Part shown: one piece after another, positions 1 to 64,000 of the stretch
Numbering within the stretch: the first letter of the stretch is position 1
Layout of the letters: each line of letters starts with the position of its first letter
Assembly (NCBI RefSeq): GCF_014858005.1
Contig: NZ_JACYOT010000013.1
Coordinates: forward strand, 1-64,000
Direction: 5' to 3'
Source: Propioniciclava soli
Lineage (GTDB): Bacteria; Actinomycetota; Actinomycetes; Propionibacteriales; Propionibacteriaceae
Length of the DNA stretch: 64,000 bases
Notes under the pieces: generated by a model
What the model saw: only the letters and a program-made list of their open reading frames with translations
Database searches by the model: none
What the model was told of the DNA's origin: nothing
Made by a program: the position numbers and the translations under genes

Positions 1-2235
<2,235 letters not shown>

Positions 2236-2407
2236 GGGTGATCCTTTGAATCGCAGCGGACGGCGTCGTTGGTCGTCACTGCGCACACTACGCCGCGTAG
2301 TTGACGTGGTGGTCACTTCCACCAGATCGTCCGATTCGCAGCCCGCGCGGTGGGACGCCGCGCGCCCGTCCCGCCCCGTGACCGCCGGGTTTGCACACGC
2401 GTGGATA

Positions 2408-2429
2408 TTTGCAAGAATGGTGTTGCAAA
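2408..2429. promoter_or_regulatory. inverted repeat, candidate SufR operator
   Basis: TTTGCAA-N8-TTGCAAA is a perfect inverted repeat in the hppA/sufR intergenic space, ending 20 nt before the sufR start. Its position fits autoregulation of the suf operon by the Fe-S repressor SufR. The sequence shows the repeat; the binding partner is inferred. Confidence 0.5.
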
Positions 2430-2449
2430 AAACGGCCGGAGGAGGGGTG

Positions 2450-3133
2450 ATGGCGGACCAGCAGCGCACGACCGCGCCGGACCCCGTGCTCGAGGACGCC
2501 TCGACGCGCGACCGGGTGGCCCGCTCGATCCTCGAGCACGGGCCGTCCACCGCGGCGGAGCTCGCCGAACGCCTCCAGCTCACCCCGGCCGCGATCCGCC
2601 GGCACCTGGCGGTGCTGATCGAGGTGGGCCACCTGGGCTCTCGCGACCAGCGCGTCTACGGCCAGCGGGGGCGTGGGCGTCCGGCCAAGGTGTTCTACCT
2701 CACCGACACCGGCCGTGCCGAGTTCTACCAGTCCTACGACCAGCTCGCGATCCGTGCGCTGGAGTTCCTGCGCGACCGCGGCGGCGAGCAGGCCGTCGTC
2801 GCGTTCGCCGAGCAGACGATGCAGGAGGTCGCGCACCGGTTCGCCGATGACGACCGGGAATACGCCTCGCCCGTCGAGGCGTTGACCGAGGTGCTGAACG
2901 AGCAGGGGTTCGTCGCCTCGCTGCAGCCGGTCGCGTCCGGGACGCAGCTGTGCCAGTACCACTGCCCGGTCGCGCACGTCGCCCGCGAGTTCCCCGAACT
3001 CTGCGTGGCGGAGACGCGGATGTTTTCGGAGTTGCTGGGCAGTCACGTCCAGCGGCTCGCCACGATCGCCCATGGCGACGGGGTGTGCACCACGCACGTC
3101 CCGCGCCCGGTTCACCCAGAAAGGTCCGAGTAG
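2450..3133 (+). CDS. sufR: SufR-type Fe-S responsive transcriptional repressor
   Basis: First gene of the SUF operon, 227 aa. A winged helix-turn-helix occupies about residues 20-75 (TAAELAERLQLTPAAIRRHL), with the basic wing RGRGRPAK following. The C-terminal part carries Cys168, Cys172, Cys185 and Cys213, the kind of cysteine cluster SufR proteins use to bind an Fe-S cluster and sense cluster sufficiency. The start at 2450 is preferred over an in-frame ATG at 2417 because GGAGGGG lies just upstream of 2450. The stop codon abuts the sufB ATG with no intervening base, so translation is probably coupled. It likely represses the operon through the inverted repeat at 2408-2429. Confidence 0.93.
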   Translation: MADQQRTTAPDPVLEDASTRDRVARSILEHGPSTAAELAERLQLTPAAIRRHLAVLIEVGHLGSRDQRVYGQRGRGRPAKVFYLTDTGRAEFYQSYDQLAIRALEFLRDRGGEQAVVAFAEQTMQEVAHRFADDDREYASPVEALTEVLNEQGFVASLQPVASGTQLCQYHCPVAHVAREFPELCVAETRMFSELLGSHVQRLATIAHGDGVCTTHVPRPVHPERSE

Positions 3134-4570
3134 ATGACCCAGACCCAGGCGCCAGGCCTCGGTGCGACGCAGGACGAGCACCTCGAGGCGCTCGGCAAGT
3201 ACCGGTTCGGCTGGCACGACGCGGACTCCGCGGGTGCCTCCGCCCGCCGCGGCCTCAACCAGGACGTGGTGCGCGACATCAGCGCCCGCAAGGGGGAGCC
3301 GGAGTGGATGCTGCAGCGTCGCCTCCGCGGGCTCACGCTGTTCGACCGCAAGCCCATGCCCCAGTGGGGTGCGGAGCTGTCGGACATCGACTTCGACAAC
3401 ATCAAGTACTTCGTGAAGTCCACCGAGAAGCAGGCCGCCACGTGGGAGGACCTGCCCGAGGACATCAAGAACACCTACGACCGCCTCGGCATCCCCGAGG
3501 CCGAGAAGCAGCGGCTCGTGGCCGGCGTGGCCGCGCAGTACGAGTCGGAGGTCGTCTACCACAAGATCAACGAGGAGCTGGAGCGCCAGGGCGTCATCTT
3601 CCTCGACACCGACACGGGCCTCAAGGAGCACCCCGAGCTCTTCGAGGAGTACTTCGGCACCGTGATCCCGACCGGGGACAACAAGTTCAGCGCCCTCAAC
3701 ACCGCGGTGTGGTCGGGTGGCTCGTTCATCTATGTGCCTAAGGGCGTCCACGTGACGATCCCGCTGCAGGCCTACTTCCGCATCAACACCGAGAACATGG
3801 GGCAGTTCGAGCGGACGCTGATCATCGCCGACGAGGACTCCTACGTCCACTACGTCGAGGGCTGCACCGCGCCGATCTACAAGTCGGACTCGCTGCACTC
3901 CGCGGTCGTCGAGATCGTCGTGAAGAAGGGCGCCCGCGTCCGGTACACGACCATCCAGAACTGGTCGAACAACGTCTACAACCTCGTCACCAAGCGGGCC
4001 ACGTGCGAGGCGGGCGCGACGATGGAGTGGATCGACGGCAACATCGGCTCCAAGGTCACCATGAAGTACCCGGCCGTCTGGCTGCTCGGCGAGCACGCGA
4101 AGGGCGAGACCCTGTCGATCGCGTTCGCCGGCGAGGGCCAGCACCAGGACACCGGGTCGAAGATGGTGCACGCCGCGCCCCACACGTCGAGCTCGATCAT
4201 CTCCAAGTCGGTCGCGCGCGGCGGCGGACGGGCGTCCTACCGCGGCCTCGTCGAGGTGCAGCCGCAGGCGCACCACGCGGCGTCCAGCGTGAAGTGTGAC
4301 GCCCTGCTGGTCGACACGATCAGCCGGTCCGACACCTACCCGTACGTCGACGTTCAGGTCGACGACGTGTCGATGGCCCACGAGGCGACCGTGTCGAAGG
4401 TCTCCGACGACCAGTTGTTCTACCTGATGCAGCGCGGGATGGGCGAGGACGAGGCGATGGCGATGATCGTGCGCGGCTTCGTCGAGCCCATCGCGCGCGA
4501 GCTGCCGATGGAGTACGCCCTCGAGCTGAACCGCCTGATCGAACTGCAGATGGAAGGAGCCGTGGGCTGA
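3134..4570 (+). CDS. sufB: Fe-S cluster scaffold protein SufB
   Basis: 478 aa, the scaffold subunit of the SufBCD complex in the cytoplasm, on which Fe-S clusters are assembled with sulfur from SufS/SufU. Typical SufB blocks are visible: [25 protein letters not shown], the [14 protein letters not shown] segment and SSVKCDALL near the C-terminus. Length is that of an uninterrupted SufB; the intein that splits the mycobacterial gene is absent. Directly follows sufR and precedes sufD by 23 nt. Confidence 0.97.
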
Positions 4571-4593
4571 CGCCCGCGGAGAAGGACGAACAC

Positions 4594-5760
4594 GTGACCA
4601 TCACCGAAGCTCCCAACGTCTCGGCTGCCGTCGAGACCGTCGAGTCCCACCTCCACCCGAAGCCCAGCTTCGACCTCGCGGACCATCCGGTTCCGACCGG
4701 CCGCGAGGAGGTGTGGCGGTTCACCCCGCTGCAGCGCGTCCGGCCGCTGCTCGAGGAGCGGGGGACCGAGGACCGTGACGGCGACCCCGCCGTCGCGTTC
4801 ACCCTGCGGGCCCCCGAGGGCGTCGAGTCCGGCACCCTGGCGGCGGGCCAGGCCCCGCGCGGCACCGTGCTGGTGCCGGGCGACCGGCCGGCCGCCCTGG
4901 CCGACAGCGGCTGCGACGACGCCCGGTACCTCCGCATCCCCGCCGGCACCGAGATCGCCGAGCCCATCCGGCTCGCCGTCGAGGGCCGCGACGCGACCCG
5001 GCGGAGCAACGCCGTGCACGTCATCGTGGCCGAGCCCAACAGCTCCGCCACCGTGGTGTTCGACCACACCGGCTCGGCCCAGCAGCTCGAGAACGTCGAG
5101 ATCGACGTCCGCGAGGGCGCGCGGCTGACGTTCGTGTCGATCCAGGACTGGGCCGACGACACGGTGCACGCCGGCCAGCACGAGGCGCGGGTCGCCAAGG
5201 ACGCCTTCTTCCGGCACGTCAACGTGAGCTTCGGCGGCGACCTCGTCCGCCTGCACACGAACGTGAGCTACGAGGGCCCCGGCGGGCAGGCCGAGCTGTA
5301 CGGCGTGTACTTCGCCGACGCCGGCCAGCACATCGAGCACCGGCTGTTCGTCGACCACAACGCTCCGCAGACGAAGAGCAATGTCGACTACCGCGGCGCG
5401 TTGCAGGGTGACGACGCCCACTCGGTGTGGGTCGGCGACGTGCTGATCCGCAAGGTCGCCGAGGGTATCGAGACCTACGAGACCAACCGCAACCTCGTGC
5501 TCACCGAGGGCGCGCGCGCGGACTCCGTGCCGAACCTCGAGATCGAGACCGGCGAGATCGCAGGGGCGGGTCACAGCTCCACGACCGGCCGCTTCGACGA
5601 CGAGCACCTGTTCTACCTGACGAGCCGCGGCATCGACCCCGTCGAGGCCCGCCGCCTGGTCGTCATGGGCTTCTTCGTCGACATCATCCGCCGCATCGGC
5701 GTCACCGACGTGGAGGAGCGGCTCGTGGCCGAGGTCGAGCGCGAGCTGGGCCACGCATGA
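4594..5760 (+). CDS. sufD: Fe-S cluster assembly protein SufD
   Basis: 388 aa, paralogue of SufB and its partner in SufBC2D. It begins at GTG 4594 behind GGAGAAGGA. The variable N-terminal helical region (about residues 1-110) contains EVWRFTPL, a conserved SufD signature; the C-terminal beta-helix core has HNAPQTKSNVDYRGAL and the terminal HLFYLTSRGIDPVEARRLVV. The stop overlaps the next start as ATGA, indicating translational coupling to the Rieske protein. Confidence 0.96.
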   Translation: MTITEAPNVSAAVETVESHLHPKPSFDLADHPVPTGREEVWRFTPLQRVRPLLEERGTEDRDGDPAVAFTLRAPEGVESGTLAAGQAPRGTVLVPGDRPAALADSGCDDARYLRIPAGTEIAEPIRLAVEGRDATRRSNAVHVIVAEPNSSATVVFDHTGSAQQLENVEIDVREGARLTFVSIQDWADDTVHAGQHEARVAKDAFFRHVNVSFGGDLVRLHTNVSYEGPGGQAELYGVYFADAGQHIEHRLFVDHNAPQTKSNVDYRGALQGDDAHSVWVGDVLIRKVAEGIETYETNRNLVLTEGARADSVPNLEIETGEIAGAGHSSTTGRFDDEHLFYLTSRGIDPVEARRLVVMGFFVDIIRRIGVTDVEERLVAEVERELGHA

Positions 5761-6077
5761 GCTGGACGCGCGCGGCCGCCGTGGCCGAGCTCGCCGACGG
5801 CCAGCCGTTGAGCGTGGAGGTCGGTGACACGCTCGTCGCGCTGGTGCAGACGGAGGGGGAGGTCTTCGCCATCCGCGACGAGTGCAGCCACGCCCGCGTC
5901 ATGCTCAGCCACGGTGACGTGGACGGCTGCACCCTGGAGTGCTTCGCCCACGGCAGCCGCTTCGACCTGCGCACCGGCGAGCCGCTCGACCTGCCGGCCA
6001 CGCAACCCGTCCCCATCTACCCCGTCACCCTCGAGGGCGGCGACGTGCTCGTCGACCTCGACAACCCCCTCAACTGA
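5757..6077 (+). CDS. Rieske [2Fe-2S] ferredoxin within the suf operon
   Basis: 106 aa soluble protein with the Rieske ligands Cys43-x-His45 and Cys62-x2-His65 and the usual beta-sandwich spacing, resembling ferredoxin subunits of aromatic-ring dioxygenases. There is no oxygenase nearby; instead it sits between sufD and sufC, with its ATG overlapping the sufD stop. An electron-donor role in cluster assembly is an inference from position. The same insertion occurs in other actinobacterial suf operons. Followed by sufC after 27 nt. Confidence 0.93.
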   Translation: MSWTRAAAVAELADGQPLSVEVGDTLVALVQTEGEVFAIRDECSHARVMLSHGDVDGCTLECFAHGSRFDLRTGEPLDLPATQPVPIYPVTLEGGDVLVDLDNPLN

Positions 6078-6104
6078 TCGCAACCCGAACCAGGAGTTCC
6101 GCAC

Positions 6105-6861
<757 letters not shown>

Positions 6862-6869
<8 letters not shown>

Positions 6870-8133
6870 TTTCTCCCTGGCGGACGCGGTGCGTCCCGAC
6901 TTCCCGGTGCTGAGCCGGGAGGTCGGGGGGCACCCGTTGGCCTACCTGGACTCGGCGAACACGTCGCAGAAGCCGCGCGCGGTGATCGACGCGATGAGCG
7001 AGTTCACCGCGCTGCACAACGCCAACGTGGCGCGGGCGATGCACACCCTGGGTGGCGAGGCCACCGCCGGCTTCGAGGGTGGACGCGCCAAGGTCGCGGC
7101 CTTCGTCGGCGGGCGGCCCGAGGAGATCGTCTTCACCAAGAACGCCTCCGAGGCCCTCAACCTCGCCGCGCACACCCTCGGGCAGCACCTGCGGTTGGGG
7201 CCGGGGGACGAGGTGGTGATCTCCGTGATGGAGCACCACTCGAACATCGTGCCCTGGCAGCTGCTCTGCGAGCGCACCGGCGCCACGCTGCGCTGGTTCG
7301 ACATCACCGACGACGGCCGGCTCGATCTGGCGCGTGCCGAGGCCGAGGGCCTGTTCAATGAGCGCACCAGGATCGTCTCGCTGGCGTGGGTCAGCAACGT
7401 ACTCGGCACGGTGAACCCCGTCGTCGAGCTGGCCGCCCGCGCCCACGCGGTCGGCGCCACCGTGGTGCTGGACGCGGCGCAGGCCGTGCCGCAGCTCGGG
7501 GTGGACGTCGCGGCGTCCGGCGCCGACCTGGTGGCCTTCACCGGGCACAAGCTGCTCGGCCCGACGGGCATCGGCGTGCTCTGGGGCCGGTACGACCTGC
7601 TGGAGCAGTTGCCGCCGTTCCTCGGCGGGGGCGAGATGATCGAGATCGTCACGCTCGAGCGTTCCACCTACGCGCCGCCGCCCGCCCGCTTCGAGGCGGG
7701 GACGCCGCCCATCATCCAGGCCGTCGGTCTGGGCGCGGCGGTGGACTACCTCACCGGGGTCGGGATGGAACGGGTCCGGGACCACGAGGCCGCGATCACC
7801 GCGTACGCGTTGGAGCGGCTGGCGTCCGTCGAGGGCCTGACCATCCTGGGGCCGACCGAGCTGGTCGACCGCGGGGGAGCGATCTCGTTCACGCTCGCCG
7901 CGGCCGACGGCACCGACGTCCACCCGCACGACCTCATGCAGTTCCTGGACGCCCGCGGCATCGCCGTGCGCGGCGGTCACCACTGCGCCCGTCCGCTGCA
8001 CAAGCGGCTGGGGCGCGTGGCGTCCACCCGGGCGTCGGGCTATCTCTACACCACCCCGGACGAGATCGATCGGCTCGCCGAGGCGCTCGTCTACACGCGG
8101 GACTTCTTCTCGGGGGTGGCCCGTGTCCGTTGA
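6862..8133 (+). CDS. sufS: cysteine desulfurase SufS
   Basis: 423 aa PLP enzyme that takes sulfur from cysteine and passes it to SufU. The PLP lysine is Lys230 in FTGHKLLGP, paired His125-His126 sit in EHHSNIVPW, and the active-site Cys375 is in RGGHHCARPLH, the group II (SufS) pattern. The ATG at 6862 lies inside the sufC 3' end, giving translational coupling; an earlier in-frame ATG within sufC is less likely because it would extend the protein beyond the family start. The partner sufU follows. Confidence 0.96.
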
Positions 8134-8175
8134 GCACACCCCCGGCAGCGGCCGGGACACACGAGGGAGGCGCGC

Positions 8176-8676
8176 GTGAGCGTCGAGCAGATGTACCAGG
8201 AGATCATCCTGGACCACTACAAGGAGAAGCACCACGCCGGCCTGCGGAACCCGTTCGAGGCCGAGGTGAACCACGTCAACCCGAGCTGTGGGGACGAGGT
8301 GCTGCTCCGCGTCCACCTCGACGGCGACACGGTCGCCGACGTGAGCTACGACGCGGTGGGCTGCTCGATCTCGCAGGCCGCGACCTCGGTGATGACCGAC
8401 CTGGTCATCGGTCGCCGGATCACCGAGGCGATGGCGATCGCCGCCGCGTTCGCCGAGATGATGCACGGCCAGGGCAGGGTGGCCGGCGATGAGGACGTCC
8501 TCGAGGACGGCATCGCCTTCGCCGGAGTCGCCCAGTTCCCCGCCCGCGTCAAGTGCGCGCTGCTGGGCTGGTCGGCCTGGAAGGACGCGACCACCCAGGC
8601 CCTCGCGTCCACCCCCACGCCCCAGTCCACGGACACGACCGACCCGACCGACACGACCGACAAGGAGGATTCATGA
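8176..8676 (+). CDS. sufU: SufU zinc-dependent sulfur transfer protein
   Basis: 166 aa sulfurtransferase that accepts persulfide from SufS. The zinc ligands of the family are present: Cys38, Asp40, Cys63 and Cys127. The GTG at 8176 has GGGAGG upstream. The last 20 or so residues form a low-complexity Thr/Asp tail (TDTTDPTDTTDKEDS) not needed in the family; it is probably a disordered extension. The stop overlaps the sufT start. Confidence 0.95.
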   Translation: MSVEQMYQEIILDHYKEKHHAGLRNPFEAEVNHVNPSCGDEVLLRVHLDGDTVADVSYDAVGCSISQAATSVMTDLVIGRRITEAMAIAAAFAEMMHGQGRVAGDEDVLEDGIAFAGVAQFPARVKCALLGWSAWKDATTQALASTPTPQSTDTTDPTDTTDKEDS

Positions 8677-9083
8677 CCGACGCTCTCCGCCCGTCCGACC
8701 TGGTCAAGGACCAGTTCCCCGACGCTCCCGGCGTCGACGGCACCGATGCGGCCGCCGCACCCGTGGCGTCCGACCGGCCCAGCCAGGACGATCTCGAGGA
8801 GGCCATGCGTGACGTGGTCGACCCCGAGCTGATGGTCAACGTCGTCGATCTCGGCCTCGTCTACGGCATTCACCTCGACGACGACCTGAACTGCACGATC
8901 GACATGACGCTCACCTCGCCGACGTGCCCGTTGACCGACCGGCTCGAGTACGACACCCAGGTGGCCCTGGCCCCGCTGGTGAACTCCGCGACGATCAACT
9001 GGGTCTGGCTGCCGCCGTGGACGCTGGACAACATCACCGACGACGGCCGCGAGCAGCTGCGCGCGATCGGCTACAACCTCTGA
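8673..9083 (+). CDS. sufT: SufT/DUF59-type Fe-S maturation factor
   Basis: 136 aa. After a 40-residue low-complexity N-terminus, a MIP18/DUF59 domain runs from about residue 45 (LEEAMRDVVDPELMVNVVDLGLVYG) through TLTSPTCPLTD to the C-terminus. In actinobacteria this is the last suf gene and aids Fe-S protein maturation. ATG 8673 overlaps the sufU stop and has AAGGAGG upstream. Its last 13 bp overlap the 3' end of the convergent transporter gene. Confidence 0.93.
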   Translation: MTDALRPSDLVKDQFPDAPGVDGTDAAAAPVASDRPSQDDLEEAMRDVVDPELMVNVVDLGLVYGIHLDDDLNCTIDMTLTSPTCPLTDRLEYDTQVALAPLVNSATINWVWLPPWTLDNITDDGREQLRAIGYNL

Positions 9084-10393
9084 TCAGGCTCGCCAGCCGG
9101 CCCTGAACCCGCCTCGGACGCCTCCGGGGCGGGTTTTTCCCTTGCCGGGTCCGCCGCCGAGGAACCGCCCCCGCCCCGGGGCGCCCCACCCCGCGGTCCC
9201 TGTGGGTGGGCGCCCCCGGCGCGGGCGTCGTCCGCGTGGGCGTCCTGGGCGGCCACAGCGGACACGGCCCTGCCCGTGTCGGCCTCGCGGACGTTGCCGG
9301 GCTCGCTCACCGCGGCCAACACGTCGGGATTCGCGGTGGAGGGGTCGTTGGAGATGAACGCGTTGAGCCAGCGCAGGCGGGGGTCGTGGTCGACGAACAG
9401 GGCCTTGGCCAACAGGGTCATCGGCAGGGCGAGCAGGGCGCCCAGGGCCCCGAGCACCCAGCTCCACAGCAGCAGCGACAGCAGGGCGACCGTGGCGGTG
9501 ACGCCCACGGCGTCCCCGTTGAACTTGGGCTGGACGATCGACTGGATGACGAAGTTCGCCACGCTGTAGATGATCACCACGAGCAGGGCGGTGAGGGGGT
9601 CGTTGGCCAGCAGGGCCATGATGGCCGGCGGCACCAGGCCGATGACGAAGCCGATGTTGGGGATGTAGTTGGTGAGGAAGCTCAGGATGCCCCACACGAG
9701 CGCGAGCGGCACGCCCAGCCACATCAGCGCGATGACGTCGATGACCGCGACGATGAGGCCGAACACCGACGTGACCACCCAGTAGCGGCGGACGCCGAGC
9801 GTGTAGTCCATCACCGACAGCCACACGCGGGGCTGGTGGGCGTTGAGCGCCCGGTTGCGGGCCCCGAACGTGCTCGAGTCGATCGTCATCATGAAGATCA
9901 TCGTGACGAGCACCACGAGCAACGTGACGACCGAGGTCACCTCGCGCAGCAGGCCCTGGAGGAGGCCCGCGAAGTTGACGGGGTTGATCTGCTGCAGCTG
10001 GCGGCTGACCTCGGCCTCCGAGACGCCCCAGCTGCCCAGCCAGTCGACGGTCTGGCGGTACATCGTCCAGAACTGACCCTGGTAGCTCGGCAGCTCGGCG
10101 ATCAGCGAGGTGATCGCCCACGTCAGCATGTAGAAGAACGCGCCGAGGATGGTGAAGACCAGCAGCCCCAGCACGACGGAGGCCACCACGCGCGGCATCC
10201 CCGCCTCGATGAGCTTCGGTTGGATGGGGTAGGCGGCGATGAACAGGCTCACCGTCAGGAAGAACGGGCCGACGATGTCGTTGAACTCCCGCATCCCGAC
10301 CAGCAGGACGACCAGACCGGCCATCGTGACCACCGTCGACATCGCCGAGGGGCCCTGGATTCCCGGGGTGACCTTGTGGGTGCGTTCCGCCAT
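9071..10393 (-). CDS. AI-2E family transporter (UPF0118)
   Basis: 440 aa membrane protein. Several hydrophobic helices span about residues 18-345, with the soluble region after helix 3 and the YIPNIGFVIGLVPP motif typical of the family. Members export small solutes or autoinducer-2 or act as Na+/H+ antiporters; the substrate cannot be read here. Roughly the last 90 residues are a charged Ala/Gly/Pro-rich, probably disordered tail; that stretch also encodes the suf terminator on the other strand. The ATG at 10393 has no ribosome site but a TAGGCT box 6 nt upstream. Confidence 0.88.
   Translation of the reverse strand: MAERTHKVTPGIQGPSAMSTVVTMAGLVVLLVGMREFNDIVGPFFLTVSLFIAAYPIQPKLIEAGMPRVVASVVLGLLVFTILGAFFYMLTWAITSLIAELPSYQGQFWTMYRQTVDWLGSWGVSEAEVSRQLQQINPVNFAGLLQGLLREVTSVVTLLVVLVTMIFMMTIDSSTFGARNRALNAHQPRVWLSVMDYTLGVRRYWVVTSVFGLIVAVIDVIALMWLGVPLALVWGILSFLTNYIPNIGFVIGLVPPAIMALLANDPLTALLVVIIYSVANFVIQSIVQPKFNGDAVGVTATVALLSLLLWSWVLGALGALLALPMTLLAKALFVDHDPRLRWLNAFISNDPSTANPDVLAAVSEPGNVREADTGRAVSAVAAQDAHADDARAGGAHPQGPRGGAPRGGGGSSAADPAREKPAPEASEAGSGPAGEPDQRL
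9106..9138 (+). terminator. rho-independent terminator of the suf operon
   Basis: AACCCGCC pairs with GGCGGGTT around a 14-nt loop and is followed by a run of T. It lies 22 nt after the sufT stop and wholly inside the C-terminal coding region of the opposite-strand transporter gene. Confidence 0.85.
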
Positions 10394-10399
10394 GGCGGC

Positions 10400-10405
10400 A
10401 GCCTA
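10400..10405 (-). promoter_or_regulatory. -10 box, leaderless promoter of the AI-2E transporter gene
   Basis: TAGGCT on the minus strand, 6 nt before the ATG at 10393. Confidence 0.5.
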
Positions 10406-10464
10406 GTGCCGGCGGCCGACGTTTCCGTCCGCCCCCGGGGTGAGCCGCCGGTGCCCTGAGCCGG

Positions 10465-10470
10465 TAGAGT
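10465..10470 (+). promoter_or_regulatory. -10 box, leaderless promoter of the ABC-F gene
   Basis: TAGAGT, 8 nt before the GTG at 10479; no Shine-Dalgarno sequence is visible. Confidence 0.5.
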
Positions 10471-10478
10471 GGATCCTC

Positions 10479-12080
10479 GTGATTGTCGCCCGGGAGCTCG
10501 CCGTGTCCGTGGGCGCGCGCACCCTGTTGGAACCCACGTCCTTCCAGATCGCCGCGGGCGACCGTGTCGGCCTCGTCGGCCGCAACGGGGCGGGCAAGAC
10601 CACGCTGACGCGCATCCTGGCCGGCGAGGGGCAGGCCTCCGGCGGAGCCGTGCAGAGCACCGGGCTCGTCGGCTACCTGCCGCAGGATCCCCGCACCGGC
10701 GACCTCGACGTGTGGGCGCGTGACCGCATCCTCTCCGCCCGTGGGCTCGACACCATCCTGACGCGCCTCGAGACGCACTCCGGTGCCATGGCGTCGGCCA
10801 CCGACGATGACGCGCGCGACGCGGCGATGGCGAAGTACGCCCGCGCCGAGGCCGAGCTGGCGTCCGCCGGCGGTTACGGCGCCGAGTCCGAGGCCGCGCG
10901 CATCGCGGCCAACCTGGGCCTGCCCGAGCGCGTGCTCACCCAGCCGATCCGCACCCTGTCGGGCGGTCAGCGGCGGCGCGTCGAGCTGGCGCGCATCCTG
11001 TTCTCCGGTGCCGACGTGCTCCTGCTGGACGAGCCCACCAACCACCTCGACGCCGACTCGGTCGTCTGGTTGCGCAGCTTTCTCGCCAACTACCCGGGTG
11101 GCGTCCTGGTGATCAGCCACGACACGGGCCTGTTGGACGCCGTCGTCACCAAGGTGTTCCACCTGGACGCGAACCGCGCCGAGCTCGACCAGTACGCGTT
11201 GACGTGGAAGAAGTACCTCGTGCAGCGCGAGGTGGACGAGAAGCGACGGCGGCGCGAGCGGGCCAACGCCGAACGCAAGGCGGGCCGGCTGTTCGAGCAG
11301 GCCGAGAAGATGGGCGCCAAGGCCACCAAGGCGGTCGCCGCGCAGAACATGGCGCGCCGCGCGGAGAAGCTGCTGGCCGCCACCGAGGGTGAGCGGGTGG
11401 CCGACAGGGTGGCGAAGATCCGTTTCCCCGATCCGGCGCCGTGCGGCAAGGTGCCGCTCACGGCGTCCGACCTCTCGAAGAGCTACGGGTCGCTGGAGGT
11501 GTTCACCGGGGTCGACCTGGCGATCGACCGCGGCGCCAACGTGGTGGTCCTCGGCCTGAACGGGGCGGGCAAGACCACGCTGCTGCGCCTGCTGGCCGGT
11601 GTCGAGGAGTCCGACACCGGGGAGGTCACTCCCGGGCACGGGCTGCGCCTGGGCTACTACGCCCAGGAGCACGAGACCATCGACGTGCACCGCTCCGTGC
11701 TGGAGAACATGGTGTCGGCGTCGCCGGGGCTGGACGACACGCAGGTGCGCAAGATCCTCGGGTCGTTCCTGTTCACGGGCGACGACGTCGACAAGCCGGC
11801 GCGCGTGCTGTCGGGCGGGGAGAAGACGCGCCTGGCGCTCGCCATGCTGGTGGTCAGTGCCGCCAACGTGCTGCTGCTCGACGAGCCGACCAACAACCTC
11901 GACCCGGCGTCGCGGCGCGAGGTGCTGGAGGCGATCCGGACGTACGCGGGCGCGGTGATCCTCGTGACGCACGACGAGGGCGCCGTCGAGGCCCTGCAGC
12001 CCGACCGGGTGCTGCTGTTGCCCGACGGTGACGAGGACCTCTGGAACCCCGAGTACGTGGAGCTGATCTCCCTCGCCTGA
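10479..12080 (+). CDS. ABC-F family ribosome-associated ATPase
   Basis: 533 aa with two nucleotide-binding domains and no membrane segments. First Walker A GRNGAGKTT at residues 34-42, first signature LSGGQRRR; second Walker A GLNGAGKTT, second signature LSGGEKTR, both Walker B motifs LLLDEPTN. The linker between domains is a charged helical hairpin (residues about 245-310), the part that reaches into the ribosome in ABC-F factors. It may be a translation factor or an antibiotic-resistance type; sequence reading does not decide. GTG 10479 is chosen because upstream in-frame codons would cross the promoter box. Orthologue position resembles Rv1473 downstream of the mycobacterial suf genes. Confidence 0.92.
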   Translation: MIVARELAVSVGARTLLEPTSFQIAAGDRVGLVGRNGAGKTTLTRILAGEGQASGGAVQSTGLVGYLPQDPRTGDLDVWARDRILSARGLDTILTRLETHSGAMASATDDDARDAAMAKYARAEAELASAGGYGAESEAARIAANLGLPERVLTQPIRTLSGGQRRRVELARILFSGADVLLLDEPTNHLDADSVVWLRSFLANYPGGVLVISHDTGLLDAVVTKVFHLDANRAELDQYALTWKKYLVQREVDEKRRRRERANAERKAGRLFEQAEKMGAKATKAVAAQNMARRAEKLLAATEGERVADRVAKIRFPDPAPCGKVPLTASDLSKSYGSLEVFTGVDLAIDRGANVVVLGLNGAGKTTLLRLLAGVEESDTGEVTPGHGLRLGYYAQEHETIDVHRSVLENMVSASPGLDDTQVRKILGSFLFTGDDVDKPARVLSGGEKTRLALAMLVVSAANVLLLDEPTNNLDPASRREVLEAIRTYAGAVILVTHDEGAVEALQPDRVLLLPDGDEDLWNPEYVELISLA

Positions 12081-12204
12081 GGATTCGACGGGGCCGTCCC
12101 GGGCCCGCCGTAGGGAAATCGTTACCTCGCAAATCCGCACCCGTCGCCCCCCGCGGTGTTAGGTTGACGAGCACATTCGTTACCCCCGACGAAGCGAGGT
12201 GCGC

Positions 12205-13548
12205 ATGACGACGATGACGCGACGCAACCTGCTGCGGCTGGGCGCCCTGGCCGGCGCCGGCGCGGTGACCGCAGGCTGTGCCACCCCCGGGACGACCTCG
12301 GTCAACGCCGAGCCGACCGTGCCGGCGGCGCCCGCGGGGGAGACCATCACCCTCACGTACTGGGCGTGGCTGAAGGACCTCCAGAAGGTGTGCGACGTCT
12401 GGAACGCCCAGAACCCCCACATCCAGGTGCAGGCGAGCTGGATCCAGGGCGGCAACGCCGGCGGGTACCAGAAGCTCTATTCGGCGCTCGCGGCCGGCGG
12501 TGGCCCCGATCTCGGGCAGGTCGAGCTGCGCTCGCTCCCCGAGTTCATGCTGGTCAACGGCCTGGTCGACCTGCGGCGCTACGGCGTCGACGACTACGCG
12601 GACCGCTACAACGAGGCGCTGTGGCAGCAGGTCTCCTACGTGGACGGCGTCTACGGCATCCCCCAGGACTCGGGCCCGATGGCGCTCTACTACCGCCCCG
12701 ACCTGCTGGACGCCGTCGGCGCCGCCCCGCCGCAGACGTGGGCGCAGTGGGCCGACGTGGCGCGGGCGGTGCGGGACACCGGTGCCCATCTCGACTGCTT
12801 CAACTACGCCGACGCCTCGTGGTTCGCCGCGATGGCCCAGCAGGCCGGCGCACGGTGGCTGCGGGTGGAGGACGACAGCTGGGTGATCGCGCTGGCCGAC
12901 GAGACGACGCTGGAGGTCGCCCGGTTCTTCGACGCGGCGATCGACGAGGGGCTCCTCACCACGGCCTACGGGCAGTTCAGCACCCCCTGGTTCGCCGCCG
13001 CGGCGAACAACGACATCGCCGGCCTGATCTCCGCGAGCTGGGGCGACGCGCTGCTGCAGGGCGTGTCGGGGGCGTCCGGGTTGTGGCGGGTGGCGCCGAT
13101 GCCGCGTTGGGAGACGGGGTACGCCTCGTCGTTCCTCGGCGGCTCGAGCGCGGCCGTCATGGCCAACAGCCGCCACCCGAAGGAGGCCATGGAGTTCGCC
13201 GTCTGGATGACGACGAGACCCGAGGGCATCAACGCCATGATCGAGCACTGCGGCATCGGCTGGTCGCCGGCGTCCGACTACATCGGCTCCGCGCGGGAGG
13301 GCGGCAGCGAGTTCTTCGGGGGCCAGCCGTACAACACCGAGGTGTTCGAGCCGGCGGCCGCACCTGCGGCGCAGAACCTCGAGTGGTCGTGGTGGCCGAT
13401 CACCCAGCAGTCGTTCAACATCCTCGCCGACGGCTTCCGCGCCAAGGCGGCCGGCGGCACCCTGGTGGACGCCGTCGTCGCGGCCCAGGGCACCATCGTG
13501 CGCACGTTCCGCAACAAGGGCCTGACCATCCGGGAGGAGACGGCATGA
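12205..13548 (+). CDS. sugar ABC transporter substrate-binding lipoprotein
   Basis: 447 aa extracellular solute-binding protein of family 1. The signal has twin arginines (Arg6-Arg7 in TRRNLL) and a lipobox ending at Cys25 (VTAGC), so Tat export and lipid anchoring are likely. The mature part has the ITLTYWAW start and WVIALADETT/WMTTRPEG blocks of the MalE-like fold. A GTG at 12199 is an alternative start; ATG 12205 has the better distance to GCGAGG. It forms an operon with two permeases by ATGA overlap. TAGGTT at 12160-12165 is a plausible -10, with TTCGT/ACGAA half-sites between it and the gene. Confidence 0.92.
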   Translation: MTTMTRRNLLRLGALAGAGAVTAGCATPGTTSVNAEPTVPAAPAGETITLTYWAWLKDLQKVCDVWNAQNPHIQVQASWIQGGNAGGYQKLYSALAAGGGPDLGQVELRSLPEFMLVNGLVDLRRYGVDDYADRYNEALWQQVSYVDGVYGIPQDSGPMALYYRPDLLDAVGAAPPQTWAQWADVARAVRDTGAHLDCFNYADASWFAAMAQQAGARWLRVEDDSWVIALADETTLEVARFFDAAIDEGLLTTAYGQFSTPWFAAAANNDIAGLISASWGDALLQGVSGASGLWRVAPMPRWETGYASSFLGGSSAAVMANSRHPKEAMEFAVWMTTRPEGINAMIEHCGIGWSPASDYIGSAREGGSEFFGGQPYNTEVFEPAAAPAAQNLEWSWWPITQQSFNILADGFRAKAAGGTLVDAVVAAQGTIVRTFRNKGLTIREETA

Positions 13549-14465
13549 GCGACCCCACCACCGTTCGGCGCCGCAAGCGCAGCGTCAGCTCACCCGGCGC
13601 GGCGCCGTGGCTGCTGCTCGCGCCGTTCCTGGCCGTGTTCGCGTTCACGTTCGTGCTGCCGATCATCGTCGCGGTGGGCAACAGCTTCACCCGCGTGACG
13701 CGGCTGGGTGTGTTCGGGGAGGAGGGTGTCATCACCGAGTTCGCCTGGTTCGCGAACTACGCCCAGGCGTTGGAGAACGGCAACTTCATCGCCTCCATCG
13801 GCCGCATGCTGCTGTTCGGCGTGGTGCAGGTGACGGTGATGATCACCCTGTCGACCGTGTTGGCGCTGCTGCTGGAGTCCGCGTCCGCGCGTTGGCCGGG
13901 GGTCTTCCGGGCAATCTACTTCCTGCCCTACGGCATCCCCGGGGTGGTGGCGACGATCCTGTGGTCATTCCTGTACGTGCCCGGGCTCAGCCCCATCATC
14001 GACGTCGCCGCCTGGGTCGGGTGGGACGTCGACTTCCTCGGCGCGGGCTCCGTGCTGTGGTCCATCGCCAACATCGTGACGTGGACCTACGCCGGCTACA
14101 ACATGCTCATCATCGTGGCCCAGTTGAAGGCGATCCCCGGTGAGGTCTACGAGGCGGCGCGGGTCGACGGGGCGGGGCCGCTCCGCATGGCCTTCGCGAT
14201 CCAGCTCCCGCTCATCCGGCCCGCTCTGGTGCTCACCGTCGTCTTCTCGATCATCGGCACGCTGCAGCTGTTCGCCGAGCCACAGGTGCTCGCCACCGTC
14301 GCGCCCAGCATCGACTCGGAGTACACGCCCAACCTGAGCGCCTACACCACCGCGTTCGCGTACAACGACTACAACGTGGCGGCGGCCCAGGCCGTCCTGA
14401 TCGCGCTCGTGGCGTTCGCGCTGTCCTTCACGTTCCTGCGCCTGACGAACAGGAGCTCCTCATGA
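13545..14465 (+). CDS. sugar ABC transporter permease (MalF-like)
   Basis: 306 aa, six predicted transmembrane segments, beginning with a basic N-terminus and a first helix at about residues 22-42. The cytoplasmic EAA loop EAARVDGAGPLRMAFAIQLP, which docks to the ATPase, is near residue 205. Its start overlaps the binding-protein stop and its stop overlaps the next permease, so the three genes are co-translated. Substrate is probably a sugar or oligosaccharide, inferred from family only. Confidence 0.93.
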   Translation: MSDPTTVRRRKRSVSSPGAAPWLLLAPFLAVFAFTFVLPIIVAVGNSFTRVTRLGVFGEEGVITEFAWFANYAQALENGNFIASIGRMLLFGVVQVTVMITLSTVLALLLESASARWPGVFRAIYFLPYGIPGVVATILWSFLYVPGLSPIIDVAAWVGWDVDFLGAGSVLWSIANIVTWTYAGYNMLIIVAQLKAIPGEVYEAARVDGAGPLRMAFAIQLPLIRPALVLTVVFSIIGTLQLFAEPQVLATVAPSIDSEYTPNLSAYTTAFAYNDYNVAAAQAVLIALVAFALSFTFLRLTNRSSS

Positions 14466-15412
14466 CCACCGCCGCCAGCACCGCCACGGGTGCCGCCGCC
14501 GGAGCCACGTCCACCGGGGAGGTGCAGAAGCTGCGGCGCACCGCGTCCGCGGGCGGCGCCGACCACTCCGCCGGACGCAGCCCGGCCAGCACGATCCTCG
14601 TCACGGGTATCTTGGTGCTCGTCGCGATCTACTTCCTCGTGCCGGTGTATTGGGTCATCGTCGCCGCCACGAAGACCACCGACGACCTGTTCGCCACCAA
14701 CGGGTTCTGGTTCGCCGACACGTTCGCGCTGTTCAGCAACCTCCAGCAGGTGCTCACGTACGACAACGGGATCTTCGTGCGGTGGTTCGCCAACTCGTTG
14801 CTGTATGCCGGCGTCGGCGCCGTGCTCGCCACCTACTTCGCCGCGGCGGGCGGCTACGCGCTCTCGGCCTACCGGTTCCGGGGCAGCAACCTCGTCTTCG
14901 GCACCATCCTCGGTGGCGTGCTGGTGCCGGGCACCGCCACGGCCCTGCCGCTGTTCCTGCTGTTCAGCCAACTGGGCCTCGCCAACACCTACTGGGCGGT
15001 GCTCATCCCGTCGCTGGTCTCGCCCTACGGGCTGTTCCTGTGCCGGATCTACGCGGACGCCTCGGTGAGCCCGTCGCTGCTGGAGGCCGCCCGGCTGGAC
15101 GGGGCGTCCGAGCTGCGCATCTTCCACTCCGTGGGGTTGCGGGTGCTCACCCCGGCCCTGGTGACGGTGTTCCTGTTCCAGCTCGTCGGCATCTGGAACA
15201 ACTACTTCCTGCCCCTCGTGATGCTGTCGGACCAGCGGCTCTACCCGATCACGTTGGGCCTGGTGAACTGGCGCTCCCAGACCGATCGGCTGCCCGAGTT
15301 CTACCAGCTGACCACCGCGGGCGTCCTGCTCAGCGTCATTCCGCTGGCCATCGCCATGATCGTGCTGCAGCGCTTCTGGCGCGGCGGGCTCACCGAGGGC
15401 TCGGTGAAGTGA
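14462..15412 (+). CDS. sugar ABC transporter permease (MalG-like)
   Basis: 316 aa second permease of the importer. After a 40-residue Ala/Thr-rich cytoplasmic leader there are six predicted helices; the EAA motif is EAARLDGASELRIFHSVGL. No ATPase gene follows, so the importer probably uses a shared MsmK/UgpC-type ATPase encoded elsewhere, a common arrangement in Gram-positive bacteria. No adjacent regulator or glycosidase gives the substrate. Confidence 0.93.
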   Translation: MTTAASTATGAAAGATSTGEVQKLRRTASAGGADHSAGRSPASTILVTGILVLVAIYFLVPVYWVIVAATKTTDDLFATNGFWFADTFALFSNLQQVLTYDNGIFVRWFANSLLYAGVGAVLATYFAAAGGYALSAYRFRGSNLVFGTILGGVLVPGTATALPLFLLFSQLGLANTYWAVLIPSLVSPYGLFLCRIYADASVSPSLLEAARLDGASELRIFHSVGLRVLTPALVTVFLFQLVGIWNNYFLPLVMLSDQRLYPITLGLVNWRSQTDRLPEFYQLTTAGVLLSVIPLAIAMIVLQRFWRGGLTEGSVK

Positions 15413-15427
15413 GGCGGACGCCCCGGC

Positions 15428-15433
15428 TACGCT
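15428..15433 (+). promoter_or_regulatory. -10 box, leaderless promoter of the DUF456 gene
   Basis: TACGCT, 7 nt before the GTG at 15441, within the short gap after the permease gene. Confidence 0.45.
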
Positions 15434-15440
15434 GGCGCGG

Positions 15441-15938
15441 GTGACCGAGCAACTCGTCGCGGCGATCGCCGTCGTCCTCACCGTCGTCGGCGTGTGTGGC
15501 ATCGTCGTGCCCGTCCTCCCCGGCAGCATCACCGCCCTGGCCGGCCTGCTCGTCTGGGCCCTGTTCGGCGGCGCGGGTACCACCGGCTGGGTGGTGTTCG
15601 CAGTGGGCACGCTGCTCCTCGCGGCGGGGGCGTCCGCGCAGCTGCTCATCACCGGACGCCGGCTGCGGCAGCGGGCGATCCCGAACCGCTCGGTGGCGGT
15701 GGGGTTGGTGTGTGGGGTGGTCGGGCTCTTCGTGATCCCCTTCGTCGGGTTGCCGGTGGGTTTCGTCGTCGGATTGCTCGCCATGGAGTGGGCCCGCGTC
15801 CGCGAGCTGCGCACGGCGCTGTCGACGAGCTGGGCGGCGCTGACGTCGGTGGGTCTCGGCATGGTGGTGGAGCTCGCCTGCGCGCTCGCCGCCGCGACCA
15901 CCCTGCTGGTCGGGATCCTGGTGCACTTCTTCGTCTGA
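15441..15938 (+). CDS. DUF456 family membrane protein
   Basis: 165 aa, almost entirely hydrophobic, with about four to five transmembrane helices and the glycine-rich IVVPVLPGSITALAGLL and FVIPFVGLPVGFVVGLL segments seen in DUF456 proteins. Function unknown. It stands alone between the sugar importer and the decarboxylase operon. Confidence 0.8.
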   Translation: MTEQLVAAIAVVLTVVGVCGIVVPVLPGSITALAGLLVWALFGGAGTTGWVVFAVGTLLLAAGASAQLLITGRRLRQRAIPNRSVAVGLVCGVVGLFVIPFVGLPVGFVVGLLAMEWARVRELRTALSTSWAALTSVGLGMVVELACALAAATTLLVGILVHFFV

Positions 15939-15950
15939 GGCGGAGGCGTT

Positions 15951-16006
15951 CGGGCGAATTCGCCCGGGTGCGCCTGCGCCACCGGCGCTGGTGCTACGGT
16001 CCGTAG
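15951..16006. promoter_or_regulatory. two palindromes upstream of the mmd operon
   Basis: CGGGCGAATTCGCCCG (15951-15966) is a perfect 16-bp palindrome, and CTACGG-T-CCGTAG (15994-16006) is a second one about 30 bp downstream containing a possible -10 (TACGGT). Together they look like operator sites for the decarboxylase operon; the first could instead end the DUF456 transcript. Confidence 0.4.
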
Positions 16007-16067
16007 TAGTCCCCGGGAATGGCCCCGGGCGACCACCGCAGACCGGTCCGCAGAGACGAGGATGCCC

Positions 16068-17612
16068 ATGCCGGAACGACTCTCCACCCTCCGCCAGAAG
16101 CGGGAGCAGGCGCTGCTGGGCGGCGGCAGGGCGCGCATCGAGGCGCAGCACGCCCGCGGCAAGCTGACGGCGCGCGAGCGCCTGTCGATCCTGCTGGACG
16201 AGGCGTCCTTCCAGGAGCTGGGCGCGCTCGCGACCCACCACACCACCGACTTCGGGATGGATGCCCACCGCTACCCGGGCGACGGCATCATCACGGGGTT
16301 CGGCAAGGTGCAGGGACGCCGCGTGGCCGTCTACGCCCAGGACTTCACCGTGCTGGGTGGGTCGTTCTCCGAGGTGCAGTCCAACAAGATCTCCCGCATC
16401 CAGGACCTGGCGATCGAGGCGGGCATCCCGCTCATCGGGCTCAACGACTCCGGCGGCGCGCGAGTGCAGGAGGGCGTCCGCTCGCTGGCGGCCTACGGCG
16501 AGGTGTTCGTGCGCAACGTGAAGGCGTCCGGCGTCATCCCGCAGATCTCGTTGATCATGGGGCCGTGTGCCGGCGGCGCGGTCTACAGCCCGGCGCTCAT
16601 GGACGTCACCATCATGGTGAACGAGACCTCCAACATGTTCCTGACCGGCCCCGACATCATCAAGACCGTCACCGGCGAGGACGTCAGCGCCGAGGAACTC
16701 GGCGGCGCGTGGGTGCACAACGCCACCTCCGGCGTCGCCCAGGTGATCGCCGACAACGAGCAGCACGCGCTCAGCCTCACCAAGTCGTTGCTGAGCTACC
16801 TGCCGCAGAACAACACCGAGGATCCGCCCGCGCTCGAGCCCTACGACCCGGCCGACCGGATGGACGAGGCCCTCAACGCCCTCGTGCCGGCCGAGGACAA
16901 CCTGGCCTACGACATGCGCGACGTGCTGGCCCGCGTCTTCGACCACGACTCGGGTTTCGAGTTGCACAAGGAGTGGGCGGCCAACGCGCTGGTCGGGTTC
17001 GCGCGGCTGGACGGCATGAGCGTCGGCTTCATCGCCAACCAGCCCCTGGTGATGTCCGGCTGCCTCGACATCAACGCGTCCGACAAGATCGCGCGGCACA
17101 TCACGCTGTGCGACCAGTTCAACATCCCGCTGGTGACGTTCGTCGACTGCCCGGGCTACCTGCCGGGCGTCGAGCAGGAGTACAACGGCGTGATCCGCCA
17201 CGGCGCCAAGATCATCTACGCCTACTGTCAGGCGACCGTGCCGAAGATCTCGCTGGTGACCCGCAAGGCCATGGGCGGCTCGTACGTGGCGCTCAGCTCG
17301 AAGCAGATGAACAACGACGTCGCGTTCGCGTGGCCCAGCGCCCAGATCGCCGTCATGGGTGCCGAGGGCGCGGCGCGGCTGCTCAACCGGCGGGCCATCG
17401 AGGCGGCCGACGACCCCAGGGCCGAGGAGGCCCGGTTCATCGCCGAGTACAAGGAGAAATTCTTCAACCCGTACCAGGCGGCCGACGTCGGCCAGATCGA
17501 CGAGGTGATCGAGCCCCGCGAGACGCGGCCCCGCCTCATCAGGGCGCTGGAGGTGTTGCGCACCAAGGTGACGCACACCATCCCCAAGAAGCACGGGCTC
17601 TTCCCCGTCTAG
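16068..17612 (+). CDS. mmdA: methylmalonyl-CoA decarboxylase alpha / carboxyltransferase subunit
   Basis: 514 aa carboxyltransferase of the acyl-CoA class, moving the carboxyl group from an acyl-CoA to biotin. Both crotonase halves are present; oxyanion-hole glycines are in MGPCAGGAVYSPAL and RKAMGGSYVA, with the GEDVSAEELGGAWVHN block and KKHGLFPV C-terminus. Homologous to the transcarboxylase 12S subunit and to AccD. ATG 16068 is preferred over ATG 16062 because GACGAGG abuts the earlier codon. Membership in a Na+-pump decarboxylase is inferred from the three genes that follow: an OadG-like anchor, a biotin carrier and an OadB-like membrane subunit. Malonyl- or glutaconyl-CoA are alternative substrates. 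Confidence 0.88.
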   Translation: MPERLSTLRQKREQALLGGGRARIEAQHARGKLTARERLSILLDEASFQELGALATHHTTDFGMDAHRYPGDGIITGFGKVQGRRVAVYAQDFTVLGGSFSEVQSNKISRIQDLAIEAGIPLIGLNDSGGARVQEGVRSLAAYGEVFVRNVKASGVIPQISLIMGPCAGGAVYSPALMDVTIMVNETSNMFLTGPDIIKTVTGEDVSAEELGGAWVHNATSGVAQVIADNEQHALSLTKSLLSYLPQNNTEDPPALEPYDPADRMDEALNALVPAEDNLAYDMRDVLARVFDHDSGFELHKEWAANALVGFARLDGMSVGFIANQPLVMSGCLDINASDKIARHITLCDQFNIPLVTFVDCPGYLPGVEQEYNGVIRHGAKIIYAYCQATVPKISLVTRKAMGGSYVALSSKQMNNDVAFAWPSAQIAVMGAEGAARLLNRRAIEAADDPRAEEARFIAEYKEKFFNPYQAADVGQIDEVIEPRETRPRLIRALEVLRTKVTHTIPKKHGLFPV

Positions 17613-17622
17613 GAGCAGCATC

Positions 17623-18015
17623 ATGGAGAATCTCGGCTGGGGCGTCATGATGATGGTCGTCGGCATGGGCGTCGTGTTCGCCCTGCTGGCGGTGCTCATG
17701 GGCGTCCTCATGCTCATCGGACGCCTCGACCGTCCGCTGCGCGAGCCGGGTGAGGACGCGGCGCCGGCTCCCGCCCCGGTTCCCTCCGCCCAGGCCGCCC
17801 CCGCCCCGGCTGCACCCACCGTGCGGATCGTCGCGGACGGGCTGAGCGAGGACGACGTGGCCGCCATCGCCGTGGCGGTGATGACCCACGCGGAGAACCG
17901 CCGCCGCCTCGCCGGCCCCGAGACCCGCCGCCACGCCCCGGGCAGCCAGCTGTTCGCCAGCCGCTGGCTCGCCGTCGGGCGCGCCCAGTCCCACTCGTCC
18001 TTCACCCGGAGGTAG
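17623..18015 (+). CDS. mmdD: OadG/MmdD-like small membrane subunit
   Basis: 130 aa with one N-terminal transmembrane helix (about residues 8-35, GVMMMVVGMGVVFALL), then a Pro/Ala-rich linker and a short C-terminal region. This is the form of the delta/gamma anchor subunits of sodium-pumping decarboxylases, which hold the soluble carboxyltransferase to the membrane subunit. The C-terminal IVADGLSEDDVAAIAVAVM segment is probably the docking part. 10 nt after mmdA, 3 nt before the biotin carrier gene. Confidence 0.8.
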   Translation: MENLGWGVMMMVVGMGVVFALLAVLMGVLMLIGRLDRPLREPGEDAAPAPAPVPSAQAAPAPAAPTVRIVADGLSEDDVAAIAVAVMTHAENRRRLAGPETRRHAPGSQLFASRWLAVGRAQSHSSFTRR

Positions 18016-18018
18016 GCC

Positions 18019-18573
18019 ATGCGCCGCTACACCATCACCGTCAACGACACCACCAGGGTCATCGACGTCGAGGCCGTGGGCGCCGACGTGTTCCGCGTGC
18101 AACTCGATGGGCGCCTCATCGACGTCACGCTGGACGACCACCGCGACCTGGCCCACTCCGCGGTGACGCCGGCCGTGACGCCGCGTCCGCTCGGCGCCGG
18201 CGGGTCAGCCACGGCGGGTCCCGGGGCCGACCGTGGGGCCACGGCCGTCGGGCGCGAGCCCGCGCGCGCGGCCGCCACCCCGGCCCCCGGAGAGCCGCCG
18301 AGGGCGACGGGGGCGCCCGCGGCGTCCGGGTCGCCCGCCCCGGGCGGGGGCGGGGGTCGGGACAAGATGACGGCCCCGATGCCGGGGGTGATCCTCACCG
18401 TCGATGTCGCGGTGGGCGCGAGCGTGCGCCGCGGCGACACCCTGATGGTGTTGGAGGCCATGAAGATGAAGAACGAGCTGAAGGCACCCAAGGACGGGGT
18501 CGTGGCCGAGATCTACGTCACCGCAGGGCACCAGGTGAAGTTCGGCGAGACGCTGGTGAGGTTCGAGTCCTGA
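18019..18573 (+). CDS. mmdC: biotin carrier subunit of the decarboxylase
   Basis: 184 aa. Residues 1-45 form a short beta domain, 50-115 an Ala/Pro/Gly-rich flexible linker, and about 116-184 a biotinyl domain with biotin attached to Lys149 in VLEAMKMKNEL. It shuttles CO2 from MmdA to MmdB. The mobile linker fits a swinging-arm role. It would be charged by a biotin ligase such as that at 60670. The stop shares one base with the mmdB start. Confidence 0.92.
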   Translation: MRRYTITVNDTTRVIDVEAVGADVFRVQLDGRLIDVTLDDHRDLAHSAVTPAVTPRPLGAGGSATAGPGADRGATAVGREPARAAATPAPGEPPRATGAPAASGSPAPGGGGGRDKMTAPMPGVILTVDVAVGASVRRGDTLMVLEAMKMKNELKAPKDGVVAEIYVTAGHQVKFGETLVRFES

Positions 18574-19694
18574 TGAGCCCCGACACCCTTCACTACCTGC
18601 TGCAGGGGGTGCAGAGCATCACCTGGCAGTCGGTGGTGATGATCGCGATCGGCCTGCTGCTGATCTGGTTGGCGGTCACCAAGGAGTACGAGCCGCTGCT
18701 GCTGTTGCCCATCGGCGCAGGCGCCGTCCTGGCGAACCTGCCGCTCTCACCGCTGGTGGGTGAGCACGGCATGCTGCAGACGTTGTACGACATGGGTGTC
18801 GGCAACGAGCTGTTCCCGTTGTTGATCTTCATCGGCATCGGTGCGATGACCGACTTCGGGCCCCTGCTGGAGAACCCGAAGATGGTGCTGCTCGGTGCGG
18901 CCGGCCAGTTCGGCATCTTCCTGACGCTGATGCTGGCCCTGCTGCTGGGCTTCACCCAGCCGCAGGCGGCGTCCATCGGCATCATCGGCGCGATCGACGG
19001 GCCGACGTCCATCTACGTGAGCAACCAGCTCGCGCCCGAGCTGCTGGCCCCCATCACGGTGGCCGCGTACAGCTACATGAGCCTGGTGCCGATCATCATG
19101 CCCCCGATCATGCGGGCCCTGACGAGCGCGAAGGAGCGCGCAATCGTCATGCCCTACACGAGCCGCGAGATCTCGCAACGCACGCGCATACTGTTCCCGG
19201 TCGTCGTCACCCTCGTGGTCGGCACCCTGGTGCCGTTCGCGACACCGCTCATCGGCATGCTGATGCTGGGCAACCTGATGCGCGAGTCGAAGGTCGTCGA
19301 GCGGCTGACGGGCGCGTCGTCCAACGAGCTCGCCAACGTCGTCACCTTGTTCCTCGGCCTGGCCATCGGCTCGACGATGGTGGGGCCGAGCTTCCTCAAC
19401 CTCTCCACCGGCCTGATCCTGGTGCTGGGGTTGATCGCGTTCTGCCTCGACACGGTGATGGGCGTGCTCTTCGGCAAGCTGATGAACGTCTTCTCGGGCG
19501 GTCGGTTCAACCCGCTGATCGGTGCGGCCGGCATCTCGGCGTTCCCCATGGCCGCCCGCGTCGTGCAGCGCGAGGCGCAGCGGGAGAACTTCGACAACTT
19601 CCTCCTCATGCACGCCATGGGCGCCAACGCGGCCGGCCAGGTCGCGTCGGTGGTGGCCGGCGGCGTCCTGCTGGCGCTGATGGGTGCCAGCTAG
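18573..19694 (+). CDS. mmdB: sodium-pumping decarboxylase beta subunit (OadB/MmdB family)
   Basis: 373 aa integral membrane protein that decarboxylates carboxybiotin and couples this to Na+ export. Nine or so helices are visible. Asp142 in GAIDGPTSIYVS matches the essential intramembrane aspartate of OadB, and GNLMRESKVVERL and GSTMVGPSFL match other conserved blocks. Its presence separates this locus from the soluble transcarboxylase of propionibacteria, which has no such pump. An epsilon subunit gene, found in Veillonella, is not present. Confidence 0.93.
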   Translation: MSPDTLHYLLQGVQSITWQSVVMIAIGLLLIWLAVTKEYEPLLLLPIGAGAVLANLPLSPLVGEHGMLQTLYDMGVGNELFPLLIFIGIGAMTDFGPLLENPKMVLLGAAGQFGIFLTLMLALLLGFTQPQAASIGIIGAIDGPTSIYVSNQLAPELLAPITVAAYSYMSLVPIIMPPIMRALTSAKERAIVMPYTSREISQRTRILFPVVVTLVVGTLVPFATPLIGMLMLGNLMRESKVVERLTGASSNELANVVTLFLGLAIGSTMVGPSFLNLSTGLILVLGLIAFCLDTVMGVLFGKLMNVFSGGRFNPLIGAAGISAFPMAARVVQREAQRENFDNFLLMHAMGANAAGQVASVVAGGVLLALMGAS

Positions 19695-19719
19695 GCCTCA
19701 CCCCGGACCCGGCAGCAGC

Positions 19720-20307
19720 TCAGGAGCCGGCCGAGGGCGCGGGGCCGGGCCGCATGGCCATCGCGTACCACGCCATCATCACGAGCATCACCAGACCGTT
19801 GAGGACGACCAGGGCCGTTGCGGCCTGGGTGCCCCAGACCAGCCCGAGGACGAGCGCAAGCAGGCCGAGACAGCTCATGATCCAGGCGAGTCGGGTGAAG
19901 AACGGCGCCCTGAACGCACTGGCGAACGGGAAGAAGTGGACGCCGACCGCGAAGACCGTCAGCGCGGGCACCAGGGCCTCGCGGTCGATCTGGATGAGTG
20001 CGAACCGGCCGAGCTGGATCACGACGATCATCGCCACGACGCTGGCCAGGTAGACCAGGCCGGCCGACGCCCTGACCTGCTCCGGGCGGGGGAAATGCCG
20101 CGGCATCAGCAGGGTCGCCCACAGGTAGAGCGCGAGGGCCAGGACCCATGCCACCAGCGCGGCCACCGGCCACGGGTCGGTCAGCAGGTGGCGGTTGTCG
20201 TGGACGAACACCGAGCCACCGACGGCGCCGACGAACGTGCCCCACACCCGGGGGTCCGCCAGTCGGCGGACGCCGGGTTGCGACGTGCTGGGTACTCTCG
20301 GGTCCAC
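19720..20307 (-). CDS. hypothetical membrane protein
   Basis: 195 aa with about six hydrophobic helices (roughly residues 20-40, 45-68, 85-105, 115-135, 140-160, 165-185). No motif of known function was recognised. It lies 20 nt downstream of the M20 gene on the same strand and converges on mmdB 25 nt away. Possibly the last gene of the nnr-M20 operon. Confidence 0.7.
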   Translation of the reverse strand: MDPRVPSTSQPGVRRLADPRVWGTFVGAVGGSVFVHDNRHLLTDPWPVAALVAWVLALALYLWATLLMPRHFPRPEQVRASAGLVYLASVVAMIVVIQLGRFALIQIDREALVPALTVFAVGVHFFPFASAFRAPFFTRLAWIMSCLGLLALVLGLVWGTQAATALVVLNGLVMLVMMAWYAMAMRPGPAPSAGS

Positions 20308-20327
20308 GCGTGGCCCTCCTTCGGTGG

Positions 20328-21497
20328 TCAGGCGGTGAGCAGGTCGGCGGCCGCCGCGTAGTTCGCCGCGAGCGCGATGGCCGCGAGGCGGAGCGCGCTG
20401 CGTCCGGGGAGGAACTCGGGGTGGTGCAGCCCGACGCCGCCGTCCGAGCCGACCCCGATGAAGCTCATCAGGGACGGCACGACCTGACCGTACTCGGAGA
20501 AGTCGTCGGACCCGCAGGACCGGAAGGGCACGGGCGCCACCGGCACGTTCAGCCCGGCCAGCAGGGCGTCCGCCCGCTGCGCCAGGTCCGCGTCATTGAC
20601 CAACGCGGGGCCGCCCCGGACGAAGGTCGCCGTCGCGGTCGCCCCCCGCGCCATGGCCGTGCCCTCCGCGAGCCGGGCGATGGCCTCGTGGAGGGCGGCA
20701 CGGTCCTTCTCGTGGAAGGTCCGGATCGAACCGGTGCACGCCGCGGTCTCGGCGATCACGTTCGCGGCGGTCCCCGCATGGAAGGTCCCCACCGACACCA
20801 CCGACGGGTGGATCGGGTTGATCACGCGCATGGGCAGCTCACCCAGCCCGGTGACGATGGCGGACAGCACGGTGATCGGGTCGAGCGCCGTGTGGGGGTA
20901 GGCCCCGTGCCCACCGCGTCCGCGCACCGTGATCTCGAAGGAGTCGAACGCGGCGTTCACGGCTCCGGACCCGGTCGACACGACGCCGCGCTCGACCTGG
21001 GGTTGCACGTGCACCCCGACCATGGCCGCCACGTCGGCGTCCTCCAGGGCCCCCGAGGCGACCACGTCGCCGGCCCCGGGCGGGTTCTCCTCCTCGCGCG
21101 GCTGGAGCACCGGCACCATCGCGGCGGGCAGGTCGAGGTCGCGCGCCGCGGTCAGCACGGCCCAGAGTGCGGCCAGGTGCACGTCGTGGCCGCAGGCGTG
21201 CATGATCCCGCGCCGCTGGGAAGCCCATTCGACCCCGGTCGCCTCCGTGAGCGGCAGCGCGTCGAGCTCCGCCCGCAGGCCGACGGCCGGGCCGTCCGGG
21301 CCGGTGCGCGTGTACGCGCCCGTCTCGGCGACGGGCGTCCAGTCGAGCCAGCCGGTGGCCTCGGTGAAGGCGTCCCGGGTGTCACCCTCGTCGCCGCCCA
21401 GGTGGGGGTCGGCGTGAATCGCCCGCCGCAGGGACGTGGCGTCGGGCAGCACGGTGTCGATGCCGGCGACCAGCGCCTCGAGGAGCTCGGAGTTCAT
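20328..21497 (-). CDS. M20 family amidohydrolase / metallopeptidase
   Basis: 389 aa. Metal-site motifs of the amidohydrolase branch are visible: HACGHDVHLAAL near residue 110, PREEENPPGAGDV, and a C-terminal HHPEF. The dimerisation insert FEITVRGRGGHGAYPHTALDP is intact. Relatives deacylate N-acyl or carbamoyl amino acids; the substrate is not evident. Its ATG overlaps the stop of the upstream NAD(P)HX-repair gene by four bases, so the two are co-translated. Mycobacterial homologues (amiA1, amiB1) lie near lpdA and deoD, whose equivalents are 27 kb away here. Confidence 0.9.
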   Translation of the reverse strand: MNSELLEALVAGIDTVLPDATSLRRAIHADPHLGGDEGDTRDAFTEATGWLDWTPVAETGAYTRTGPDGPAVGLRAELDALPLTEATGVEWASQRRGIMHACGHDVHLAALWAVLTAARDLDLPAAMVPVLQPREEENPPGAGDVVASGALEDADVAAMVGVHVQPQVERGVVSTGSGAVNAAFDSFEITVRGRGGHGAYPHTALDPITVLSAIVTGLGELPMRVINPIHPSVVSVGTFHAGTAANVIAETAACTGSIRTFHEKDRAALHEAIARLAEGTAMARGATATATFVRGGPALVNDADLAQRADALLAGLNVPVAPVPFRSCGSDDFSEYGQVVPSLMSFIGVGSDGGVGLHHPEFLPGRSALRLAAIALAANYAAAADLLTA

Positions 21498-22990
21498 GGC
21501 CGGAGGCTATCGCACCACCGCTCGATGCTCACGCCGAGATGCTCGGCCAGCCGGTCGGGTGGGATCGGGGCGGCCCGCTCCGCGCGCGCGGTCGCCGCCT
21601 GCAGCGAGGCGCCCAGCACGGCGGCGCGGGCGGCGGGCAAGCCGGCGGCCACGCAGGTGCCGACGATGCCGGCGAGCACGTCGCCGGAGCCGGCGGTCGC
21701 CGTCCAGGGCGTGCCGGGCAGCGCCAGCAGGGCGGTGCCGTCGGGCTCGACGGCGAACTGGTTGGCGCCCTTGAGCAGCACGGTCGCGCCCGTCTGCCGG
21801 GCGGCGCGGCGGGCGTGGGTCAGCGGGTCGGCCTCCACCTCGGCGCGCTCCACCTCCAGCAGGCGGGCCAGCTCGCCGGCGTGCGGGGTGAGGACGCTGT
21901 GAACCGGCAGTCCGTCGGGGGCGGCCGTGGGCAGGGCGCCGAGGGCGCCGGCGTCCACCACCACGGGCACGTCGTCGGCGACGCGGCGGGCCAGGCGCTC
22001 GGCGTCGGGCCCGGGCCAGCCCGAGCCGCACACCCAGGCCTGGACGCGGCCGGGATCGGCCGGATCGACGGGGACCACCACGCTCGGATGGGCGGCGAGC
22101 ACGAAGTCGGCCGGACGCGACGGGCCCGCGTAGCGCACCATGCCGGCCCCCGACCACAGCGCCCCGGCCACGCCGAGGACGGCCGCGCCGGGGTAGTCGT
22201 CGGTGCCGGTGTCGATGCCGACGACGCCGCGGGAATACTTGTCCGAGGATGCGTCGGGGGTGGGGTACCAGGCGGCGCAGTCGGACTCCTCCACCAGGTG
22301 GAGGTCACTCGCGGGTGCGGCCACCCCGATGTCGACGAGACGGACCTCCCCGCAGTGGCCGGACGCCGGCGCCAGCACGTGGGCGGGCTTGTGCGCGATG
22401 AACGTCACCGTGAGGTCGGCGGTGAAGCAAGCGTGGGCCTCGTGGCTGTCGGCCACCAGGCCGCTCGGCAGGTCGACCGCCAGCACGGGCGTCCCGTGCG
22501 CCCGGCAGGCGTCCGCCACGGCCAGCACCGCGGGCTCGAGCCCCGGACGCCCGCCCAGCCCAGAGACGCCGTCGATGACCAGCGCCGCCCCGGGCACCAG
22601 ACCGAGCGCGGCGTCGGCGTCCACCGTGCGGGCGCCCGCGTCCTGCGCCGCGGCGAGGCCGACGTCGTGCGTGGCACCGGCGCACGGCCACACCACCAGG
22701 TCGAGCTCGGTGTCGGGCAGCAGGCCGGGCAGGCCGGCAAGGGCGAACAGTGCGTCGCCCGCGTTGTTGCCGGGGCCGGCCACCACGAGCACCACCGTCG
22801 GCCCGTCCGCGGAGTCGGCGCCGCCGCGCGGGGTGGGGGGCTCGGAGTACCACGCCAACATCGACAGCAGCTCAGCGGCGGCGCGGGCCACGGCGTCCGC
22901 CGCGACGGCCATGAGATCGCCGCCGGGGTGGGCGTCGAACCACGCCTGCTCGGCGTCCCGGATGTCCTGCGCGCTCACAACGGGCAACAT
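21494..22990 (-). CDS. nnr: bifunctional NAD(P)HX epimerase / ADP-dependent dehydratase
   Basis: 498 aa repair enzyme that restores hydrated NADH and NADPH. The N-terminal epimerase domain (about 1-215) has VAGPGNNAGDALFAL and VLAVDLPSGL; the C-terminal ribokinase-like dehydratase (about 230-498) has LTPHAGELARLL, LLKGANQFA and ATAGSGDVLAGIVG. ATG 22990 is the first start after a TAGGCT box, and the N-terminus MLPVVSAQDIRDAEQ fits the family. It heads a minus-strand operon with the M20 gene. Confidence 0.93.
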   Translation of the reverse strand: MLPVVSAQDIRDAEQAWFDAHPGGDLMAVAADAVARAAAELLSMLAWYSEPPTPRGGADSADGPTVVLVVAGPGNNAGDALFALAGLPGLLPDTELDLVVWPCAGATHDVGLAAAQDAGARTVDADAALGLVPGAALVIDGVSGLGGRPGLEPAVLAVADACRAHGTPVLAVDLPSGLVADSHEAHACFTADLTVTFIAHKPAHVLAPASGHCGEVRLVDIGVAAPASDLHLVEESDCAAWYPTPDASSDKYSRGVVGIDTGTDDYPGAAVLGVAGALWSGAGMVRYAGPSRPADFVLAAHPSVVVPVDPADPGRVQAWVCGSGWPGPDAERLARRVADDVPVVVDAGALGALPTAAPDGLPVHSVLTPHAGELARLLEVERAEVEADPLTHARRAARQTGATVLLKGANQFAVEPDGTALLALPGTPWTATAGSGDVLAGIVGTCVAAGLPAARAAVLGASLQAATARAERAAPIPPDRLAEHLGVSIERWCDSLRP

Positions 22991-22997
22991 GCACGGC

Positions 22998-23003
22998 AGC
23001 CTA
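22998..23003 (-). promoter_or_regulatory. -10 box, leaderless promoter of nnr
   Basis: TAGGCT on the minus strand, 7 nt before the ATG at 22990. Confidence 0.5.
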
Positions 23004-23028
23004 GTGCGGTGCATGGTGCCCCGTTCGG

Positions 23029-25005
23029 TCAGCTCGCCAGCGCGGGCTCGGCCACGGTGCGCGGCGGCAGCTCGTCGGACGGGCGCTGTCCGCCCGCGTT
23101 GGTGAGCATGGCCGAGTTGAGCCAGCCCTCCGGCACGCCCAGACCCTCGACCAGCTCCAGCGCCACCGGCCGCAGCTGGGCGCACAGCTCGTCCACCGTC
23201 TGGGAGATCGCCCGGCTGCGCTGGCCGTCGAAACGCTCGTGCTCCATGTACCAGGCGCGGTGCTCCTCGATGGTGGCGAGCGCGTACAGGTCGCACACCT
23301 GGTTCAGCAGCGAGCGGACGTAGGGATCGGCCACCTCTTCGATCGCGCCGATGAACGCCTCCAGCACCACCCGGTCGGTGTGGGCGCGGGCGGCGGTGAC
23401 CATGTGCTCCTGGCACGCGTTGGTCGCCGCGAACGCCTCCTCGGCCGGTGCCCTGCTCGCCGCGCGCATCCGCTTGGCGAGACCCTCGACGATGTGCGCC
23501 TCCCGGTCGGTGAACAGCTGGACGTGCCAGCCGCGGTGACGCACCGGATCGCCGCCGACGCGCCGGGCCGCCAACACCAGGCGGTCGATGACCGCGCGGG
23601 CGGTGGTGCGCTCGAGGAACGAGCCGCCGACCATGCGCGCCGTCGCCTGGGCGGTGCCGCGCAGATCCATGTCACCCCAGGACTGCTTGTAGTCCAGCAA
23701 CAGGGCCTTGGCCACGAGCTGCATCAGCACCGTGTTGTCGCCCTCGAAGGTGGCGAACACGTCGGCGTCCTGACGCGCCAGGGTCAGGCCGTTCTCACTG
23801 AGGTAACCCGCCCCGCCGCACGCCTCGCGACACAGCTGGATGGTGTCGTTGGCCCACCGCGTCAGCAGCGCCTTCATGCCGGCGGCGCGGGTCTCCAGCT
23901 CGCGCGCGGCCCGCGGATCCTCACCGCCCGCGTCCAGCACCCGCTGCAGCGCCAGGGCCAGCTCGGTCTGCGCGAAGCCGTACGCGTAGGCCCGGGCGAT
24001 GTTCGGCAGCAGCTTGCGCTGGTGCGTCTGGTAGTCCAGCAGCAGGATCTCCTCCCCGAGACCCGGCAGCCGGAACTGCGAGCGCTGCAGGGCATAGCGC
24101 GTCGCGATGGTCAGCGCGCGCCGCGTGGCGGACGCCGCACCACCGCCCACGCAGATGCGGCCGCGGACCAGCGTGCCCAGCATCGTGAAGAAGCGCGCGT
24201 TCTTGGACTTGATGGGGGAGTGGTAGACCCCGTCGGCATCGATGCTGCCGTACCGGTCGAGCAGGTGGGTGCGGGGGACGCGCACGTGGTCGAACCGCAT
24301 CGTGCCGTTGTCGACGCCGAGCAGGCCCCCCTTGTGGCCGTGGTCGCCGGTCGTCACGCCCGGCAGGTCGTTGAGTTCCTCGTCGCGAATCGGGACGAGC
24401 GCCACGTGGACGCCCTGGTTCTCCCCGCCGACGGTGAGCTGGCCGAACACGGCGGCCCACTTGCCGTGTTCGCCGGCGTTGCCGAGGTAGGCCTTGGTCG
24501 AACTCGGGGTGGGGGAGTTGATCTCGAGCTCGTCGGTCTCCGGCACGTAGGTGATGGTCGTCTCCAGCGACGACACGTCGGAGCCGTGGCCGAGCTCGGT
24601 CATCGCGAAGGCACCGGTGCGCTCGCACGTGATCGTGTCGGGCAGGAAGGTCTCGTGGTGCCACTGGCTGCCCAGGTTCACGATCGCGCCGCCGAACAGG
24701 CCGTGCTGGACGCCGGACTTGATGGTCAGGCTCAGATCGCCCATGGCCAGCATCTCGAACTGGGCGACCGACTCCGACTGGGGCCCGGTGCCGCCGACCG
24801 ACTCGGGGAAGCCGGCGATGGCGAAGCCGCGGTGGGCGATCTTGACCAGGCGGTCCAGCGTCCAGTCCCGGGCCTCGGCCATGCTCATCGACGGGTCGCG
24901 CACGACGTCGTCGGCGCTCACCTCGTCGCGCCAGCGCTGCTTCGTGGTGTGGAACGGTCCGTCGAGCGCGGTGCGCAGGGCGGCTCCGGTCGGGCTGATG
25001 GTCAT
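23029..25005 (-). CDS. acyl-CoA oxidase-like acyl-CoA dehydrogenase
   Basis: 658 aa flavoprotein for the first oxidation of acyl-CoA. The FAD/substrate segment AFAMTELGHGSDVSSLETT is near residue 133, QYRSQF-type region appears as YALQRSQFRLPG, and CREACGGAGYLSENGL with FATFEGDNTVLMQ is characteristic of the acyl-CoA oxidase branch. The C-terminal helical ACOX domain (about 470-640) explains the length. Whether it passes electrons to ETF or oxygen cannot be told. It is 10 nt downstream of a TetR gene on the same strand and divergent from thiolase-FabG-MaoC, suggesting one regulated fatty-acid oxidation unit. Confidence 0.9.
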   Translation of the reverse strand: MTISPTGAALRTALDGPFHTTKQRWRDEVSADDVVRDPSMSMAEARDWTLDRLVKIAHRGFAIAGFPESVGGTGPQSESVAQFEMLAMGDLSLTIKSGVQHGLFGGAIVNLGSQWHHETFLPDTITCERTGAFAMTELGHGSDVSSLETTITYVPETDELEINSPTPSSTKAYLGNAGEHGKWAAVFGQLTVGGENQGVHVALVPIRDEELNDLPGVTTGDHGHKGGLLGVDNGTMRFDHVRVPRTHLLDRYGSIDADGVYHSPIKSKNARFFTMLGTLVRGRICVGGGAASATRRALTIATRYALQRSQFRLPGLGEEILLLDYQTHQRKLLPNIARAYAYGFAQTELALALQRVLDAGGEDPRAARELETRAAGMKALLTRWANDTIQLCREACGGAGYLSENGLTLARQDADVFATFEGDNTVLMQLVAKALLLDYKQSWGDMDLRGTAQATARMVGGSFLERTTARAVIDRLVLAARRVGGDPVRHRGWHVQLFTDREAHIVEGLAKRMRAASRAPAEEAFAATNACQEHMVTAARAHTDRVVLEAFIGAIEEVADPYVRSLLNQVCDLYALATIEEHRAWYMEHERFDGQRSRAISQTVDELCAQLRPVALELVEGLGVPEGWLNSAMLTNAGGQRPSDELPPRTVAEPALAS

Positions 25006-25015
25006 CGGTGACTCC

Positions 25016-25705
25016 TCATGCGGTGGGTGCTGGGTGTGTGGTGGTCGTGGGGGCGGAGGGTGGTGCGGGGGCTGCGGGGGCTGCGGGGGCAGGGGAGGCC
25101 GTGGGCGTCTGCGCGGCGAAGGCGGGCTCGAAGAGCTGCGCGACGAACGCGACGATGTCGGCGCGGGGGCGGCGCAGTTCGGTGAGGATCCAGCGGTCGG
25201 CCACGGCCCAGACGAAACCGGTGACCCCGTGGCCCCAGGTGTTGGCCGGCGACGGGTCGAGCCCGGCGTCGGTGAGCCAGCCGGCGAACGCGGCGGCGAC
25301 CTCGTCGCCGATCCGGTTGGTGATGCCCAGCACGGGGTCGGGGGAGTCGCCGGGCCGGGTTGTCACGAACCGGTAGATCTCGACGTCGGCCTCGACGACG
25401 CTCAGGTAGGCGTCCGCGAGCGCGGCGACCAACTCCCCGGGGGCCAGCCCGGAGCTCAGCGGGGAGTCCAGGTTGCCGCGGATGAACGCGTGGACGCTCT
25501 CGACCACGGCTTCGTAAAGGCCGTTGCGGTCGCCGAAGTGGCGGTAGAACACGGTCTTCGACGTGCTGGCTGACGCCGCGATGTCGTCCATCCCCACCGC
25601 GCTGCCGTGCTTGCGGATCGCCCGCAGCGTCGCCTCCACCAGTTCCTGGCGACGGTCGGCATTGTGCTGTGCCCAGCGGGTCGCGCGGCCGTCCGTGGTG
25701 GTCAT
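25016..25705 (-). CDS. TetR family transcriptional regulator of the fatty-acid cassette
   Basis: 229 aa. The helix-turn-helix is at about residues 25-60 (GMDDIAASASTSKTVFYRHFGDRNGLYEAV). The ligand domain follows and ends in a Pro/Ala/Thr-rich tail of about 30 residues. ATG 25705 is chosen; an in-frame start 54 nt upstream would place coding sequence over the operator-like repeat. It is co-directional with the acyl-CoA oxidase gene and divergent from the thiolase, so it probably controls both sides. Confidence 0.9.
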   Translation of the reverse strand: MTTTDGRATRWAQHNADRRQELVEATLRAIRKHGSAVGMDDIAASASTSKTVFYRHFGDRNGLYEAVVESVHAFIRGNLDSPLSSGLAPGELVAALADAYLSVVEADVEIYRFVTTRPGDSPDPVLGITNRIGDEVAAAFAGWLTDAGLDPSPANTWGHGVTGFVWAVADRWILTELRRPRADIVAFVAQLFEPAFAAQTPTASPAPAAPAAPAPPSAPTTTTHPAPTA

Positions 25706-25714
25706 GACGCCACA

Positions 25715-25734
25715 GTACCCGAAACTCTCGGTAC
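25715..25734. promoter_or_regulatory. candidate TetR operator in the divergent intergenic region
   Basis: GTACCCGAAACTCTCGGTAC has GTACC/GGTAC arms with partly matching inner bases. It lies just upstream of the TetR start and 70 bp before the thiolase start, the expected place for a regulator of both transcripts. Confidence 0.45.
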
Positions 25735-25803
25735 CTGCTACCATCGGTGCCGGATACATCGCGCCGTGGCCCGGGTCCGGCGTCCGAGTTCACAGGAGAG
25801 CAC

Positions 25804-27048
25804 ATGCCAGAGCGCAGCGCCGTCGTCGTCGGCGGCAACCGGATCCCGTTCGCCAAGGCGGGCACGAAGTACGCGGCGGCGTCGAGCGGGGACATGCTCA
25901 CCGCGGCGCTGGACGGCCTGGTCGCCCGCTTCGGGCTGGCCGGGCAGCAGGTGGGCGAGGTCGCGGCCGGCGCCGTGCTGAAGCACACGCGCGACTTCAA
26001 CCTCACCCGCGAGGCGGTGCTGGGTTCGGCACTCGACCCGCACACCCCGGCGTGTGACCTGCAGCAGGCGTGCGGCACCGGCCTGGAGACGGTCATCTAC
26101 GTCGCCAACAAGATCCGCCTGGGGCAGGCCGACACCGGCATCGCGGGCGGCGTCGACTCCGCGTCGGACGCCCCGATCGTCGTCAGCGAGGGGTTGCGCC
26201 GGGCGCTGCTGCGGGCCTCGCGCTCCAAGACGCTGCTCGAGCGGCTGAAGTCCTTCGCCTCGCTGCACCCGACCGATCTCGCGCCGGTGCCGCCGGGGGT
26301 CGTCGAGCCCCGGACCGGCCTCTCGATGGGGGAGAGCCAGGCGCTGACCACCGCCGAGTACGGGCTCACCCGGGAGGCGGCCGACGAGCTGGCGCTGGCA
26401 TCCCACCGGAACCTGGCGCGTGCCTGGGACGCGGGCTTCTTCGACGACCTCGTCACCCCGTACCTGGGCGTGACGCGCGACACCTTGCTGCGGCCGGACA
26501 CCTCCGCCGAGGCGCTGGCCAAGCTCAAGCCCGTCTTCGGCGGCGAGAACGGCACGATGACGGCCGGCAACTCGACCGCCCTCACCGACGGGGCGGCCGT
26601 GGTGCTGCTCGCCGAGGAGGAGTGGGCGCGGGAACGGCACTGGCCGGTGCTGGCCCGCGTGGTGGACGCCCAGGTGGCCGCCACCGACTACGTGACCGGC
26701 AACGAGGGTCTGCTCATCGCGGGTGCCCGGGCCATCCCGGTGCTGCTCGAGCGCAACGGCCTCACGCTGGCCGACTTCGACCTGGTCGAGATCCACGAGG
26801 CGTTCGCCTCGACCGTGCTGGCCACGCTGGCCCAGCTCGAGGCCGACGGCCACGGCACCGTGGACCGGGCCCGCCTCAACGTGAACGGCAGCTCGCTGGC
26901 CGCCGGGCACCCCTTCGCCGCGACCGGCGGACGCATCGTCGCCACGCTGGCCAAGCTGCTCGCCGAGCGGGGGCCGGGTTCGCGGGGTCTCATCTCGATC
27001 TGTGCGGCGGGCGGCCAGGCCGTCACCGCGATCCTGGAGGCGGTGTGA
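25804..27048 (+). CDS. acetyl-CoA C-acyltransferase (thiolase)
   Basis: 414 aa degradative thiolase for the last step of beta-oxidation. Active-site Cys90 is in DLQQACGTGLET, the histidine is in NVNGSSLAAGHPFAATGGR and Cys400 in SICAAGGQAV. ATG 25804 follows CAGGAGAG; an upstream in-frame ATG at 25747 lies over promoter DNA. Closest in context to mycobacterial FadA2, which also accompanies fabG4 and htdX. Overlaps the next gene by one base. Confidence 0.93.
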   Translation: MPERSAVVVGGNRIPFAKAGTKYAAASSGDMLTAALDGLVARFGLAGQQVGEVAAGAVLKHTRDFNLTREAVLGSALDPHTPACDLQQACGTGLETVIYVANKIRLGQADTGIAGGVDSASDAPIVVSEGLRRALLRASRSKTLLERLKSFASLHPTDLAPVPPGVVEPRTGLSMGESQALTTAEYGLTREAADELALASHRNLARAWDAGFFDDLVTPYLGVTRDTLLRPDTSAEALAKLKPVFGGENGTMTAGNSTALTDGAAVVLLAEEEWARERHWPVLARVVDAQVAATDYVTGNEGLLIAGARAIPVLLERNGLTLADFDLVEIHEAFASTVLATLAQLEADGHGTVDRARLNVNGSSLAAGHPFAATGGRIVATLAKLLAERGPGSRGLISICAAGGQAVTAILEAV

Positions 27049-28451
27049 TGAACGTCCTCGAATCGCTGTACGGCACGCCGCTCGGCAAGAAGGCGGCGGC
27101 CCGCCTGGGTCTGGCCGAACCCCCGGTGTTGCGGCGCGGCCGCGAACTGCCGCGCGGGGAGATCGTGCTCGCCACGCTTCCCGGGGGTGGGGTGGCAGCC
27201 GAGGCGCTGGCCCTGCTCGGCCTCAGCCCGATCGACCCGTTGCTCGACCTGCCCGAGCGCCGGACGACCGATGACCGCGGCCGGCCGCAGCCGCCGCGCT
27301 ACGAGCGCCGCCCCGGTGCGGTCGTGATCGACGCCACCGGCGTCCGCGAGATCGCTCAGCTCGAGGGGCTGCGCCAGGTGCTGCGCCCGGCCATGAAGGG
27401 GCTGGAGGCCTCCGGGCGCGTGATCCTGCTCGCCACCGACGCGGCCGACGTCTCCGACGTGGAGGCCAAGGCCGTCGCGCAGGCGTTCGACGGCATCAAC
27501 CGCACCGTGAGCAAGGAGTTGCGCGGCGGGTCGACCGCCAACCTGGTGTTCGTGCGGGCCGGGACGCCGGCGTCCGACCTGTGCTCCACGCTGTCGTTCC
27601 TGCTCGAGGGCCGCTCGGCATTCGTCGCCGGCCAGACGTGGCGCGTCGGCCCGGCCAAGGCCGGGGACGCCGCGGGTGCGGAGTACGACCCGGCCCGGCC
27701 CTTCACCGGGCGCATCGTGGTGGTCACCGGTGCGGCTCGCGGCATCGGGGCCGAGATAGCGCGTACCTTCGCGCGGGACGGGGCGGCCGTGGTGGCCGTC
27801 GACGTGCCGGCCGCCGGCGACGCGCTGGCCGGCGTCGCCAACGCGGTGCGCGGCTCCGCCCTGCAGCTCGACATCACCGTGCCGGACGCCGCCGAGCGGA
27901 TCGCGGCGCACGTGGCCACCGTGCACGGCCCGCAGGCGAAGATCTGGGCCGTCATCCACAATGCCGGCATCACCCGCGACAAGCTGCTAGCCAACCTGGA
28001 CGAGGGCCGATGGGCGTCCGTGTTGGAGGTCAACCTGGCCGCGGAGATGCGGATGAACCCCACGCTGCTCGACCCCGACCTGCCCGGCGGGCTGGGCGAG
28101 CAGGCCCGCATCGTCGGCATCGCCTCCACCTCGGGCTGGGCCGGCAACAAGGGTCAGACGAACTACGCGGCGTCCAAGGCCGGCGTCATGGGGCTCACGT
28201 GGGCCGAGTCGGCCGAGCTGCCCGACCGCCCAGTGACGGCGAACGCCGTGGCGCCCGGGTTCATCGAGACGGAGATGACCGCGGCGATCCCGTTCGTGCA
28301 GCGCGAGGTCTTCCGCCGCACCAATGCGCTGGGTCAGGGCGGGCGGCCGGTGGACGTGGCCGAGACCATCGCCTACCTCGCCGATCCGGCCTCCGGGGGG
28401 GTGGACGGCCAGGTCGTCCGGGTCTGCGGCCACAACCTGATCGGCGCCTGA
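27048..28451 (+). CDS. high-molecular-weight FabG (FabG4-type 3-oxoacyl reductase)
   Basis: 467 aa, about twice the size of ordinary FabG. The N-terminal half (1-215) is a flavodoxin-like domain; the C-terminal half is a classical SDR with VVVTGAARGIGAEIA near residue 226, IHNAGITRD, and the catalytic YAASKAG. This is the HMwFabG architecture of M. tuberculosis FabG4, an NADH-dependent reductase. Set between thiolase and a MaoC hydratase, it would act as 3-hydroxyacyl-CoA dehydrogenase in oxidation or as a reductase in the reverse direction. Confidence 0.9.
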   Translation: MNVLESLYGTPLGKKAAARLGLAEPPVLRRGRELPRGEIVLATLPGGGVAAEALALLGLSPIDPLLDLPERRTTDDRGRPQPPRYERRPGAVVIDATGVREIAQLEGLRQVLRPAMKGLEASGRVILLATDAADVSDVEAKAVAQAFDGINRTVSKELRGGSTANLVFVRAGTPASDLCSTLSFLLEGRSAFVAGQTWRVGPAKAGDAAGAEYDPARPFTGRIVVVTGAARGIGAEIARTFARDGAAVVAVDVPAAGDALAGVANAVRGSALQLDITVPDAAERIAAHVATVHGPQAKIWAVIHNAGITRDKLLANLDEGRWASVLEVNLAAEMRMNPTLLDPDLPGGLGEQARIVGIASTSGWAGNKGQTNYAASKAGVMGLTWAESAELPDRPVTANAVAPGFIETEMTAAIPFVQREVFRRTNALGQGGRPVDVAETIAYLADPASGGVDGQVVRVCGHNLIGA

Positions 28452-29350
28452 TGCACACGACCCTCGCCTACGCGGACCTCCCCGCCGTCGCACCGCTGCT
28501 CGTGCGCGCGACGGCCAACCACGTCGGACGCCGCCCCCGCGCGGAGGCCGTCCTGCCCACCACCGTGGTGCGCGTGGCCCGCCTGCGGCAGGACCTGGGC
28601 CGGCTGGCCGCGTACAACCGCGTGTGCGGCTTCGGGCTGCGGGACGCCGTGCCACCCACGTGGCTGCACGTGCTGACCTTCCCCCTCCAGGCGGCGTTGC
28701 TGGCGGGGCCGGACTTCCCGTTCACGCCCGCCGGCCTCGTCCACACGGCCAACACGATGACGCTCCACCGGCCGGTGGCGGTGGGCGACCACCTGGACGT
28801 CCTCGTCCGCGCCGAGGCGCTGCGGCCGCACGCCAAGGGAGCGCTGTTCGACCTCGTCGGGGAGGTGCGGGTGGGCAGCGAGCTGGCCTGGAGCGGGCGC
28901 AGCAGCTACCTCGCCCGCGGCGCGAGCGCGCCGGCCGGTGCGGACGCCGCCGGCGCCACCGGGGTGACCGACGACCCCGCCCATCCACTGCGTAGCGAAG
29001 CGGCGGGCGAACAGCCCAGGACGGCGCAGCGGTGGCGACTGCCGGCCGATCTCGGCCGCCAGTACGCGAAGGTTTCCGGCGACGTGAACCCGATCCACCT
29101 CAGCGCCGCGACCGCGAAGCTGTTCGGGTTCAGGCGGGCCATCGTCCACGGCATGTGGACGCACGCGCGGTGCCTGGCTGCCCTGTCGGGGCGCCTCCCG
29201 GAGACCTACACCGTCGACGTGGCGTTCACCCGCCCGATCCTGCTGCCCGGCCGGGTCTCGTTCGCGGCGGCGGAGTCCGACGCGGGCGTCCGCTTCGCGG
29301 TGCTGGGCCGCGAGGAGAAACCGCACCTGGTGGGTGCGGTGCGTCGCTGA
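28451..29350 (+). CDS. MaoC-like (R)-specific enoyl-CoA hydratase (HtdX type)
   Basis: 299 aa double hot-dog protein. The C-terminal hydratase domain (about 205-299) has the catalytic SGDVNPIHLS and RRAIVHGMWT motifs; the N-terminal hot-dog (15-160) lacks them. A 35-residue Ala/Gly linker joins the halves. ATG 28451 shares a base with the FabG stop. With thiolase and FabG4-type reductase this recreates the fadA2-fabG4-htdX set of mycobacteria. Confidence 0.9.
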   Translation: MHTTLAYADLPAVAPLLVRATANHVGRRPRAEAVLPTTVVRVARLRQDLGRLAAYNRVCGFGLRDAVPPTWLHVLTFPLQAALLAGPDFPFTPAGLVHTANTMTLHRPVAVGDHLDVLVRAEALRPHAKGALFDLVGEVRVGSELAWSGRSSYLARGASAPAGADAAGATGVTDDPAHPLRSEAAGEQPRTAQRWRLPADLGRQYAKVSGDVNPIHLSAATAKLFGFRRAIVHGMWTHARCLAALSGRLPETYTVDVAFTRPILLPGRVSFAAAESDAGVRFAVLGREEKPHLVGAVRR

Positions 29351-29402
29351 CCGACCTGGCACTCACCCGGGTGCTGACGTGGGGTCAGCGCGTCGCGTGC
29401 CT

Positions 29403-29457
29403 GGCATTTGGACCCGAGGAAGTGGCGCCATGGCGCCACTTCCTCGGGTCAAATGCC
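29403..29457. repeat. 55-bp near-perfect palindrome between convergent genes
   Basis: Arms of 27 and 26 nt, differing only by one bulged G, meet around AT at 29430-29431. The outer ends are GGCATTT and AAATGCC, the centre GGCGCCATGGCGCC. No T-run follows on either strand. It lies between the hydratase (plus) and the XRE regulator (minus), so bidirectional termination is the simplest role. A smaller inverted repeat, GCTGAC/GTCAGC, lies at 29373-29389. Confidence 0.85.
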
Positions 29458-29496
29458 CCACCACCAGAGCCATCAGACGGTCGTCGTCCCCGCCGC

Positions 29497-29718
29497 TCAC
29501 TCCTCCCGGAGGGCGAAGAGATCACCCGGGCTGCAGGCGAGGGCGTCGCACAGCGCGGTCAGCGTCGTGAACCGGATCGCCTTGGCGCGGTTGTTCTTGA
29601 GGATCGACAGGTTAATCACGCTGAGGCCGATCCGATCCGCCAGCTCGGTCAGGGTCATGCCTCGTTCGCTCAGCAGTACGTCGATCCTGCAGGTGATCCG
29701 GGAATCCTGGGGCGGCAT
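29497..29718 (-). CDS. small XRE-family regulator (YozG-like)
   Basis: 73 aa, almost wholly a Cro/C1-type helix-turn-helix: MTLTELADRIGLSVINLSIL is the recognition unit. The C-terminal LCDALACSPGDLF is the standard end of this subgroup. It overlaps the DUF2975 gene start-to-stop (TGATG). Such pairs of a tiny XRE protein and a DUF2975 membrane protein are common in Gram-positive genomes; the signal they respond to is not known. Confidence 0.92.
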   Translation of the reverse strand: MPPQDSRITCRIDVLLSERGMTLTELADRIGLSVINLSILKNNRAKAIRFTTLTALCDALACSPGDLFALREE

Positions 29719-30332
29719 CAGATCACGTGGTCCAGTTCGTCCGCAAGCCGGGCGCCGTGGCGCAGCGTGACCGAGAAGACTACGCACAGGTAGTAGACGA
29801 ACAGCGGGAACAGGAAGGCGGTGGAATCGGTGGCCGTGTGGGACTCCCAGCCGAGGCTCCCGACGGCCCAGTTGGTGCCCAGCAGGAGCAGGCCCCCCGG
29901 CACCAAGGCCAGGAGCAGCACGGCCAGGCTGAGGAGGTTGAGCGCCCGCCGCACGCGCGGCTCGAAGATGCTCTGCGCGGACGCGGCCCGCAGCAACAGG
30001 AGGCCCAGCGCGGCCAGGCTCGCCGCCCACAGCAGCGGGGTGAGCGCCTGCCCGGCGTGGATGAACCATCGGGCACCGACGGGCACGTCGTTGACGGGCA
30101 CCATGGCGCGGTAGGGCCAGGTGAGTTCAGCACCCGGAGCGACCGGCCAGCCGGTGGTGTCCGGACGCCTGGGGCCGTTGCCGGCGAGCGCCACCACGAC
30201 CACCCCGGAGGTGACCGTGGCCCACGCGTTGACCAGCCCGTAGAGGCCGGTGGCGGTGGCGCCCAGCAGCGTCAGCCACGCCAGGGGGGGCAGGTTGTGT
30301 CGAGCGGTGGGGTGCGCGTCTGTGAGGGTCAT
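29718..30332 (-). CDS. DUF2975 family membrane protein
   Basis: 204 aa with four main hydrophobic helices (about residues 17-48, 86-112, 127-152, 172-192), the usual layout of DUF2975. A sizeable loop between helices 1 and 2 contains paired prolines and tryptophans. First gene of the pair with the XRE regulator; a short AT-rich palindromic promoter region precedes it. Function unknown; a membrane sensor that controls the XRE partner is a guess. Confidence 0.85.
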   Translation of the reverse strand: MTLTDAHPTARHNLPPLAWLTLLGATATGLYGLVNAWATVTSGVVVVALAGNGPRRPDTTGWPVAPGAELTWPYRAMVPVNDVPVGARWFIHAGQALTPLLWAASLAALGLLLLRAASAQSIFEPRVRRALNLLSLAVLLLALVPGGLLLLGTNWAVGSLGWESHTATDSTAFLFPLFVYYLCVVFSVTLRHGARLADELDHVI

Positions 30333-30348
30333 CGTTCCTCGCCTTCCA

Positions 30349-30380
30349 TAACGAATTTCGTTAATAACGATACTCGCTAT
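30349..30380 (-). promoter_or_regulatory. AT-rich double operator of the DUF2975-XRE pair
   Basis: TAACGAA-T-TTCGTTA (30349-30363) is a perfect palindrome; an imperfect second one, ATAACGATACTCGCTAT (30364-30380), follows directly. Both share the ACGA core. The pair starts 17 nt upstream of the DUF2975 start, so it likely overlaps the promoter and binds the XRE protein. The low GC stands out in this genome. Confidence 0.6.
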
Positions 30381-30426
30381 GCCTGCCCTGTCAAGGGCGG
30401 CGAAGCACCAACGCGGACGGGGTCGC

Positions 30427-30432
30427 TAGGCT
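30427..30432 (+). promoter_or_regulatory. -10 box, leaderless promoter of the PfkB gene
   Basis: TAGGCT, 7 nt before the GTG at 30440. Confidence 0.5.
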
Positions 30433-30439
30433 CCTCGGC

Positions 30440-31402
30440 GTGCCCCGCATCATCCACACCGGCCAGGCGCTGGTGGACGCCGTCGCCCGCGTCCCGGCCC
30501 TGCCCGCGCGCGGGCAGAACGTCATGGCGTCCAGCTGGGAGCTGGCGGCTGCCGGGTCGGTGAACATCCTCGTGGCCGCGGCCCGGTCGGGCGCCACCTG
30601 CGTGCAGGCCGGCGTCGTCGGCACCGGACGCAACGGCGACCTCGTCCGTGCGGCGCTGGCCGCCGAGGGCATCACCTGGTCGGCCGAGGCGATCCCGGAC
30701 GCCGACACCGGGCTCTGTCTCGTCCTCGTCGAGCCCGACGGCGAGCGGACGTTCGTCACCACGCTGGGCGCCGAGCGGCGCCTCAGCGTCGCCGCACTGG
30801 ACCGCAGCGCACCGCGTCCCGGGGACCTCGTCTGCGTGACCGGCTACAGCCTGGCCGTCGAGGCCACGCGCGCCCCGCTCGAGGCGTGGCTGGCGGATCT
30901 CCCCGCCGGGGTGGCGGTCGTGCTCGACCCGGGCGCCGTCTTCGCCGGCCTGTCGGACGCCACCCGCGCGGCCATGCTGGGCCGCACCACCGTGTGGACC
31001 TCCAACCTCGCCGAGGCCGAGGCGATCCTGGCCGGAACCGAAACCGAAACCGGAACCGGAACCGGGGCGCGGGGCATGGCGGCCACGGCGGCGGCCGTCA
31101 GCCGGCTGCTGGCACCGGGCGGCGTCGCGATCGTCCGGGATGGCCCGGCCGGCTGCGCAGTCCACGCCGGCGGCCAGACGACCCTCGTGCCGGGGTTTCC
31201 CCAGGAGGCCGTGGACACCAACGGTGCCGGCGACGCGCACACCGGCGTCCTGCTTGCCGAGCTCGCGCGCGGCACGGGCTGGGTGGTGGCCTGCCGCCGC
31301 GCCAACGTGGGTGGTGCGATCAAGGTGACCCGATCCGGGCCGGCGACCGCGCCCACCGGGGCCGAGATCGACGCGTTCTGGGCGGCCTGGCCGCGTCCCT
31401 GA
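30440..31402 (+). CDS. PfkB family carbohydrate or nucleoside kinase
   Basis: 320 aa ribokinase-fold kinase. The C-terminal anion-hole motif is DTNGAGDAHTG, in which Asn and His replace the usual Thr and Phe. The N-terminal substrate glycine motif appears as AAGSVNILVAAARSG. Near residue 200 a hexanucleotide repeat (31034-31063) encodes ET/GT pairs in a surface loop. Co-directional with an NCS1 permease and a cysteine hydrolase, which favours a nucleoside or related heterocycle as substrate; this is inference. Confidence 0.85.
   Translation: MPRIIHTGQALVDAVARVPALPARGQNVMASSWELAAAGSVNILVAAARSGATCVQAGVVGTGRNGDLVRAALAAEGITWSAEAIPDADTGLCLVLVEPDGERTFVTTLGAERRLSVAALDRSAPRPGDLVCVTGYSLAVEATRAPLEAWLADLPAGVAVVLDPGAVFAGLSDATRAAMLGRTTVWTSNLAEAEAILAGTETETGTGTGARGMAATAAAVSRLLAPGGVAIVRDGPAGCAVHAGGQTTLVPGFPQEAVDTNGAGDAHTGVLLAELARGTGWVVACRRANVGGAIKVTRSGPATAPTGAEIDAFWAAWPRP
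31034..31063 (+). repeat. five in-frame hexanucleotide repeats in the PfkB gene
   Basis: Units of GGAACC or GAAACC, five in tandem, encoding alternating Glu/Gly-Thr. Changes in unit number would alter a loop without shifting the frame. Confidence 0.85.
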
Positions 31403-31436
31403 CGGCATGGTCGGGGGCAGGTGGTTGAATGCCGCC

Positions 31437-32942
31437 ATGACGACTGATCCCGTCCGCACCGCGGCGGCCGATCCGGCACCCGCCCGCCTGATCGAGACCA
31501 ACGGCATCGACATCATCGCCGAGTCCGAGCGCACCGCCCGGCCCCGGGATCTCTTCTGGCCGTGGTTCGCGGCGAACGTCAGCGTGTTCGGCATGAGCTA
31601 CGCCGCCTTCGTGTACGGCTTCGGCGTCAGCTTCGCCCAGGCGGCGGTCGTCGCGGTCGTCGGCATCGTGATCAGCTTCGCGCTGTGTGGCGTCATCGCC
31701 ACGGCCGGCAAGCGGGGCTCGGTGCCCACCATGGTGCTGTCGCGGGCGGCGTTCGGCGTGCACGGGCAGAAGGTGCCGGGCATCGTGAGCTGGCTGCTGT
31801 CGATCGGGTGGGAGACGTTCCTCGCGATCATGGCGGTGCTGGCCACCTCGACGGTGTTCGAGATCCTCGGGTGGGGCGGTGGGGTCGGCGTCCAGATCGG
31901 CGCCACCATCGCCGTGGCCGCGCTCATCGTCGCGACGTCCGTGCTGGGGTACCACACCATCATGCGGCTCCAGTCCGTCCTCACCTGGCTGACCGGCGCG
32001 GTCACGATCGTCTACATCCTCGTCACGCTGGGCCACATCGACGCCGCGGCCGTGGGGGCCGTCCCCGCCGGCTCGGTGGGCAACGTCGTCGGCGCGCTCA
32101 CCATGGTCATGACCGGCTTCGGGCTGGGCTGGATCAACATCGCCGCCGACTGGTCGCGCTACCAGAAGCGCACGGCGTCCAATGGCGCCATCATCGCGTG
32201 GAACACGATCGGCGGCTCGGTCGCCCCCGTGGTGCTGGTGGTCTACGGCCTGCTGCTCGCCGGGTCGGACGCCGCCCTGTCCGACGCCATCGCGAGCGAC
32301 CCCGTCGGGGCGCTGGCCGCCCTGCTGCCGCCGTGGCTGCTCATCCCGTTCTGGTTGACCGCGCTGCTGGCGCTCGTCTCCGGGGCGGTGCTCGGCATCT
32401 ACTCCTCGGGGCTGACGCTGCTGAGCCTGGGCATCGCCATCCCGCGCCCGGCCGCGGCCGCGATCGACGGCGTCATCCTCACCGCGGGCACCATCTTCGT
32501 GGTGTTCGTGGCCGGTGACTTCCTCGGCCCGTTCCAGAGCTTCCTCATCACCCTGGGCGTGCCCATGGCCGCGTGGGCGGGCATTCTCATCGCCGACATC
32601 CTGCTCCGCCGCCGCGACTACGACGAGACCGCCCTGTTCGACCCGGCGGGCCGCTACGGCGCGTTCGACTGGGTGTCCATCGGCACCATGGTCGTCGCCA
32701 CGGTCATCGGCTGGGGGCTGGTCATCAACCAGTTCGCCGCGGACGCCGCCTGGAACAACTGGCAGGGCTACCTGCTTGAGCCGCTGGGCCTGGGCGCCCG
32801 CAGCGTGGTGGACGGCGTCGAGAGCTGGGACGGCACCTGGCCCTGGGCCAACCTCGGCGTCCTGTTCGCCCTGCTGTTCGGCTTCGTCGTGACCCTGCTG
32901 GCCCGGCGCGGCACGGTTCGATGGCAGGAGGGCCGGGCGTGA
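31437..32942 (+). CDS. NCS1 family purine/cytosine-type permease
   Basis: 501 aa with about twelve transmembrane helices. The N-terminal WFAANVSVFGMSYAAFVYGFGVSF block and GWINIAADWSRYQKR, where transported bases are bound in the family, are present. ATG 31437 is preferred to an earlier GTG since TTGAAT 6 nt upstream looks like a -10. The downstream hydrolase starts within its stop codon (GTGA). Substrate likely a nucleobase, allantoin or similar, not resolved by reading. Confidence 0.9.
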   Translation: MTTDPVRTAAADPAPARLIETNGIDIIAESERTARPRDLFWPWFAANVSVFGMSYAAFVYGFGVSFAQAAVVAVVGIVISFALCGVIATAGKRGSVPTMVLSRAAFGVHGQKVPGIVSWLLSIGWETFLAIMAVLATSTVFEILGWGGGVGVQIGATIAVAALIVATSVLGYHTIMRLQSVLTWLTGAVTIVYILVTLGHIDAAAVGAVPAGSVGNVVGALTMVMTGFGLGWINIAADWSRYQKRTASNGAIIAWNTIGGSVAPVVLVVYGLLLAGSDAALSDAIASDPVGALAALLPPWLLIPFWLTALLALVSGAVLGIYSSGLTLLSLGIAIPRPAAAAIDGVILTAGTIFVVFVAGDFLGPFQSFLITLGVPMAAWAGILIADILLRRRDYDETALFDPAGRYGAFDWVSIGTMVVATVIGWGLVINQFAADAAWNNWQGYLLEPLGLGARSVVDGVESWDGTWPWANLGVLFALLFGFVVTLLARRGTVRWQEGRA

Positions 32943-33490
32943 CGCGTCCGTGGTTGGTCGTCATCGACCCGCAGCGGATCTTCGCCGACCCCGCCAGCGA
33001 CTGGGGCTCCCCGATGTGGCCGGACGCCGCAGCCGTGATCGTCGACCTGCTGCCGCGCTACGCGGGGCGGACCGTCGTGACGCGCTGGGTGCCGCCGCGG
33101 CGGCGTCCGGGCTCGTGGGAGGCCTACATGGCAGCCTGGCCGTTCGCCGGCCGGCCGCCGACCGACCCGGCCTTCGCGCTCGTGGACGCCCTGGTTGGCG
33201 TCGACGCCGTCGTCGTCGACGCCCCGACGTTCGGCAAGTGGGACGCCCTGCGCCCGGTGGTGGGGGAGACCCCCGAGCTCGTGCTCACCGGCGTGGCGAC
33301 CGACTGCTGCGTGATCTCGACCGCGCTGCCCGCGGCCGACGCTGGCGCCACGCTGACGGTGCTCACCGACGCCTGCGCGGGCTCGACCCCGGAGAACCAC
33401 GCCGCGGCGCTGCAGGTCCTGGGGCTCTACCCACCCCAGATCACCGTGTGCACCTCGGCCGAGCTGCCGCCGGCCGTCCCGCCGGAATGA
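32939..33490 (+). CDS. isochorismatase-fold cysteine hydrolase
   Basis: 183 aa. The family triad is visible as Asp10 (LVVIDPQ), Lys100 (TFGKWDAL) and Cys124 (TGVATDCCVISTAL). Relatives hydrolyse nicotinamide, carbamates, ureidoacrylate or biuret. GTG 32939 has GGAGGG at the right distance and overlaps the permease stop; an ATG at 32921 is less likely. The permease-hydrolase coupling suggests it acts on the imported compound or its breakdown product. Confidence 0.88.
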   Translation: MTRPWLVVIDPQRIFADPASDWGSPMWPDAAAVIVDLLPRYAGRTVVTRWVPPRRRPGSWEAYMAAWPFAGRPPTDPAFALVDALVGVDAVVVDAPTFGKWDALRPVVGETPELVLTGVATDCCVISTALPAADAGATLTVLTDACAGSTPENHAAALQVLGLYPPQITVCTSAELPPAVPPE

Positions 33491-33518
33491 ACGCCGCCGG
33501 GCGCGGCGTTGAGGACGC

Positions 33519-34199
33519 ATGGCGAACATCGTGATCATCGGAGGACACGGCAAGGTCGCGCTGCTGGCGGCCCCGCTGCTGGCTGAGGCCGGGCATGAGG
33601 TGACCTCGGTCATCCGCAAGCAGGAGCAGGCGCAGGAGGTCGCCGCCACGGGTGCGACCCCGCTGGTGGAAGACATCGAGACGCTGGACGCCGACGGCTT
33701 CGCCCGCGTGCTGCGCGGTGCGGACGTCGTCGTGTGGTCGGCCGGCGCCGGCGGCGGCAGTCCCGAGCGCACGAAGGCGGTGGACGCCGACGCGGCGATC
33801 CGCTCGATCGACGCCGCGGTGGCGGTGGGCGTCCCGCAGTACGTGATGGTGTCGTACTACGGCGCGCGCCCCGACCACGGAGTGCCCGAGGGCGAGGGCT
33901 TCTTCGCCTACGCCGAGGCCAAGGCCACCGCGGACGAGCACCTGCGCGGCACGGAGCTGGGCTGGACGATCCTCGGCCCGAGCACGCTGTCCAGCGACGA
34001 GCCGACCGGCCGCATCGACGCCGTCGCCGGCCCGGGACCGCAGGGCGACTCGTCGGAGCCCGGTCCGGCGTCGCGCGGCAACGTCGCGCGGGTGATCGCG
34101 GCGGTCGTCGCGGCGGGTGGCCCGGCGCGCACGACGATCGCGTTCACCGATGGCGCCACGCCCATCGACGAGGCGGTGGCGGCCGCGACGGCAGGTTGA
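33519..34199 (+). CDS. NAD(P)-binding Rossmann protein (atypical SDR)
   Basis: 226 aa with the atypical-SDR nucleotide motif IIGGHGKVALLAAPLL at the N-terminus, VWSAGAGGG, and YVMVSYYGARPDH plus YAEAKATAD further on, as in the SDR_a5/NmrA-like group. No substrate can be assigned. It is 28 nt after the hydrolase gene and ends before a strong hairpin, so it may be the last gene of the PfkB-permease-hydrolase transcript. Confidence 0.85.
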   Translation: MANIVIIGGHGKVALLAAPLLAEAGHEVTSVIRKQEQAQEVAATGATPLVEDIETLDADGFARVLRGADVVVWSAGAGGGSPERTKAVDADAAIRSIDAAVAVGVPQYVMVSYYGARPDHGVPEGEGFFAYAEAKATADEHLRGTELGWTILGPSTLSSDEPTGRIDAVAGPGPQGDSSEPGPASRGNVARVIAAVVAAGGPARTTIAFTDGATPIDEAVAAATAG

Positions 34200-34220
34200 G
34201 CCGGCGCGACACGTGATTCC

Positions 34221-34252
34221 CGATCCCCGGCGGCGGCGCCCGCCGGGGATCG
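34221..34252 (+). terminator. 13-bp GC-rich hairpin after the SDR gene
   Basis: CGATCCCCGGCGG pairs perfectly with CCGCCGGGGATCG across a 6-nt loop, 21 nt after the stop codon. No T-run, so a U-less terminator is likely; it also lies just upstream of the bgl promoter and could act there. Confidence 0.55.
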
Positions 34253-34260
34253 TGGTGTGC

Positions 34261-34266
34261 TAGCTT
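34261..34266 (+). promoter_or_regulatory. -10 box of the bglFG transcript
   Basis: TAGCTT, about 25 nt before the antiterminator stem, giving a short leader of roughly 125 nt. Confidence 0.4.
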
Positions 34267-34290
34267 TCTGCACGAGCAACCAGCTCACTC

Positions 34291-34317
34291 GGATTGTTAC
34301 CCGTCTGGGGCAAGACC
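34291..34317 (+). promoter_or_regulatory. RAT sequence (BglG-family ribonucleic antiterminator)
   Basis: GGATTGTTACCCG then GGGGCAAGACC closely follow the known RAT consensus of bgl, sac and lic leaders. Its last bases are the first arm of the terminator stem, so the two RNA folds exclude each other. The BglG-type protein encoded at 36597 should stabilise this fold and let transcription continue into bglF. Confidence 0.92.
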
Positions 34318-34358
34318 TGAGACGCCCTGTTGGTGGGGCGCTTTCTCAGGTCTTTTTT
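34312..34358 (+). terminator. attenuator terminator of the bgl leader
   Basis: AAGACCTGAGA pairs with TCTCAGGTCTT, an inner CGCCC/GGGCG extends the stem, and six Ts follow. It overlaps the RAT by six bases. Confidence 0.93.
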
Positions 34359-34398
34359 GTTGCCTGATGGGTGCTGTTCAAGACAAGGAAGTGCACAG

Positions 34399-36567
34399 GT
34401 GTCCCCAACTCAGACCAGCGCGGCTGAGCAGATCGTCGAGGCCGTCGGCGGCCCCGGCAACATCGCCAGCCTCACCCATTGCGCGACGCGGCTCCGCTTC
34501 GAACTCAACGACGCCTCCGTCGTGGACGCGAACGTCGTCGACGCGATCCCCGGCGTCATGGGCTCGGTGCCCCAGGCCGGCAACCGCTACCAGATCATCA
34601 TCGGTGGTGCGGTGCAGACCTACTACGAGAACATCCAGGCGCTGCCCGTCATGTCGGGCGCGGGCAAGAAGGCGGCCCCGACCGGGGACCTGACCGACGC
34701 CGAGGTGAAGGCGCAGGCGCGCGCGGCGCGCGGCAAGTACGCGTGGGTGGACAACTTCTTCGAGTTCCTCTCCGATTCCTTCCGCCCCATCCTGGGCGCC
34801 CTGCTCGGCGCGTCGCTCATCATCACGTTCATGTCGCTGATGGCGACGACCGGCGTCATCGGCAACTGGTCCGACCCGACGGTCGACCTGGGGCCGTCGT
34901 GGAACTTCGTCAACCTCATGTGGCAGGGCGTGTTCGTGTTCCTGCCGCTGATGGTGGCCTACAACGCGAGCAAGAAGGTGGGGGCCGACCCGTGGGTCGG
35001 CTTCGCCATCATGGCCGTGCTGATGCTGCCCGGCTTCAACAACCTCGCCGAGAGCGCGCGGGACATGACGATCGCGGGGCAGGACGTCCAGGTCGTCGAC
35101 ATCTTCGGCATCCCGCTGGCGCTGCGTGACTACGGCTCCCAGGTGTTCCCGCCGCTGCTGATGGCCGGCGTCCTCGGCCCGCTCACGAAGTTCCTGAAGC
35201 GGATCATCCCCGAGCAGGTCCAGCTCGTGTTCGTGCCGTTCATCTCGATGGTCATCATGATCCCCCTCACCGCGTTCCTGATCGGCCCGATCGGCATCTA
35301 CGCCGGCGCGGCGCTCGCCGGGGCCCTGCAGGCCATCAACGCCTTCAACCCGTTCATCTTCGCCATCGTGATCCCGCTCGCCTACCCCTTCATGGTGCCG
35401 CTCGGCCTGCACTGGCCGATCAACGCGATCATGCTGCTCAACATCCAGAACCTGGGCTACGACTTCATCCAAGGCCCGATGGGTGCCTGGAACTTCGCGT
35501 GCTTCGGCGCGACGGCCGGCGTCCTGTTCATCGCCATGCGCGACAAGGAGATCCAGATGCGCCAGACCGCCACGGGCGCCCTGGCGGCCGGCCTGCTGGG
35601 CGGCATCTCGGAGCCGTCGCTCTACGGCATCCACCTGCGGTACAAGCGCATCTACCCGCGCATGTTGGTTGGCTGTCTGCTGGGTGGCCTCGTCGTGGGC
35701 ATCGGTGGTGGCCTGCGCGCCAGCGCCTTCGCGTTCACGTCGCTGCTCACCATTCCGGTGTTCACCCCGATGGTCGTCTACATCATCGCCATCGCCGTCG
35801 CGTTCTTCACCGCGATGATCCTGGTGATCATCTCCGACTACCGCACGCCCGAGCAGCGCGAGGAGTCCCGTCTCGCCCGTGAGCAGCTCGAGCAGGGTGC
35901 GCCGCTGGCCGCCGACCGTCCGGCCACCCCGGGCGCCGTCACCGACGGCACCGGTGGCTCCGCGGTCGCCGGTGGGGCCATCCCCGTCGCGTCCGCCGCC
36001 ACGGCGACCGCGGTCATGGACGCCCCCGCGGCCGACGGCTCGGCCGGCGCCACGGCGGCATCGTCCGCCCCGGCCACGTTCGCGGCCGACGACACCTCGG
36101 CCCCGGCCGAGCCGACCGATCGCATCGCCGCGCCGATGGCCGGGCGGGTCGTGTCGCTGGACGACGTGGAGGACAAGGTGTTCTCGTCCCGCGCCCTGGG
36201 CGAGGGGGTGGGCATTGAGCCCACCTCCGGCCACGTGGTGGCCCCGATCAGCGGCAAGGTCATCACCGTGCCGAAGTCGGGCCACGCGTTCGGCATCAAG
36301 AGCGATGACGGCGTCGAGGTGCTGGTGCACGTCGGCATCGACACGGTGCAGATGAACGGCGAGGGCTTCGACGTCCACGTGGCGAAGGGTGACCGGGTGC
36401 ACGTCGGCGACACGCTGGTCGACGTCGACCTGGACGCCGTCCGTGCGGCCGGCTACCCGACGACCACGATCGTCGCCGTCACCAACACCAAGAAGCTCGG
36501 CGCGGTGACGCCGCTGGTGGGCAAGGAGGTCGGTGCGGGCGACCCCGTGATCGACATCACCCACTGA
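34399..36567 (+). CDS. bglF: PTS beta-glucoside transporter EIIBCA
   Basis: 722 aa. EIIB (1-85) with phospho-Cys28 in LTHCATRLRFEL; EIIC (about 105-480) with multiple helices and GISEPSLYGIHLRYK; an Ala/Thr-rich linker (490-590); EIIA (590-722) with His629 in SGHAFGIK and the phosphorylated His644 in VLVHVGIDTV. GTG 34399 follows AAGGAAG with 7-nt spacing; an upstream in-frame GTG would start inside the terminator. It imports and phosphorylates a beta-glucoside or related sugar. Expression is controlled by the leader RAT. No phospho-beta-glucosidase gene follows. Confidence 0.95.
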   Translation: MSPTQTSAAEQIVEAVGGPGNIASLTHCATRLRFELNDASVVDANVVDAIPGVMGSVPQAGNRYQIIIGGAVQTYYENIQALPVMSGAGKKAAPTGDLTDAEVKAQARAARGKYAWVDNFFEFLSDSFRPILGALLGASLIITFMSLMATTGVIGNWSDPTVDLGPSWNFVNLMWQGVFVFLPLMVAYNASKKVGADPWVGFAIMAVLMLPGFNNLAESARDMTIAGQDVQVVDIFGIPLALRDYGSQVFPPLLMAGVLGPLTKFLKRIIPEQVQLVFVPFISMVIMIPLTAFLIGPIGIYAGAALAGALQAINAFNPFIFAIVIPLAYPFMVPLGLHWPINAIMLLNIQNLGYDFIQGPMGAWNFACFGATAGVLFIAMRDKEIQMRQTATGALAAGLLGGISEPSLYGIHLRYKRIYPRMLVGCLLGGLVVGIGGGLRASAFAFTSLLTIPVFTPMVVYIIAIAVAFFTAMILVIISDYRTPEQREESRLAREQLEQGAPLAADRPATPGAVTDGTGGSAVAGGAIPVASAATATAVMDAPAADGSAGATAASSAPATFAADDTSAPAEPTDRIAAPMAGRVVSLDDVEDKVFSSRALGEGVGIEPTSGHVVAPISGKVITVPKSGHAFGIKSDDGVEVLVHVGIDTVQMNGEGFDVHVAKGDRVHVGDTLVDVDLDAVRAAGYPTTTIVAVTNTKKLGAVTPLVGKEVGAGDPVIDITH

Positions 36568-36596
36568 CCGAGCCGGCCTCGCCTCCCGAACCCGCC

Positions 36597-37442
36597 ATGG
36601 AGATCCTGCGCGTCTTCAACAACAACGTCGTCCTGGCACGGGGCGACGCGGGGGACGAGGTCATCCTCACCGGCCGCGGCCTGGGGTTCCAGGCCCGGCC
36701 GGGCCAACCGGTGGACACAGCCAAGGTGGTCCGGGTCTTCCGTCCTGACGATGGACGCGACCCGGACCACCTCGGCGAACTGCTCGCCGGCATCGCGCCC
36801 GAATACGTCCAGCTCGTGGTGGCGGCGCTGACCGACGCGGGGCTGGAGGGGCGGGCGGCGCAGAGCCCCACCCTCGTCATCGCGCTGGCCGACCACGTCA
36901 GTTTCGCCGTCCGGCGCCAGCGGCTGGGACTGGCGATCGACTACCCCCTGGTCGGCGAGGTGACCCACCTGTACGCCCAGGAGTACCGCGAGGCGTCCGC
37001 CCTGCTCGCCGCGGTGAACGCCCGGATGGACGAGCCGTTGCCCGACGGCGAGGCGGTGGCCCTGACGCTCCACCTCGTCAACGCGGGCTTCACCACGGGC
37101 GACCTCAGCCACACCTACACGATGACCGGCGTGATCCAGCAGATGGTCGCCGTCATCGAGCAGACCTACGGCTTCACCCTCGACCCGGGATCGGTGGGGC
37201 TCGGCCGCTTCATCACCCACGTGCGCTACCTCTTCGTGCGCATCCACCAGCACCAGCAGCTCGACGAGGGCCACTCCACGATCGGGCAGGCGATCCGCGA
37301 CGTCCATCCCGAGGCGTTGCGGTGCGCCGAGCGGCTGGCGGCGGTCATGGAGCTGCGGCTGGGGGCGGCCCTCACCGAGGACGAGATCTCCTATCTGACG
37401 CTCCACGTGGCGCGCGTGGCGAGCGAGCAGCGGGTGCCCTGA
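36597..37442 (+). CDS. bglG: BglG/LicT family transcriptional antiterminator
   Basis: 281 aa. The N-terminal CAT RNA-binding domain (1-56) reads MEILRVFNNNVVLARG; two PRD domains follow with histidines at LADHVSF, LTLHLVNAG, FITHVRYLF and LTLHVARV, the sites of PTS phosphorylation. It should bind the RAT at 34291. It sits 29 nt after bglF and lacks a clear ribosome site. Convergent with rlmA. Confidence 0.94.
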   Translation: MEILRVFNNNVVLARGDAGDEVILTGRGLGFQARPGQPVDTAKVVRVFRPDDGRDPDHLGELLAGIAPEYVQLVVAALTDAGLEGRAAQSPTLVIALADHVSFAVRRQRLGLAIDYPLVGEVTHLYAQEYREASALLAAVNARMDEPLPDGEAVALTLHLVNAGFTTGDLSHTYTMTGVIQQMVAVIEQTYGFTLDPGSVGLGRFITHVRYLFVRIHQHQQLDEGHSTIGQAIRDVHPEALRCAERLAAVMELRLGAALTEDEISYLTLHVARVASEQRVP

Positions 37443-37458
37443 GCGGGGTTCACCCCGC
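37443..37458. terminator. hairpin between bglG and rlmA
   Basis: GCGGGG-TTCA-CCCCGC directly follows the bglG stop; the rlmA stop codon (TCA on the plus strand) lies in the loop. No T-run. Stem is short, so confidence is moderate. Confidence 0.45.
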
Positions 37459-38250
37459 GCGCCGGAACAGCCAGACGCTGACGGCGACCTCGGTGTCGAG
37501 GGCGTCCACCGTTGTCGGCGCCCCGTGGAAGGCGTTGGGGCCCATGCCGATCAGGTCGGCCACCAGCGCGGGCGAGGCGGCCAATGGCGCGCGGACGCGC
37601 TCGCGAGCGACGGGGGTGAACCGGGCCGACGCGGCGCGCAGCAGTCGGTCGTCCTTGTCGGGCTCGATGCCGAGCAGGCCGTAACGCTCGCGGACCGAGG
37701 CCAGGTGCTCGGGATCGGGCGTCACCACGACGAGCAGCCCGCCGTCGCCGAGGACGCGGGCGAACTCGGCCATGTTGCGGGGCGCGAACACGCACAGCAC
37801 GGCGTCGAAGCGGCGCGACAGCAGCGGCAGGGTGCCCCACGTGTCGGCCACCACGGACGCCAGCCGCCCATGGGCCCTCGCGGCACGCCGGGCCGCCGGC
37901 ACCGACACGTCGAGATTGACGCCACGGGCGTCGGGGGCCGCGTCCAGCAGCCGGGCCAGGTGGTGGCCGGTGCCGCCCCCGGCGTCCAGCACGACCCGGC
38001 TGCCGCGCAGGCGCCGGGCCAGGGCGGCGTCCACCGCGTCGAACGCACCGGAGTCGAGCACGCGGGCACGGGCGTCCACCATCGGGGCGGTGTCGGCGTT
38101 GGCCGGGGGAGCGGCGCCGGCGAGATTGACGTAGCGCTGCCTGGCGACGTCGAAGCTGTGACCGGCCGGGCACCGCACCGGCCGCGCCGCCACGTCGAGC
38201 GGTGCGGCGCACACCGGGCAGGCGAGCAGCCCGCGGGCGGCGTCCACCAC
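37450..38250 (-). CDS. rlmA: 23S rRNA (guanine-N1) methyltransferase, RlmA family
   Basis: 266 aa. An N-terminal zinc finger (Cys11, Cys14, Cys27, His31) is followed by an SAM-binding fold with VVLDAGGGTGHHLARLL near residue 90 and VFAPRNMAEFARVL. The terminal DLIGMGPNAFHGAP is the family signature. Enzymes of this type methylate G745 or G748 in 23S rRNA; the Gram-positive members (RlmAII, TlrB) modify G748 and can affect tylosin sensitivity. GTG start, one base after the SURF1 stop. Confidence 0.9.
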   Translation of the reverse strand: MVDAARGLLACPVCAAPLDVAARPVRCPAGHSFDVARQRYVNLAGAAPPANADTAPMVDARARVLDSGAFDAVDAALARRLRGSRVVLDAGGGTGHHLARLLDAAPDARGVNLDVSVPAARRAARAHGRLASVVADTWGTLPLLSRRFDAVLCVFAPRNMAEFARVLGDGGLLVVVTPDPEHLASVRERYGLLGIEPDKDDRLLRAASARFTPVARERVRAPLAASPALVADLIGMGPNAFHGAPTTVDALDTEVAVSVWLFRRAG

Positions 38251-38251
38251 G

Positions 38252-39031
38252 TCAGGCGTGCCCGGCGGCGTCGCCTGCGGTGTCGCCCGCGGCGCGGGCC
38301 TTCACCCGGGCGCGGTCGCGCAGGTCGTTGCGGATCAGCACCACCAGGCCGATGCCCGCGATGGCGGTGAACGCGAACCATTGCAGGGCGTACGACAGGT
38401 GCGGACCCTCGTCCTGCGGGGGTGGCTCGACGACCAGGAACGGGCCGTCCTGCGGCGGATCGGAGCTGATGAGGCCGATGTAGCCGCTCACGACGTCGCG
38501 GCCGAGCCAGCTCCCGATGGCGGCCGCGTTGATGAGCCGAACCGTGTCGTTGGTGTCGGGCGACGGGGTCAGGGCGTTCTCGGGGCCCTGCTCGTCGCGC
38601 CGCACGTAGCCCACCACGGTGACCTCACCGGCCGGCGGGGCGGGCAGGGCGCTCGGGAAGTCCTGGTTGCGGGGGCGTTCGACGAAACCGCGGTCGATGA
38701 GCACGGTGGTGCCGTCGGCGGTGGTGAGCGGGGTCACCAGCTCCCACCCGGTCATCCCGCCCTCGGAGCGGTAGCGCACCTGCACCTGGCGCTCCGCGTC
38801 ATAGGTGCCCGTGACACTGACGCGCTGCCACTGGTCGTGCTCCTCGATCTCCCCGGTGAACACCTGCTCGAAGGCGACGACGGGCGCGCTCTCGTGCTCG
38901 AGCACGGTCTCGTTGCGGTCCCGGCGCTGGTCGAGCCGGTCGAGCTGCCAGCGGCCGAGGTTCACGAACGTCACGGCGAGCGCCACGACGAAGACGGTGA
39001 GCAGCAGCCACCGCAGCCAGGGTCCTTTCAT
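38252..39031 (-). CDS. SURF1 family cytochrome oxidase assembly protein
   Basis: 259 aa with transmembrane helices at both ends (about residues 8-25 and 212-232) and an extracytoplasmic domain between, the SURF1 layout. Motifs NLGRWQLDRLDQR, VLIDRGFV and the C-terminal HLSYALQWFAFTAIA are clear. It assists haem a insertion into aa3-type oxidase, implying an aerobic chain. ATG 39031 shares a base with the DUF3099 stop. Confidence 0.93.
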   Translation of the reverse strand: MKGPWLRWLLLTVFVVALAVTFVNLGRWQLDRLDQRRDRNETVLEHESAPVVAFEQVFTGEIEEHDQWQRVSVTGTYDAERQVQVRYRSEGGMTGWELVTPLTTADGTTVLIDRGFVERPRNQDFPSALPAPPAGEVTVVGYVRRDEQGPENALTPSPDTNDTVRLINAAAIGSWLGRDVVSGYIGLISSDPPQDGPFLVVEPPPQDEGPHLSYALQWFAFTAIAGIGLVVLIRNDLRDRARVKARAAGDTAGDAAGHA

Positions 39032-39447
39032 CACGCCGCCTCCGGGTGCGGGCCGGCCTCACCCGGCACCACGCCGTTCTGTGCGACCTCACCTGGCACG
39101 ACCTCACCCTGCACGACCTCACCCGGCACGACCTCACCCGGCACCACGTCGCCGGGCACGACGTCGCCCGCGCCCAGGGCGAGTTGGGGGGGCGGTTGCT
39201 GGGCGTCGGGGGCGGTGGGCTCGAGGTGGTTGTCGCGGGCGTTGCCGAGCAGCACGGCGATGGCGGGGAGCAGGGCGGCGGCCAGGAAGCACAAGAGGTT
39301 GTACGGCAGGGGCGCGAAGAGCCCGGCCAGGAACGCCACGACGCGGAACGCCATGGTCCACAGGTACCGACGCTCGCGGGCGTCCGCGGACAGCGTTGTG
39401 CCGTACCGCGCGTCGGTGATGATGGTGGGCCGCATCCGCGAAACCAT
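39031..39447 (-). CDS. DUF3099 membrane protein with VPGE-type repeats
   Basis: 138 aa. Residues 1-65 form the DUF3099 core (PTIITDARYGTTLSADARERRYL) and two transmembrane helices. The tail from about residue 95 consists of pentapeptide repeats of the form VVPGE/VVPGD, encoded by 15-bp DNA repeats. ATG 39447 is 7 nt after a TAGGCT box. Function unknown; it is co-translated with SURF1 and divergent from fabG. Confidence 0.87.
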   Translation of the reverse strand: MVSRMRPTIITDARYGTTLSADARERRYLWTMAFRVVAFLAGLFAPLPYNLLCFLAAALLPAIAVLLGNARDNHLEPTAPDAQQPPPQLALGAGDVVPGDVVPGEVVPGEVVQGEVVPGEVAQNGVVPGEAGPHPEAA

Positions 39448-39454
39448 GTCGGCC

Positions 39455-39460
39455 AGCCTA
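39455..39460 (-). promoter_or_regulatory. -10 box, leaderless promoter of the DUF3099 gene
   Basis: TAGGCT on the minus strand, 7 nt before the ATG at 39447. It lies 24 bp from the divergent fabG box. Confidence 0.5.
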
Positions 39461-39484
39461 GCTCCCACTCCCGACGGCTCACGC

Positions 39485-39490
39485 TACGGT
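39485..39490 (+). promoter_or_regulatory. -10 box, leaderless promoter of fabG
   Basis: TACGGT, 6 nt before the GTG at 39497. Confidence 0.45.
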
Positions 39491-39496
39491 GAGCGG

Positions 39497-40213
39497 GTGA
39501 GCGAACAGACCCCCCGCAGCGTCCTGGTCACGGGAGGCGCGCGCGGCATCGGCGCCGCGATCGTCGAGGAGTTCCTGGCACGGGGCGACAAGGTCGCCAG
39601 CGCCAGCACGTCCGGCCGGGCGCCGGGCGACGCGCTGGGCATCGCCTGCGACGTGACGGACGCCGCCAGCGTCGACGCCGCGTTCGCCGCCGCCGAGGAG
39701 GCGCACGGCCCGGTGGAGGTCGTCGTCGCCAACGCCGGCATCACGAAGGACACCCTCGTGCTGCGCATGAGCGAGGCCGACTTCGACGCGGTGGTGGACG
39801 TCAACTTGAAGGGCGCCTTCCACGTCGCCAAGCGGGCCAGCAAGGGCATGCTGCGGCTGCGGCGCGGGCGCCTCATCTTCATCGGCTCGGTGGTCGGCCT
39901 CTACGGTTCGCCCGGGCAGGTCAACTACGCCGCCACCAAGTCGGGCCTCGTGGGCATGGCACGCTCCCTCACCCGTGAGCTCGGTGGCCGCGGCATCACC
40001 GCCAACGTCGTGGCGCCCGGATTCATCGAGACCGACATGACCGCCGTGCTGGGCGAGGAGCAGGTGGCGGGCTACCGGGCGGCCATTCCGTCCGGACGCC
40101 TCGGCCTGCCGGCCGAGGTCGCGTCCGCTGTCGCGTTTCTCGCCTCGCCGGAGGCCGGGTACATCTCGGGCGCGGTGCTGCCCGTGGACGGTGGGCTCGG
40201 CATGGGCCACTGA
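39497..40213 (+). CDS. fabG: 3-oxoacyl-[ACP] reductase FabG
   Basis: 238 aa SDR of the fatty-acid elongation cycle. NADP motif VTGGARGIGAAI at residue 11, NAGITKD, and catalytic Ser in GSVVGLYG with YAATKSG; C-terminal PVDGGLGMGH. Followed by an enoyl reductase, the same order as mycobacterial fabG1-inhA, so it serves FAS II or a related elongation system. Confidence 0.94.
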   Translation: MSEQTPRSVLVTGGARGIGAAIVEEFLARGDKVASASTSGRAPGDALGIACDVTDAASVDAAFAAAEEAHGPVEVVVANAGITKDTLVLRMSEADFDAVVDVNLKGAFHVAKRASKGMLRLRRGRLIFIGSVVGLYGSPGQVNYAATKSGLVGMARSLTRELGGRGITANVVAPGFIETDMTAVLGEEQVAGYRAAIPSGRLGLPAEVASAVAFLASPEAGYISGAVLPVDGGLGMGH

Positions 40214-40260
40214 GAGCCCCACCACTTCTGCTGGGCACAGCGCCGCGCGGCGGCGTCCCA

Positions 40261-40299
40261 CCGCAACGAGACACCGCAGCGAGACACCGCAACGAGACA
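40261..40299 (+). repeat. three 13-bp tandem repeats upstream of fabI
   Basis: CCGCAACGAGACA, CCGCAGCGAGACA, CCGCAACGAGACA in direct succession, ending 4 nt before the AGGAGA ribosome site of fabI. They fill the centre of the 99-bp fabG-fabI gap. Confidence 0.9.
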
Positions 40300-40312
40300 T
40301 CTAGGAGAACGC

Positions 40313-41086
40313 ATGGGCATCCTCGAGGGCAAGACGATCCTCGTCACCGGGGTCACGATGAACACCTCGATCGCGTACAAGGTCGCCGAGATCGCCGCGG
40401 CGGAGGGCGCCACCGTGGTCGTGTCTAACTTCGGGCGGGCGCTGTCGCTCACGCAGCGGATCGTGAAGCGCCTCGACCCCGCCCCGGCCGTCCTCGAACT
40501 GGACGTGACGGACGCCGACCACCTCGCGCGGCTGCCCCAGGCGCTGGCCGAGGCCGGTGTCGAACGTCTCGACGGGGTCGTCCACTCGGTGGCGTACGCG
40601 AACCCCGAGACGGCGCTGGGCGGCAAGTTCCTCACCACGCCGTTCGAGGACGTGTCGCAGGCCATGCACGTGTCGGCGTACTCCCTGGTCAGCCTCACGA
40701 TGGCGTGCAAGCCGCTGTTCGCCGAGACGGCCTCGGTGGTCGGCCTCACGTTCGACGCGCGGATCTCGTGGCCCACCTACGACTGGATGGGCGTGGCCAA
40801 GGCGGCGCTGGAGTCGGCGTCCCGCTACGTGGCGCGCTATCTCGGGCCGGAAGGCGTCCGCTGCAACATCGTGGCCGCGGGGCCGATCGACACCATCGCG
40901 AAGAAGGCGATCCCCGGGTCCACGTCGTTCGACGACATCTGGGGCGGACGCGCCCCGCTCGGCTGGGACTCCTCGGACGCCACCGCCACCGCGAAGGTGG
41001 TCGTTGCGCTGCTGTCGGACTGGTTCGCCATGACGTCGGGGGAGATGATCCACGTCGACGGCGGGTTGCACTCCACGGGCGCCTGA
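40313..41086 (+). CDS. fabI: enoyl-[ACP] reductase (FabI/InhA)
   Basis: 257 aa NADH-dependent reductase of fatty-acid elongation. The FabI-type nucleotide motif is VTGVTMNTSIAYKVAEIAA; the active site has YDWMGVAKAALESASRYVA, with Tyr and Lys spaced as in InhA (Tyr158, Lys165). VHSVAYAN precedes it. ATG behind AGGAGA. It is the target class of isoniazid and triclosan; sensitivity cannot be inferred. Confidence 0.94.
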   Translation: MGILEGKTILVTGVTMNTSIAYKVAEIAAAEGATVVVSNFGRALSLTQRIVKRLDPAPAVLELDVTDADHLARLPQALAEAGVERLDGVVHSVAYANPETALGGKFLTTPFEDVSQAMHVSAYSLVSLTMACKPLFAETASVVGLTFDARISWPTYDWMGVAKAALESASRYVARYLGPEGVRCNIVAAGPIDTIAKKAIPGSTSFDDIWGGRAPLGWDSSDATATAKVVVALLSDWFAMTSGEMIHVDGGLHSTGA

Positions 41087-41096
41087 GGCGTCGGGG

Positions 41097-41102
41097 TAGG
41101 TT
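41097..41102 (+). promoter_or_regulatory. -10 box, leaderless promoter of the ABC ATPase gene
   Basis: TAGGTT, 7 nt before the ATG at 41110, starting 10 nt after the fabI stop. Confidence 0.5.
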
Positions 41103-41109
41103 GGGCCGC

Positions 41110-41895
41110 ATGCCTGGTGTGGTGGAGCTCGACGACGTCTCGGTCGTGCGCGGCGGTGCGAAGCTGCTGGACGGGGTGTCGTGGGTCGTGGCGGAGTCCG
41201 ACCGCTGGGTGGTCATCGGGCCGAACGGGGCGGGCAAGACGACCCTGCTGCAGGTAGTGGGGGCGCAGCTGCACCCGAGCTCGGGCATGGTGTCGATCCT
41301 CGACGAGGTGCTGGGCGCCGTCGATGTGTTCGAGTTGAGGCCGCGCATCGGCGTGACGTCGGCGGCGCTCGCGGAGCGGATTCCGCGCGGGGAGTCGGTG
41401 GGCAACGTGGTGGTCTCGGCGTCGTACGCCATGATGGGCCGCTGGCGCGAGAACTACGACGTGAGCGACCTGCGTCGCGCGGCGGCGCTGATGGCCCAGC
41501 TGCGCGTGAGCCACCTGTCGCGGCGCACGTTCGGCACGCTGAGCGAGGGCGAGCGCAAGCGCGTCCAGATCGCGCGCGCGCTGATGACCGACCCCGAGTT
41601 GCTGCTGCTGGACGAGCCGGCTGCCGGCCTCGACCTGGCCGGCCGGGAGTCGTTGGTCGCGACGCTGACCGACATCGTGGCGGACGAGACCGCTCCGGCA
41701 ACCGTGCTGGTGACACACCACCTCGAGGAGATTCCGCCGGGAATGACGCATGCGCTGCTCCTGCGCGGCGGCCGCGTCGTGACGGCTGGGCCCATCGAGG
41801 AGACCCTGACCGACGACCACCTGAGTGCTACGTTCGGGGTGCCGCTGCACGTGACGCGCACCGACGGCCGGTGGAGCGCGCGGGCTGCGGGCTAG
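41110..41895 (+). CDS. ABC transporter ATP-binding protein (YlmA/ModF-like)
   Basis: 261 aa single ATPase domain. Walker A GPNGAGKTT near residue 38, signature LSEGERKR, Walker B LLLLDEPAAGLD, and THHLEEIPPGMTH as the H-loop. The IPPGMTHALLLRGG ending marks the stand-alone YlmA/Mtb-type ATPases for which no permease is known. No membrane partner gene is adjacent, so its role is open. Confidence 0.88.
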   Translation: MPGVVELDDVSVVRGGAKLLDGVSWVVAESDRWVVIGPNGAGKTTLLQVVGAQLHPSSGMVSILDEVLGAVDVFELRPRIGVTSAALAERIPRGESVGNVVVSASYAMMGRWRENYDVSDLRRAAALMAQLRVSHLSRRTFGTLSEGERKRVQIARALMTDPELLLLDEPAAGLDLAGRESLVATLTDIVADETAPATVLVTHHLEEIPPGMTHALLLRGGRVVTAGPIEETLTDDHLSATFGVPLHVTRTDGRWSARAAG

Positions 41896-41913
41896 GGCAC
41901 GAAGGGGGACGCC

Positions 41914-42378
41914 GTGGCGGAGTGGATCCAGCAGAACCTGTGGGCCATCTGGCTGATCGCGGCGGGCGGCTTGGCCGTCTCGGAGATGCTGACCCTTGAC
42001 CTGACCCTGCTGATGCTGGCCGGCGGCGCCCTCGCCGGGGCCGCGACGGCCCTGGTGCTGCCGGGGTTGATCTGGGTGCAGGTGATCGTGGCGCTGGTGG
42101 TGGCCGTGGCGCTGTTGGGGGTGCTGCGGCCCGAGCTGGTCAAGCGCCTGCACCGGGGGCCGGGGTACCGCAGCTCCGTGGACAACCTGTTGGGGAGCAC
42201 CGGCTTCGCCACCCGCGAGATCACGGCTGCCGGCGGTGAGGTGAAGATCGCGGGTGAATCGTGGTCGGCGCGCAGCTACGACGGAGACCCCATCGCGGCG
42301 GGGGTCGAGGTCGAGGTGTTCGAGATCGACGGCGTCACGGTCGTCGTCTACCCCCGCCACAAGCCCCTGGGCAGCTGA
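41914..42378 (+). CDS. NfeD family membrane protein
   Basis: 154 aa. Two to three helices (about residues 9-75) precede a C-terminal OB-fold with the NfeD sequence LLGSTGFATREI and GESWSARSYDGDPIAAG. These proteins associate with SPFH/stomatin membrane scaffolds. The SPFH gene is indeed downstream, but about 800 bp away across a repeat-rich segment, unlike the close spacing usual for this pair (compare Rv1487-Rv1488). Confidence 0.9.
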   Translation: MAEWIQQNLWAIWLIAAGGLAVSEMLTLDLTLLMLAGGALAGAATALVLPGLIWVQVIVALVVAVALLGVLRPELVKRLHRGPGYRSSVDNLLGSTGFATREITAAGGEVKIAGESWSARSYDGDPIAAGVEVEVFEIDGVTVVVYPRHKPLGS

Positions 42379-42394
42379 CTGCCGTCAGGGGGCG

Positions 42395-42462
42395 CGACAC
42401 GCTCGCTTGTGTCTCAAACTCCAGGTTCGGAGGCGGAGTTTGGGGCACATGGCAGCGTGTCG
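42395..42462. repeat. long imperfect hairpin after nfeD
   Basis: CGACACGCT pairs with AGCGTGTCG; after a 4x4 internal loop, TGTGTCTCAAACTCC pairs with GGAGTTTGGGGCACA (two G-U pairs in RNA) around a 12-nt loop. It begins 17 nt after the nfeD stop. No T-run follows. It may be a U-less terminator or a structured RNA element. Confidence 0.75.
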
Positions 42463-42548
42463 GCGTCCGAGTGGGGTGTGGGTGGGTTGAGCTGGCACGG
42501 ACGCCGCGGCGGCACTCAGAAGCCGTGCCCCGATCGATGTGATCGCCT

Positions 42549-42985
42549 TCCCTGCCGCACGACCCGCCACCCTGCCGATCCGATCGCTTCCCTGCCCGAC
42601 GCCCGCCACCCTGCCGATCCGATCGCCCCCCTGCCCGACGTCCACCACCCTGCCGTTGCAACGGCAGGGTGGTGGGTTGTCGATGGGGTGGTGATGCCAA
42701 GGGCAGGGTGGCGGCGCGACGGGCAGGGTGGTGACGCCAAGGGCAGGGTGGCGGTGCCGCGACGGGCAGGGTGGCGGCGCGACGGGCAGGGTGGTGATGC
42801 CAAGGGCAGGGTGGCGGTGCCGCGACGGGCAGGGTGGCGGCGCGACGGGCAGGGTGGTGATGCCAAGGGCAGGGTGGCGGTGCCGCGACGGGCAGGGTGG
42901 CGGCGCGACGGGCAGGGTGGTGATGCCAAGGGCAGGGTGGCGGTGCCGCGACGGGCAGGGTGGTGATGTCACGGGCAGGGCGGTG
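42549..42985. repeat. intergenic tandem array with GGGCAGGGTGG core and orientation switch
   Basis: About six copies of the core in reverse orientation (CCACCCTGCC or CCCTGCCC, near 42549-42658) meet about fifteen forward copies at a perfect 34-bp palindrome (42642-42675). The forward part includes a 63-bp unit with subunits of 20, 23 and 20 bp, repeated from 42721, 42784, 42847 and 42910 with one T/C change. The flanks 42463-42548 and 42986-43140 hold no gene that I can support. Confidence 0.93.
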
Positions 42986-43183
42986 GCGCTTGAGCCAGGG
43001 ACGCGGCGCGCAAGGCCAGGCAGGCGACACCTTGGCCACGGCGGGATCGCCCCGAGGCAGGTGACTGGGCAGCGCCGCCGACGTGGATGGGACGCGAACC
43101 CGGACCGCCCGAGCGCCGTCGCCCTGGGTGCTGGCGTCGGTGGATAGGGTGGGGGAAAAGCACCAAAGGAGATGAGGCACCCC

Positions 43184-44407
43184 ATGCCAGAAGTGACGTT
43201 CGCGCTCCTCGCGATTCTCGCCGTGGTGGCGGTGGTCGCGATGGCCCTCTCGATTCGGGTCGTGCAGCAGATGCAGGTGGGCATCGTGCAGCGGCTCGGC
43301 AAGTTCCATCGGACGATCGAGCCCGGGCTGCACCTGATCGTGCCGTTCATCGACCGGGTCCGCTACACCATGGACATGCGCGAGGCGGTCGTGCCGTTCC
43401 CGCCGCAGGGCGTCATCACCGAGGACAACCTGATGGTGGGCATCGACTCGGTCATCTACTACCAGATCGTCGATCCGGTCCGCGCCGCGTACGAGGCCCA
43501 GAACTACATCCAGGCCATCGAGCAGCTGACCATGACCACGCTGCGCAACATCATCGGCGGCATGGACCTCGAGCAGACCCTCACCAGCCGCGAGGAGATC
43601 AACCAGAAGCTCCGCTCGGTGCTCGACGAGGCGACCGGCAAGTGGGGCATCAAGGTGAACCGTGTCGAGCTGCGCTCGATCGAGCCGCCGGCCACGATCC
43701 GCGACGCCATGGAGAAGGGCGCCCGCGCCGAGCGCGAGAAGCGCGCCCAGATCTTGCTCGCCGAGGGCCAGCGTCAGTCCCAGATCCTCAGCGCGTCCGG
43801 TGACCGCGAGTCGAGCATTCTCCGCGCCCAGGGCGAGCGGGAGTCCGCTGTCCTCCGCGCGCAGGCCGATCGGCAGGCGTCCATGCTGCGCGCCGAGGGC
43901 GAGGCGCAGGCCATCACGACCGTGTTCGGTGCGATCCACGCGTCCGAGCCGGACGAGGGTCTGCTCGCCTACCAGTACCTGCAGATGCTGCCGCAGCTCG
44001 CGAAGGGCGACTCGAACAAGGTCTGGGTCATCCCGTCCGAGCTGAACGACGCCCTCAAGGGCCTCGGCTCGACCGCCGGCGAGGCCGTCAGCCGGTTCGC
44101 CGGCCAGAAGGCGGACCCGGCCAAGTACTCCGCCCCCGAGAAGGTCGACGTGTTCGCCGAGATCGAGGCGTCCAAGCGGGCCGAGGAGGCCGAGTCGGCC
44201 AAGAGCGTCAACCAGGCGATCGCCGAGGCGCAGAAGATCGAGCAGGGCAAGGCCGCTCGGCTGGCGAGCCCGGCGCTCACCACCGGCACCGATGAGGTGG
44301 TCGACCCCGTCGCCGATCTCCTCCCGGACGCGGGCGGCGCCAGTGTGGCCACCCAGCCCGAGGCCGCGTCCCAGGACGCGTCCCAGCAGCAGGCCGAGGA
44401 CGCCTGA
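43184..44407 (+). CDS. SPFH domain (stomatin-like) membrane scaffold protein
   Basis: 407 aa. One N-terminal helix (about 5-24), an SPFH domain (RVVQQMQVGIVQRLGKFHRT onward to about 190) and a long charged coiled coil (195-250) rich in EGxRQSxIL/ExxSxLRA repeats; an Ala/Gln-rich tail ends it. Such proteins form oligomeric rings or microdomains in the membrane with NfeD partners. ATG 43184 is preferred over 43172, since the ribosome site GAGG abuts the earlier codon. TAGGGT at 43146 may be its -10. Confidence 0.93.
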   Translation: MPEVTFALLAILAVVAVVAMALSIRVVQQMQVGIVQRLGKFHRTIEPGLHLIVPFIDRVRYTMDMREAVVPFPPQGVITEDNLMVGIDSVIYYQIVDPVRAAYEAQNYIQAIEQLTMTTLRNIIGGMDLEQTLTSREEINQKLRSVLDEATGKWGIKVNRVELRSIEPPATIRDAMEKGARAEREKRAQILLAEGQRQSQILSASGDRESSILRAQGERESAVLRAQADRQASMLRAEGEAQAITTVFGAIHASEPDEGLLAYQYLQMLPQLAKGDSNKVWVIPSELNDALKGLGSTAGEAVSRFAGQKADPAKYSAPEKVDVFAEIEASKRAEEAESAKSVNQAIAEAQKIEQGKAARLASPALTTGTDEVVDPVADLLPDAGGASVATQPEAASQDASQQQAEDA

Positions 44408-44419
44408 GCGCACGGTCCG

Positions 44420-44447
44420 GCGCCTGGGCCCCGTCAGGCCCAGGCGC
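44420..44447. terminator. bidirectional hairpin between SPFH and epimerase genes
   Basis: GCGCCTGGGCC and GGCCCAGGCGC pair perfectly around a 6-nt loop. The loop contains the epimerase stop codon. No T-run on either strand. Confidence 0.65.
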
Positions 44448-45420
44448 GGACGCGGCGCACCACGTCGTCGCAGAACGCGTCGAACTCCGGATCGGGACGT
44501 CGCGCGTCTGGGTGCTCGGCCAGCCAGGCCCAGGCACGCTCGACGCCCTGCCGCCAGGACGTGTCCGCGCGGAACGCAGGCACCAGCGACTTCACGAGCG
44601 TGTTGTCGAACACCACGGTGCTCGCCTTGTCGCCGGTCAACCCCGCCTCCAGCTCGGGCCGCAGCGCGGTGAGCATGGGCGTCGAGACGTGCGTGAACTC
44701 CGGTTCGGCGCCGGCGACCTCGCCGATGGTGCGCAGCACGGCGTTCCAGGTCAGTGATTCGTCCGAGGTGATGTGCACGGCGCGGCCGAGGGCGTCCGGA
44801 TGGCCGAGGAGCCCCGCGAGGCCCACGGCGAAGTCGGCGTTCCACGTCAGCGTCCACAGCGATTCGCCGTCGCCGTGCACGATCACGGGCTTGTGGTCGA
44901 GCATGCGCTGCACGACCGCCCAGGGGCTGCCGAAGTGCAGGTTGACCGGGAGGGACCGCTCGCCGTAGGTGTGGCTGGGCCGCACGATCGTCCAGCGCAC
45001 CCCACCATCCTGGCCCCGCAGCACGTCCTCGCACGCGATCTTGTCGCGGGCGTACTGGCTGTACGGGTTGGCCTGCGGGGTGTCCTCGGTGATGACGTGG
45101 TGGGGCAACGGCTTGGTGTACGTCGATGCCGAGCTGATGAGCACGTACTGGCCCGCGCGGCCGTCCAGCACGCGCAGGTCGCGCTCCACCTGATCGGGGG
45201 CGAACGCCACGAACTGCACGACCGCGTCGAACTCCCGCGAGCCGAGCGCCGCGCGGTACGCCGCCTCGTCGGACACGTCACCCACCAGGTGGTCGACCCC
45301 CTCCGGCAACGGCTCCCGGTTGCCGCGGTTGAGCACCGCCACGTCGTGGCCGTCGGCGAGGACGCGGGCGACGACCGCCCGGCTGATGGTTCCGGTGCCA
45401 CCGGTGATGAGGACGCGCAT
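44434..45420 (-). CDS. NAD-dependent epimerase/dehydratase family protein
   Basis: 328 aa extended SDR. Nucleotide motif MRVLITGGTGTISRAVV, then ISSASTYTKPL and YARDKIACEDVL, where the Tyr and Lys spacing (YxxxK) is kept. The C-terminal region resembles plant-type CSP41/UDP-sugar epimerases. Substrate unknown. 38 nt downstream of the kinase gene on the same strand, possibly in the punA operon. Confidence 0.87.
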   Translation of the reverse strand: MRVLITGGTGTISRAVVARVLADGHDVAVLNRGNREPLPEGVDHLVGDVSDEAAYRAALGSREFDAVVQFVAFAPDQVERDLRVLDGRAGQYVLISSASTYTKPLPHHVITEDTPQANPYSQYARDKIACEDVLRGQDGGVRWTIVRPSHTYGERSLPVNLHFGSPWAVVQRMLDHKPVIVHGDGESLWTLTWNADFAVGLAGLLGHPDALGRAVHITSDESLTWNAVLRTIGEVAGAEPEFTHVSTPMLTALRPELEAGLTGDKASTVVFDNTLVKSLVPAFRADTSWRQGVERAWAWLAEHPDARRPDPEFDAFCDDVVRRVRAWA

Positions 45421-45458
45421 GGCCCCAGTCTTGCACCGGGTCGGCCCCGCCCGGCACC

Positions 45459-46031
45459 TCAGTCTCCGGACAGCTCCCGGATCGCCGCCCGCATCGTCGG
45501 CAGCGGCCGAAAGCCGGCGGCCAGCGCGCGTCGCCGCAACGCCGGCTGGCCGCGCCACAACGCGTACCCGCGGCGCAGGAGCACCAGCGGGGGCTTGCGC
45601 TTGCGGGCGAGGTCGCGCCGCAGGCGCAGGACGCCGACCAGGGTGCGGTTCCGGTCCAGGTACACCGGATCCACCACCAGCCCGGCCGCGCGCGCCAGGC
45701 CGAGCAGTTCGATCGCGAAGATGCCCTCGGCGACGACCATCCGGCACTCACCCAGCGTCTCGCGACGCATCCCGGTGCGGCGGCTCTCGGCGATGGAGTA
45801 CACCGGCACCTCGGCCACGCCGTCCCGCACCAGGGCAGCCAAGGCAGCGACCGCGCCGGCCCCGTCCCAGGTGCGTGGGTCGTCCCAGTCCACGATGCCG
45901 TGGGCGCGCGGCAGGTCACCCCCGGCGTCGCGGTAGAAGTCGTCCAACCGGAAGGGGTGGGCGCCGAGCAGCCGCGCCAGGCGCGACTTCCCGCTGCCCG
46001 ACGGGCCGGCCAGCAGGACGATCCGCGTCAC
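45459..46031 (-). CDS. uridine kinase-like P-loop protein
   Basis: 190 aa. P-loop GPSGSGKSRLARLL at residues 9-22, then FRLDDFYRD, the uridine-kinase type substrate loop, and VVAEGIFAIELL. The GTG start overlaps the stop of the phosphohexomutase (GTGA). Placed beside purine nucleoside phosphorylase and a sugar-phosphate mutase, a nucleoside role is plausible, but the precise substrate is not proven. Confidence 0.85.
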   Translation of the reverse strand: MTRIVLLAGPSGSGKSRLARLLGAHPFRLDDFYRDAGGDLPRAHGIVDWDDPRTWDGAGAVAALAALVRDGVAEVPVYSIAESRRTGMRRETLGECRMVVAEGIFAIELLGLARAAGLVVDPVYLDRNRTLVGVLRLRRDLARKRKPPLVLLRRGYALWRGQPALRRRALAAGFRPLPTMRAAIRELSGD

Positions 46032-47719
46032 AGCCCGAGCGCGCCGGCCATCTCGGCGCGCAGCTGCTCCATCAGCCCGGCGGCCTCCGCGCGGGCCACC
46101 GCCACCGCAGCCGCCTCGCCCACCGCAGCCGCTTGGCCCACAGCCTCCGCCTCGCCCTCCCCGGCCGTCCTGGGCAGCCGCACCTGCAGGTAGCACTTCA
46201 GTTTCGGCTCGGTGCCCGAGGGGCGCACGACCACGCGGAACCGGGCGGTTTCGAGCAGGACGCCGTCGGTGGCGGGCAGCCCGTTCCAACCGGTCAGCAG
46301 GTCGGTGGCCGTGACGGGCTCGCCCACCAGGGCGTCCGGCGTCCGGGCCCGGAGCCGGGCCATCGCGTCGGCGATGAGCGCCAGGTCCTCGACCCGGAAC
46401 GACAGCTGCGCGGTGAGGTGGACGCCGTGGGTGCGGGCGATCTCGTCCAGCCGGTCGGCCAAGGTCAGCCCGTCGGCGCGCAGACGCGCCACCAGCGCGA
46501 GCACGCGCAGCAGCGTCGAGATGCCGTCCTTGTCGGCCACCGCGGCCGGGTCGGTGCAGTAGCCGATTGCCTCCTCGTACCCGAAGGCGAGGCCGGGCAC
46601 GCGGCCGATCCACTTGAAACCGGTCAGCGTCATCGCGAACGGCTGGCCGGCCGCGGCGGCCAGGTCACCCAGCAGGGTCGAGCTCACCACCGAGCAGGCG
46701 TAGGTGCCGGGCGTCCCGCGACGCAGGGCGTCGTCGGCGAGCAGCCAGCCGAGCTCGTCGCCGGTCAGCATGCGCCACTGCCCGTCGACGACCGCCGCCA
46801 CGGCGCAGCGGTCGGCGTCCGGGTCGTTCGCGATCGCCACGTCGGCGTCCGTCGCGCGAGCGAGCTCCAGGGCGAGATCCATCGCACCGGGCTCCTCGGG
46901 GTTGGGGAAGGCCACGGTCGGGAACGCCGGGTCGGGCAGCGCCTGCTCGCTCACGAGTGCGGGCGCGGGGAAACCCGCGCGGTCGAGCACGCGGGCCACC
47001 ACCTCGGCGCCCACGCCGTGCAGCGGGGTGTAGGCCCACCCCAGGTCGCGCGGCGCATCGGCGGGCACCAGCGAGGCGAGGCGCTCGGCGTAGGCGGCGA
47101 GCAACTCTTCGCCCACGAAGGCGTAGGCCGCGCTGCGCGGGTGTGCCTCCAGCGGCACGGACGCCGCCGCCGCGATCCGCTCGGCGATCTCCACGTCGGT
47201 CGGCGGCACGATCTGCGAGCCGCCCACGTACACCTTGTAGCCGTTGTCGGCCGGCGGGTTGTGGGAGGCGGTGACCACCACCCCGGCCACGCACCCGAGG
47301 TGCCCGATGCCGAACGCGACCACCGGCGTCGGCACGGCCGTCTCGGTGAGCAGGGGCCGCAGCCCGAGCCCGGCGAGGATCTCCGCGGTGTCGCGGGCGA
47401 ACACGTCGGAGTTGTAGCGGGCGTCGTAGCCGATGAGCACCTGCTCGCCGGCGTGCCCCGCGTCCAGCAACCAGCGACCGAGGCCGGCGGCCGCCTGCGA
47501 CACGACCACGCGATTCATGCGGTTCGGGCCGGGCCCGAGCGGCGCGCGCAACCCCGCGGTGCCGAACGCGAGGCGTCCGGAGAACGCGTCGGCCAGCTCG
47601 GCGGACGCCTCCGCGTCCCCCGCGGCCGCCTTCTCGAGCAGGTTGCCGAGGGCGGTCGCGGTGGCCGGGTCGCGGTCGGCGTCGCGCCACGCCTGCATGG
47701 CGGCCAGGTCGAGCGGCAT
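46028..47719 (-). CDS. phosphoglucomutase/phosphomannomutase (PmmB-like)
   Basis: 563 aa alpha-D-phosphohexomutase. The phosphoserine is in VVVTASHNPPADNGYKVYVGG, the Mg2+ loop is NDPDADRC, the sugar-binding loop GYEEAIGY, and the phosphate-binding loop VRPSGTEPKLKCY. An Ala/Glu-rich insertion follows near residue 525. Beside punA it could convert ribose-1-phosphate to ribose-5-phosphate; the deoD-pmmB order is the same in M. tuberculosis. Start overlaps the punA stop. Confidence 0.92.
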   Translation of the reverse strand: MPLDLAAMQAWRDADRDPATATALGNLLEKAAAGDAEASAELADAFSGRLAFGTAGLRAPLGPGPNRMNRVVVSQAAAGLGRWLLDAGHAGEQVLIGYDARYNSDVFARDTAEILAGLGLRPLLTETAVPTPVVAFGIGHLGCVAGVVVTASHNPPADNGYKVYVGGSQIVPPTDVEIAERIAAAASVPLEAHPRSAAYAFVGEELLAAYAERLASLVPADAPRDLGWAYTPLHGVGAEVVARVLDRAGFPAPALVSEQALPDPAFPTVAFPNPEEPGAMDLALELARATDADVAIANDPDADRCAVAAVVDGQWRMLTGDELGWLLADDALRRGTPGTYACSVVSSTLLGDLAAAAGQPFAMTLTGFKWIGRVPGLAFGYEEAIGYCTDPAAVADKDGISTLLRVLALVARLRADGLTLADRLDEIARTHGVHLTAQLSFRVEDLALIADAMARLRARTPDALVGEPVTATDLLTGWNGLPATDGVLLETARFRVVVRPSGTEPKLKCYLQVRLPRTAGEGEAEAVGQAAAVGEAAAVAVARAEAAGLMEQLRAEMAGALGL

Positions 47720-48525
47720 CACAACACCTCCAACAATCCGGACAACAGGGTGCGCAGCCGGTCCTGCGCGTCGCGGCCGGCCTCGATGACCTCCTCGTGG
47801 TTGAGCGCCTCGCCGGTCATGCCTGCGGCGGCGTTGGTCACCAGCGAGATGCCGAGCACGCCCAGCCCTGCCTCGCGGGCAGCGATGGTCTCCAGCGCGG
47901 TCGACATGCCCACGAGGTCGCCCCCCAGAACCCCCGCCATGCGCACCTCCGCCGGCGTCTCGTAGGCCGGCCCGTGGAACTGCACGTAGATGCCCTCCGG
48001 CAGGCCGGGGTCGATCGTGCGCGCCAGCGCGCGGAGGTCGGGGGAGTAGGCGTCCGTCATGTCCACGAAACGGGCCCCCACCAGCGGCGTCGTGCCGGTG
48101 AGGTTGATGTGGTCGCTGATCAGCACCGGCGTGCCCGGCCCCCACTCCGGGTTCAGCCCGCCGCAGCCGTTGGTCAGCACCAGCGTGCGTGCCCCGGCTG
48201 CGGCAGCCGTGCGGACGCCGTGCACGACGGGTGCGACGCCGCGGCCCTCGTAGTAGTGGGTGCGGCCGGTGAACAGACCCGCGACACGGCCGGACGGCGT
48301 GCGCAGCAGGCGGATCGCCCCGCCGTGGCCCTCGACGACCGGCTTGCTGAAGCCCGGCAGCTCGGCCAGCGTGATCTCGTCGATGAGCTCACCCAGCCCG
48401 GCGGCGGCGCTCGCCCACCCGGAGCCGAGGACGAAGGCCGTGTCCAGGGCCGGGATGCCGGCGCGGGTGAGCAGGGCGGATGCCGCCTCGGCGGCCAGGT
48501 CGTGCGGTGCGGTCGTGACAGTCAC
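47719..48525 (-). CDS. punA: purine nucleoside phosphorylase
   Basis: 268 aa trimeric-type PNP, which splits purine nucleosides with phosphate to base and ribose-1-phosphate. VLGSGWASAA forms the phosphate site start, FTGRTHYYEGRGV and LTNGCGGLNPEW follow, and GVLGISLVTNAAAGMTGEALNHEEV ends the active site. The GTG at 48525 is 6 nt after a TATGCT box. First gene of a minus-strand group with pgm and a uridine-kinase-like protein. Confidence 0.93.
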   Translation of the reverse strand: MTVTTAPHDLAAEAASALLTRAGIPALDTAFVLGSGWASAAAGLGELIDEITLAELPGFSKPVVEGHGGAIRLLRTPSGRVAGLFTGRTHYYEGRGVAPVVHGVRTAAAAGARTLVLTNGCGGLNPEWGPGTPVLISDHINLTGTTPLVGARFVDMTDAYSPDLRALARTIDPGLPEGIYVQFHGPAYETPAEVRMAGVLGGDLVGMSTALETIAAREAGLGVLGISLVTNAAAGMTGEALNHEEVIEAGRDAQDRLRTLLSGLLEVL

Positions 48526-48531
48526 CGGACG

Positions 48532-48537
48532 AGCATA
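48532..48537 (-). promoter_or_regulatory. -10 box, leaderless promoter of punA
   Basis: TATGCT on the minus strand, 6 nt before the GTG at 48525. Confidence 0.5.
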
Positions 48538-48657
48538 GTGGGCGGGCCCCTCCTGGCTGCGACCCGGTTGCCGCGTCGAGGGGACGCGGACGCCGCCGCC
48601 TGTCGGGGCAGCCGCCCGGTGTGCGCCCCGCGGCCCGTGAATGGAACAATCGGACCC

Positions 48658-50073
48658 ATGGCGGACGTGGTGATCATCGGCGGCGGGCCGGGCGGGTACG
48701 AGGGGGCGCTCGTCGCCCGACAGCTCGGCGGCACGGTGACGCTGGTGGAGCGGCGCGGGTTGGGTGGCTCGGCGGTGCTGACGGACGTGGTGCCGTCCAA
48801 GACGTTGATCGCGACGGCCGAGGTGATGACCGAGATCCGTGGCGCGGACGCCCTCGGCCTGCACGCGGACGTCGGCGACGGCCGCCCCCTGGCCCAGACC
48901 GTGACGGTGGACCTGGGCCGCGTCAACGACCGCGTGGTCGAGCTGGCGCGGCGGCAGTCGGTCGACATCGCGACCCGGCTGCGCTCCGAGGGCATTCGCA
49001 TCATCCGCGGCAGCGGACGCCTCGACGGCACGGAGTGCGTGATCGCCACCACGGAGGCGGGCGAGGAGCGGCTGCACGCCGACATCATCCTCGTGGCCGC
49101 CGGTGCCCGCCCGCGCGAGCTGCCGGACGCGCTGCCGGACGGTGAGCGCATCCTCAACTGGACGCAGATGTACACGTTGCGCGAACTGCCGCGGCGCCTC
49201 ATCGTCGTCGGCTCCGGCGTCACCGGGGCGGAGTTCGCGTCCGCCTACCACGCGCTCGGTGTGGACGTGGTGCTCGTGTCGTCGCGGCACCAAGTGCTGC
49301 CGGGCGAGGACGACGACGCCGCCCGCGTGCTGCAGGCCGTGTTCGAGAACTCCGGCATGACGATCCTCTCCCGCAGCCGCGCCGTCTCGGCGCGGCGCGA
49401 GGGGGATGGCGTCGTCGTCACGCTGGCCGACGGCCGCACCGTCGAGGGCAGCCACGTCCTCATGGCCGTGGGTGCGCTGCCCAACACCGACGGCATCGGG
49501 CTCGTGGAGGCGGGGGTGGAGCTGACGGCGTCCGGGCACATCAGCGTCGACAAGGTGTCGCGCACCACGGCGCGCGGCGTGTACGCCGCCGGCGACTGCA
49601 CGGGCGTCTTCGCGCTGGCCTCCGTGGCGGCCATGCAGGGCCGCATCGCGATGTGGCACTCCCTGGGTGACGCCGTCGGGCCGCTCGACCTCAAGAGCGT
49701 CTCGGCCAACGTGTTCACCGCGCCGCAGATCGCGACCGTCGGCGCGGGTCAGGCCGAGATCGATGCCGGCCTGACGCCGGCGCGGGCGGTGATGCTGCCC
49801 CTGCGGTCCAACGCCCGGGCGAAGATGCAGGATCTCAGCGCGGGCTTCATCAAGGTGTTCTGCCTGCCGACCACCGGCATCGTCATCGGCGGCGTGGTGG
49901 TCGCTCCCCACGCCAGCGAGCTGATCCACGTGCTGGCGGTGGCCGTGCAGGCGAAGCTGACGGTCGACCAGCTCGCCCAGGCGTTCACCATCTATCCCTC
50001 CCTGTCGGGGTCGATCGGTGAGGCGGCGCGCCGACTCCACGGCCAGGGGGGCAACGAACAGGTCGTCCACTAG
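48658..50073 (+). CDS. lpdA: LpdA-type NAD(P)H-quinone reductase
   Basis: 471 aa flavoprotein disulfide reductase fold. FAD motif IIGGGPGGYEGALVA, NAD motif VVGSGVTGAEFASAY and GVYAAGDCTG are intact, but the redox disulfide is gone: the lipoamide dehydrogenase cysteines correspond to Ala39 and Val44 in GGSAVLTDVVPSK. The same loss occurs in M. tuberculosis LpdA (Rv3303c), which reduces quinones. Divergent from punA. AACAAT 7 nt before the ATG is a weak -10. Confidence 0.92.
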   Translation: MADVVIIGGGPGGYEGALVARQLGGTVTLVERRGLGGSAVLTDVVPSKTLIATAEVMTEIRGADALGLHADVGDGRPLAQTVTVDLGRVNDRVVELARRQSVDIATRLRSEGIRIIRGSGRLDGTECVIATTEAGEERLHADIILVAAGARPRELPDALPDGERILNWTQMYTLRELPRRLIVVGSGVTGAEFASAYHALGVDVVLVSSRHQVLPGEDDDAARVLQAVFENSGMTILSRSRAVSARREGDGVVVTLADGRTVEGSHVLMAVGALPNTDGIGLVEAGVELTASGHISVDKVSRTTARGVYAAGDCTGVFALASVAAMQGRIAMWHSLGDAVGPLDLKSVSANVFTAPQIATVGAGQAEIDAGLTPARAVMLPLRSNARAKMQDLSAGFIKVFCLPTTGIVIGGVVVAPHASELIHVLAVAVQAKLTVDQLAQAFTIYPSLSGSIGEAARRLHGQGGNEQVVH

Positions 50074-50204
50074 CCCGGACGCGTCGCCGAACGGCTCAGG
50101 TTCTTGCGACCTGGGTCGACGGAGGCTCCACCCCCGGGCTGAATCTGGCCGGGCCGGCCGCTGCCGACCGGGGCGCGTTGCGCCGCGAAGGGGGCCCTCT
50201 TGGC

Positions 50205-50210
50205 TACCGT
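50205..50210 (+). promoter_or_regulatory. -10 box, leaderless promoter of the DMT gene
   Basis: TACCGT, 7 nt before the GTG at 50218. It overlaps alternative upstream TTG and GTG starts, arguing against them. Confidence 0.4.
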
Positions 50211-50217
50211 GGTGACC

Positions 50218-51168
50218 GTGACGCAGAACCTACCCCTCGCGATCGCCCTCGTGGTGGTTGGCTCCTTCTGTTTCGCGATGTCGGCCCACCTGCAGCACCG
50301 GGCGGTCGACTCGCACCTGGAGGGCAATCTCCACAAGACGCGCATGCGGTGGCAGGACCTGCTGTCGACCATCCGCTCGCCGCGGTGGATGCTGGGGCTC
50401 ACGTTCATGGGCGTCTCGTTCGCGCTGCAGACCGTCGCGCTCACGATGGCGCCCGTCTCCCTCGTGCAACCGGTCGGGCTGCTCGCCTTCCCGTGGTCCA
50501 TCATCCTGGCCGCCCGGGCCACGCACCACCGGCTGCCCAAGCGTGTGATCACCGCGGTCGTGGGGACCGTGGGCGTCACCCTCGCCTTCACCGTCGTGAC
50601 GGCCCTGCACGCGGTGGATCACTCCGACCTCGTCGTCAGCCGGGTCGCGATGGGCGCCGGCGTGGTCTACGCCGTGGCCGTCACGTTCGCGCTGCTGGGC
50701 TCCGGCGGCCCCTACCGCTGGCGCTGTATGTTCTGGGGTTCCGGCGGCGCCCTGTTCTACGGGCTCGAGGCGGCGCTGATGAAGGCGCTCATCGAGTTCG
50801 CCCGGGCGAACGACTGGGTGCGCTCACCGGAGTTCTGGGGCATCGTCGCCGCTCTGGTCGCCGGCGCGGTCGCGGCGGGATGGTTCATCCAGCAGGGGTA
50901 CGCCACCGGCCCCGCGGAGGTGGTCGTGGGTTCGATGACGGTGACGAGCCCGATCGTCGCGGTGGTCTTCGGCATCGCCGTGCTCGGTGAGGGTGCCAAC
51001 ATCACCCCCTCGGCGGCGGTGTGGATGGTGCTGCTCGGCCTGTTGGCCGTCACCGGCGTCGGCGTGCTGGCGCGCTATCACCCCGACGGCGGGCGGGGCG
51101 CCCGCGGCGACGCCGTGGACGCCCGCGGCAGCGGCAGTGGCGCCGGCGCCACGGGCCGGCTCAGCTGA
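50218..51168 (+). CDS. DMT family (EamA-like) transporter
   Basis: 316 aa with nine to ten transmembrane helices, related to the DMT/NIPA-like group (VSLVQPVGLLAFPWSIIL; GSMTVTSPIVAVVFGIAVLGE). Substrate unknown; an efflux or cation role is possible. GTG 50218 is chosen by its distance to TACCGT, but TTG 50200 or GTG 50209/50212 are possible. The last 8 bp overlap the convergent glycosyltransferase gene. Confidence 0.83.
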   Translation: MTQNLPLAIALVVVGSFCFAMSAHLQHRAVDSHLEGNLHKTRMRWQDLLSTIRSPRWMLGLTFMGVSFALQTVALTMAPVSLVQPVGLLAFPWSIILAARATHHRLPKRVITAVVGTVGVTLAFTVVTALHAVDHSDLVVSRVAMGAGVVYAVAVTFALLGSGGPYRWRCMFWGSGGALFYGLEAALMKALIEFARANDWVRSPEFWGIVAALVAGAVAAGWFIQQGYATGPAEVVVGSMTVTSPIVAVVFGIAVLGEGANITPSAAVWMVLLGLLAVTGVGVLARYHPDGGRGARGDAVDARGSGSGAGATGRLS

Positions 51169-52231
51169 ACCGGTAGAGGCGCTGCGCCAGCCGGTAGAGG
51201 CTAACGGAGGTGCGGCGTCCGAGGGGCCCTGGCAGGTTGGAGCCGAGCACGAGCCACTGGCGCAGGCCCAGCGTCGTCTTGAGGTCGCGGTCGACCGAGT
51301 CGATGTGCTCCCACATCTCCCGGCGCATCCGCAGGCCCTTCTCCGTGCCTTCGAGCAGGCAGAAGATGGACGATGCGGTGACGATCAACCCCAGGAACGA
51401 CGCCATGTAGTGCGCGAGCTTCCAGTTGCCGACGCCGTCGGGCAGCTTGTGGGCCTCCACCATGACGCGGGTGATGCGCATCTGCTGGTCGAGCCGGCTG
51501 ATCTGGACGTTCTCGTTGACCGACTGGTCCTCGCGTCCGATGAAGTACCGGTACAGGTTCACGGGCAGGTAGTAGAGGGTCTGCACGTGCGGCAGGGGCA
51601 CGTAGACGAAGATGTTGTCCACGTAGAAGGTGTGCTCGGGCAACTCGACGCCGGAGTCGCGGAGCACCTGGGTGCGGTAGACGGTCGCGTGCATCAGCAG
51701 GTTCTGGCCCGGCCCGAACGGTCCGATCTCGTTCCACGTGAACACGCGGTTCTGCGGCAGGAAGCCGCGGTAGCGGATGACCTTCTGCGTGCCGGAGTTG
51801 GTGTGCTCGTAGACGTAGTTGGCCACGATGAGATCCACCGGGCTGCCGGAGGTGATGAAGCGACGCACCTTGCTGAGCAGCAGGTTCAGCGCGACCGGGT
51901 CGAGCCAGTCGTCGGAGTCGACCACCTTGAAGTACACCCCGGACGCCGCCCGCAGGCCGGCCATGACGGCGCCACCGTGGCCCTTGTTCTCCTGGTGGAT
52001 GACCTTGATGATGTCGGGGTGCCGCTCGGCCCAGGCGTCCGCCTTCGCCGCCGTGTCGTCCTTGGTGGAGCCGTCGTTGACGATGATGATCTCGATGTTG
52101 CCCTTGCCCCGCAGGATCGAGTCGATGCAGTGGTCCATGTAGTCGCTGCTGTTGTAGCAGGGGACGCAGAAGGTGATGTCCTTCGTCGCGGCCTTCTCGG
52201 GCGTGGCGGCGGACGCGGTGGGCTCGGGCAC
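51161..52231 (-). CDS. family 2 glycosyltransferase
   Basis: 356 aa GT-A enzyme. FCVPCYNSSDYMDHCIDSIL, IIIVNDGSTKDDT, GHGGAVMAGL and the metal motif VVDSDDWLD cover the donor site (residues 20-115). A C-terminal half of about 240 residues without clear membrane helices handles the acceptor. It is isolated from other cell-wall genes. A -10-like TAGTCT is at 52271-52276 with a leader of about 35 nt. Confidence 0.9.
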   Translation of the reverse strand: MPEPTASAATPEKAATKDITFCVPCYNSSDYMDHCIDSILRGKGNIEIIIVNDGSTKDDTAAKADAWAERHPDIIKVIHQENKGHGGAVMAGLRAASGVYFKVVDSDDWLDPVALNLLLSKVRRFITSGSPVDLIVANYVYEHTNSGTQKVIRYRGFLPQNRVFTWNEIGPFGPGQNLLMHATVYRTQVLRDSGVELPEHTFYVDNIFVYVPLPHVQTLYYLPVNLYRYFIGREDQSVNENVQISRLDQQMRITRVMVEAHKLPDGVGNWKLAHYMASFLGLIVTASSIFCLLEGTEKGLRMRREMWEHIDSVDRDLKTTLGLRQWLVLGSNLPGPLGRRTSVSLYRLAQRLYRFS

Positions 52232-52270
52232 GTTGACTCTTCCGTTCGACTGCGGGGCTTGCTTGCTCCG

Positions 52271-52276
52271 AGACTA
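52271..52276 (-). promoter_or_regulatory. -10 box of the glycosyltransferase gene
   Basis: TAGTCT on the minus strand, 39 nt before the ATG; GGAAGA in the leader can serve as ribosome site. Confidence 0.4.
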
Positions 52277-52351
52277 GCCGAACGGGCGGCCCGGGGCCCG
52301 GGCATCCGACGGGGTGTTGTCCGGACGCCGCGAACCGGCCAAGCTGGGGCC

Positions 52352-52666
52352 ATGAGCATTGATTCCATGGACGCCGAGGACGGCAGCAACGACGGTCTGG
52401 ATGACGTCGACCCCCAGGACCAGGCGGACGCCAACCGCCCCTACGGCGAGGTGACCGCCGAGGACCTCTCGACCCTCGACCTGGTGGCCGATGGCGCGGA
52501 CGCCGCCGACGTCGGCCCCGACCACGGTGAGCTCGAGGGGGTGGTCCCGGTCGATCAACACCGCGACCTCGACCCCGAGACCGACGAGACCATCGAGGAC
52601 CGGCTCCAGCAGGAGGAGCCGGACCCGGCGTCGGCGATCGTCCCGCCGCGGCCCGACCGGGCCTGA
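52352..52666 (+). CDS. small acidic DUF5709-like protein
   Basis: 104 aa, strongly acidic (Asp/Glu-rich), without membrane helices. The segment ETDETIEDRLQQEEPDPAS resembles the conserved end of DUF5709 proteins of actinobacteria. Function unknown, probably disordered. No ribosome site is visible before ATG 52352, so it may be leaderless. Confidence 0.75.
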   Translation: MSIDSMDAEDGSNDGLDDVDPQDQADANRPYGEVTAEDLSTLDLVADGADAADVGPDHGELEGVVPVDQHRDLDPETDETIEDRLQQEEPDPASAIVPPRPDRA

Positions 52667-52673
52667 CGTCCGC

Positions 52674-52706
52674 CTGACCCCCGCCGGCTTCCCGGCGGGG
52701 TGTCAG
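52674..52706. terminator. bidirectional hairpin after the DUF5709-like gene
   Basis: CTGAC+CCCCGCCGG pairs with CCGGCGGGG+GTCAG around loop CTTC, with a single bulged T: 14 bp in all. The opposite gene's stop codon lies in the right arm. No T-run. Confidence 0.65.
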
Positions 52707-53503
52707 TCGAAGAGGTCTCCGAACAGGTCACCCAGCCCCTCACCGATGTCGCCGAAGCCCTCGCCCATCCCTTCGCCCAGCCCGGCCAGGCCGTCGCCCA
52801 GCCCGTGGGCCAGATGGGGGAGGGCGGCGATGCCCTGGAACACCAGGGCGCCCACGGCGATGTCGCGGATGAGACTGCTGCCACGCCAGTGCGTGTAGTA
52901 CCCCTCCGCCCACGGCGCGTACTCCTCGCCCCCCTGCCAGTACGGCACGCGGCGCGGGCCGACCTGCACGGTGCGGATGTAGGGATCTGCGCCGGCGAGG
53001 ACGCGTTCGGCGTCCGCCGGGCAGGCCGGCACGGAGCGGACCGAGCCGCCGGCGGGCGCCCAGTCGACGTTCTGGCTGCTCGGCCCGTGGGCCGGGTTGA
53101 AGAAACACGGCGGGCGCTTGGCGGGCAGCGGGGCGCCCGCGACGCGGGCCTTCACGCAGGCGACGGCGTAGCGGCCCTCCTCGAGGATCTCGGTGACGTA
53201 GCGGATCTCCTGGGACGCCGTGACGGCCGCCAGCGAGCCCTTGGCGTGCTCGTAGGCGTCGAGGGCGCGTTCGTAGTCCTGCCGCATGGCCTCGTCCAGC
53301 GGGTGCCCGGCCACGTCGGCGTCCAACCGCTGCAGCTCCTCGCCGAAACGGGTGACGTCCTCGTCGGCGGCGCGGCGGGAGGCGTCCAGCCGCGACGCGA
53401 CCTCGGCGACGCGTTGCCGCTCGACCTCCTTCGTGCCCCGTCCGAGGCGGACGGCGAACACCACGACAACCGCCACGACGGCCAACAGGAGCAGGTATTC
53501 CAT
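52703..53503 (-). CDS. hypothetical membrane-anchored protein with Gly-rich tail
   Basis: 266 aa. One N-terminal helix (residues 3-19), a charged coiled-coil region (25-100), then a middle domain with PPCFFNPAHGPSS and Trp/Tyr-rich HWRGSSL, and a C-terminal amphipathic repeat built on GLGEG/GFGDIG motifs. No family recognised. Possibly a membrane stress or envelope protein like actinobacterial proteins with CFFNPxHG, but that is a guess. Confidence 0.75.
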   Translation of the reverse strand: MEYLLLLAVVAVVVVFAVRLGRGTKEVERQRVAEVASRLDASRRAADEDVTRFGEELQRLDADVAGHPLDEAMRQDYERALDAYEHAKGSLAAVTASQEIRYVTEILEEGRYAVACVKARVAGAPLPAKRPPCFFNPAHGPSSQNVDWAPAGGSVRSVPACPADAERVLAGADPYIRTVQVGPRRVPYWQGGEEYAPWAEGYYTHWRGSSLIRDIAVGALVFQGIAALPHLAHGLGDGLAGLGEGMGEGFGDIGEGLGDLFGDLFD

Positions 53504-53603
53504 GTCGTCCAGTGTGCAGGGGCGCCCCGGGAGCAGGGCCCGGCCGCCGCTGTGAATCTCCTGTGATCTTTCGGTGCCCGGCCGGTCTGGCGGAGCGCCC
53601 ACG

Positions 53604-53609
53604 CATGAT
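53604..53609 (+). promoter_or_regulatory. -10 box, leaderless promoter of the PAP2 gene
   Basis: CATGAT, 6 nt before the GTG at 53616; first base departs from TANNNT. Confidence 0.35.
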
Positions 53610-53615
53610 GGACCC

Positions 53616-54479
53616 GTGAACGCGCCGGCTCGTCCCACCCCCGCGGCCCCGCTCGTCGCAGCCCTCGCGGCCGTGGCGCTGCTGGCGGCCTGCGCGTGGT
53701 TCTTCGTGGGCACGCGCCGCGGCCAGGTGGGGGACGAAATCGCCCTCCGCGGCGCCACGATCGGCACGTGGCGATGGAGCACCCAGGCGGAAGCGCTGCT
53801 GCAGACCGTGTCGGTCGGCGCGGTCGCGGTGGCCCTCGCCGTCGTCGTGGTGGTGGGGCTCGCTGCGGGCCGGCCCCGCGCGGCGCTCGTGGGAGCCGCC
53901 GTGATCGGCGCGGCCAACGTCACCACGCAGGTTGTGAAGAACGTCCTGGTGACCCGGCCCGACCTGATCGCCGGTGACCACACAGCCAACTCGCTGCCGT
54001 CGGGCCACACGACGGTGGCGGCGTCGATCGTGGTCGGGCTGGCGCTCGTGGCCGGACGCCGGGCGGTGCCGCTGGTGACGGGCGTGGGGGCGGCCGTGGT
54101 CACCGCGTTCGGCTACGCCACGCTGGTCAACCAGTGGCACCGCCCCTCCGACGTCGTTGCCGCCGTGCTCGTGGCGTGCGCGTGGGGCTACGTGGGCGAG
54201 GCAGCGCTCCGGGCCGGGCCGCGTCCCCCCCAGCCCACCTCCCGGCGGCGTCCGGCACGACGGCCCGCGGGGGCGGGGCCTTCGGCGGGGTGGGGGTTGG
54301 TGGCCGCGGGAGGGCTCGCGCTCGGCGTGGCGGTGGTGGCCGTCGCGCTCATGTGGGGCGTCGGGCTGGACGACGCCACCCGGCTCCAGCGGCTGGTGGC
54401 CCACGTCGGTGGCTCAGCGGCGCTGGCGGGGGTGACCTGCTCCGGGCTGGGGGTGCTGGCGCGGCTGCGGTCCGCCTGA
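53616..54479 (+). CDS. PAP2 family phosphatase
   Basis: 287 aa membrane phosphatase. The three-part signature is complete: KNVLVTRPD, SLPSGHTTVAAS and GYATLVNQWHRPSDVVAAVL, so lipid phosphate hydrolysis outside the membrane is likely. Helices flank these, and two more follow a Pro/Arg-rich cytoplasmic loop near residue 210. GTG 53616 is favoured by its promoter spacing over ATG 53574. Confidence 0.88.
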   Translation: MNAPARPTPAAPLVAALAAVALLAACAWFFVGTRRGQVGDEIALRGATIGTWRWSTQAEALLQTVSVGAVAVALAVVVVVGLAAGRPRAALVGAAVIGAANVTTQVVKNVLVTRPDLIAGDHTANSLPSGHTTVAASIVVGLALVAGRRAVPLVTGVGAAVVTAFGYATLVNQWHRPSDVVAAVLVACAWGYVGEAALRAGPRPPQPTSRRRPARRPAGAGPSAGWGLVAAGGLALGVAVVAVALMWGVGLDDATRLQRLVAHVGGSAALAGVTCSGLGVLARLRSA

Positions 54480-54480
54480 A

Positions 54481-54507
54481 CCCGCCCCCGGAGCACGCTC
54501 AGGCGGG
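54481..54507. terminator. weak hairpin between PAP2 and accA genes
   Basis: CCCGCC and GGCGGG pair across a 15-nt loop that includes the accA stop codon. Six base pairs only. Confidence 0.35.
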
Positions 54508-56274
54508 GTCGACGATCTCGCACAGCGATGCGCCGCCGGCGACGATCCGGCCCGGCTCGGCGGTGAGCGACCGCACCACGCCGGCGCGGTGGGCGCCCAC
54601 GGGCTGTTCCATCTTCATGGCCTCCAGCACCACGACCGTGTCGCCCTCGGCCACCGTGTCGCCCTCGGTGACGGCCACCGTCACGATCGTGCCCTGCATG
54701 GGGGCAACCAGCACCGGGCCGGTCGACACCGTGGCGGCGGGGGCGGCCGCCCGCGCGCCGGCCCGCTCCGGCCGGGGCGGACGGGCGAGCGACCCCGCGG
54801 TGGCGGCACGCGTCAGGCTCGCCGGCACGCGCACCTCGACGCGGCGGCCGTCCACCTCGACGGCGATGGTCACCTTCTCGGGGGGCGGGGGAACCTCCGC
54901 GGGGGCGTCCTGGGGCTCGAGCGGGGTGGCGAACTCGGTCTCGATCCAGCGGGTGTGGACGCCCAGGGTGCCGTCGACACCGGTGAAGGCCGGGTCGTCG
55001 ACCACGGCCCGGTGGAACGGCAGCACCGTCGGCATGCCCGCCAGCGACGTCTCCGCCAAGGCCCGTCGCGCCCGGGCCAGCGCGTGCGGGCGGTCGGCGC
55101 CGGTCACGATGATCTTGGCCACCAGCGAGTCGAAGGCGCCGGGCACCGTCATCCCGGCGTGGTAGCCCTCGTCCACGCGGACCCCGGGGCCGGTCGGTGG
55201 GTTCCACAGCGTCAGCGTGCCCGGCATGGGCACGAAGGACCGCGCCGGGTCCTCGGCGTTGATCCGGAACTCGATCGCGTGCCCGCGCACCTCCGGGTCG
55301 TCGTAGCCCAGCTCCTCGCCGTCGGCGATGCGGAACATCTCGCGGACCAGGTCGAGACCGGTGACCTCCTCCGAGACGGGGTGCTCCACCTGGAGCCGTG
55401 TGTTGACCTCGAGGAAGGAGATGCGGCCGTCGGTGGCGACGAGGAACTCGCAGGTGCCCGCCCCGACGTAACCGGCCTCCCGCAGGATCGCCTTCGAGGC
55501 GTCGTGGAGGGTGGCCACCTGGGCGTCGCTGAGGAACGGCGCGGGGGCCTCCTCGACCAGCTTCTGGTGGCGGCGCTGCAGCGAGCAGTCCCGGGTCGAG
55601 ACCACGACGACGTGGCCGTGGGCGTCGGCGAGGCACTGCGTCTCCACGTGACGGGGGCGATCCAGGTACTGCTCGACGAAACACTCCCCGCGGCCGAACG
55701 CGACCGTGGACTCGCGCGTCGCCGCGTCGAACATCGCGGCAACCTCGTCGAGGCGCCGCGCCACCTTCAGGCCCCGGCCACCGCCGCCGTGGGCCGCCTT
55801 GATCGCGATGGGCAGGCCGTGCTCCCGGGCGAAGGTGACCGCCGCGTCGGCGTCCGGCACCGGCTCGGCGGTGCCCGCGACGAGCGGCGCACCCACCCGC
55901 TGGGCGATGTGGCGGGCGCGCACCTTGTCGCCGAGCGCCTCGATGGCCTCGGCGGGTGGGCCGATCCACGTCAGGCCGGCGGCGGTGACGGCGCGCGCGA
56001 AGTCGGCGTTCTCGGCGAGGAAGCCGTAGCCGGGGTGGACGGCGTCGGAGCCGCTGCGGCGCGCGGCGTCCAGGATCGCATCGATGCGCAGGTAGGACGC
56101 GGCGGGCGTGTCCCCGCCCAACGCGAAGGCGTCGTCGGCGAGCCGCACGAACAGGGCGTCGGCGTCCGGGTCGGCGTGGACAGCGACGCTCGCCAGTCCG
56201 GCGTCGCGCGCGGCCCGGATGATCCGCACCGCGATCTCGCCGCGGTTGGCCACGAGAACCTTGCTGATGCCCAC
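54499..56274 (-). CDS. accA: acyl-CoA carboxylase alpha subunit (biotin carboxylase + BCCP)
   Basis: 591 aa. Biotin carboxylase (1-445) has [19 protein letters not shown], the ATP-grasp glycine loop [12 protein letters not shown] and [14 protein letters not shown]; the C-terminal biotinyl domain carries biotin Lys554 in VLEAMKMEQ. It carboxylates biotin for AccD, giving malonyl- or methylmalonyl-CoA. Equivalent to mycobacterial AccA3 and in the same neighbourhood as birA, accD, accE and maf, though separated from accD by four other genes. Confidence 0.95.
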
Positions 56275-56344
56275 GCCTGACTCCTTCGCCGCGCGTCCGC
56301 CGCGTCCGCCGTGGGGTGCGCGACTCCTGCCCGGAGTCTAGGCC

Positions 56345-57238
56345 TCAGGCGAACACGCCGATGGCCACCGGAATGAGCCAGACCACCGCGAGCAGCTGCA
56401 GGACGCGATCACCCAGCACGACGTCCTCGGGCTCGCCGGCACCGCCGGCGTCGATGGTGTAGGCGTAACGCAGCAGAGCGAGCGTGAACGGTGCGATCGA
56501 GAGGGCGTGCCAGGTGATGCCGCCCGCGTCGGGGGCCTGCTCGAAGGCCCACAGGCTGTAGGACATGATGACGGCCGCGCACGACAGGGCCCAGACGAAC
56601 CGCAGGTAGCTCGCGGTGTAGCGGGCCAGCGACGCGCGCGTGCCGGCGTGGGGGCCGAGCTCGATCATCTCGGAGTAGCGTTTGCCGGCCACCATGAACA
56701 GCGAGCCGAACGAGGCGACGAGCAGGAACCACTGCGACAGCGGGATGCCGGACGCCACGCCACCGGCCACCGCGCGCAGCAGGAAGCCGGCCGCCACCAT
56801 CGCGAGGTCGATGATCGGCTGGTTCTTCCAGAACACCGAGTAGCCGACCTGCAGCAGCCAATAGACGGCCAGGGTGACCGCCAGCAGGGGCGCGATGAAC
56901 CAGCCCAGTGCCAGGCTCGCCACCGCGGTGACGCCGGCGAGCACCAGGGCGGTGCCCGGGCGGAGCTCACCGGCGGCGATCGGCCGGAACCGCTTCTTGG
57001 GGTGCTGGCGGTCGGCCTCGACGTCGCGGACGTCGTTGATGAGGTAGATGGACGCGCTGATGAGGCAGAACGCGACGAAGGCCCCGGCGGTGGCCAGCGC
57101 GACGGCGGGCACGAACAGTTGCCCGGCCGCGACGGGGGCGGCCAGCACGAGGACGTTCTTGACCCATTGGCGGGGCCGCATCGCGCGGAGGGGGGCGGGG
57201 ACGCGCGAGCGCCGGGGGAGCGGGGCGATGTCGGTCAT
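56345..57238 (-). CDS. ubiA: UbiA family decaprenyl-phosphate phosphoribosyltransferase
   Basis: 297 aa with about nine helices. First Asp-rich motif NDVRDVEADRQHPKKRFRP and the second site KRYSEMIELG resemble DPPR synthase (Rv3806c), which makes the precursor of the arabinose donor for arabinogalactan. If correct, it hints at an arabinose-containing wall polymer; other UbiA prenyltransferases remain possible. Set between maf and accA on the same strand. Confidence 0.85.
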   Translation of the reverse strand: MTDIAPLPRRSRVPAPLRAMRPRQWVKNVLVLAAPVAAGQLFVPAVALATAGAFVAFCLISASIYLINDVRDVEADRQHPKKRFRPIAAGELRPGTALVLAGVTAVASLALGWFIAPLLAVTLAVYWLLQVGYSVFWKNQPIIDLAMVAAGFLLRAVAGGVASGIPLSQWFLLVASFGSLFMVAGKRYSEMIELGPHAGTRASLARYTASYLRFVWALSCAAVIMSYSLWAFEQAPDAGGITWHALSIAPFTLALLRYAYTIDAGGAGEPEDVVLGDRVLQLLAVVWLIPVAIGVFA

Positions 57239-57250
57239 GGCGGTGGCAGT

Positions 57251-57880
57251 TTATCGCTGGGCGCGCCACAGATCGGTCCACGCGACACCCAGCTCGGCCA
57301 GCAGGACGCGCAGCAGGGGCACGCTGATGCCCACGACGTTGTGGTGGTCGCCTGCCACCCCGCTCACGAAGGCGGCGCCGTACCCGTCGATGGTGAAGGC
57401 GCCCGCGACGTGCTGGGGCTCGCCGGTGGCCACGTAGGCCTCGATCTCGGCGTCCGTGACGTCGGCGAAGTGAACGGTGGTGGACGCCGCACGGCTGCGG
57501 TGCGCCACCGCGTCGCCCCGGACGACGGCCACGTGGTGGCCGGTCACGAGGCGTCCGGAGCGGCCCCGCAGGGCGCGCCAGCGCGCGCGGACGGCGTCAT
57601 CGGTGCCCGGCTTGCCGTGGGCGCGGCCGTCCAGCTCCAGCACCGAGTCGCAGCCGACGAGGACAAACGCGTCCTCCCCGACGCCCTCGGCGCTTCCCGA
57701 GGCCAGCGCGGCCAGCACCGCCTCCGCCTTGAGATCGGCCAGCGCGAGCGCGAGTTTCGTGGGGTCGGCGTGCGGGACGGTCGACTCGTCGACCCCCGAG
57801 ACCCGCACCAGCGGCTCGACGCCGGCGGCCCGCAGGGTGGCGAGGCGGGCCGGGGACGCCGACGCCAGGACGAGGCGCAC
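57251..57880 (-). CDS. maf: Maf-like nucleotide pyrophosphatase
   Basis: 209 aa. N-terminal LVLASASPARLATLRAAGV with the S-R-type phosphate loop, central VGCDSVLELDGRAHGKP, and YGAAFVSGVAGDHHNVVGISVPLL. These enzymes hydrolyse non-canonical or regular NTPs to NMPs and can influence septation. The accE-maf neighbourhood matches Rv3281-Rv3282, with a DUF937 gene inserted here. Confidence 0.93.
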   Translation of the reverse strand: MRLVLASASPARLATLRAAGVEPLVRVSGVDESTVPHADPTKLALALADLKAEAVLAALASGSAEGVGEDAFVLVGCDSVLELDGRAHGKPGTDDAVRARWRALRGRSGRLVTGHHVAVVRGDAVAHRSRAASTTVHFADVTDAEIEAYVATGEPQHVAGAFTIDGYGAAFVSGVAGDHHNVVGISVPLLRVLLAELGVAWTDLWRAQR

Positions 57881-57883
57881 CGG

Positions 57884-58684
57884 CTACCGGCGTCCGAAGA
57901 GGAGGTCGGACAGGATGCCGCCGAGCGGGTTGTCGGTCCGGTTGACCGCGGTGCCCTCCGGGGCAACCGATCCGGCCGGGGACGATGCCGTGCCCGGCTC
58001 CAGCGTGAGGTCGGTGGGCGGGGGCGTCTGGCTGGTGAAGGGCCCGGTGCCCACCCCGCCACCGCCCGCCCCGCCGCTTGCCTGCGGCGTCGCGCCCGGG
58101 GTGCCCTGCTGCCGGCCGCCGCCGAGGAGGTCGCCGAGGATGTCGCCGATGCCGCCGCCGTTCGCGGGGGCCTCCGCGCGGCCCGACTGCTGCGCCGCTG
58201 CACCGCCGAGGAGGTCCTCCAGGATGCCGCCCAGGCCGCCGCGCGAGGTGCCGGTTCCGCCGCCGAGCGCGCCGCCCAGCCCGCCGCCGCCACCGACGGC
58301 GCCGCCGAGCCGCTTGGCGAGGTAGCTCAGCACGATGGGCGCGAGGATGGGCAGGAGGCGCTGCACCAACGACCCGCCCTGGCCGCCCCCGAGTGCCTGG
58401 ATCTGGTCGGGCGCGTAGACGTGGTCGACGATCTTGGCGCCGTCGCCGGTGTCGATGCCGGCCAGGTCGATCCGGTCGGAGAACGCCGGGGAGTCGGCGT
58501 GCCGGTCCAACGCCCGGGTGAGGCCGACGGCCCCGTCGGCGTCCGCCACGTTGTGGTCGAGCTGACCGACCAGCGAGGCGAGCGCCTGGTCGACCACGCG
58601 GTCGGCCTCGGCGCGGTCCGTGCCGAGGTACTGGGCGACCTGGTCGAGGTCGAGGTTGGCCTTGATGTCGTCGACGGCTGCCAT
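57884..58684 (-). CDS. DUF937 domain protein
   Basis: 266 aa. An N-terminal helical DUF937 domain (1-125, DQVAQYLGTDRAEADRVVDQAL onward) is followed by a Gly-rich region with repeated GGxLGGIL-DLLGG motifs. No enzymatic residues visible. It is 3 nt upstream of maf, in the same direction, thus co-transcribed. Confidence 0.85.
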   Translation of the reverse strand: MAAVDDIKANLDLDQVAQYLGTDRAEADRVVDQALASLVGQLDHNVADADGAVGLTRALDRHADSPAFSDRIDLAGIDTGDGAKIVDHVYAPDQIQALGGGQGGSLVQRLLPILAPIVLSYLAKRLGGAVGGGGGLGGALGGGTGTSRGGLGGILEDLLGGAAAQQSGRAEAPANGGGIGDILGDLLGGGRQQGTPGATPQASGGAGGGGVGTGPFTSQTPPPTDLTLEPGTASSPAGSVAPEGTAVNRTDNPLGGILSDLLFGRR

Positions 58685-58766
58685 GGTGCGCTCCTTCGCG
58701 AAGTTCCCGCCGGGGGCGGGTCGATGGCGCGACTCTACCGGGGCGCCGCGCCCGTCGGTGTCAGGC

Positions 58767-59003
58767 TCAGCGCCGAAACGTGGTGCGCCACGCGGTGACG
58801 CCGGGGAGCAGCCCGTGGTTGAGCTGGTGCCAGCGCGAGGCCCACCCGGCGGCGGGGTGGCTGTTCGTCGGCGCGGGCGGACGCCCCTGCTCGCGTCCGA
58901 GCAGGTGGAGCACCACCGCGAGCGCCGCGATCTCGTCGGGGGTGGGGTGACCGGAGACGACCTCGAACGCGGCGGCGTCCGGCTCGGGCTCGGTGCCGGT
59001 CAC
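58767..59003 (-). CDS. accE: acyl-CoA carboxylase epsilon subunit
   Basis: 78 aa. The core [23 protein letters not shown] and Trp/Arg-rich C-terminus [11 protein letters not shown] are the AccE/PccE pattern that bridges alpha and beta subunits in actinobacterial carboxylases. GTG start overlaps the accD stop. Likely forms a holoenzyme with the accD and accA products. Confidence 0.9.
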
Positions 59004-60592
59004 AGCGGGATGTTCCCGTGCTTCTTGGGCGGCAGGGACTCGCGCTTCGTGCGCAGGAGGCGCATGACGCGGGTGATGGTCTCGCGGGTGGCGTGGGGGT
59101 GGATGACCTGGTCGATGTAGCCGCGCTCGGCCGCGACGTAGGGGTTGGCGAGCTCGGCGTTGTAGGCGTCGATGAGTTCGGCGCGGCGGCGGGCGGGGTC
59201 GTCGGCCTCGGCGAGCTCGCGGCGGTGGAGGATCTCGACGGCGCCCTCGGCGCCCATCACCGCGATCTGGGCGGTGGGCCAGGCGAGGTTCACATCGGCG
59301 CCGAGGTGCTTGGACGCCATAACGTCGTAGGCGCCGCCGTAGGCCTTGCGGGTGATGACGGTGACGAGCGGCACCGTGGCCTCGGCGTAGGCGTAGATCA
59401 GCTTGGCGCCGCGGCGGATGATGCCGCGGTGCTCCTGGGTGACGCCGGGCAGGAAGCCCGGGACGTCCACGAACGTCAGCACGGGGATGTTGAAGCAGTC
59501 ACACGTGCGGACGAAGCGGGCGGCCTTCTCCGAGGCGTCGATGTCGAGGCAGCCGCCCAGGACGAGAGGCTGGTTGGCGACGACGCCGACGACGCGGCCC
59601 TCGATGCGCCCGAACCCGCAGACGATGTTGGGGGCGAACAGGGCGGCCACCTCGAGGAAGTCGACGTCGTCGAGCACCCCCGCGATCACGCGGTGGATGT
59701 CGTAGGGCTGGTTGGCGGCGTCCGGAATGAGGGTGTCGAGCTCGCGATCGCGGGCGGTGACCGCCAGGTCGGCCTCGGCGGTCTCATGGACTGGGGGCTC
59801 GTCGAGGTTGTTCTGGGGGAGGTAGGTGAGCAGGTCACGGACCCAGGCGAGGGCGTCCGCCTCATCGGCCGCGAGGTGGTGGGCGTTGCCCGAGCGGGTG
59901 TTGTGGGTACGCCCGCCGCCGAGCTCTTCGAGGGTGACGTCCTCGCCCGTGACGGTCTTGATGACCGCGGGGCCGGTGATGAACATCTGCGAGGTCTGGT
60001 CGACCATGACGACGAAGTCGGTGAGGGCGGGGGAGTAGACGTGACCGCCGGCGGCGGCGCCCATGATCACGGAGATCTGCGGGATCACGCCGGAGGCGAG
60101 CGTGTTGCGTCGGAAGATGTCGCCGTAGAGACCGAGGCTCACGGCGCCCTCCTGGATGCGCGCACCGCCGCCCTCGATGAGCCCGATGAGGGGGCAGCCG
60201 GTCTTGGTCGCGAAGTCGATGATCTTGACGATCTTCTCCCCGTACACCTGCCCGAGCGCCCCGCCGAAGACGGCGACGTCCTGGGAATAGACGCAGACCG
60301 GGCGGCCGTGGATCGCGCCGACGCCGGTGATCACACCGTCGGTGTAGGGCCGCTTCTCGCCCATGCCGAAGGACTGGGAGCGGTGCCGGGCGAACTCGTC
60401 GAACTCGGCGAACGTGCCCTCGTCGAGGAGCGCGGCGATCCGTTCGCGGGCCGTCATCTTGCCGCGCGCGTGCTGCTTCTCGGCGGCGTCGGGCCCGGCG
60501 GCGTTGAGCGCGGCCTCGATGCGCGCATCCAGGTCGCCCAGCTTGCCGGCCGTGGTGTGACGGTCGGGCTCCGTGGGGAGGTCGGGCGTCAT
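59000..60592 (-). CDS. accD: acyl-CoA (propionyl-CoA) carboxylase carboxyltransferase subunit
   Basis: 530 aa, AccD5/PccB type. Carboxyltransferase halves contain [16 protein letters not shown] and [12 protein letters not shown], with [16 protein letters not shown] and KKHGNIPL terminus. Paralogous to the mmdA product at 16068 but paired with accE. ATG 60592 is 6 nt after TATCGT. The birA-accD-accE arrangement equals Rv3279c-Rv3281, which favours propionyl-/acetyl-CoA as substrate. Confidence 0.95.
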
Positions 60593-60598
60593 GGACCG

Positions 60599-60604
60599 AC
60601 GATA
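60599..60604 (-). promoter_or_regulatory. -10 box, leaderless promoter of accD
   Basis: TATCGT on the minus strand, 6 nt before the ATG; 52 bp from the divergent birA box. Confidence 0.5.
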
Positions 60605-60656
60605 GCCCCGCCGGCAGCGCCGCGTGGGATCGGCGGATCGTGGGCCGGGCGCCTCG

Positions 60657-60662
60657 TAGGAT
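60657..60662 (+). promoter_or_regulatory. -10 box, leaderless promoter of birA
   Basis: TAGGAT, 7 nt before the GTG at 60670. Confidence 0.55.
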
Positions 60663-60669
60663 CGGGGCC

Positions 60670-61443
60670 GTGAACGCACACCTGGACGCCGACGCCCTCG
60701 CCCTCGCCTGCCGCGGGGGGCTGTGGCGTGACATCGAGGTCGTCGCGTCCACCGGTTCCACCAACGCCGACCTGGCGGACGCCGCCCGCGCCGGCGCCGA
60801 GCCGGGCCTGGTGCGGTTGGCCGAGCACCAGAGCGCCGGGCGGGGCCGGTTGGCCCGCACGTGGGAGGCGCCGCCGGGGGCATCCGTGGCGTGTTCGGCG
60901 CTCGTCGCGCCGGCGCGTGGCGTCGAGGAGTGGGGCTGGCTGTCGCTGCTCGTGGGCATGGCGGTGGTGGACGGCGTCCGGGCCGCCACCGGCGTCCAGG
61001 TGGGGGTGAAGTGGCCCAACGACGTGGGCATCCACGGCCGCAAGCTGTGCGGCATCCTGTGCGAGTCGGTGCTGACGGACGCCGGCCCGCGCGCCGTGCT
61101 GGGCTTCGGCCTCAACACCGAGCTGCGCGCCGACGAGCTGCCCGTGCCGACCGCCACCTCGCTGCGGCTGGAGGGGTCGGACGCCGCCGTGAACGGCGTG
61201 GTCGCCGCCGTGCTGCAGAGCCTGGAGACCTGGTACACGCGGTGGGACGCCGGGGCGGATCTCGGCGCGTCCTACCGGCAGCGCTGCACGACGATCGGGG
61301 AAGAGGTGTCGGTGCAGCTGGGCGAGGAGCGCGTGGTCGGGACGGCGACCGGCGTCGCTCCCGACGGCGCCCTGGTGGTCGCGACCGCCGCCGGGGAACG
61401 CACCTTCGTCGCCGGCGACGTCACGCACCTGCGTCCGGCCTGA
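60670..61443 (+). CDS. birA: biotin-[acetyl-CoA-carboxylase] ligase
   Basis: 257 aa monofunctional ligase without a DNA-binding domain. Biotin-binding STGSTNADL, the nucleotide loop [10 protein letters not shown], and [17 protein letters not shown] are clear; a C-terminal SH3-like cap ends at about residue 257. It biotinylates AccA and MmdC in this window. Lacking the N-terminal helix-turn-helix, it should not act as a repressor. Confidence 0.95.
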
Positions 61444-61510
61444 CGCCGGGTGGACCATGCCGGCACGCCCTTAGCCGAGCCGGACGCTCCTGTCGTGGCG
61501 CAGGCATGCC

Positions 61511-61654
61511 GACGTGGCGCACGCAACCCCCACCTGGCGCACGCAAACCCCACGTGGCGCACGCAAACCCCACGTGGCGCAGTGGAGCCCACGTGGCGCA
61601 GTGGAGCCCACGTGACGAGGGGGTGCGCCACGAGACGAGGGGGTGCGCCACGTG
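61511..61654. repeat. intergenic array with GTGGCGCA core in both orientations
   Basis: Three 20-bp units of CACGTGGCGCACGCAAACCC type (first two with small changes), two 19/20-bp units of ACGTGGCGCAGTGGAGCCC, then two 20-bp units with the inverse core TGCGCCAC. The central switch and the ~20-bp period parallel the array at 42549-42985. The rest of the gap 61444-61786 contains only a promoter region. Confidence 0.9.
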
Positions 61655-61691
61655 CTGACGCCTTTGCGGAACGAGCCCTCCCGAGGACGTC

Positions 61692-61726
61692 GGTGAATCG
61701 GTACAATCTGCCCTGATCCGTTCACC
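61692..61726 (+). promoter_or_regulatory. promoter with flanking GGTGAA/TTCACC repeat
   Basis: TACAAT (61702-61707) is a good -10 for the hydrolase transcript, giving a leader of about 75 nt. Arms GGTGAA (61692-61697) and TTCACC (61721-61726) enclose it, as an operator would. Confidence 0.45.
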
Positions 61727-61786
61727 GCCCGCCCGAAGCCTCGTGGAGCGGGCCACAGACGCAGCGGTCTGACCAAGGAGACAGCG

Positions 61787-62767
61787 ATGGACGCACACGG
61801 CGGCTCGACCGCAACGACGACCCCGACCGGCGCCTGGGCCCCGATCTATGCCGAGCGACTGCACCACATCGAGGGCCTCGCGCAGCCCTTCGACTGGGCC
61901 AACCCGCCGGCGGGTCTCGTGGCGTGGAACGCGCCGTTCGGCGAGGCGGAACCGACCGACGCTGTAGCCGAGGACCGGACGGTCGAGGGCCCGCACGGGC
62001 CGGTGCCCCTCCGCATCTACCGACCCGCCTCGGGCGAGGCGTCCGGCGTGGGGCTGGTGTGGTTCCACGGCGGGGCGTTCCTCGGCGGCGACCTCGACAT
62101 GCCGGAGGCCGACCTGGCCTCGCGCGGCCTCGTCACCCGGACGGGCGGCGTCGTCGTCTCGGTCGACTACCGCCTGTGTCAGGGCGGCGTTCATCACCCC
62201 GTGCCGCACGACGACTGCTGGGCCGCGTGGAGCTGGACGCACGCCCACGCCGACGACCTCGGCATCGACCCGACCCGCCTGGCCGTCGGCGGCACCTCGG
62301 CGGGCGGCAACCTGGCCGCCGGCGTGGCGCTGCGGTCGATCACCGAGGATCCCCGGCCCGCGCAGGCGCTGCTGGTCTATCCGGTCGCGCACGCGCCGCT
62401 GCCGCAGCCCAGCGCCGAGCTCGCCGCCTGTATCGCCCAGATGCCGCCGGTGTTGACGTTCACCAACGAGACCGACGCCATCAACGAGAACTACCTGGGC
62501 GGGCCTTCGGCGACGCACGCGGTGCCGCTCGCCTTCCCCGGGCACGCCGACGACCTGGCGGGCTACCCGCGCACCTACATCGAGAACTGCGAGTTCGACG
62601 ACCTCCGGGCCTCCGGTGAACGGTTCGGCCGCCAGCTCGCCGAGGCCGGCGTGGACGTCACGGTCGTCACGGCCGCGGGGGTGCCGCACGGGCACCTCAA
62701 CGCGATCGGCTCCCCGCTCACCCACGCCTCCCTGGACCGGCTGGCCAACCGGCTCACCGACGCCTGA
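61787..62767 (+). CDS. alpha/beta hydrolase (HSL-type esterase)
   Basis: 326 aa. Oxyanion motif VWFHGGAFLGG, nucleophile GTSAGGNLAAG, acid CEFDDLRAS and catalytic His in VPHGHLNAI form a complete hormone-sensitive-lipase-type site. The AAGGAG ribosome site is clear. Just upstream of a rhamnosidase gene, so it may remove acyl groups from plant or microbial glycosides; this is inferred. Confidence 0.9.
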   Translation: MDAHGGSTATTTPTGAWAPIYAERLHHIEGLAQPFDWANPPAGLVAWNAPFGEAEPTDAVAEDRTVEGPHGPVPLRIYRPASGEASGVGLVWFHGGAFLGGDLDMPEADLASRGLVTRTGGVVVSVDYRLCQGGVHHPVPHDDCWAAWSWTHAHADDLGIDPTRLAVGGTSAGGNLAAGVALRSITEDPRPAQALLVYPVAHAPLPQPSAELAACIAQMPPVLTFTNETDAINENYLGGPSATHAVPLAFPGHADDLAGYPRTYIENCEFDDLRASGERFGRQLAEAGVDVTVVTAAGVPHGHLNAIGSPLTHASLDRLANRLTDA

Positions 62768-62818
62768 CCCGCGGCCGCGCCACCCGACACCCGACACCCG
62801 ATCCCGCCAGGAGCACCG

Positions 62819-64000
62819 ATGATCTGCACGGCCCTCACGTTCGAACAGCGCAGCCCGGGCGAGCCCGCCCTCGGCGTCGGGACGCCCACGCCGCGGCTGA
62901 CGTGGGCGGTGGCCGACGCGCCCGACGACGTACGGCAGGCCTCGGCGACGGTCGAGGTGACGCGGTCGCCGTGGGGCGGGGAGGCGTCCACCGAAACCGC
63001 CACCCTCGACTCCGATGCCCAGGTGCTCGTCGACTGGCCCTTCGCGCCGCTGGCCTCCCGCGAGCGGGCCGAGGTGCGCGTCCGCGTCCACGCGACGGAT
63101 GGTGCGGACAGTGAGTGGTCCGAGCCGGCGGTCGTGGAGGCCGGCCTGTTGGCCACCTCCGACTGGGGGGACGCCCGGCTCATCAGCCCGGCCGGCGTGG
63201 GCGGCCTGGACGAGCCGGCCCCCGCGCTGGTCGCCACCTGGGAGCTGCCGGCCGGCGTGCGCGCCGCGCGGCTGCACCTCACCGCGCACGGGTGGTACGA
63301 GGTGCTGATCAACGGACGCCGCGTCGGGGAGGACTGGTTCGGCCCCGGCTGGACGGCGTATGAGGATCGGCTGCGGTACTACACCCACGACGTCACCGAC
63401 CTGCTGACGGCGGGTGAGAACACCGTGCAGATCCTGCTCGGCAACGGCTGGTGGCGCAGCCCGCTCACCTGGAACATGGAGCGCATGTACGGCGACCGCC
63501 TCGCGGCGCTGGCCCGGCTCGAGGTGGTCACCGGCGACGGCGCCACGCACGCGCTCGTCACCGACGGAACCTGGGCCGCCCGCACGACGCACATCACCGC
63601 CAACGACCTGTACGGCGGCGAGACCCAGGACCTGCGGCGTCCGCTCATCGCCGACGCCGACCACCCGGTGGAGGTCGTGGACCTCGACCTCGACACCCTG
63701 GTGGCGGCGCGCGGCCCGGCGGTGCGGGTCACCGAGGTGGTGGACGCCCAGCGCGTGTGGCGCAGCCCCGCGGGCAAGCTGCTGGTCGACTTCGGTCAGA
63801 ACCTGGTCGGCGTCACGCGCCTCACGGTGCGCGGGCTGGCGTCCGGCGACGCGGTGACGATTCGCCACGCGGAGGTGCTCGAGCACGACGAGCTGGGCAC
63901 CCGGCCGCTGCGCAACGCGCGGGCCACGGCGAGCTACACCGTCGCCGGGCCCCAGGAGACGGTGCTGGCGCCCCACTTCACGTTCTTCGGGTTCCGCTAC
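62819..64000 (+). CDS. GH78 alpha-L-rhamnosidase (partial, C-terminus off the right edge)
   Basis: 394 codons, open to the window end. N-terminal fibronectin-like domain (1-105, FEQRSPGEPALGVGTPTPRLTWAV) and the rhamnosidase N-domain, with LHLTAHGWYEVLINGRRVG, WFGPGWTAYEDRLRYY and TVQILLGNGWWR, identify GH78. The catalytic (alpha/alpha)6 barrel lies outside. It would release terminal rhamnose from glycosides. AGGAG precedes ATG 62819; the gap after the hydrolase contains short CACCCGA repeats. Confidence 0.92.
   Translation, partial: MICTALTFEQRSPGEPALGVGTPTPRLTWAVADAPDDVRQASATVEVTRSPWGGEASTETATLDSDAQVLVDWPFAPLASRERAEVRVRVHATDGADSEWSEPAVVEAGLLATSDWGDARLISPAGVGGLDEPAPALVATWELPAGVRAARLHLTAHGWYEVLINGRRVGEDWFGPGWTAYEDRLRYYTHDVTDLLTAGENTVQILLGNGWWRSPLTWNMERMYGDRLAALARLEVVTGDGATHALVTDGTWAARTTHITANDLYGGETQDLRRPLIADADHPVEVVDLDLDTLVAARGPAVRVTEVVDAQRVWRSPAGKLLVDFGQNLVGVTRLTVRGLASGDAVTIRHAEVLEHDELGTRPLRNARATASYTVAGPQETVLAPHFTFFGFRY

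Follow-up and report, generated by a model that had tools for sequence, protein, structure and literature searches.

A phased dyad array between an NfeD-like and an SPFH gene, the dispersed repeat family to which it belongs, and a possible AbiEi-like partner

Among described bacterial systems, REP/REPIN elements, REPtrons and BIMEs come closest to the element analyzed here. According to one account (PMC3733652), these are dispersed, lineage-specific intergenic palindromes, found mostly between convergent or co-directional genes; REPtrons combine a gene bracketed by repeats with many solitary copies elsewhere, and REPs of the CGTC class are reported there without a dedicated transposase. Two kinds of DNA-binding protein also serve as points of reference. 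AbiEi proteins, which together with Rv2827c represent the antitoxins of type IV AbiE systems, are described as binding 23-bp inverted repeats at their own promoters (PMC7319586), and BldC as binding direct repeats head to tail, in variable number and cooperatively along the DNA (PMC5859096). The arrays presented below resemble REPs in being dispersed, lineage-specific, palindromic and intergenic, with few copies between divergent genes, and REPtrons in that a bracketed gene is accompanied by many solitary copies. In contrast to REP/RAYT systems, their units are phased and point outward rather than forming hairpins, and the candidate partner is an AbiEi-like gene. This protein shares with type IV antitoxins its matches to AbiEi models, but no AbiEii gene is recognized alongside it, it carries an extra conserved C-terminal region, and its repeats lie on both sides of the gene and are dispersed as well. 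Like BldC sites, the arrays consist of direct repeats in variable number; the BldC repeats, however, span about 9 bp, include an AATT half and are described from promoters (PMC5859096), whereas the units here recur every 20 bp, are GC-rich and are arranged with dyad symmetry. The open-licence literature searched holds no description of phased dyad arrays or of repeats bracketing AbiEi-like genes in these bacteria, nor any paper combining AbiEi with DUF559, and the term "undescribed element", used for the array in an earlier note on this DNA, is fitting.

The window, i.e. the whole stretch of 64,000 nucleotides analyzed here, belongs to a draft genome of 3.80 Mb in 65 contigs; among the close relatives of this genome, the named ones are Propioniciclava species. 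The features of the array and its surroundings are listed in Table 1. The 63-bp tandem array and the perfect 34-bp palindrome proposed in the earlier note are both borne out, the former by TRF with a period of 63 bp and 96% matches. At one mismatch or fewer, GGGCAGGGTGG occurs at 22 sites of the window, compared with 4.18 +/- 1.77 in shuffled sequences (maximum 8). Nineteen of these sites lie within the array, 15 forward and 4 reverse, with only 13 exact copies; two additional reverse units carry a GGGAAG variant. The total of six reverse units agrees with the six reversed and fifteen forward copies counted before, while the designation of the palindrome as a "switch" is without support. It is unlikely that the array is an assembly artefact, because about 30 loci of the genome share its architecture with different spacers.

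Table 1. Features of the array region and of the second array in the window (positions refer to the window).
Feature	Position	Strand	Remarks
NfeD-like gene	41914-42378	+	PF01957 match; left neighbour, outside the element
Left arm	42549-42641	-	outward GGCAGGGnGG and GGCAGGGAAG variants, spacing 19-20 bp
Core	42642-42675	.	perfect 34-bp palindrome, half-length 17, TTGCAA centre; one of about 30 cores in the genome
Right arm	42676-42985	+	outward GGCAGGGnGG units, spacing mostly 20 bp
63-bp block (20+20+23)	42701-42985		right-arm end; 4.5 copies in the draft assembly
SPFH/Band_7 gene	43172-44407 (start 43172 or 43184)	+	PF01145 match; right neighbour, outside the element
Family B array	61494-61652	.	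CACGTGGCGCA / TGCGCCACGTG units, degenerate core

Two other repeats were noticed in the window. An imperfect inverted repeat, TGTCTCAAACTCC ... GGAGTTTGGGGCACA, lies just past the NfeD-like gene (42408-42449) and is perhaps another dispersed element; a tandem repeat of 15/30 bp (39057-39170) is located close to where a coding frame on the minus strand (39031-39435) has its 3' end.

The array belongs to a family, termed A, that is dispersed in its own genome. A degenerate palindrome pattern yields 32 matches there and none for the reversed control; 30 were kept after C63:69648 and C63:203296 had been dropped as non-arrays. The same search in 56 other genomes finds six matches in the closest relative, G002 (five kept, L193 dropped), and one or two in each of ten genomes, where control counts are similar. 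Likewise, a pattern of three phased units has 125 matches in the own genome and none for the reversed control, compared with one or two matches in five of 292 other genomes of the order, where the control gives one to four in three. Pairs of core words 20 bp apart are also found elsewhere in the own genome. The single word GCGTTGCAACGC is less telling (22 occurrences versus 14 for the control, and other genomes not above control), and in-phase pairs of GGGAAGTGGC are hardly present in G002. The neighbours of the 30 arrays are ordinary genes with no common family beyond two weak pairs. At the 29 arrays with both neighbours called, gene orientation is convergent in 12 cases, co-directional in 12 and divergent in five. 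Convergent gaps are thus more frequent than in a 400-kb sample (12/29 versus 53/287; Fisher p=0.007); the comparison of convergent with divergent sites alone gives p=0.07. A third intergenic repeat of another geometry, with TTGTGCATGGGTTnTCGACG blocks, accompanies family A in six loci (L174, L180, L181, L188, L195 and L204).

How the window array relates to its neighbours is seen from 80 related loci. In 76 of them, SPFH is preceded by an upstream NfeD gene, the gap being at most 250 bp in 75 of the 76 (median 24.5), which upholds the previous statement that the two genes are normally adjacent. The one exception is L086 from Propioniciclava tarda, where a large gene, phosphoketolase-like by eye, separates the pair (gap 2678 bp). 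Measured alike to position 43172, the gap in the window is 793 bp; in G002 (L124) it is 34 bp. Since the two genes are nearly adjacent in related loci and the closest relative has so short a gap, the array region is most simply interpreted as a gain in the own lineage. The reverse case exists at the SIR2-nagA site, where G002 contains an array and the own genome none, so that arrays differ in presence between these two genomes in both directions. No target-site duplication is visible by eye in flanks that are too diverged for a fair comparison. Locally, the effect of the array is probably passive, i.e. it separates NfeD from SPFH, and our guess is that SPFH is driven by its own promoter after this separation. 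A specific regulator of SPFH, as the earlier note had considered, is unlikely, because the same element adjoins about 30 unrelated gene pairs and is enriched in convergent gaps. A TAGGGT promoter box before SPFH, which initially appeared in four of seven loci, was rejected as a conserved feature: it occurs in 5 of 80 loci overall, compared with 3 of 80 for a control word.

The geometry of family A is regular. The motif AGGGnGG lies at positions 27, 47, 67, 87, 107 and 127 from the dyad in 41, 43, 32, 16, 10 and 5 of 60 arms, and elsewhere in at most three arms; beyond the core, the motif is oriented outward in 168 cases and inward in one. Units thus step out from each dyad by 19 bp and then by 20 and 20 bp. 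Because the cores were found using positions 1-14 only, the outer phasing is not circular. In the right arm, the motif positions of units 2 and 3 mostly have an information content of 1-2.5 bits, except for the variable n (somewhat less in the left arm), whereas the spacers of these units mostly stay below 0.6 bits, with the exception of an A one step ahead of the motif. In the blocks compared, the identity between left and right arms of a locus is at the level of shuffled loci (core 0.758 versus 0.767), with one single arm position above it (p 0.07-0.11). The arms therefore vary independently, as expected from a repeated half-site symmetry and not from a maintained stem; together, phasing and missing covariation argue for putative half-sites read by a protein on double-stranded DNA rather than for a hairpin. 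Among the three functions that had been suggested for the locus, a multivalent protein-binding site is hence the best, as it would suit phased units that do not covary. Of the suggested recombination-active minisatellite, only the recent expansion of near-identical 63-bp blocks stands.

A second family, B, repeats this geometry, and one of its arrays lies in the window (Table 1). Its word TGCGCCACGTG occurs as 153 exact 11-mers in the own genome compared with 11 for the control, and near background in other genomes; it probably has more members than family A. TGCA was part of the pattern by which its 16 cores were found; beyond that pattern, the arrays show steps of 19, 20 and 20 bp, with 72 outward units and none inward. 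Family B loci include L003, L175, L178, L179, L185, L236, L237, L243, L245 and L246. In L178, two near-alike intergenic regions (at 3015 and 3984), each containing one array of family B and one of family A, surround one gene, peptidase S51-like by eye, and the region looks as if duplicated. No AbiEi-like partner was found for family B; the one match in 400 kb of the own genome is a partial frame described below.

A motif-blind detector of phased dyads, applied to 400 kb of the own genome, reports six TGCA sites with three-unit scores of at least 46. Both families are represented among them, and 11 other tetranucleotides have no such site. In the window, the degenerate array of family B obtained its score with an ACGT centre. 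At 44 or more, the detector finds three TGCA, three CGCG, one GTAC and one CCGG site in 0.9 Mb from 180 loci of other genomes and is non-specific, the five non-TGCA matches coming from ordinary tandem repeats. Arm identity alone gives no clear separation of TGCA from other dyads. Locus L155 of a Propioniciclava-like genome (G004) contains a possible TGCA-dyad array at about 1512 (score 46). In Kribbella (G023), locus L272 contains a head-to-head array with a 20-bp period (CTTGGGGTTCGCCCCCTTGT) at about 1450-1660 that has no TGCA centre; the surrounding 400 kb were sampled and yielded no AbiEi-like gene.

One site in the genome links the arrays to a particular gene. Between the genes for PNPase and dapB, a single AbiEi-like gene is flanked by two arrays both in the own genome (L196) and in G002 (L191); in the former, at least one further gene separates the second array from dapB. 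The unit motifs differ: GGCAGGGnGG in the own genome, GGGAAGTGG and AGGTnAGTGG in G002. At the same site in G020, a member of another genus of the family, the AbiEi-like gene lies between two dyads with GGGTAGCGAAGCG units, and in G001 and G009 between single or short dyads with still other motifs (those of G001a and G009 partly judged by eye, one core being TTGCGA). Altogether, the gene was detected at the PNPase site in 5 of 14 genomes searched there. The rarity of such dyads was estimated in 400-kb stretches, with a cut-off of 33 that was picked after the scores had been seen. A stretch of G001, chosen by coordinates and irrespective of its genes, has 981 TGCA sites, of which 3 attain 33 or more in the two-unit score. 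The sole AbiEi-like gene of the stretch is flanked by two of these, while the remaining one is a copy of their motif that stands alone. G020 has 3 of 1,120 such sites, i.e. the two known ones and one solitary copy. The own genome has 6 of 940, G005 one solitary array, and 400 kb of the Kribbella genome no TGCA array.

The bracketing was then quantified across Actinomycetota. A flank score was defined as that of the best local alignment between the two 500-bp stretches on either side of a gene, with 727 genes from five Propionibacteriales genomes as controls; that these do not come from the organisms of the plasmid collection is a weakness of the comparison. With a cut-off of 47, set post hoc, 13 of 16 AbiEi-like genes pass, compared with 3 of 727 controls (99th percentile 42.7). 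Ten of the first 12 genes reach 47, as do three of four fetched later (52, 69 and 87, the fourth having 33); an earlier version with 400-bp flanks gave 7 of 10. The genes from the own genome and G002 were chosen via their arrays, those from G001a, G009 and G020 via synteny, and 11 irrespective of repeats, nine of which pass. For G001a and G009, one flank comprised only 307 and 401 bp rather than 500. The failures are G009 L299 (22), Tsukamurella L377 (24) and Nonomuraea L385 (33), the latter two among the 11. Left out of the 16 was a partial AbiEi-like frame of the own genome, the sole AbiEi-like match in 400 kb, with 199 residues and no C-terminal region, which is not bracketed (score 34).

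The genes outside the family were obtained by tblastn in the plasmid collection, from records of Tsukamurella, Collinsella, Arthrobacter and Nonomuraea, and one further gene came from a Nocardioides locus retrieved via SPFH. Palindromes bracket the AbiEi/DUF559-like genes in L384, L382, L383, L381 and L380 (Tsukamurella, Arthrobacter, Collinsella). In the plasmid collection, the repeats flanking the genes of Tsukamurella L384 and L379 and of Collinsella L380 have 18, 13 and 18 matches, all in records of their own organism; since palindromes match on both strands, the true numbers of sites are below these counts. Outside Propionibacteriaceae, the genes are flanked by palindromes or by arrays with a different geometry, so that it is the bracketing that generalizes and not the 20-bp array. 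No AbiEi-like gene was found in phages or viral contigs. For the array itself, a phage origin was dismissed for want of any phage match, and a plasmid origin because the plasmid collection yields a single match, Nonomuraea L291, whose 21-bp repeat is similar in composition.

The protein from the PNPase site of the own genome, encoded on the minus strand of G000:C8 at about 116875-117825, has about 310 residues and an AbiEi_4 winged-helix domain scoring 28.9 bits against a cut-off of 25; the G020 protein reaches 34.0 bits. Below 25 are G001a (23.6), G009 (22.9), G002 (16.2) and G001b (13.3), and none of six outside members scanned attains the gathering score. The PADLOC models for AbiEi are matched by all four proteins scanned. 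In the C-terminal region, 12 proteins share the pattern E..D..(E)xDG..(K)..R, in which E208, D241, D254, G255 and R279 (L123 numbering) are invariant and E252 and K258 nearly so. We take these residues to resemble a PD-(D/E)XK site, a signature that would make the C-terminus nuclease-like. All C-terminal Pfam matches are below cut-off: Collinsella L380 matches DUF559 with E 0.022 and Arthrobacter L381 MTES_1575 with E 0.0042, and the weak matches in Collinsella and Arthrobacter L381 span E 0.0042-0.11. Both models represent restriction-endonuclease-like families; this activity of the AbiEi-like proteins is putative. A PDB search was empty, and a structure model of the Nocardioides member (mean pLDDT 34) was unusable. 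No AbiEii (DUF1814) toxin neighbour is annotated in six records, and neither three hypothetical neighbours nor a ligase-like neighbour in the own genome match a PADLOC model.

As for the likeness to REPs, the RAYT domain Y1_Tnp (PF01797) was found in none of 30 genomes including the own one, while 5 of 14 control genomes were positive, and no constant GTAG/CGTC end is seen by eye in the 30 cores, all of which are palindromic. As the own genome and 29 relatives lack a Y1 transposase domain, membership in REP/RAYT was rejected. Because the plan is that of a REPtron and yet no RAYT domain occurs in these genomes, we favour a selfish, REPtron-like system with an AbiEi-like enzyme in place of RAYT, and we consider it probable that the window array is a solitary, expanded copy of such a system. 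The element would be a dispersed, lineage-specific TGCA-centred dyad with half-sites repeated outward every 19-20 bp, about two helical turns. Since the promoters of AbiEi genes contain inverted repeats to which the AbiEi proteins bind (in the account cited above), the bracketed AbiEi-like protein, with its N-terminal winged HTH and its C-terminal PD-(D/E)XK-like signature, is a natural candidate for the cognate factor. It may bind the half-sites by nucleation at the dyad and subsequent coverage of the arms. The gene with its flanking elements would form the autonomous unit, and the solitary arrays its non-autonomous offspring, inserted between genes and then lengthened via unequal exchange or slippage; cutting and mobility of this kind are putative. 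Accounted for in this manner, the NfeD-SPFH array would be a solitary copy gained between both genes and lengthened afterwards. Extending this scheme is more tentative: with somewhat less than even confidence, we suggest that populations of REP-like repeats across Actinomycetota are made and maintained by a second enzyme family, independent of RAYT and consisting of orphan AbiEi/DUF559-like proteins. Motif and protein would co-evolve fast, and in some lineages the repeats would have become TGCA-centred phased nucleoprotein arrays, including that between NfeD and SPFH.

An explanation that overlaps with the favoured one is homing, i.e. an AbiEi-like nuclease gene that inserted itself into pre-existing repeats of other origin, which would then be its targets and not its products. 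Insertion into an array would indeed yield matching repeats on both sides, and the nuclease-like signature is conserved. By itself, however, homing explains neither repeats that match the own organism only nor the different motif of each genome at one and the same site, and we regard it as a possible but rather unlikely account.

It is also doubtful, to a slightly greater degree, that the arrays are chromatin or insulator sites of the host, where a nucleoid-type or regulatory protein polymerizes outward from the dyad at the ends of genes and the AbiEi-like genes owe their bracketing to autoregulation. The exact 20-bp phasing, the outward polarity and the absence of covariation would all suit such a role, as would the preference for convergent gaps, which weakens when convergent sites are set against divergent ones alone; the head-to-tail binding described for BldC (PMC5859096) offers a precedent. 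On the other hand, the arrays are lineage-specific and unstable between close relatives, and operators account only for the upstream repeats: autoregulation is insufficient because matching downstream copies and dispersed copies are left unexplained.

Bidirectional transcription terminators or RNA hairpins would benefit from the same convergent preference, and the palindrome in the window would by itself fold into a strong stem. We nevertheless reject them as improbable, since arms that do not covary indicate that pairing is not maintained; furthermore, no T-run is seen in the sequence past the window core, and Rfam returns only matches to miRNA models, far below gathering scores. Functionless minisatellites spread neutrally by chance and slippage are the least credible alternative and highly improbable: the 63-bp blocks are 96% alike, but a motif conserved against variable spacers at fixed phase in 30 loci, a second family of the same geometry and matching motifs around AbiEi-like genes already disfavour them.

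Bacteria commonly contain REP-like repeats. If the REPtron-like system favoured here is confirmed, its partner gene, which would be of a second kind, nuclease-like in signature and bracketed by its own repeats, would allow tests of where intergenic palindromes that still lack an explanation come from. It would likewise account for a number of orphan genes annotated as "AbiEi antitoxin", and the proteins would constitute a natural collection of DNA-binding proteins of fast-changing specificity whose targets adjoin their own genes. REP/REPtron is the nearest model at present; proof of the enzyme link would turn these elements into a distinct class.
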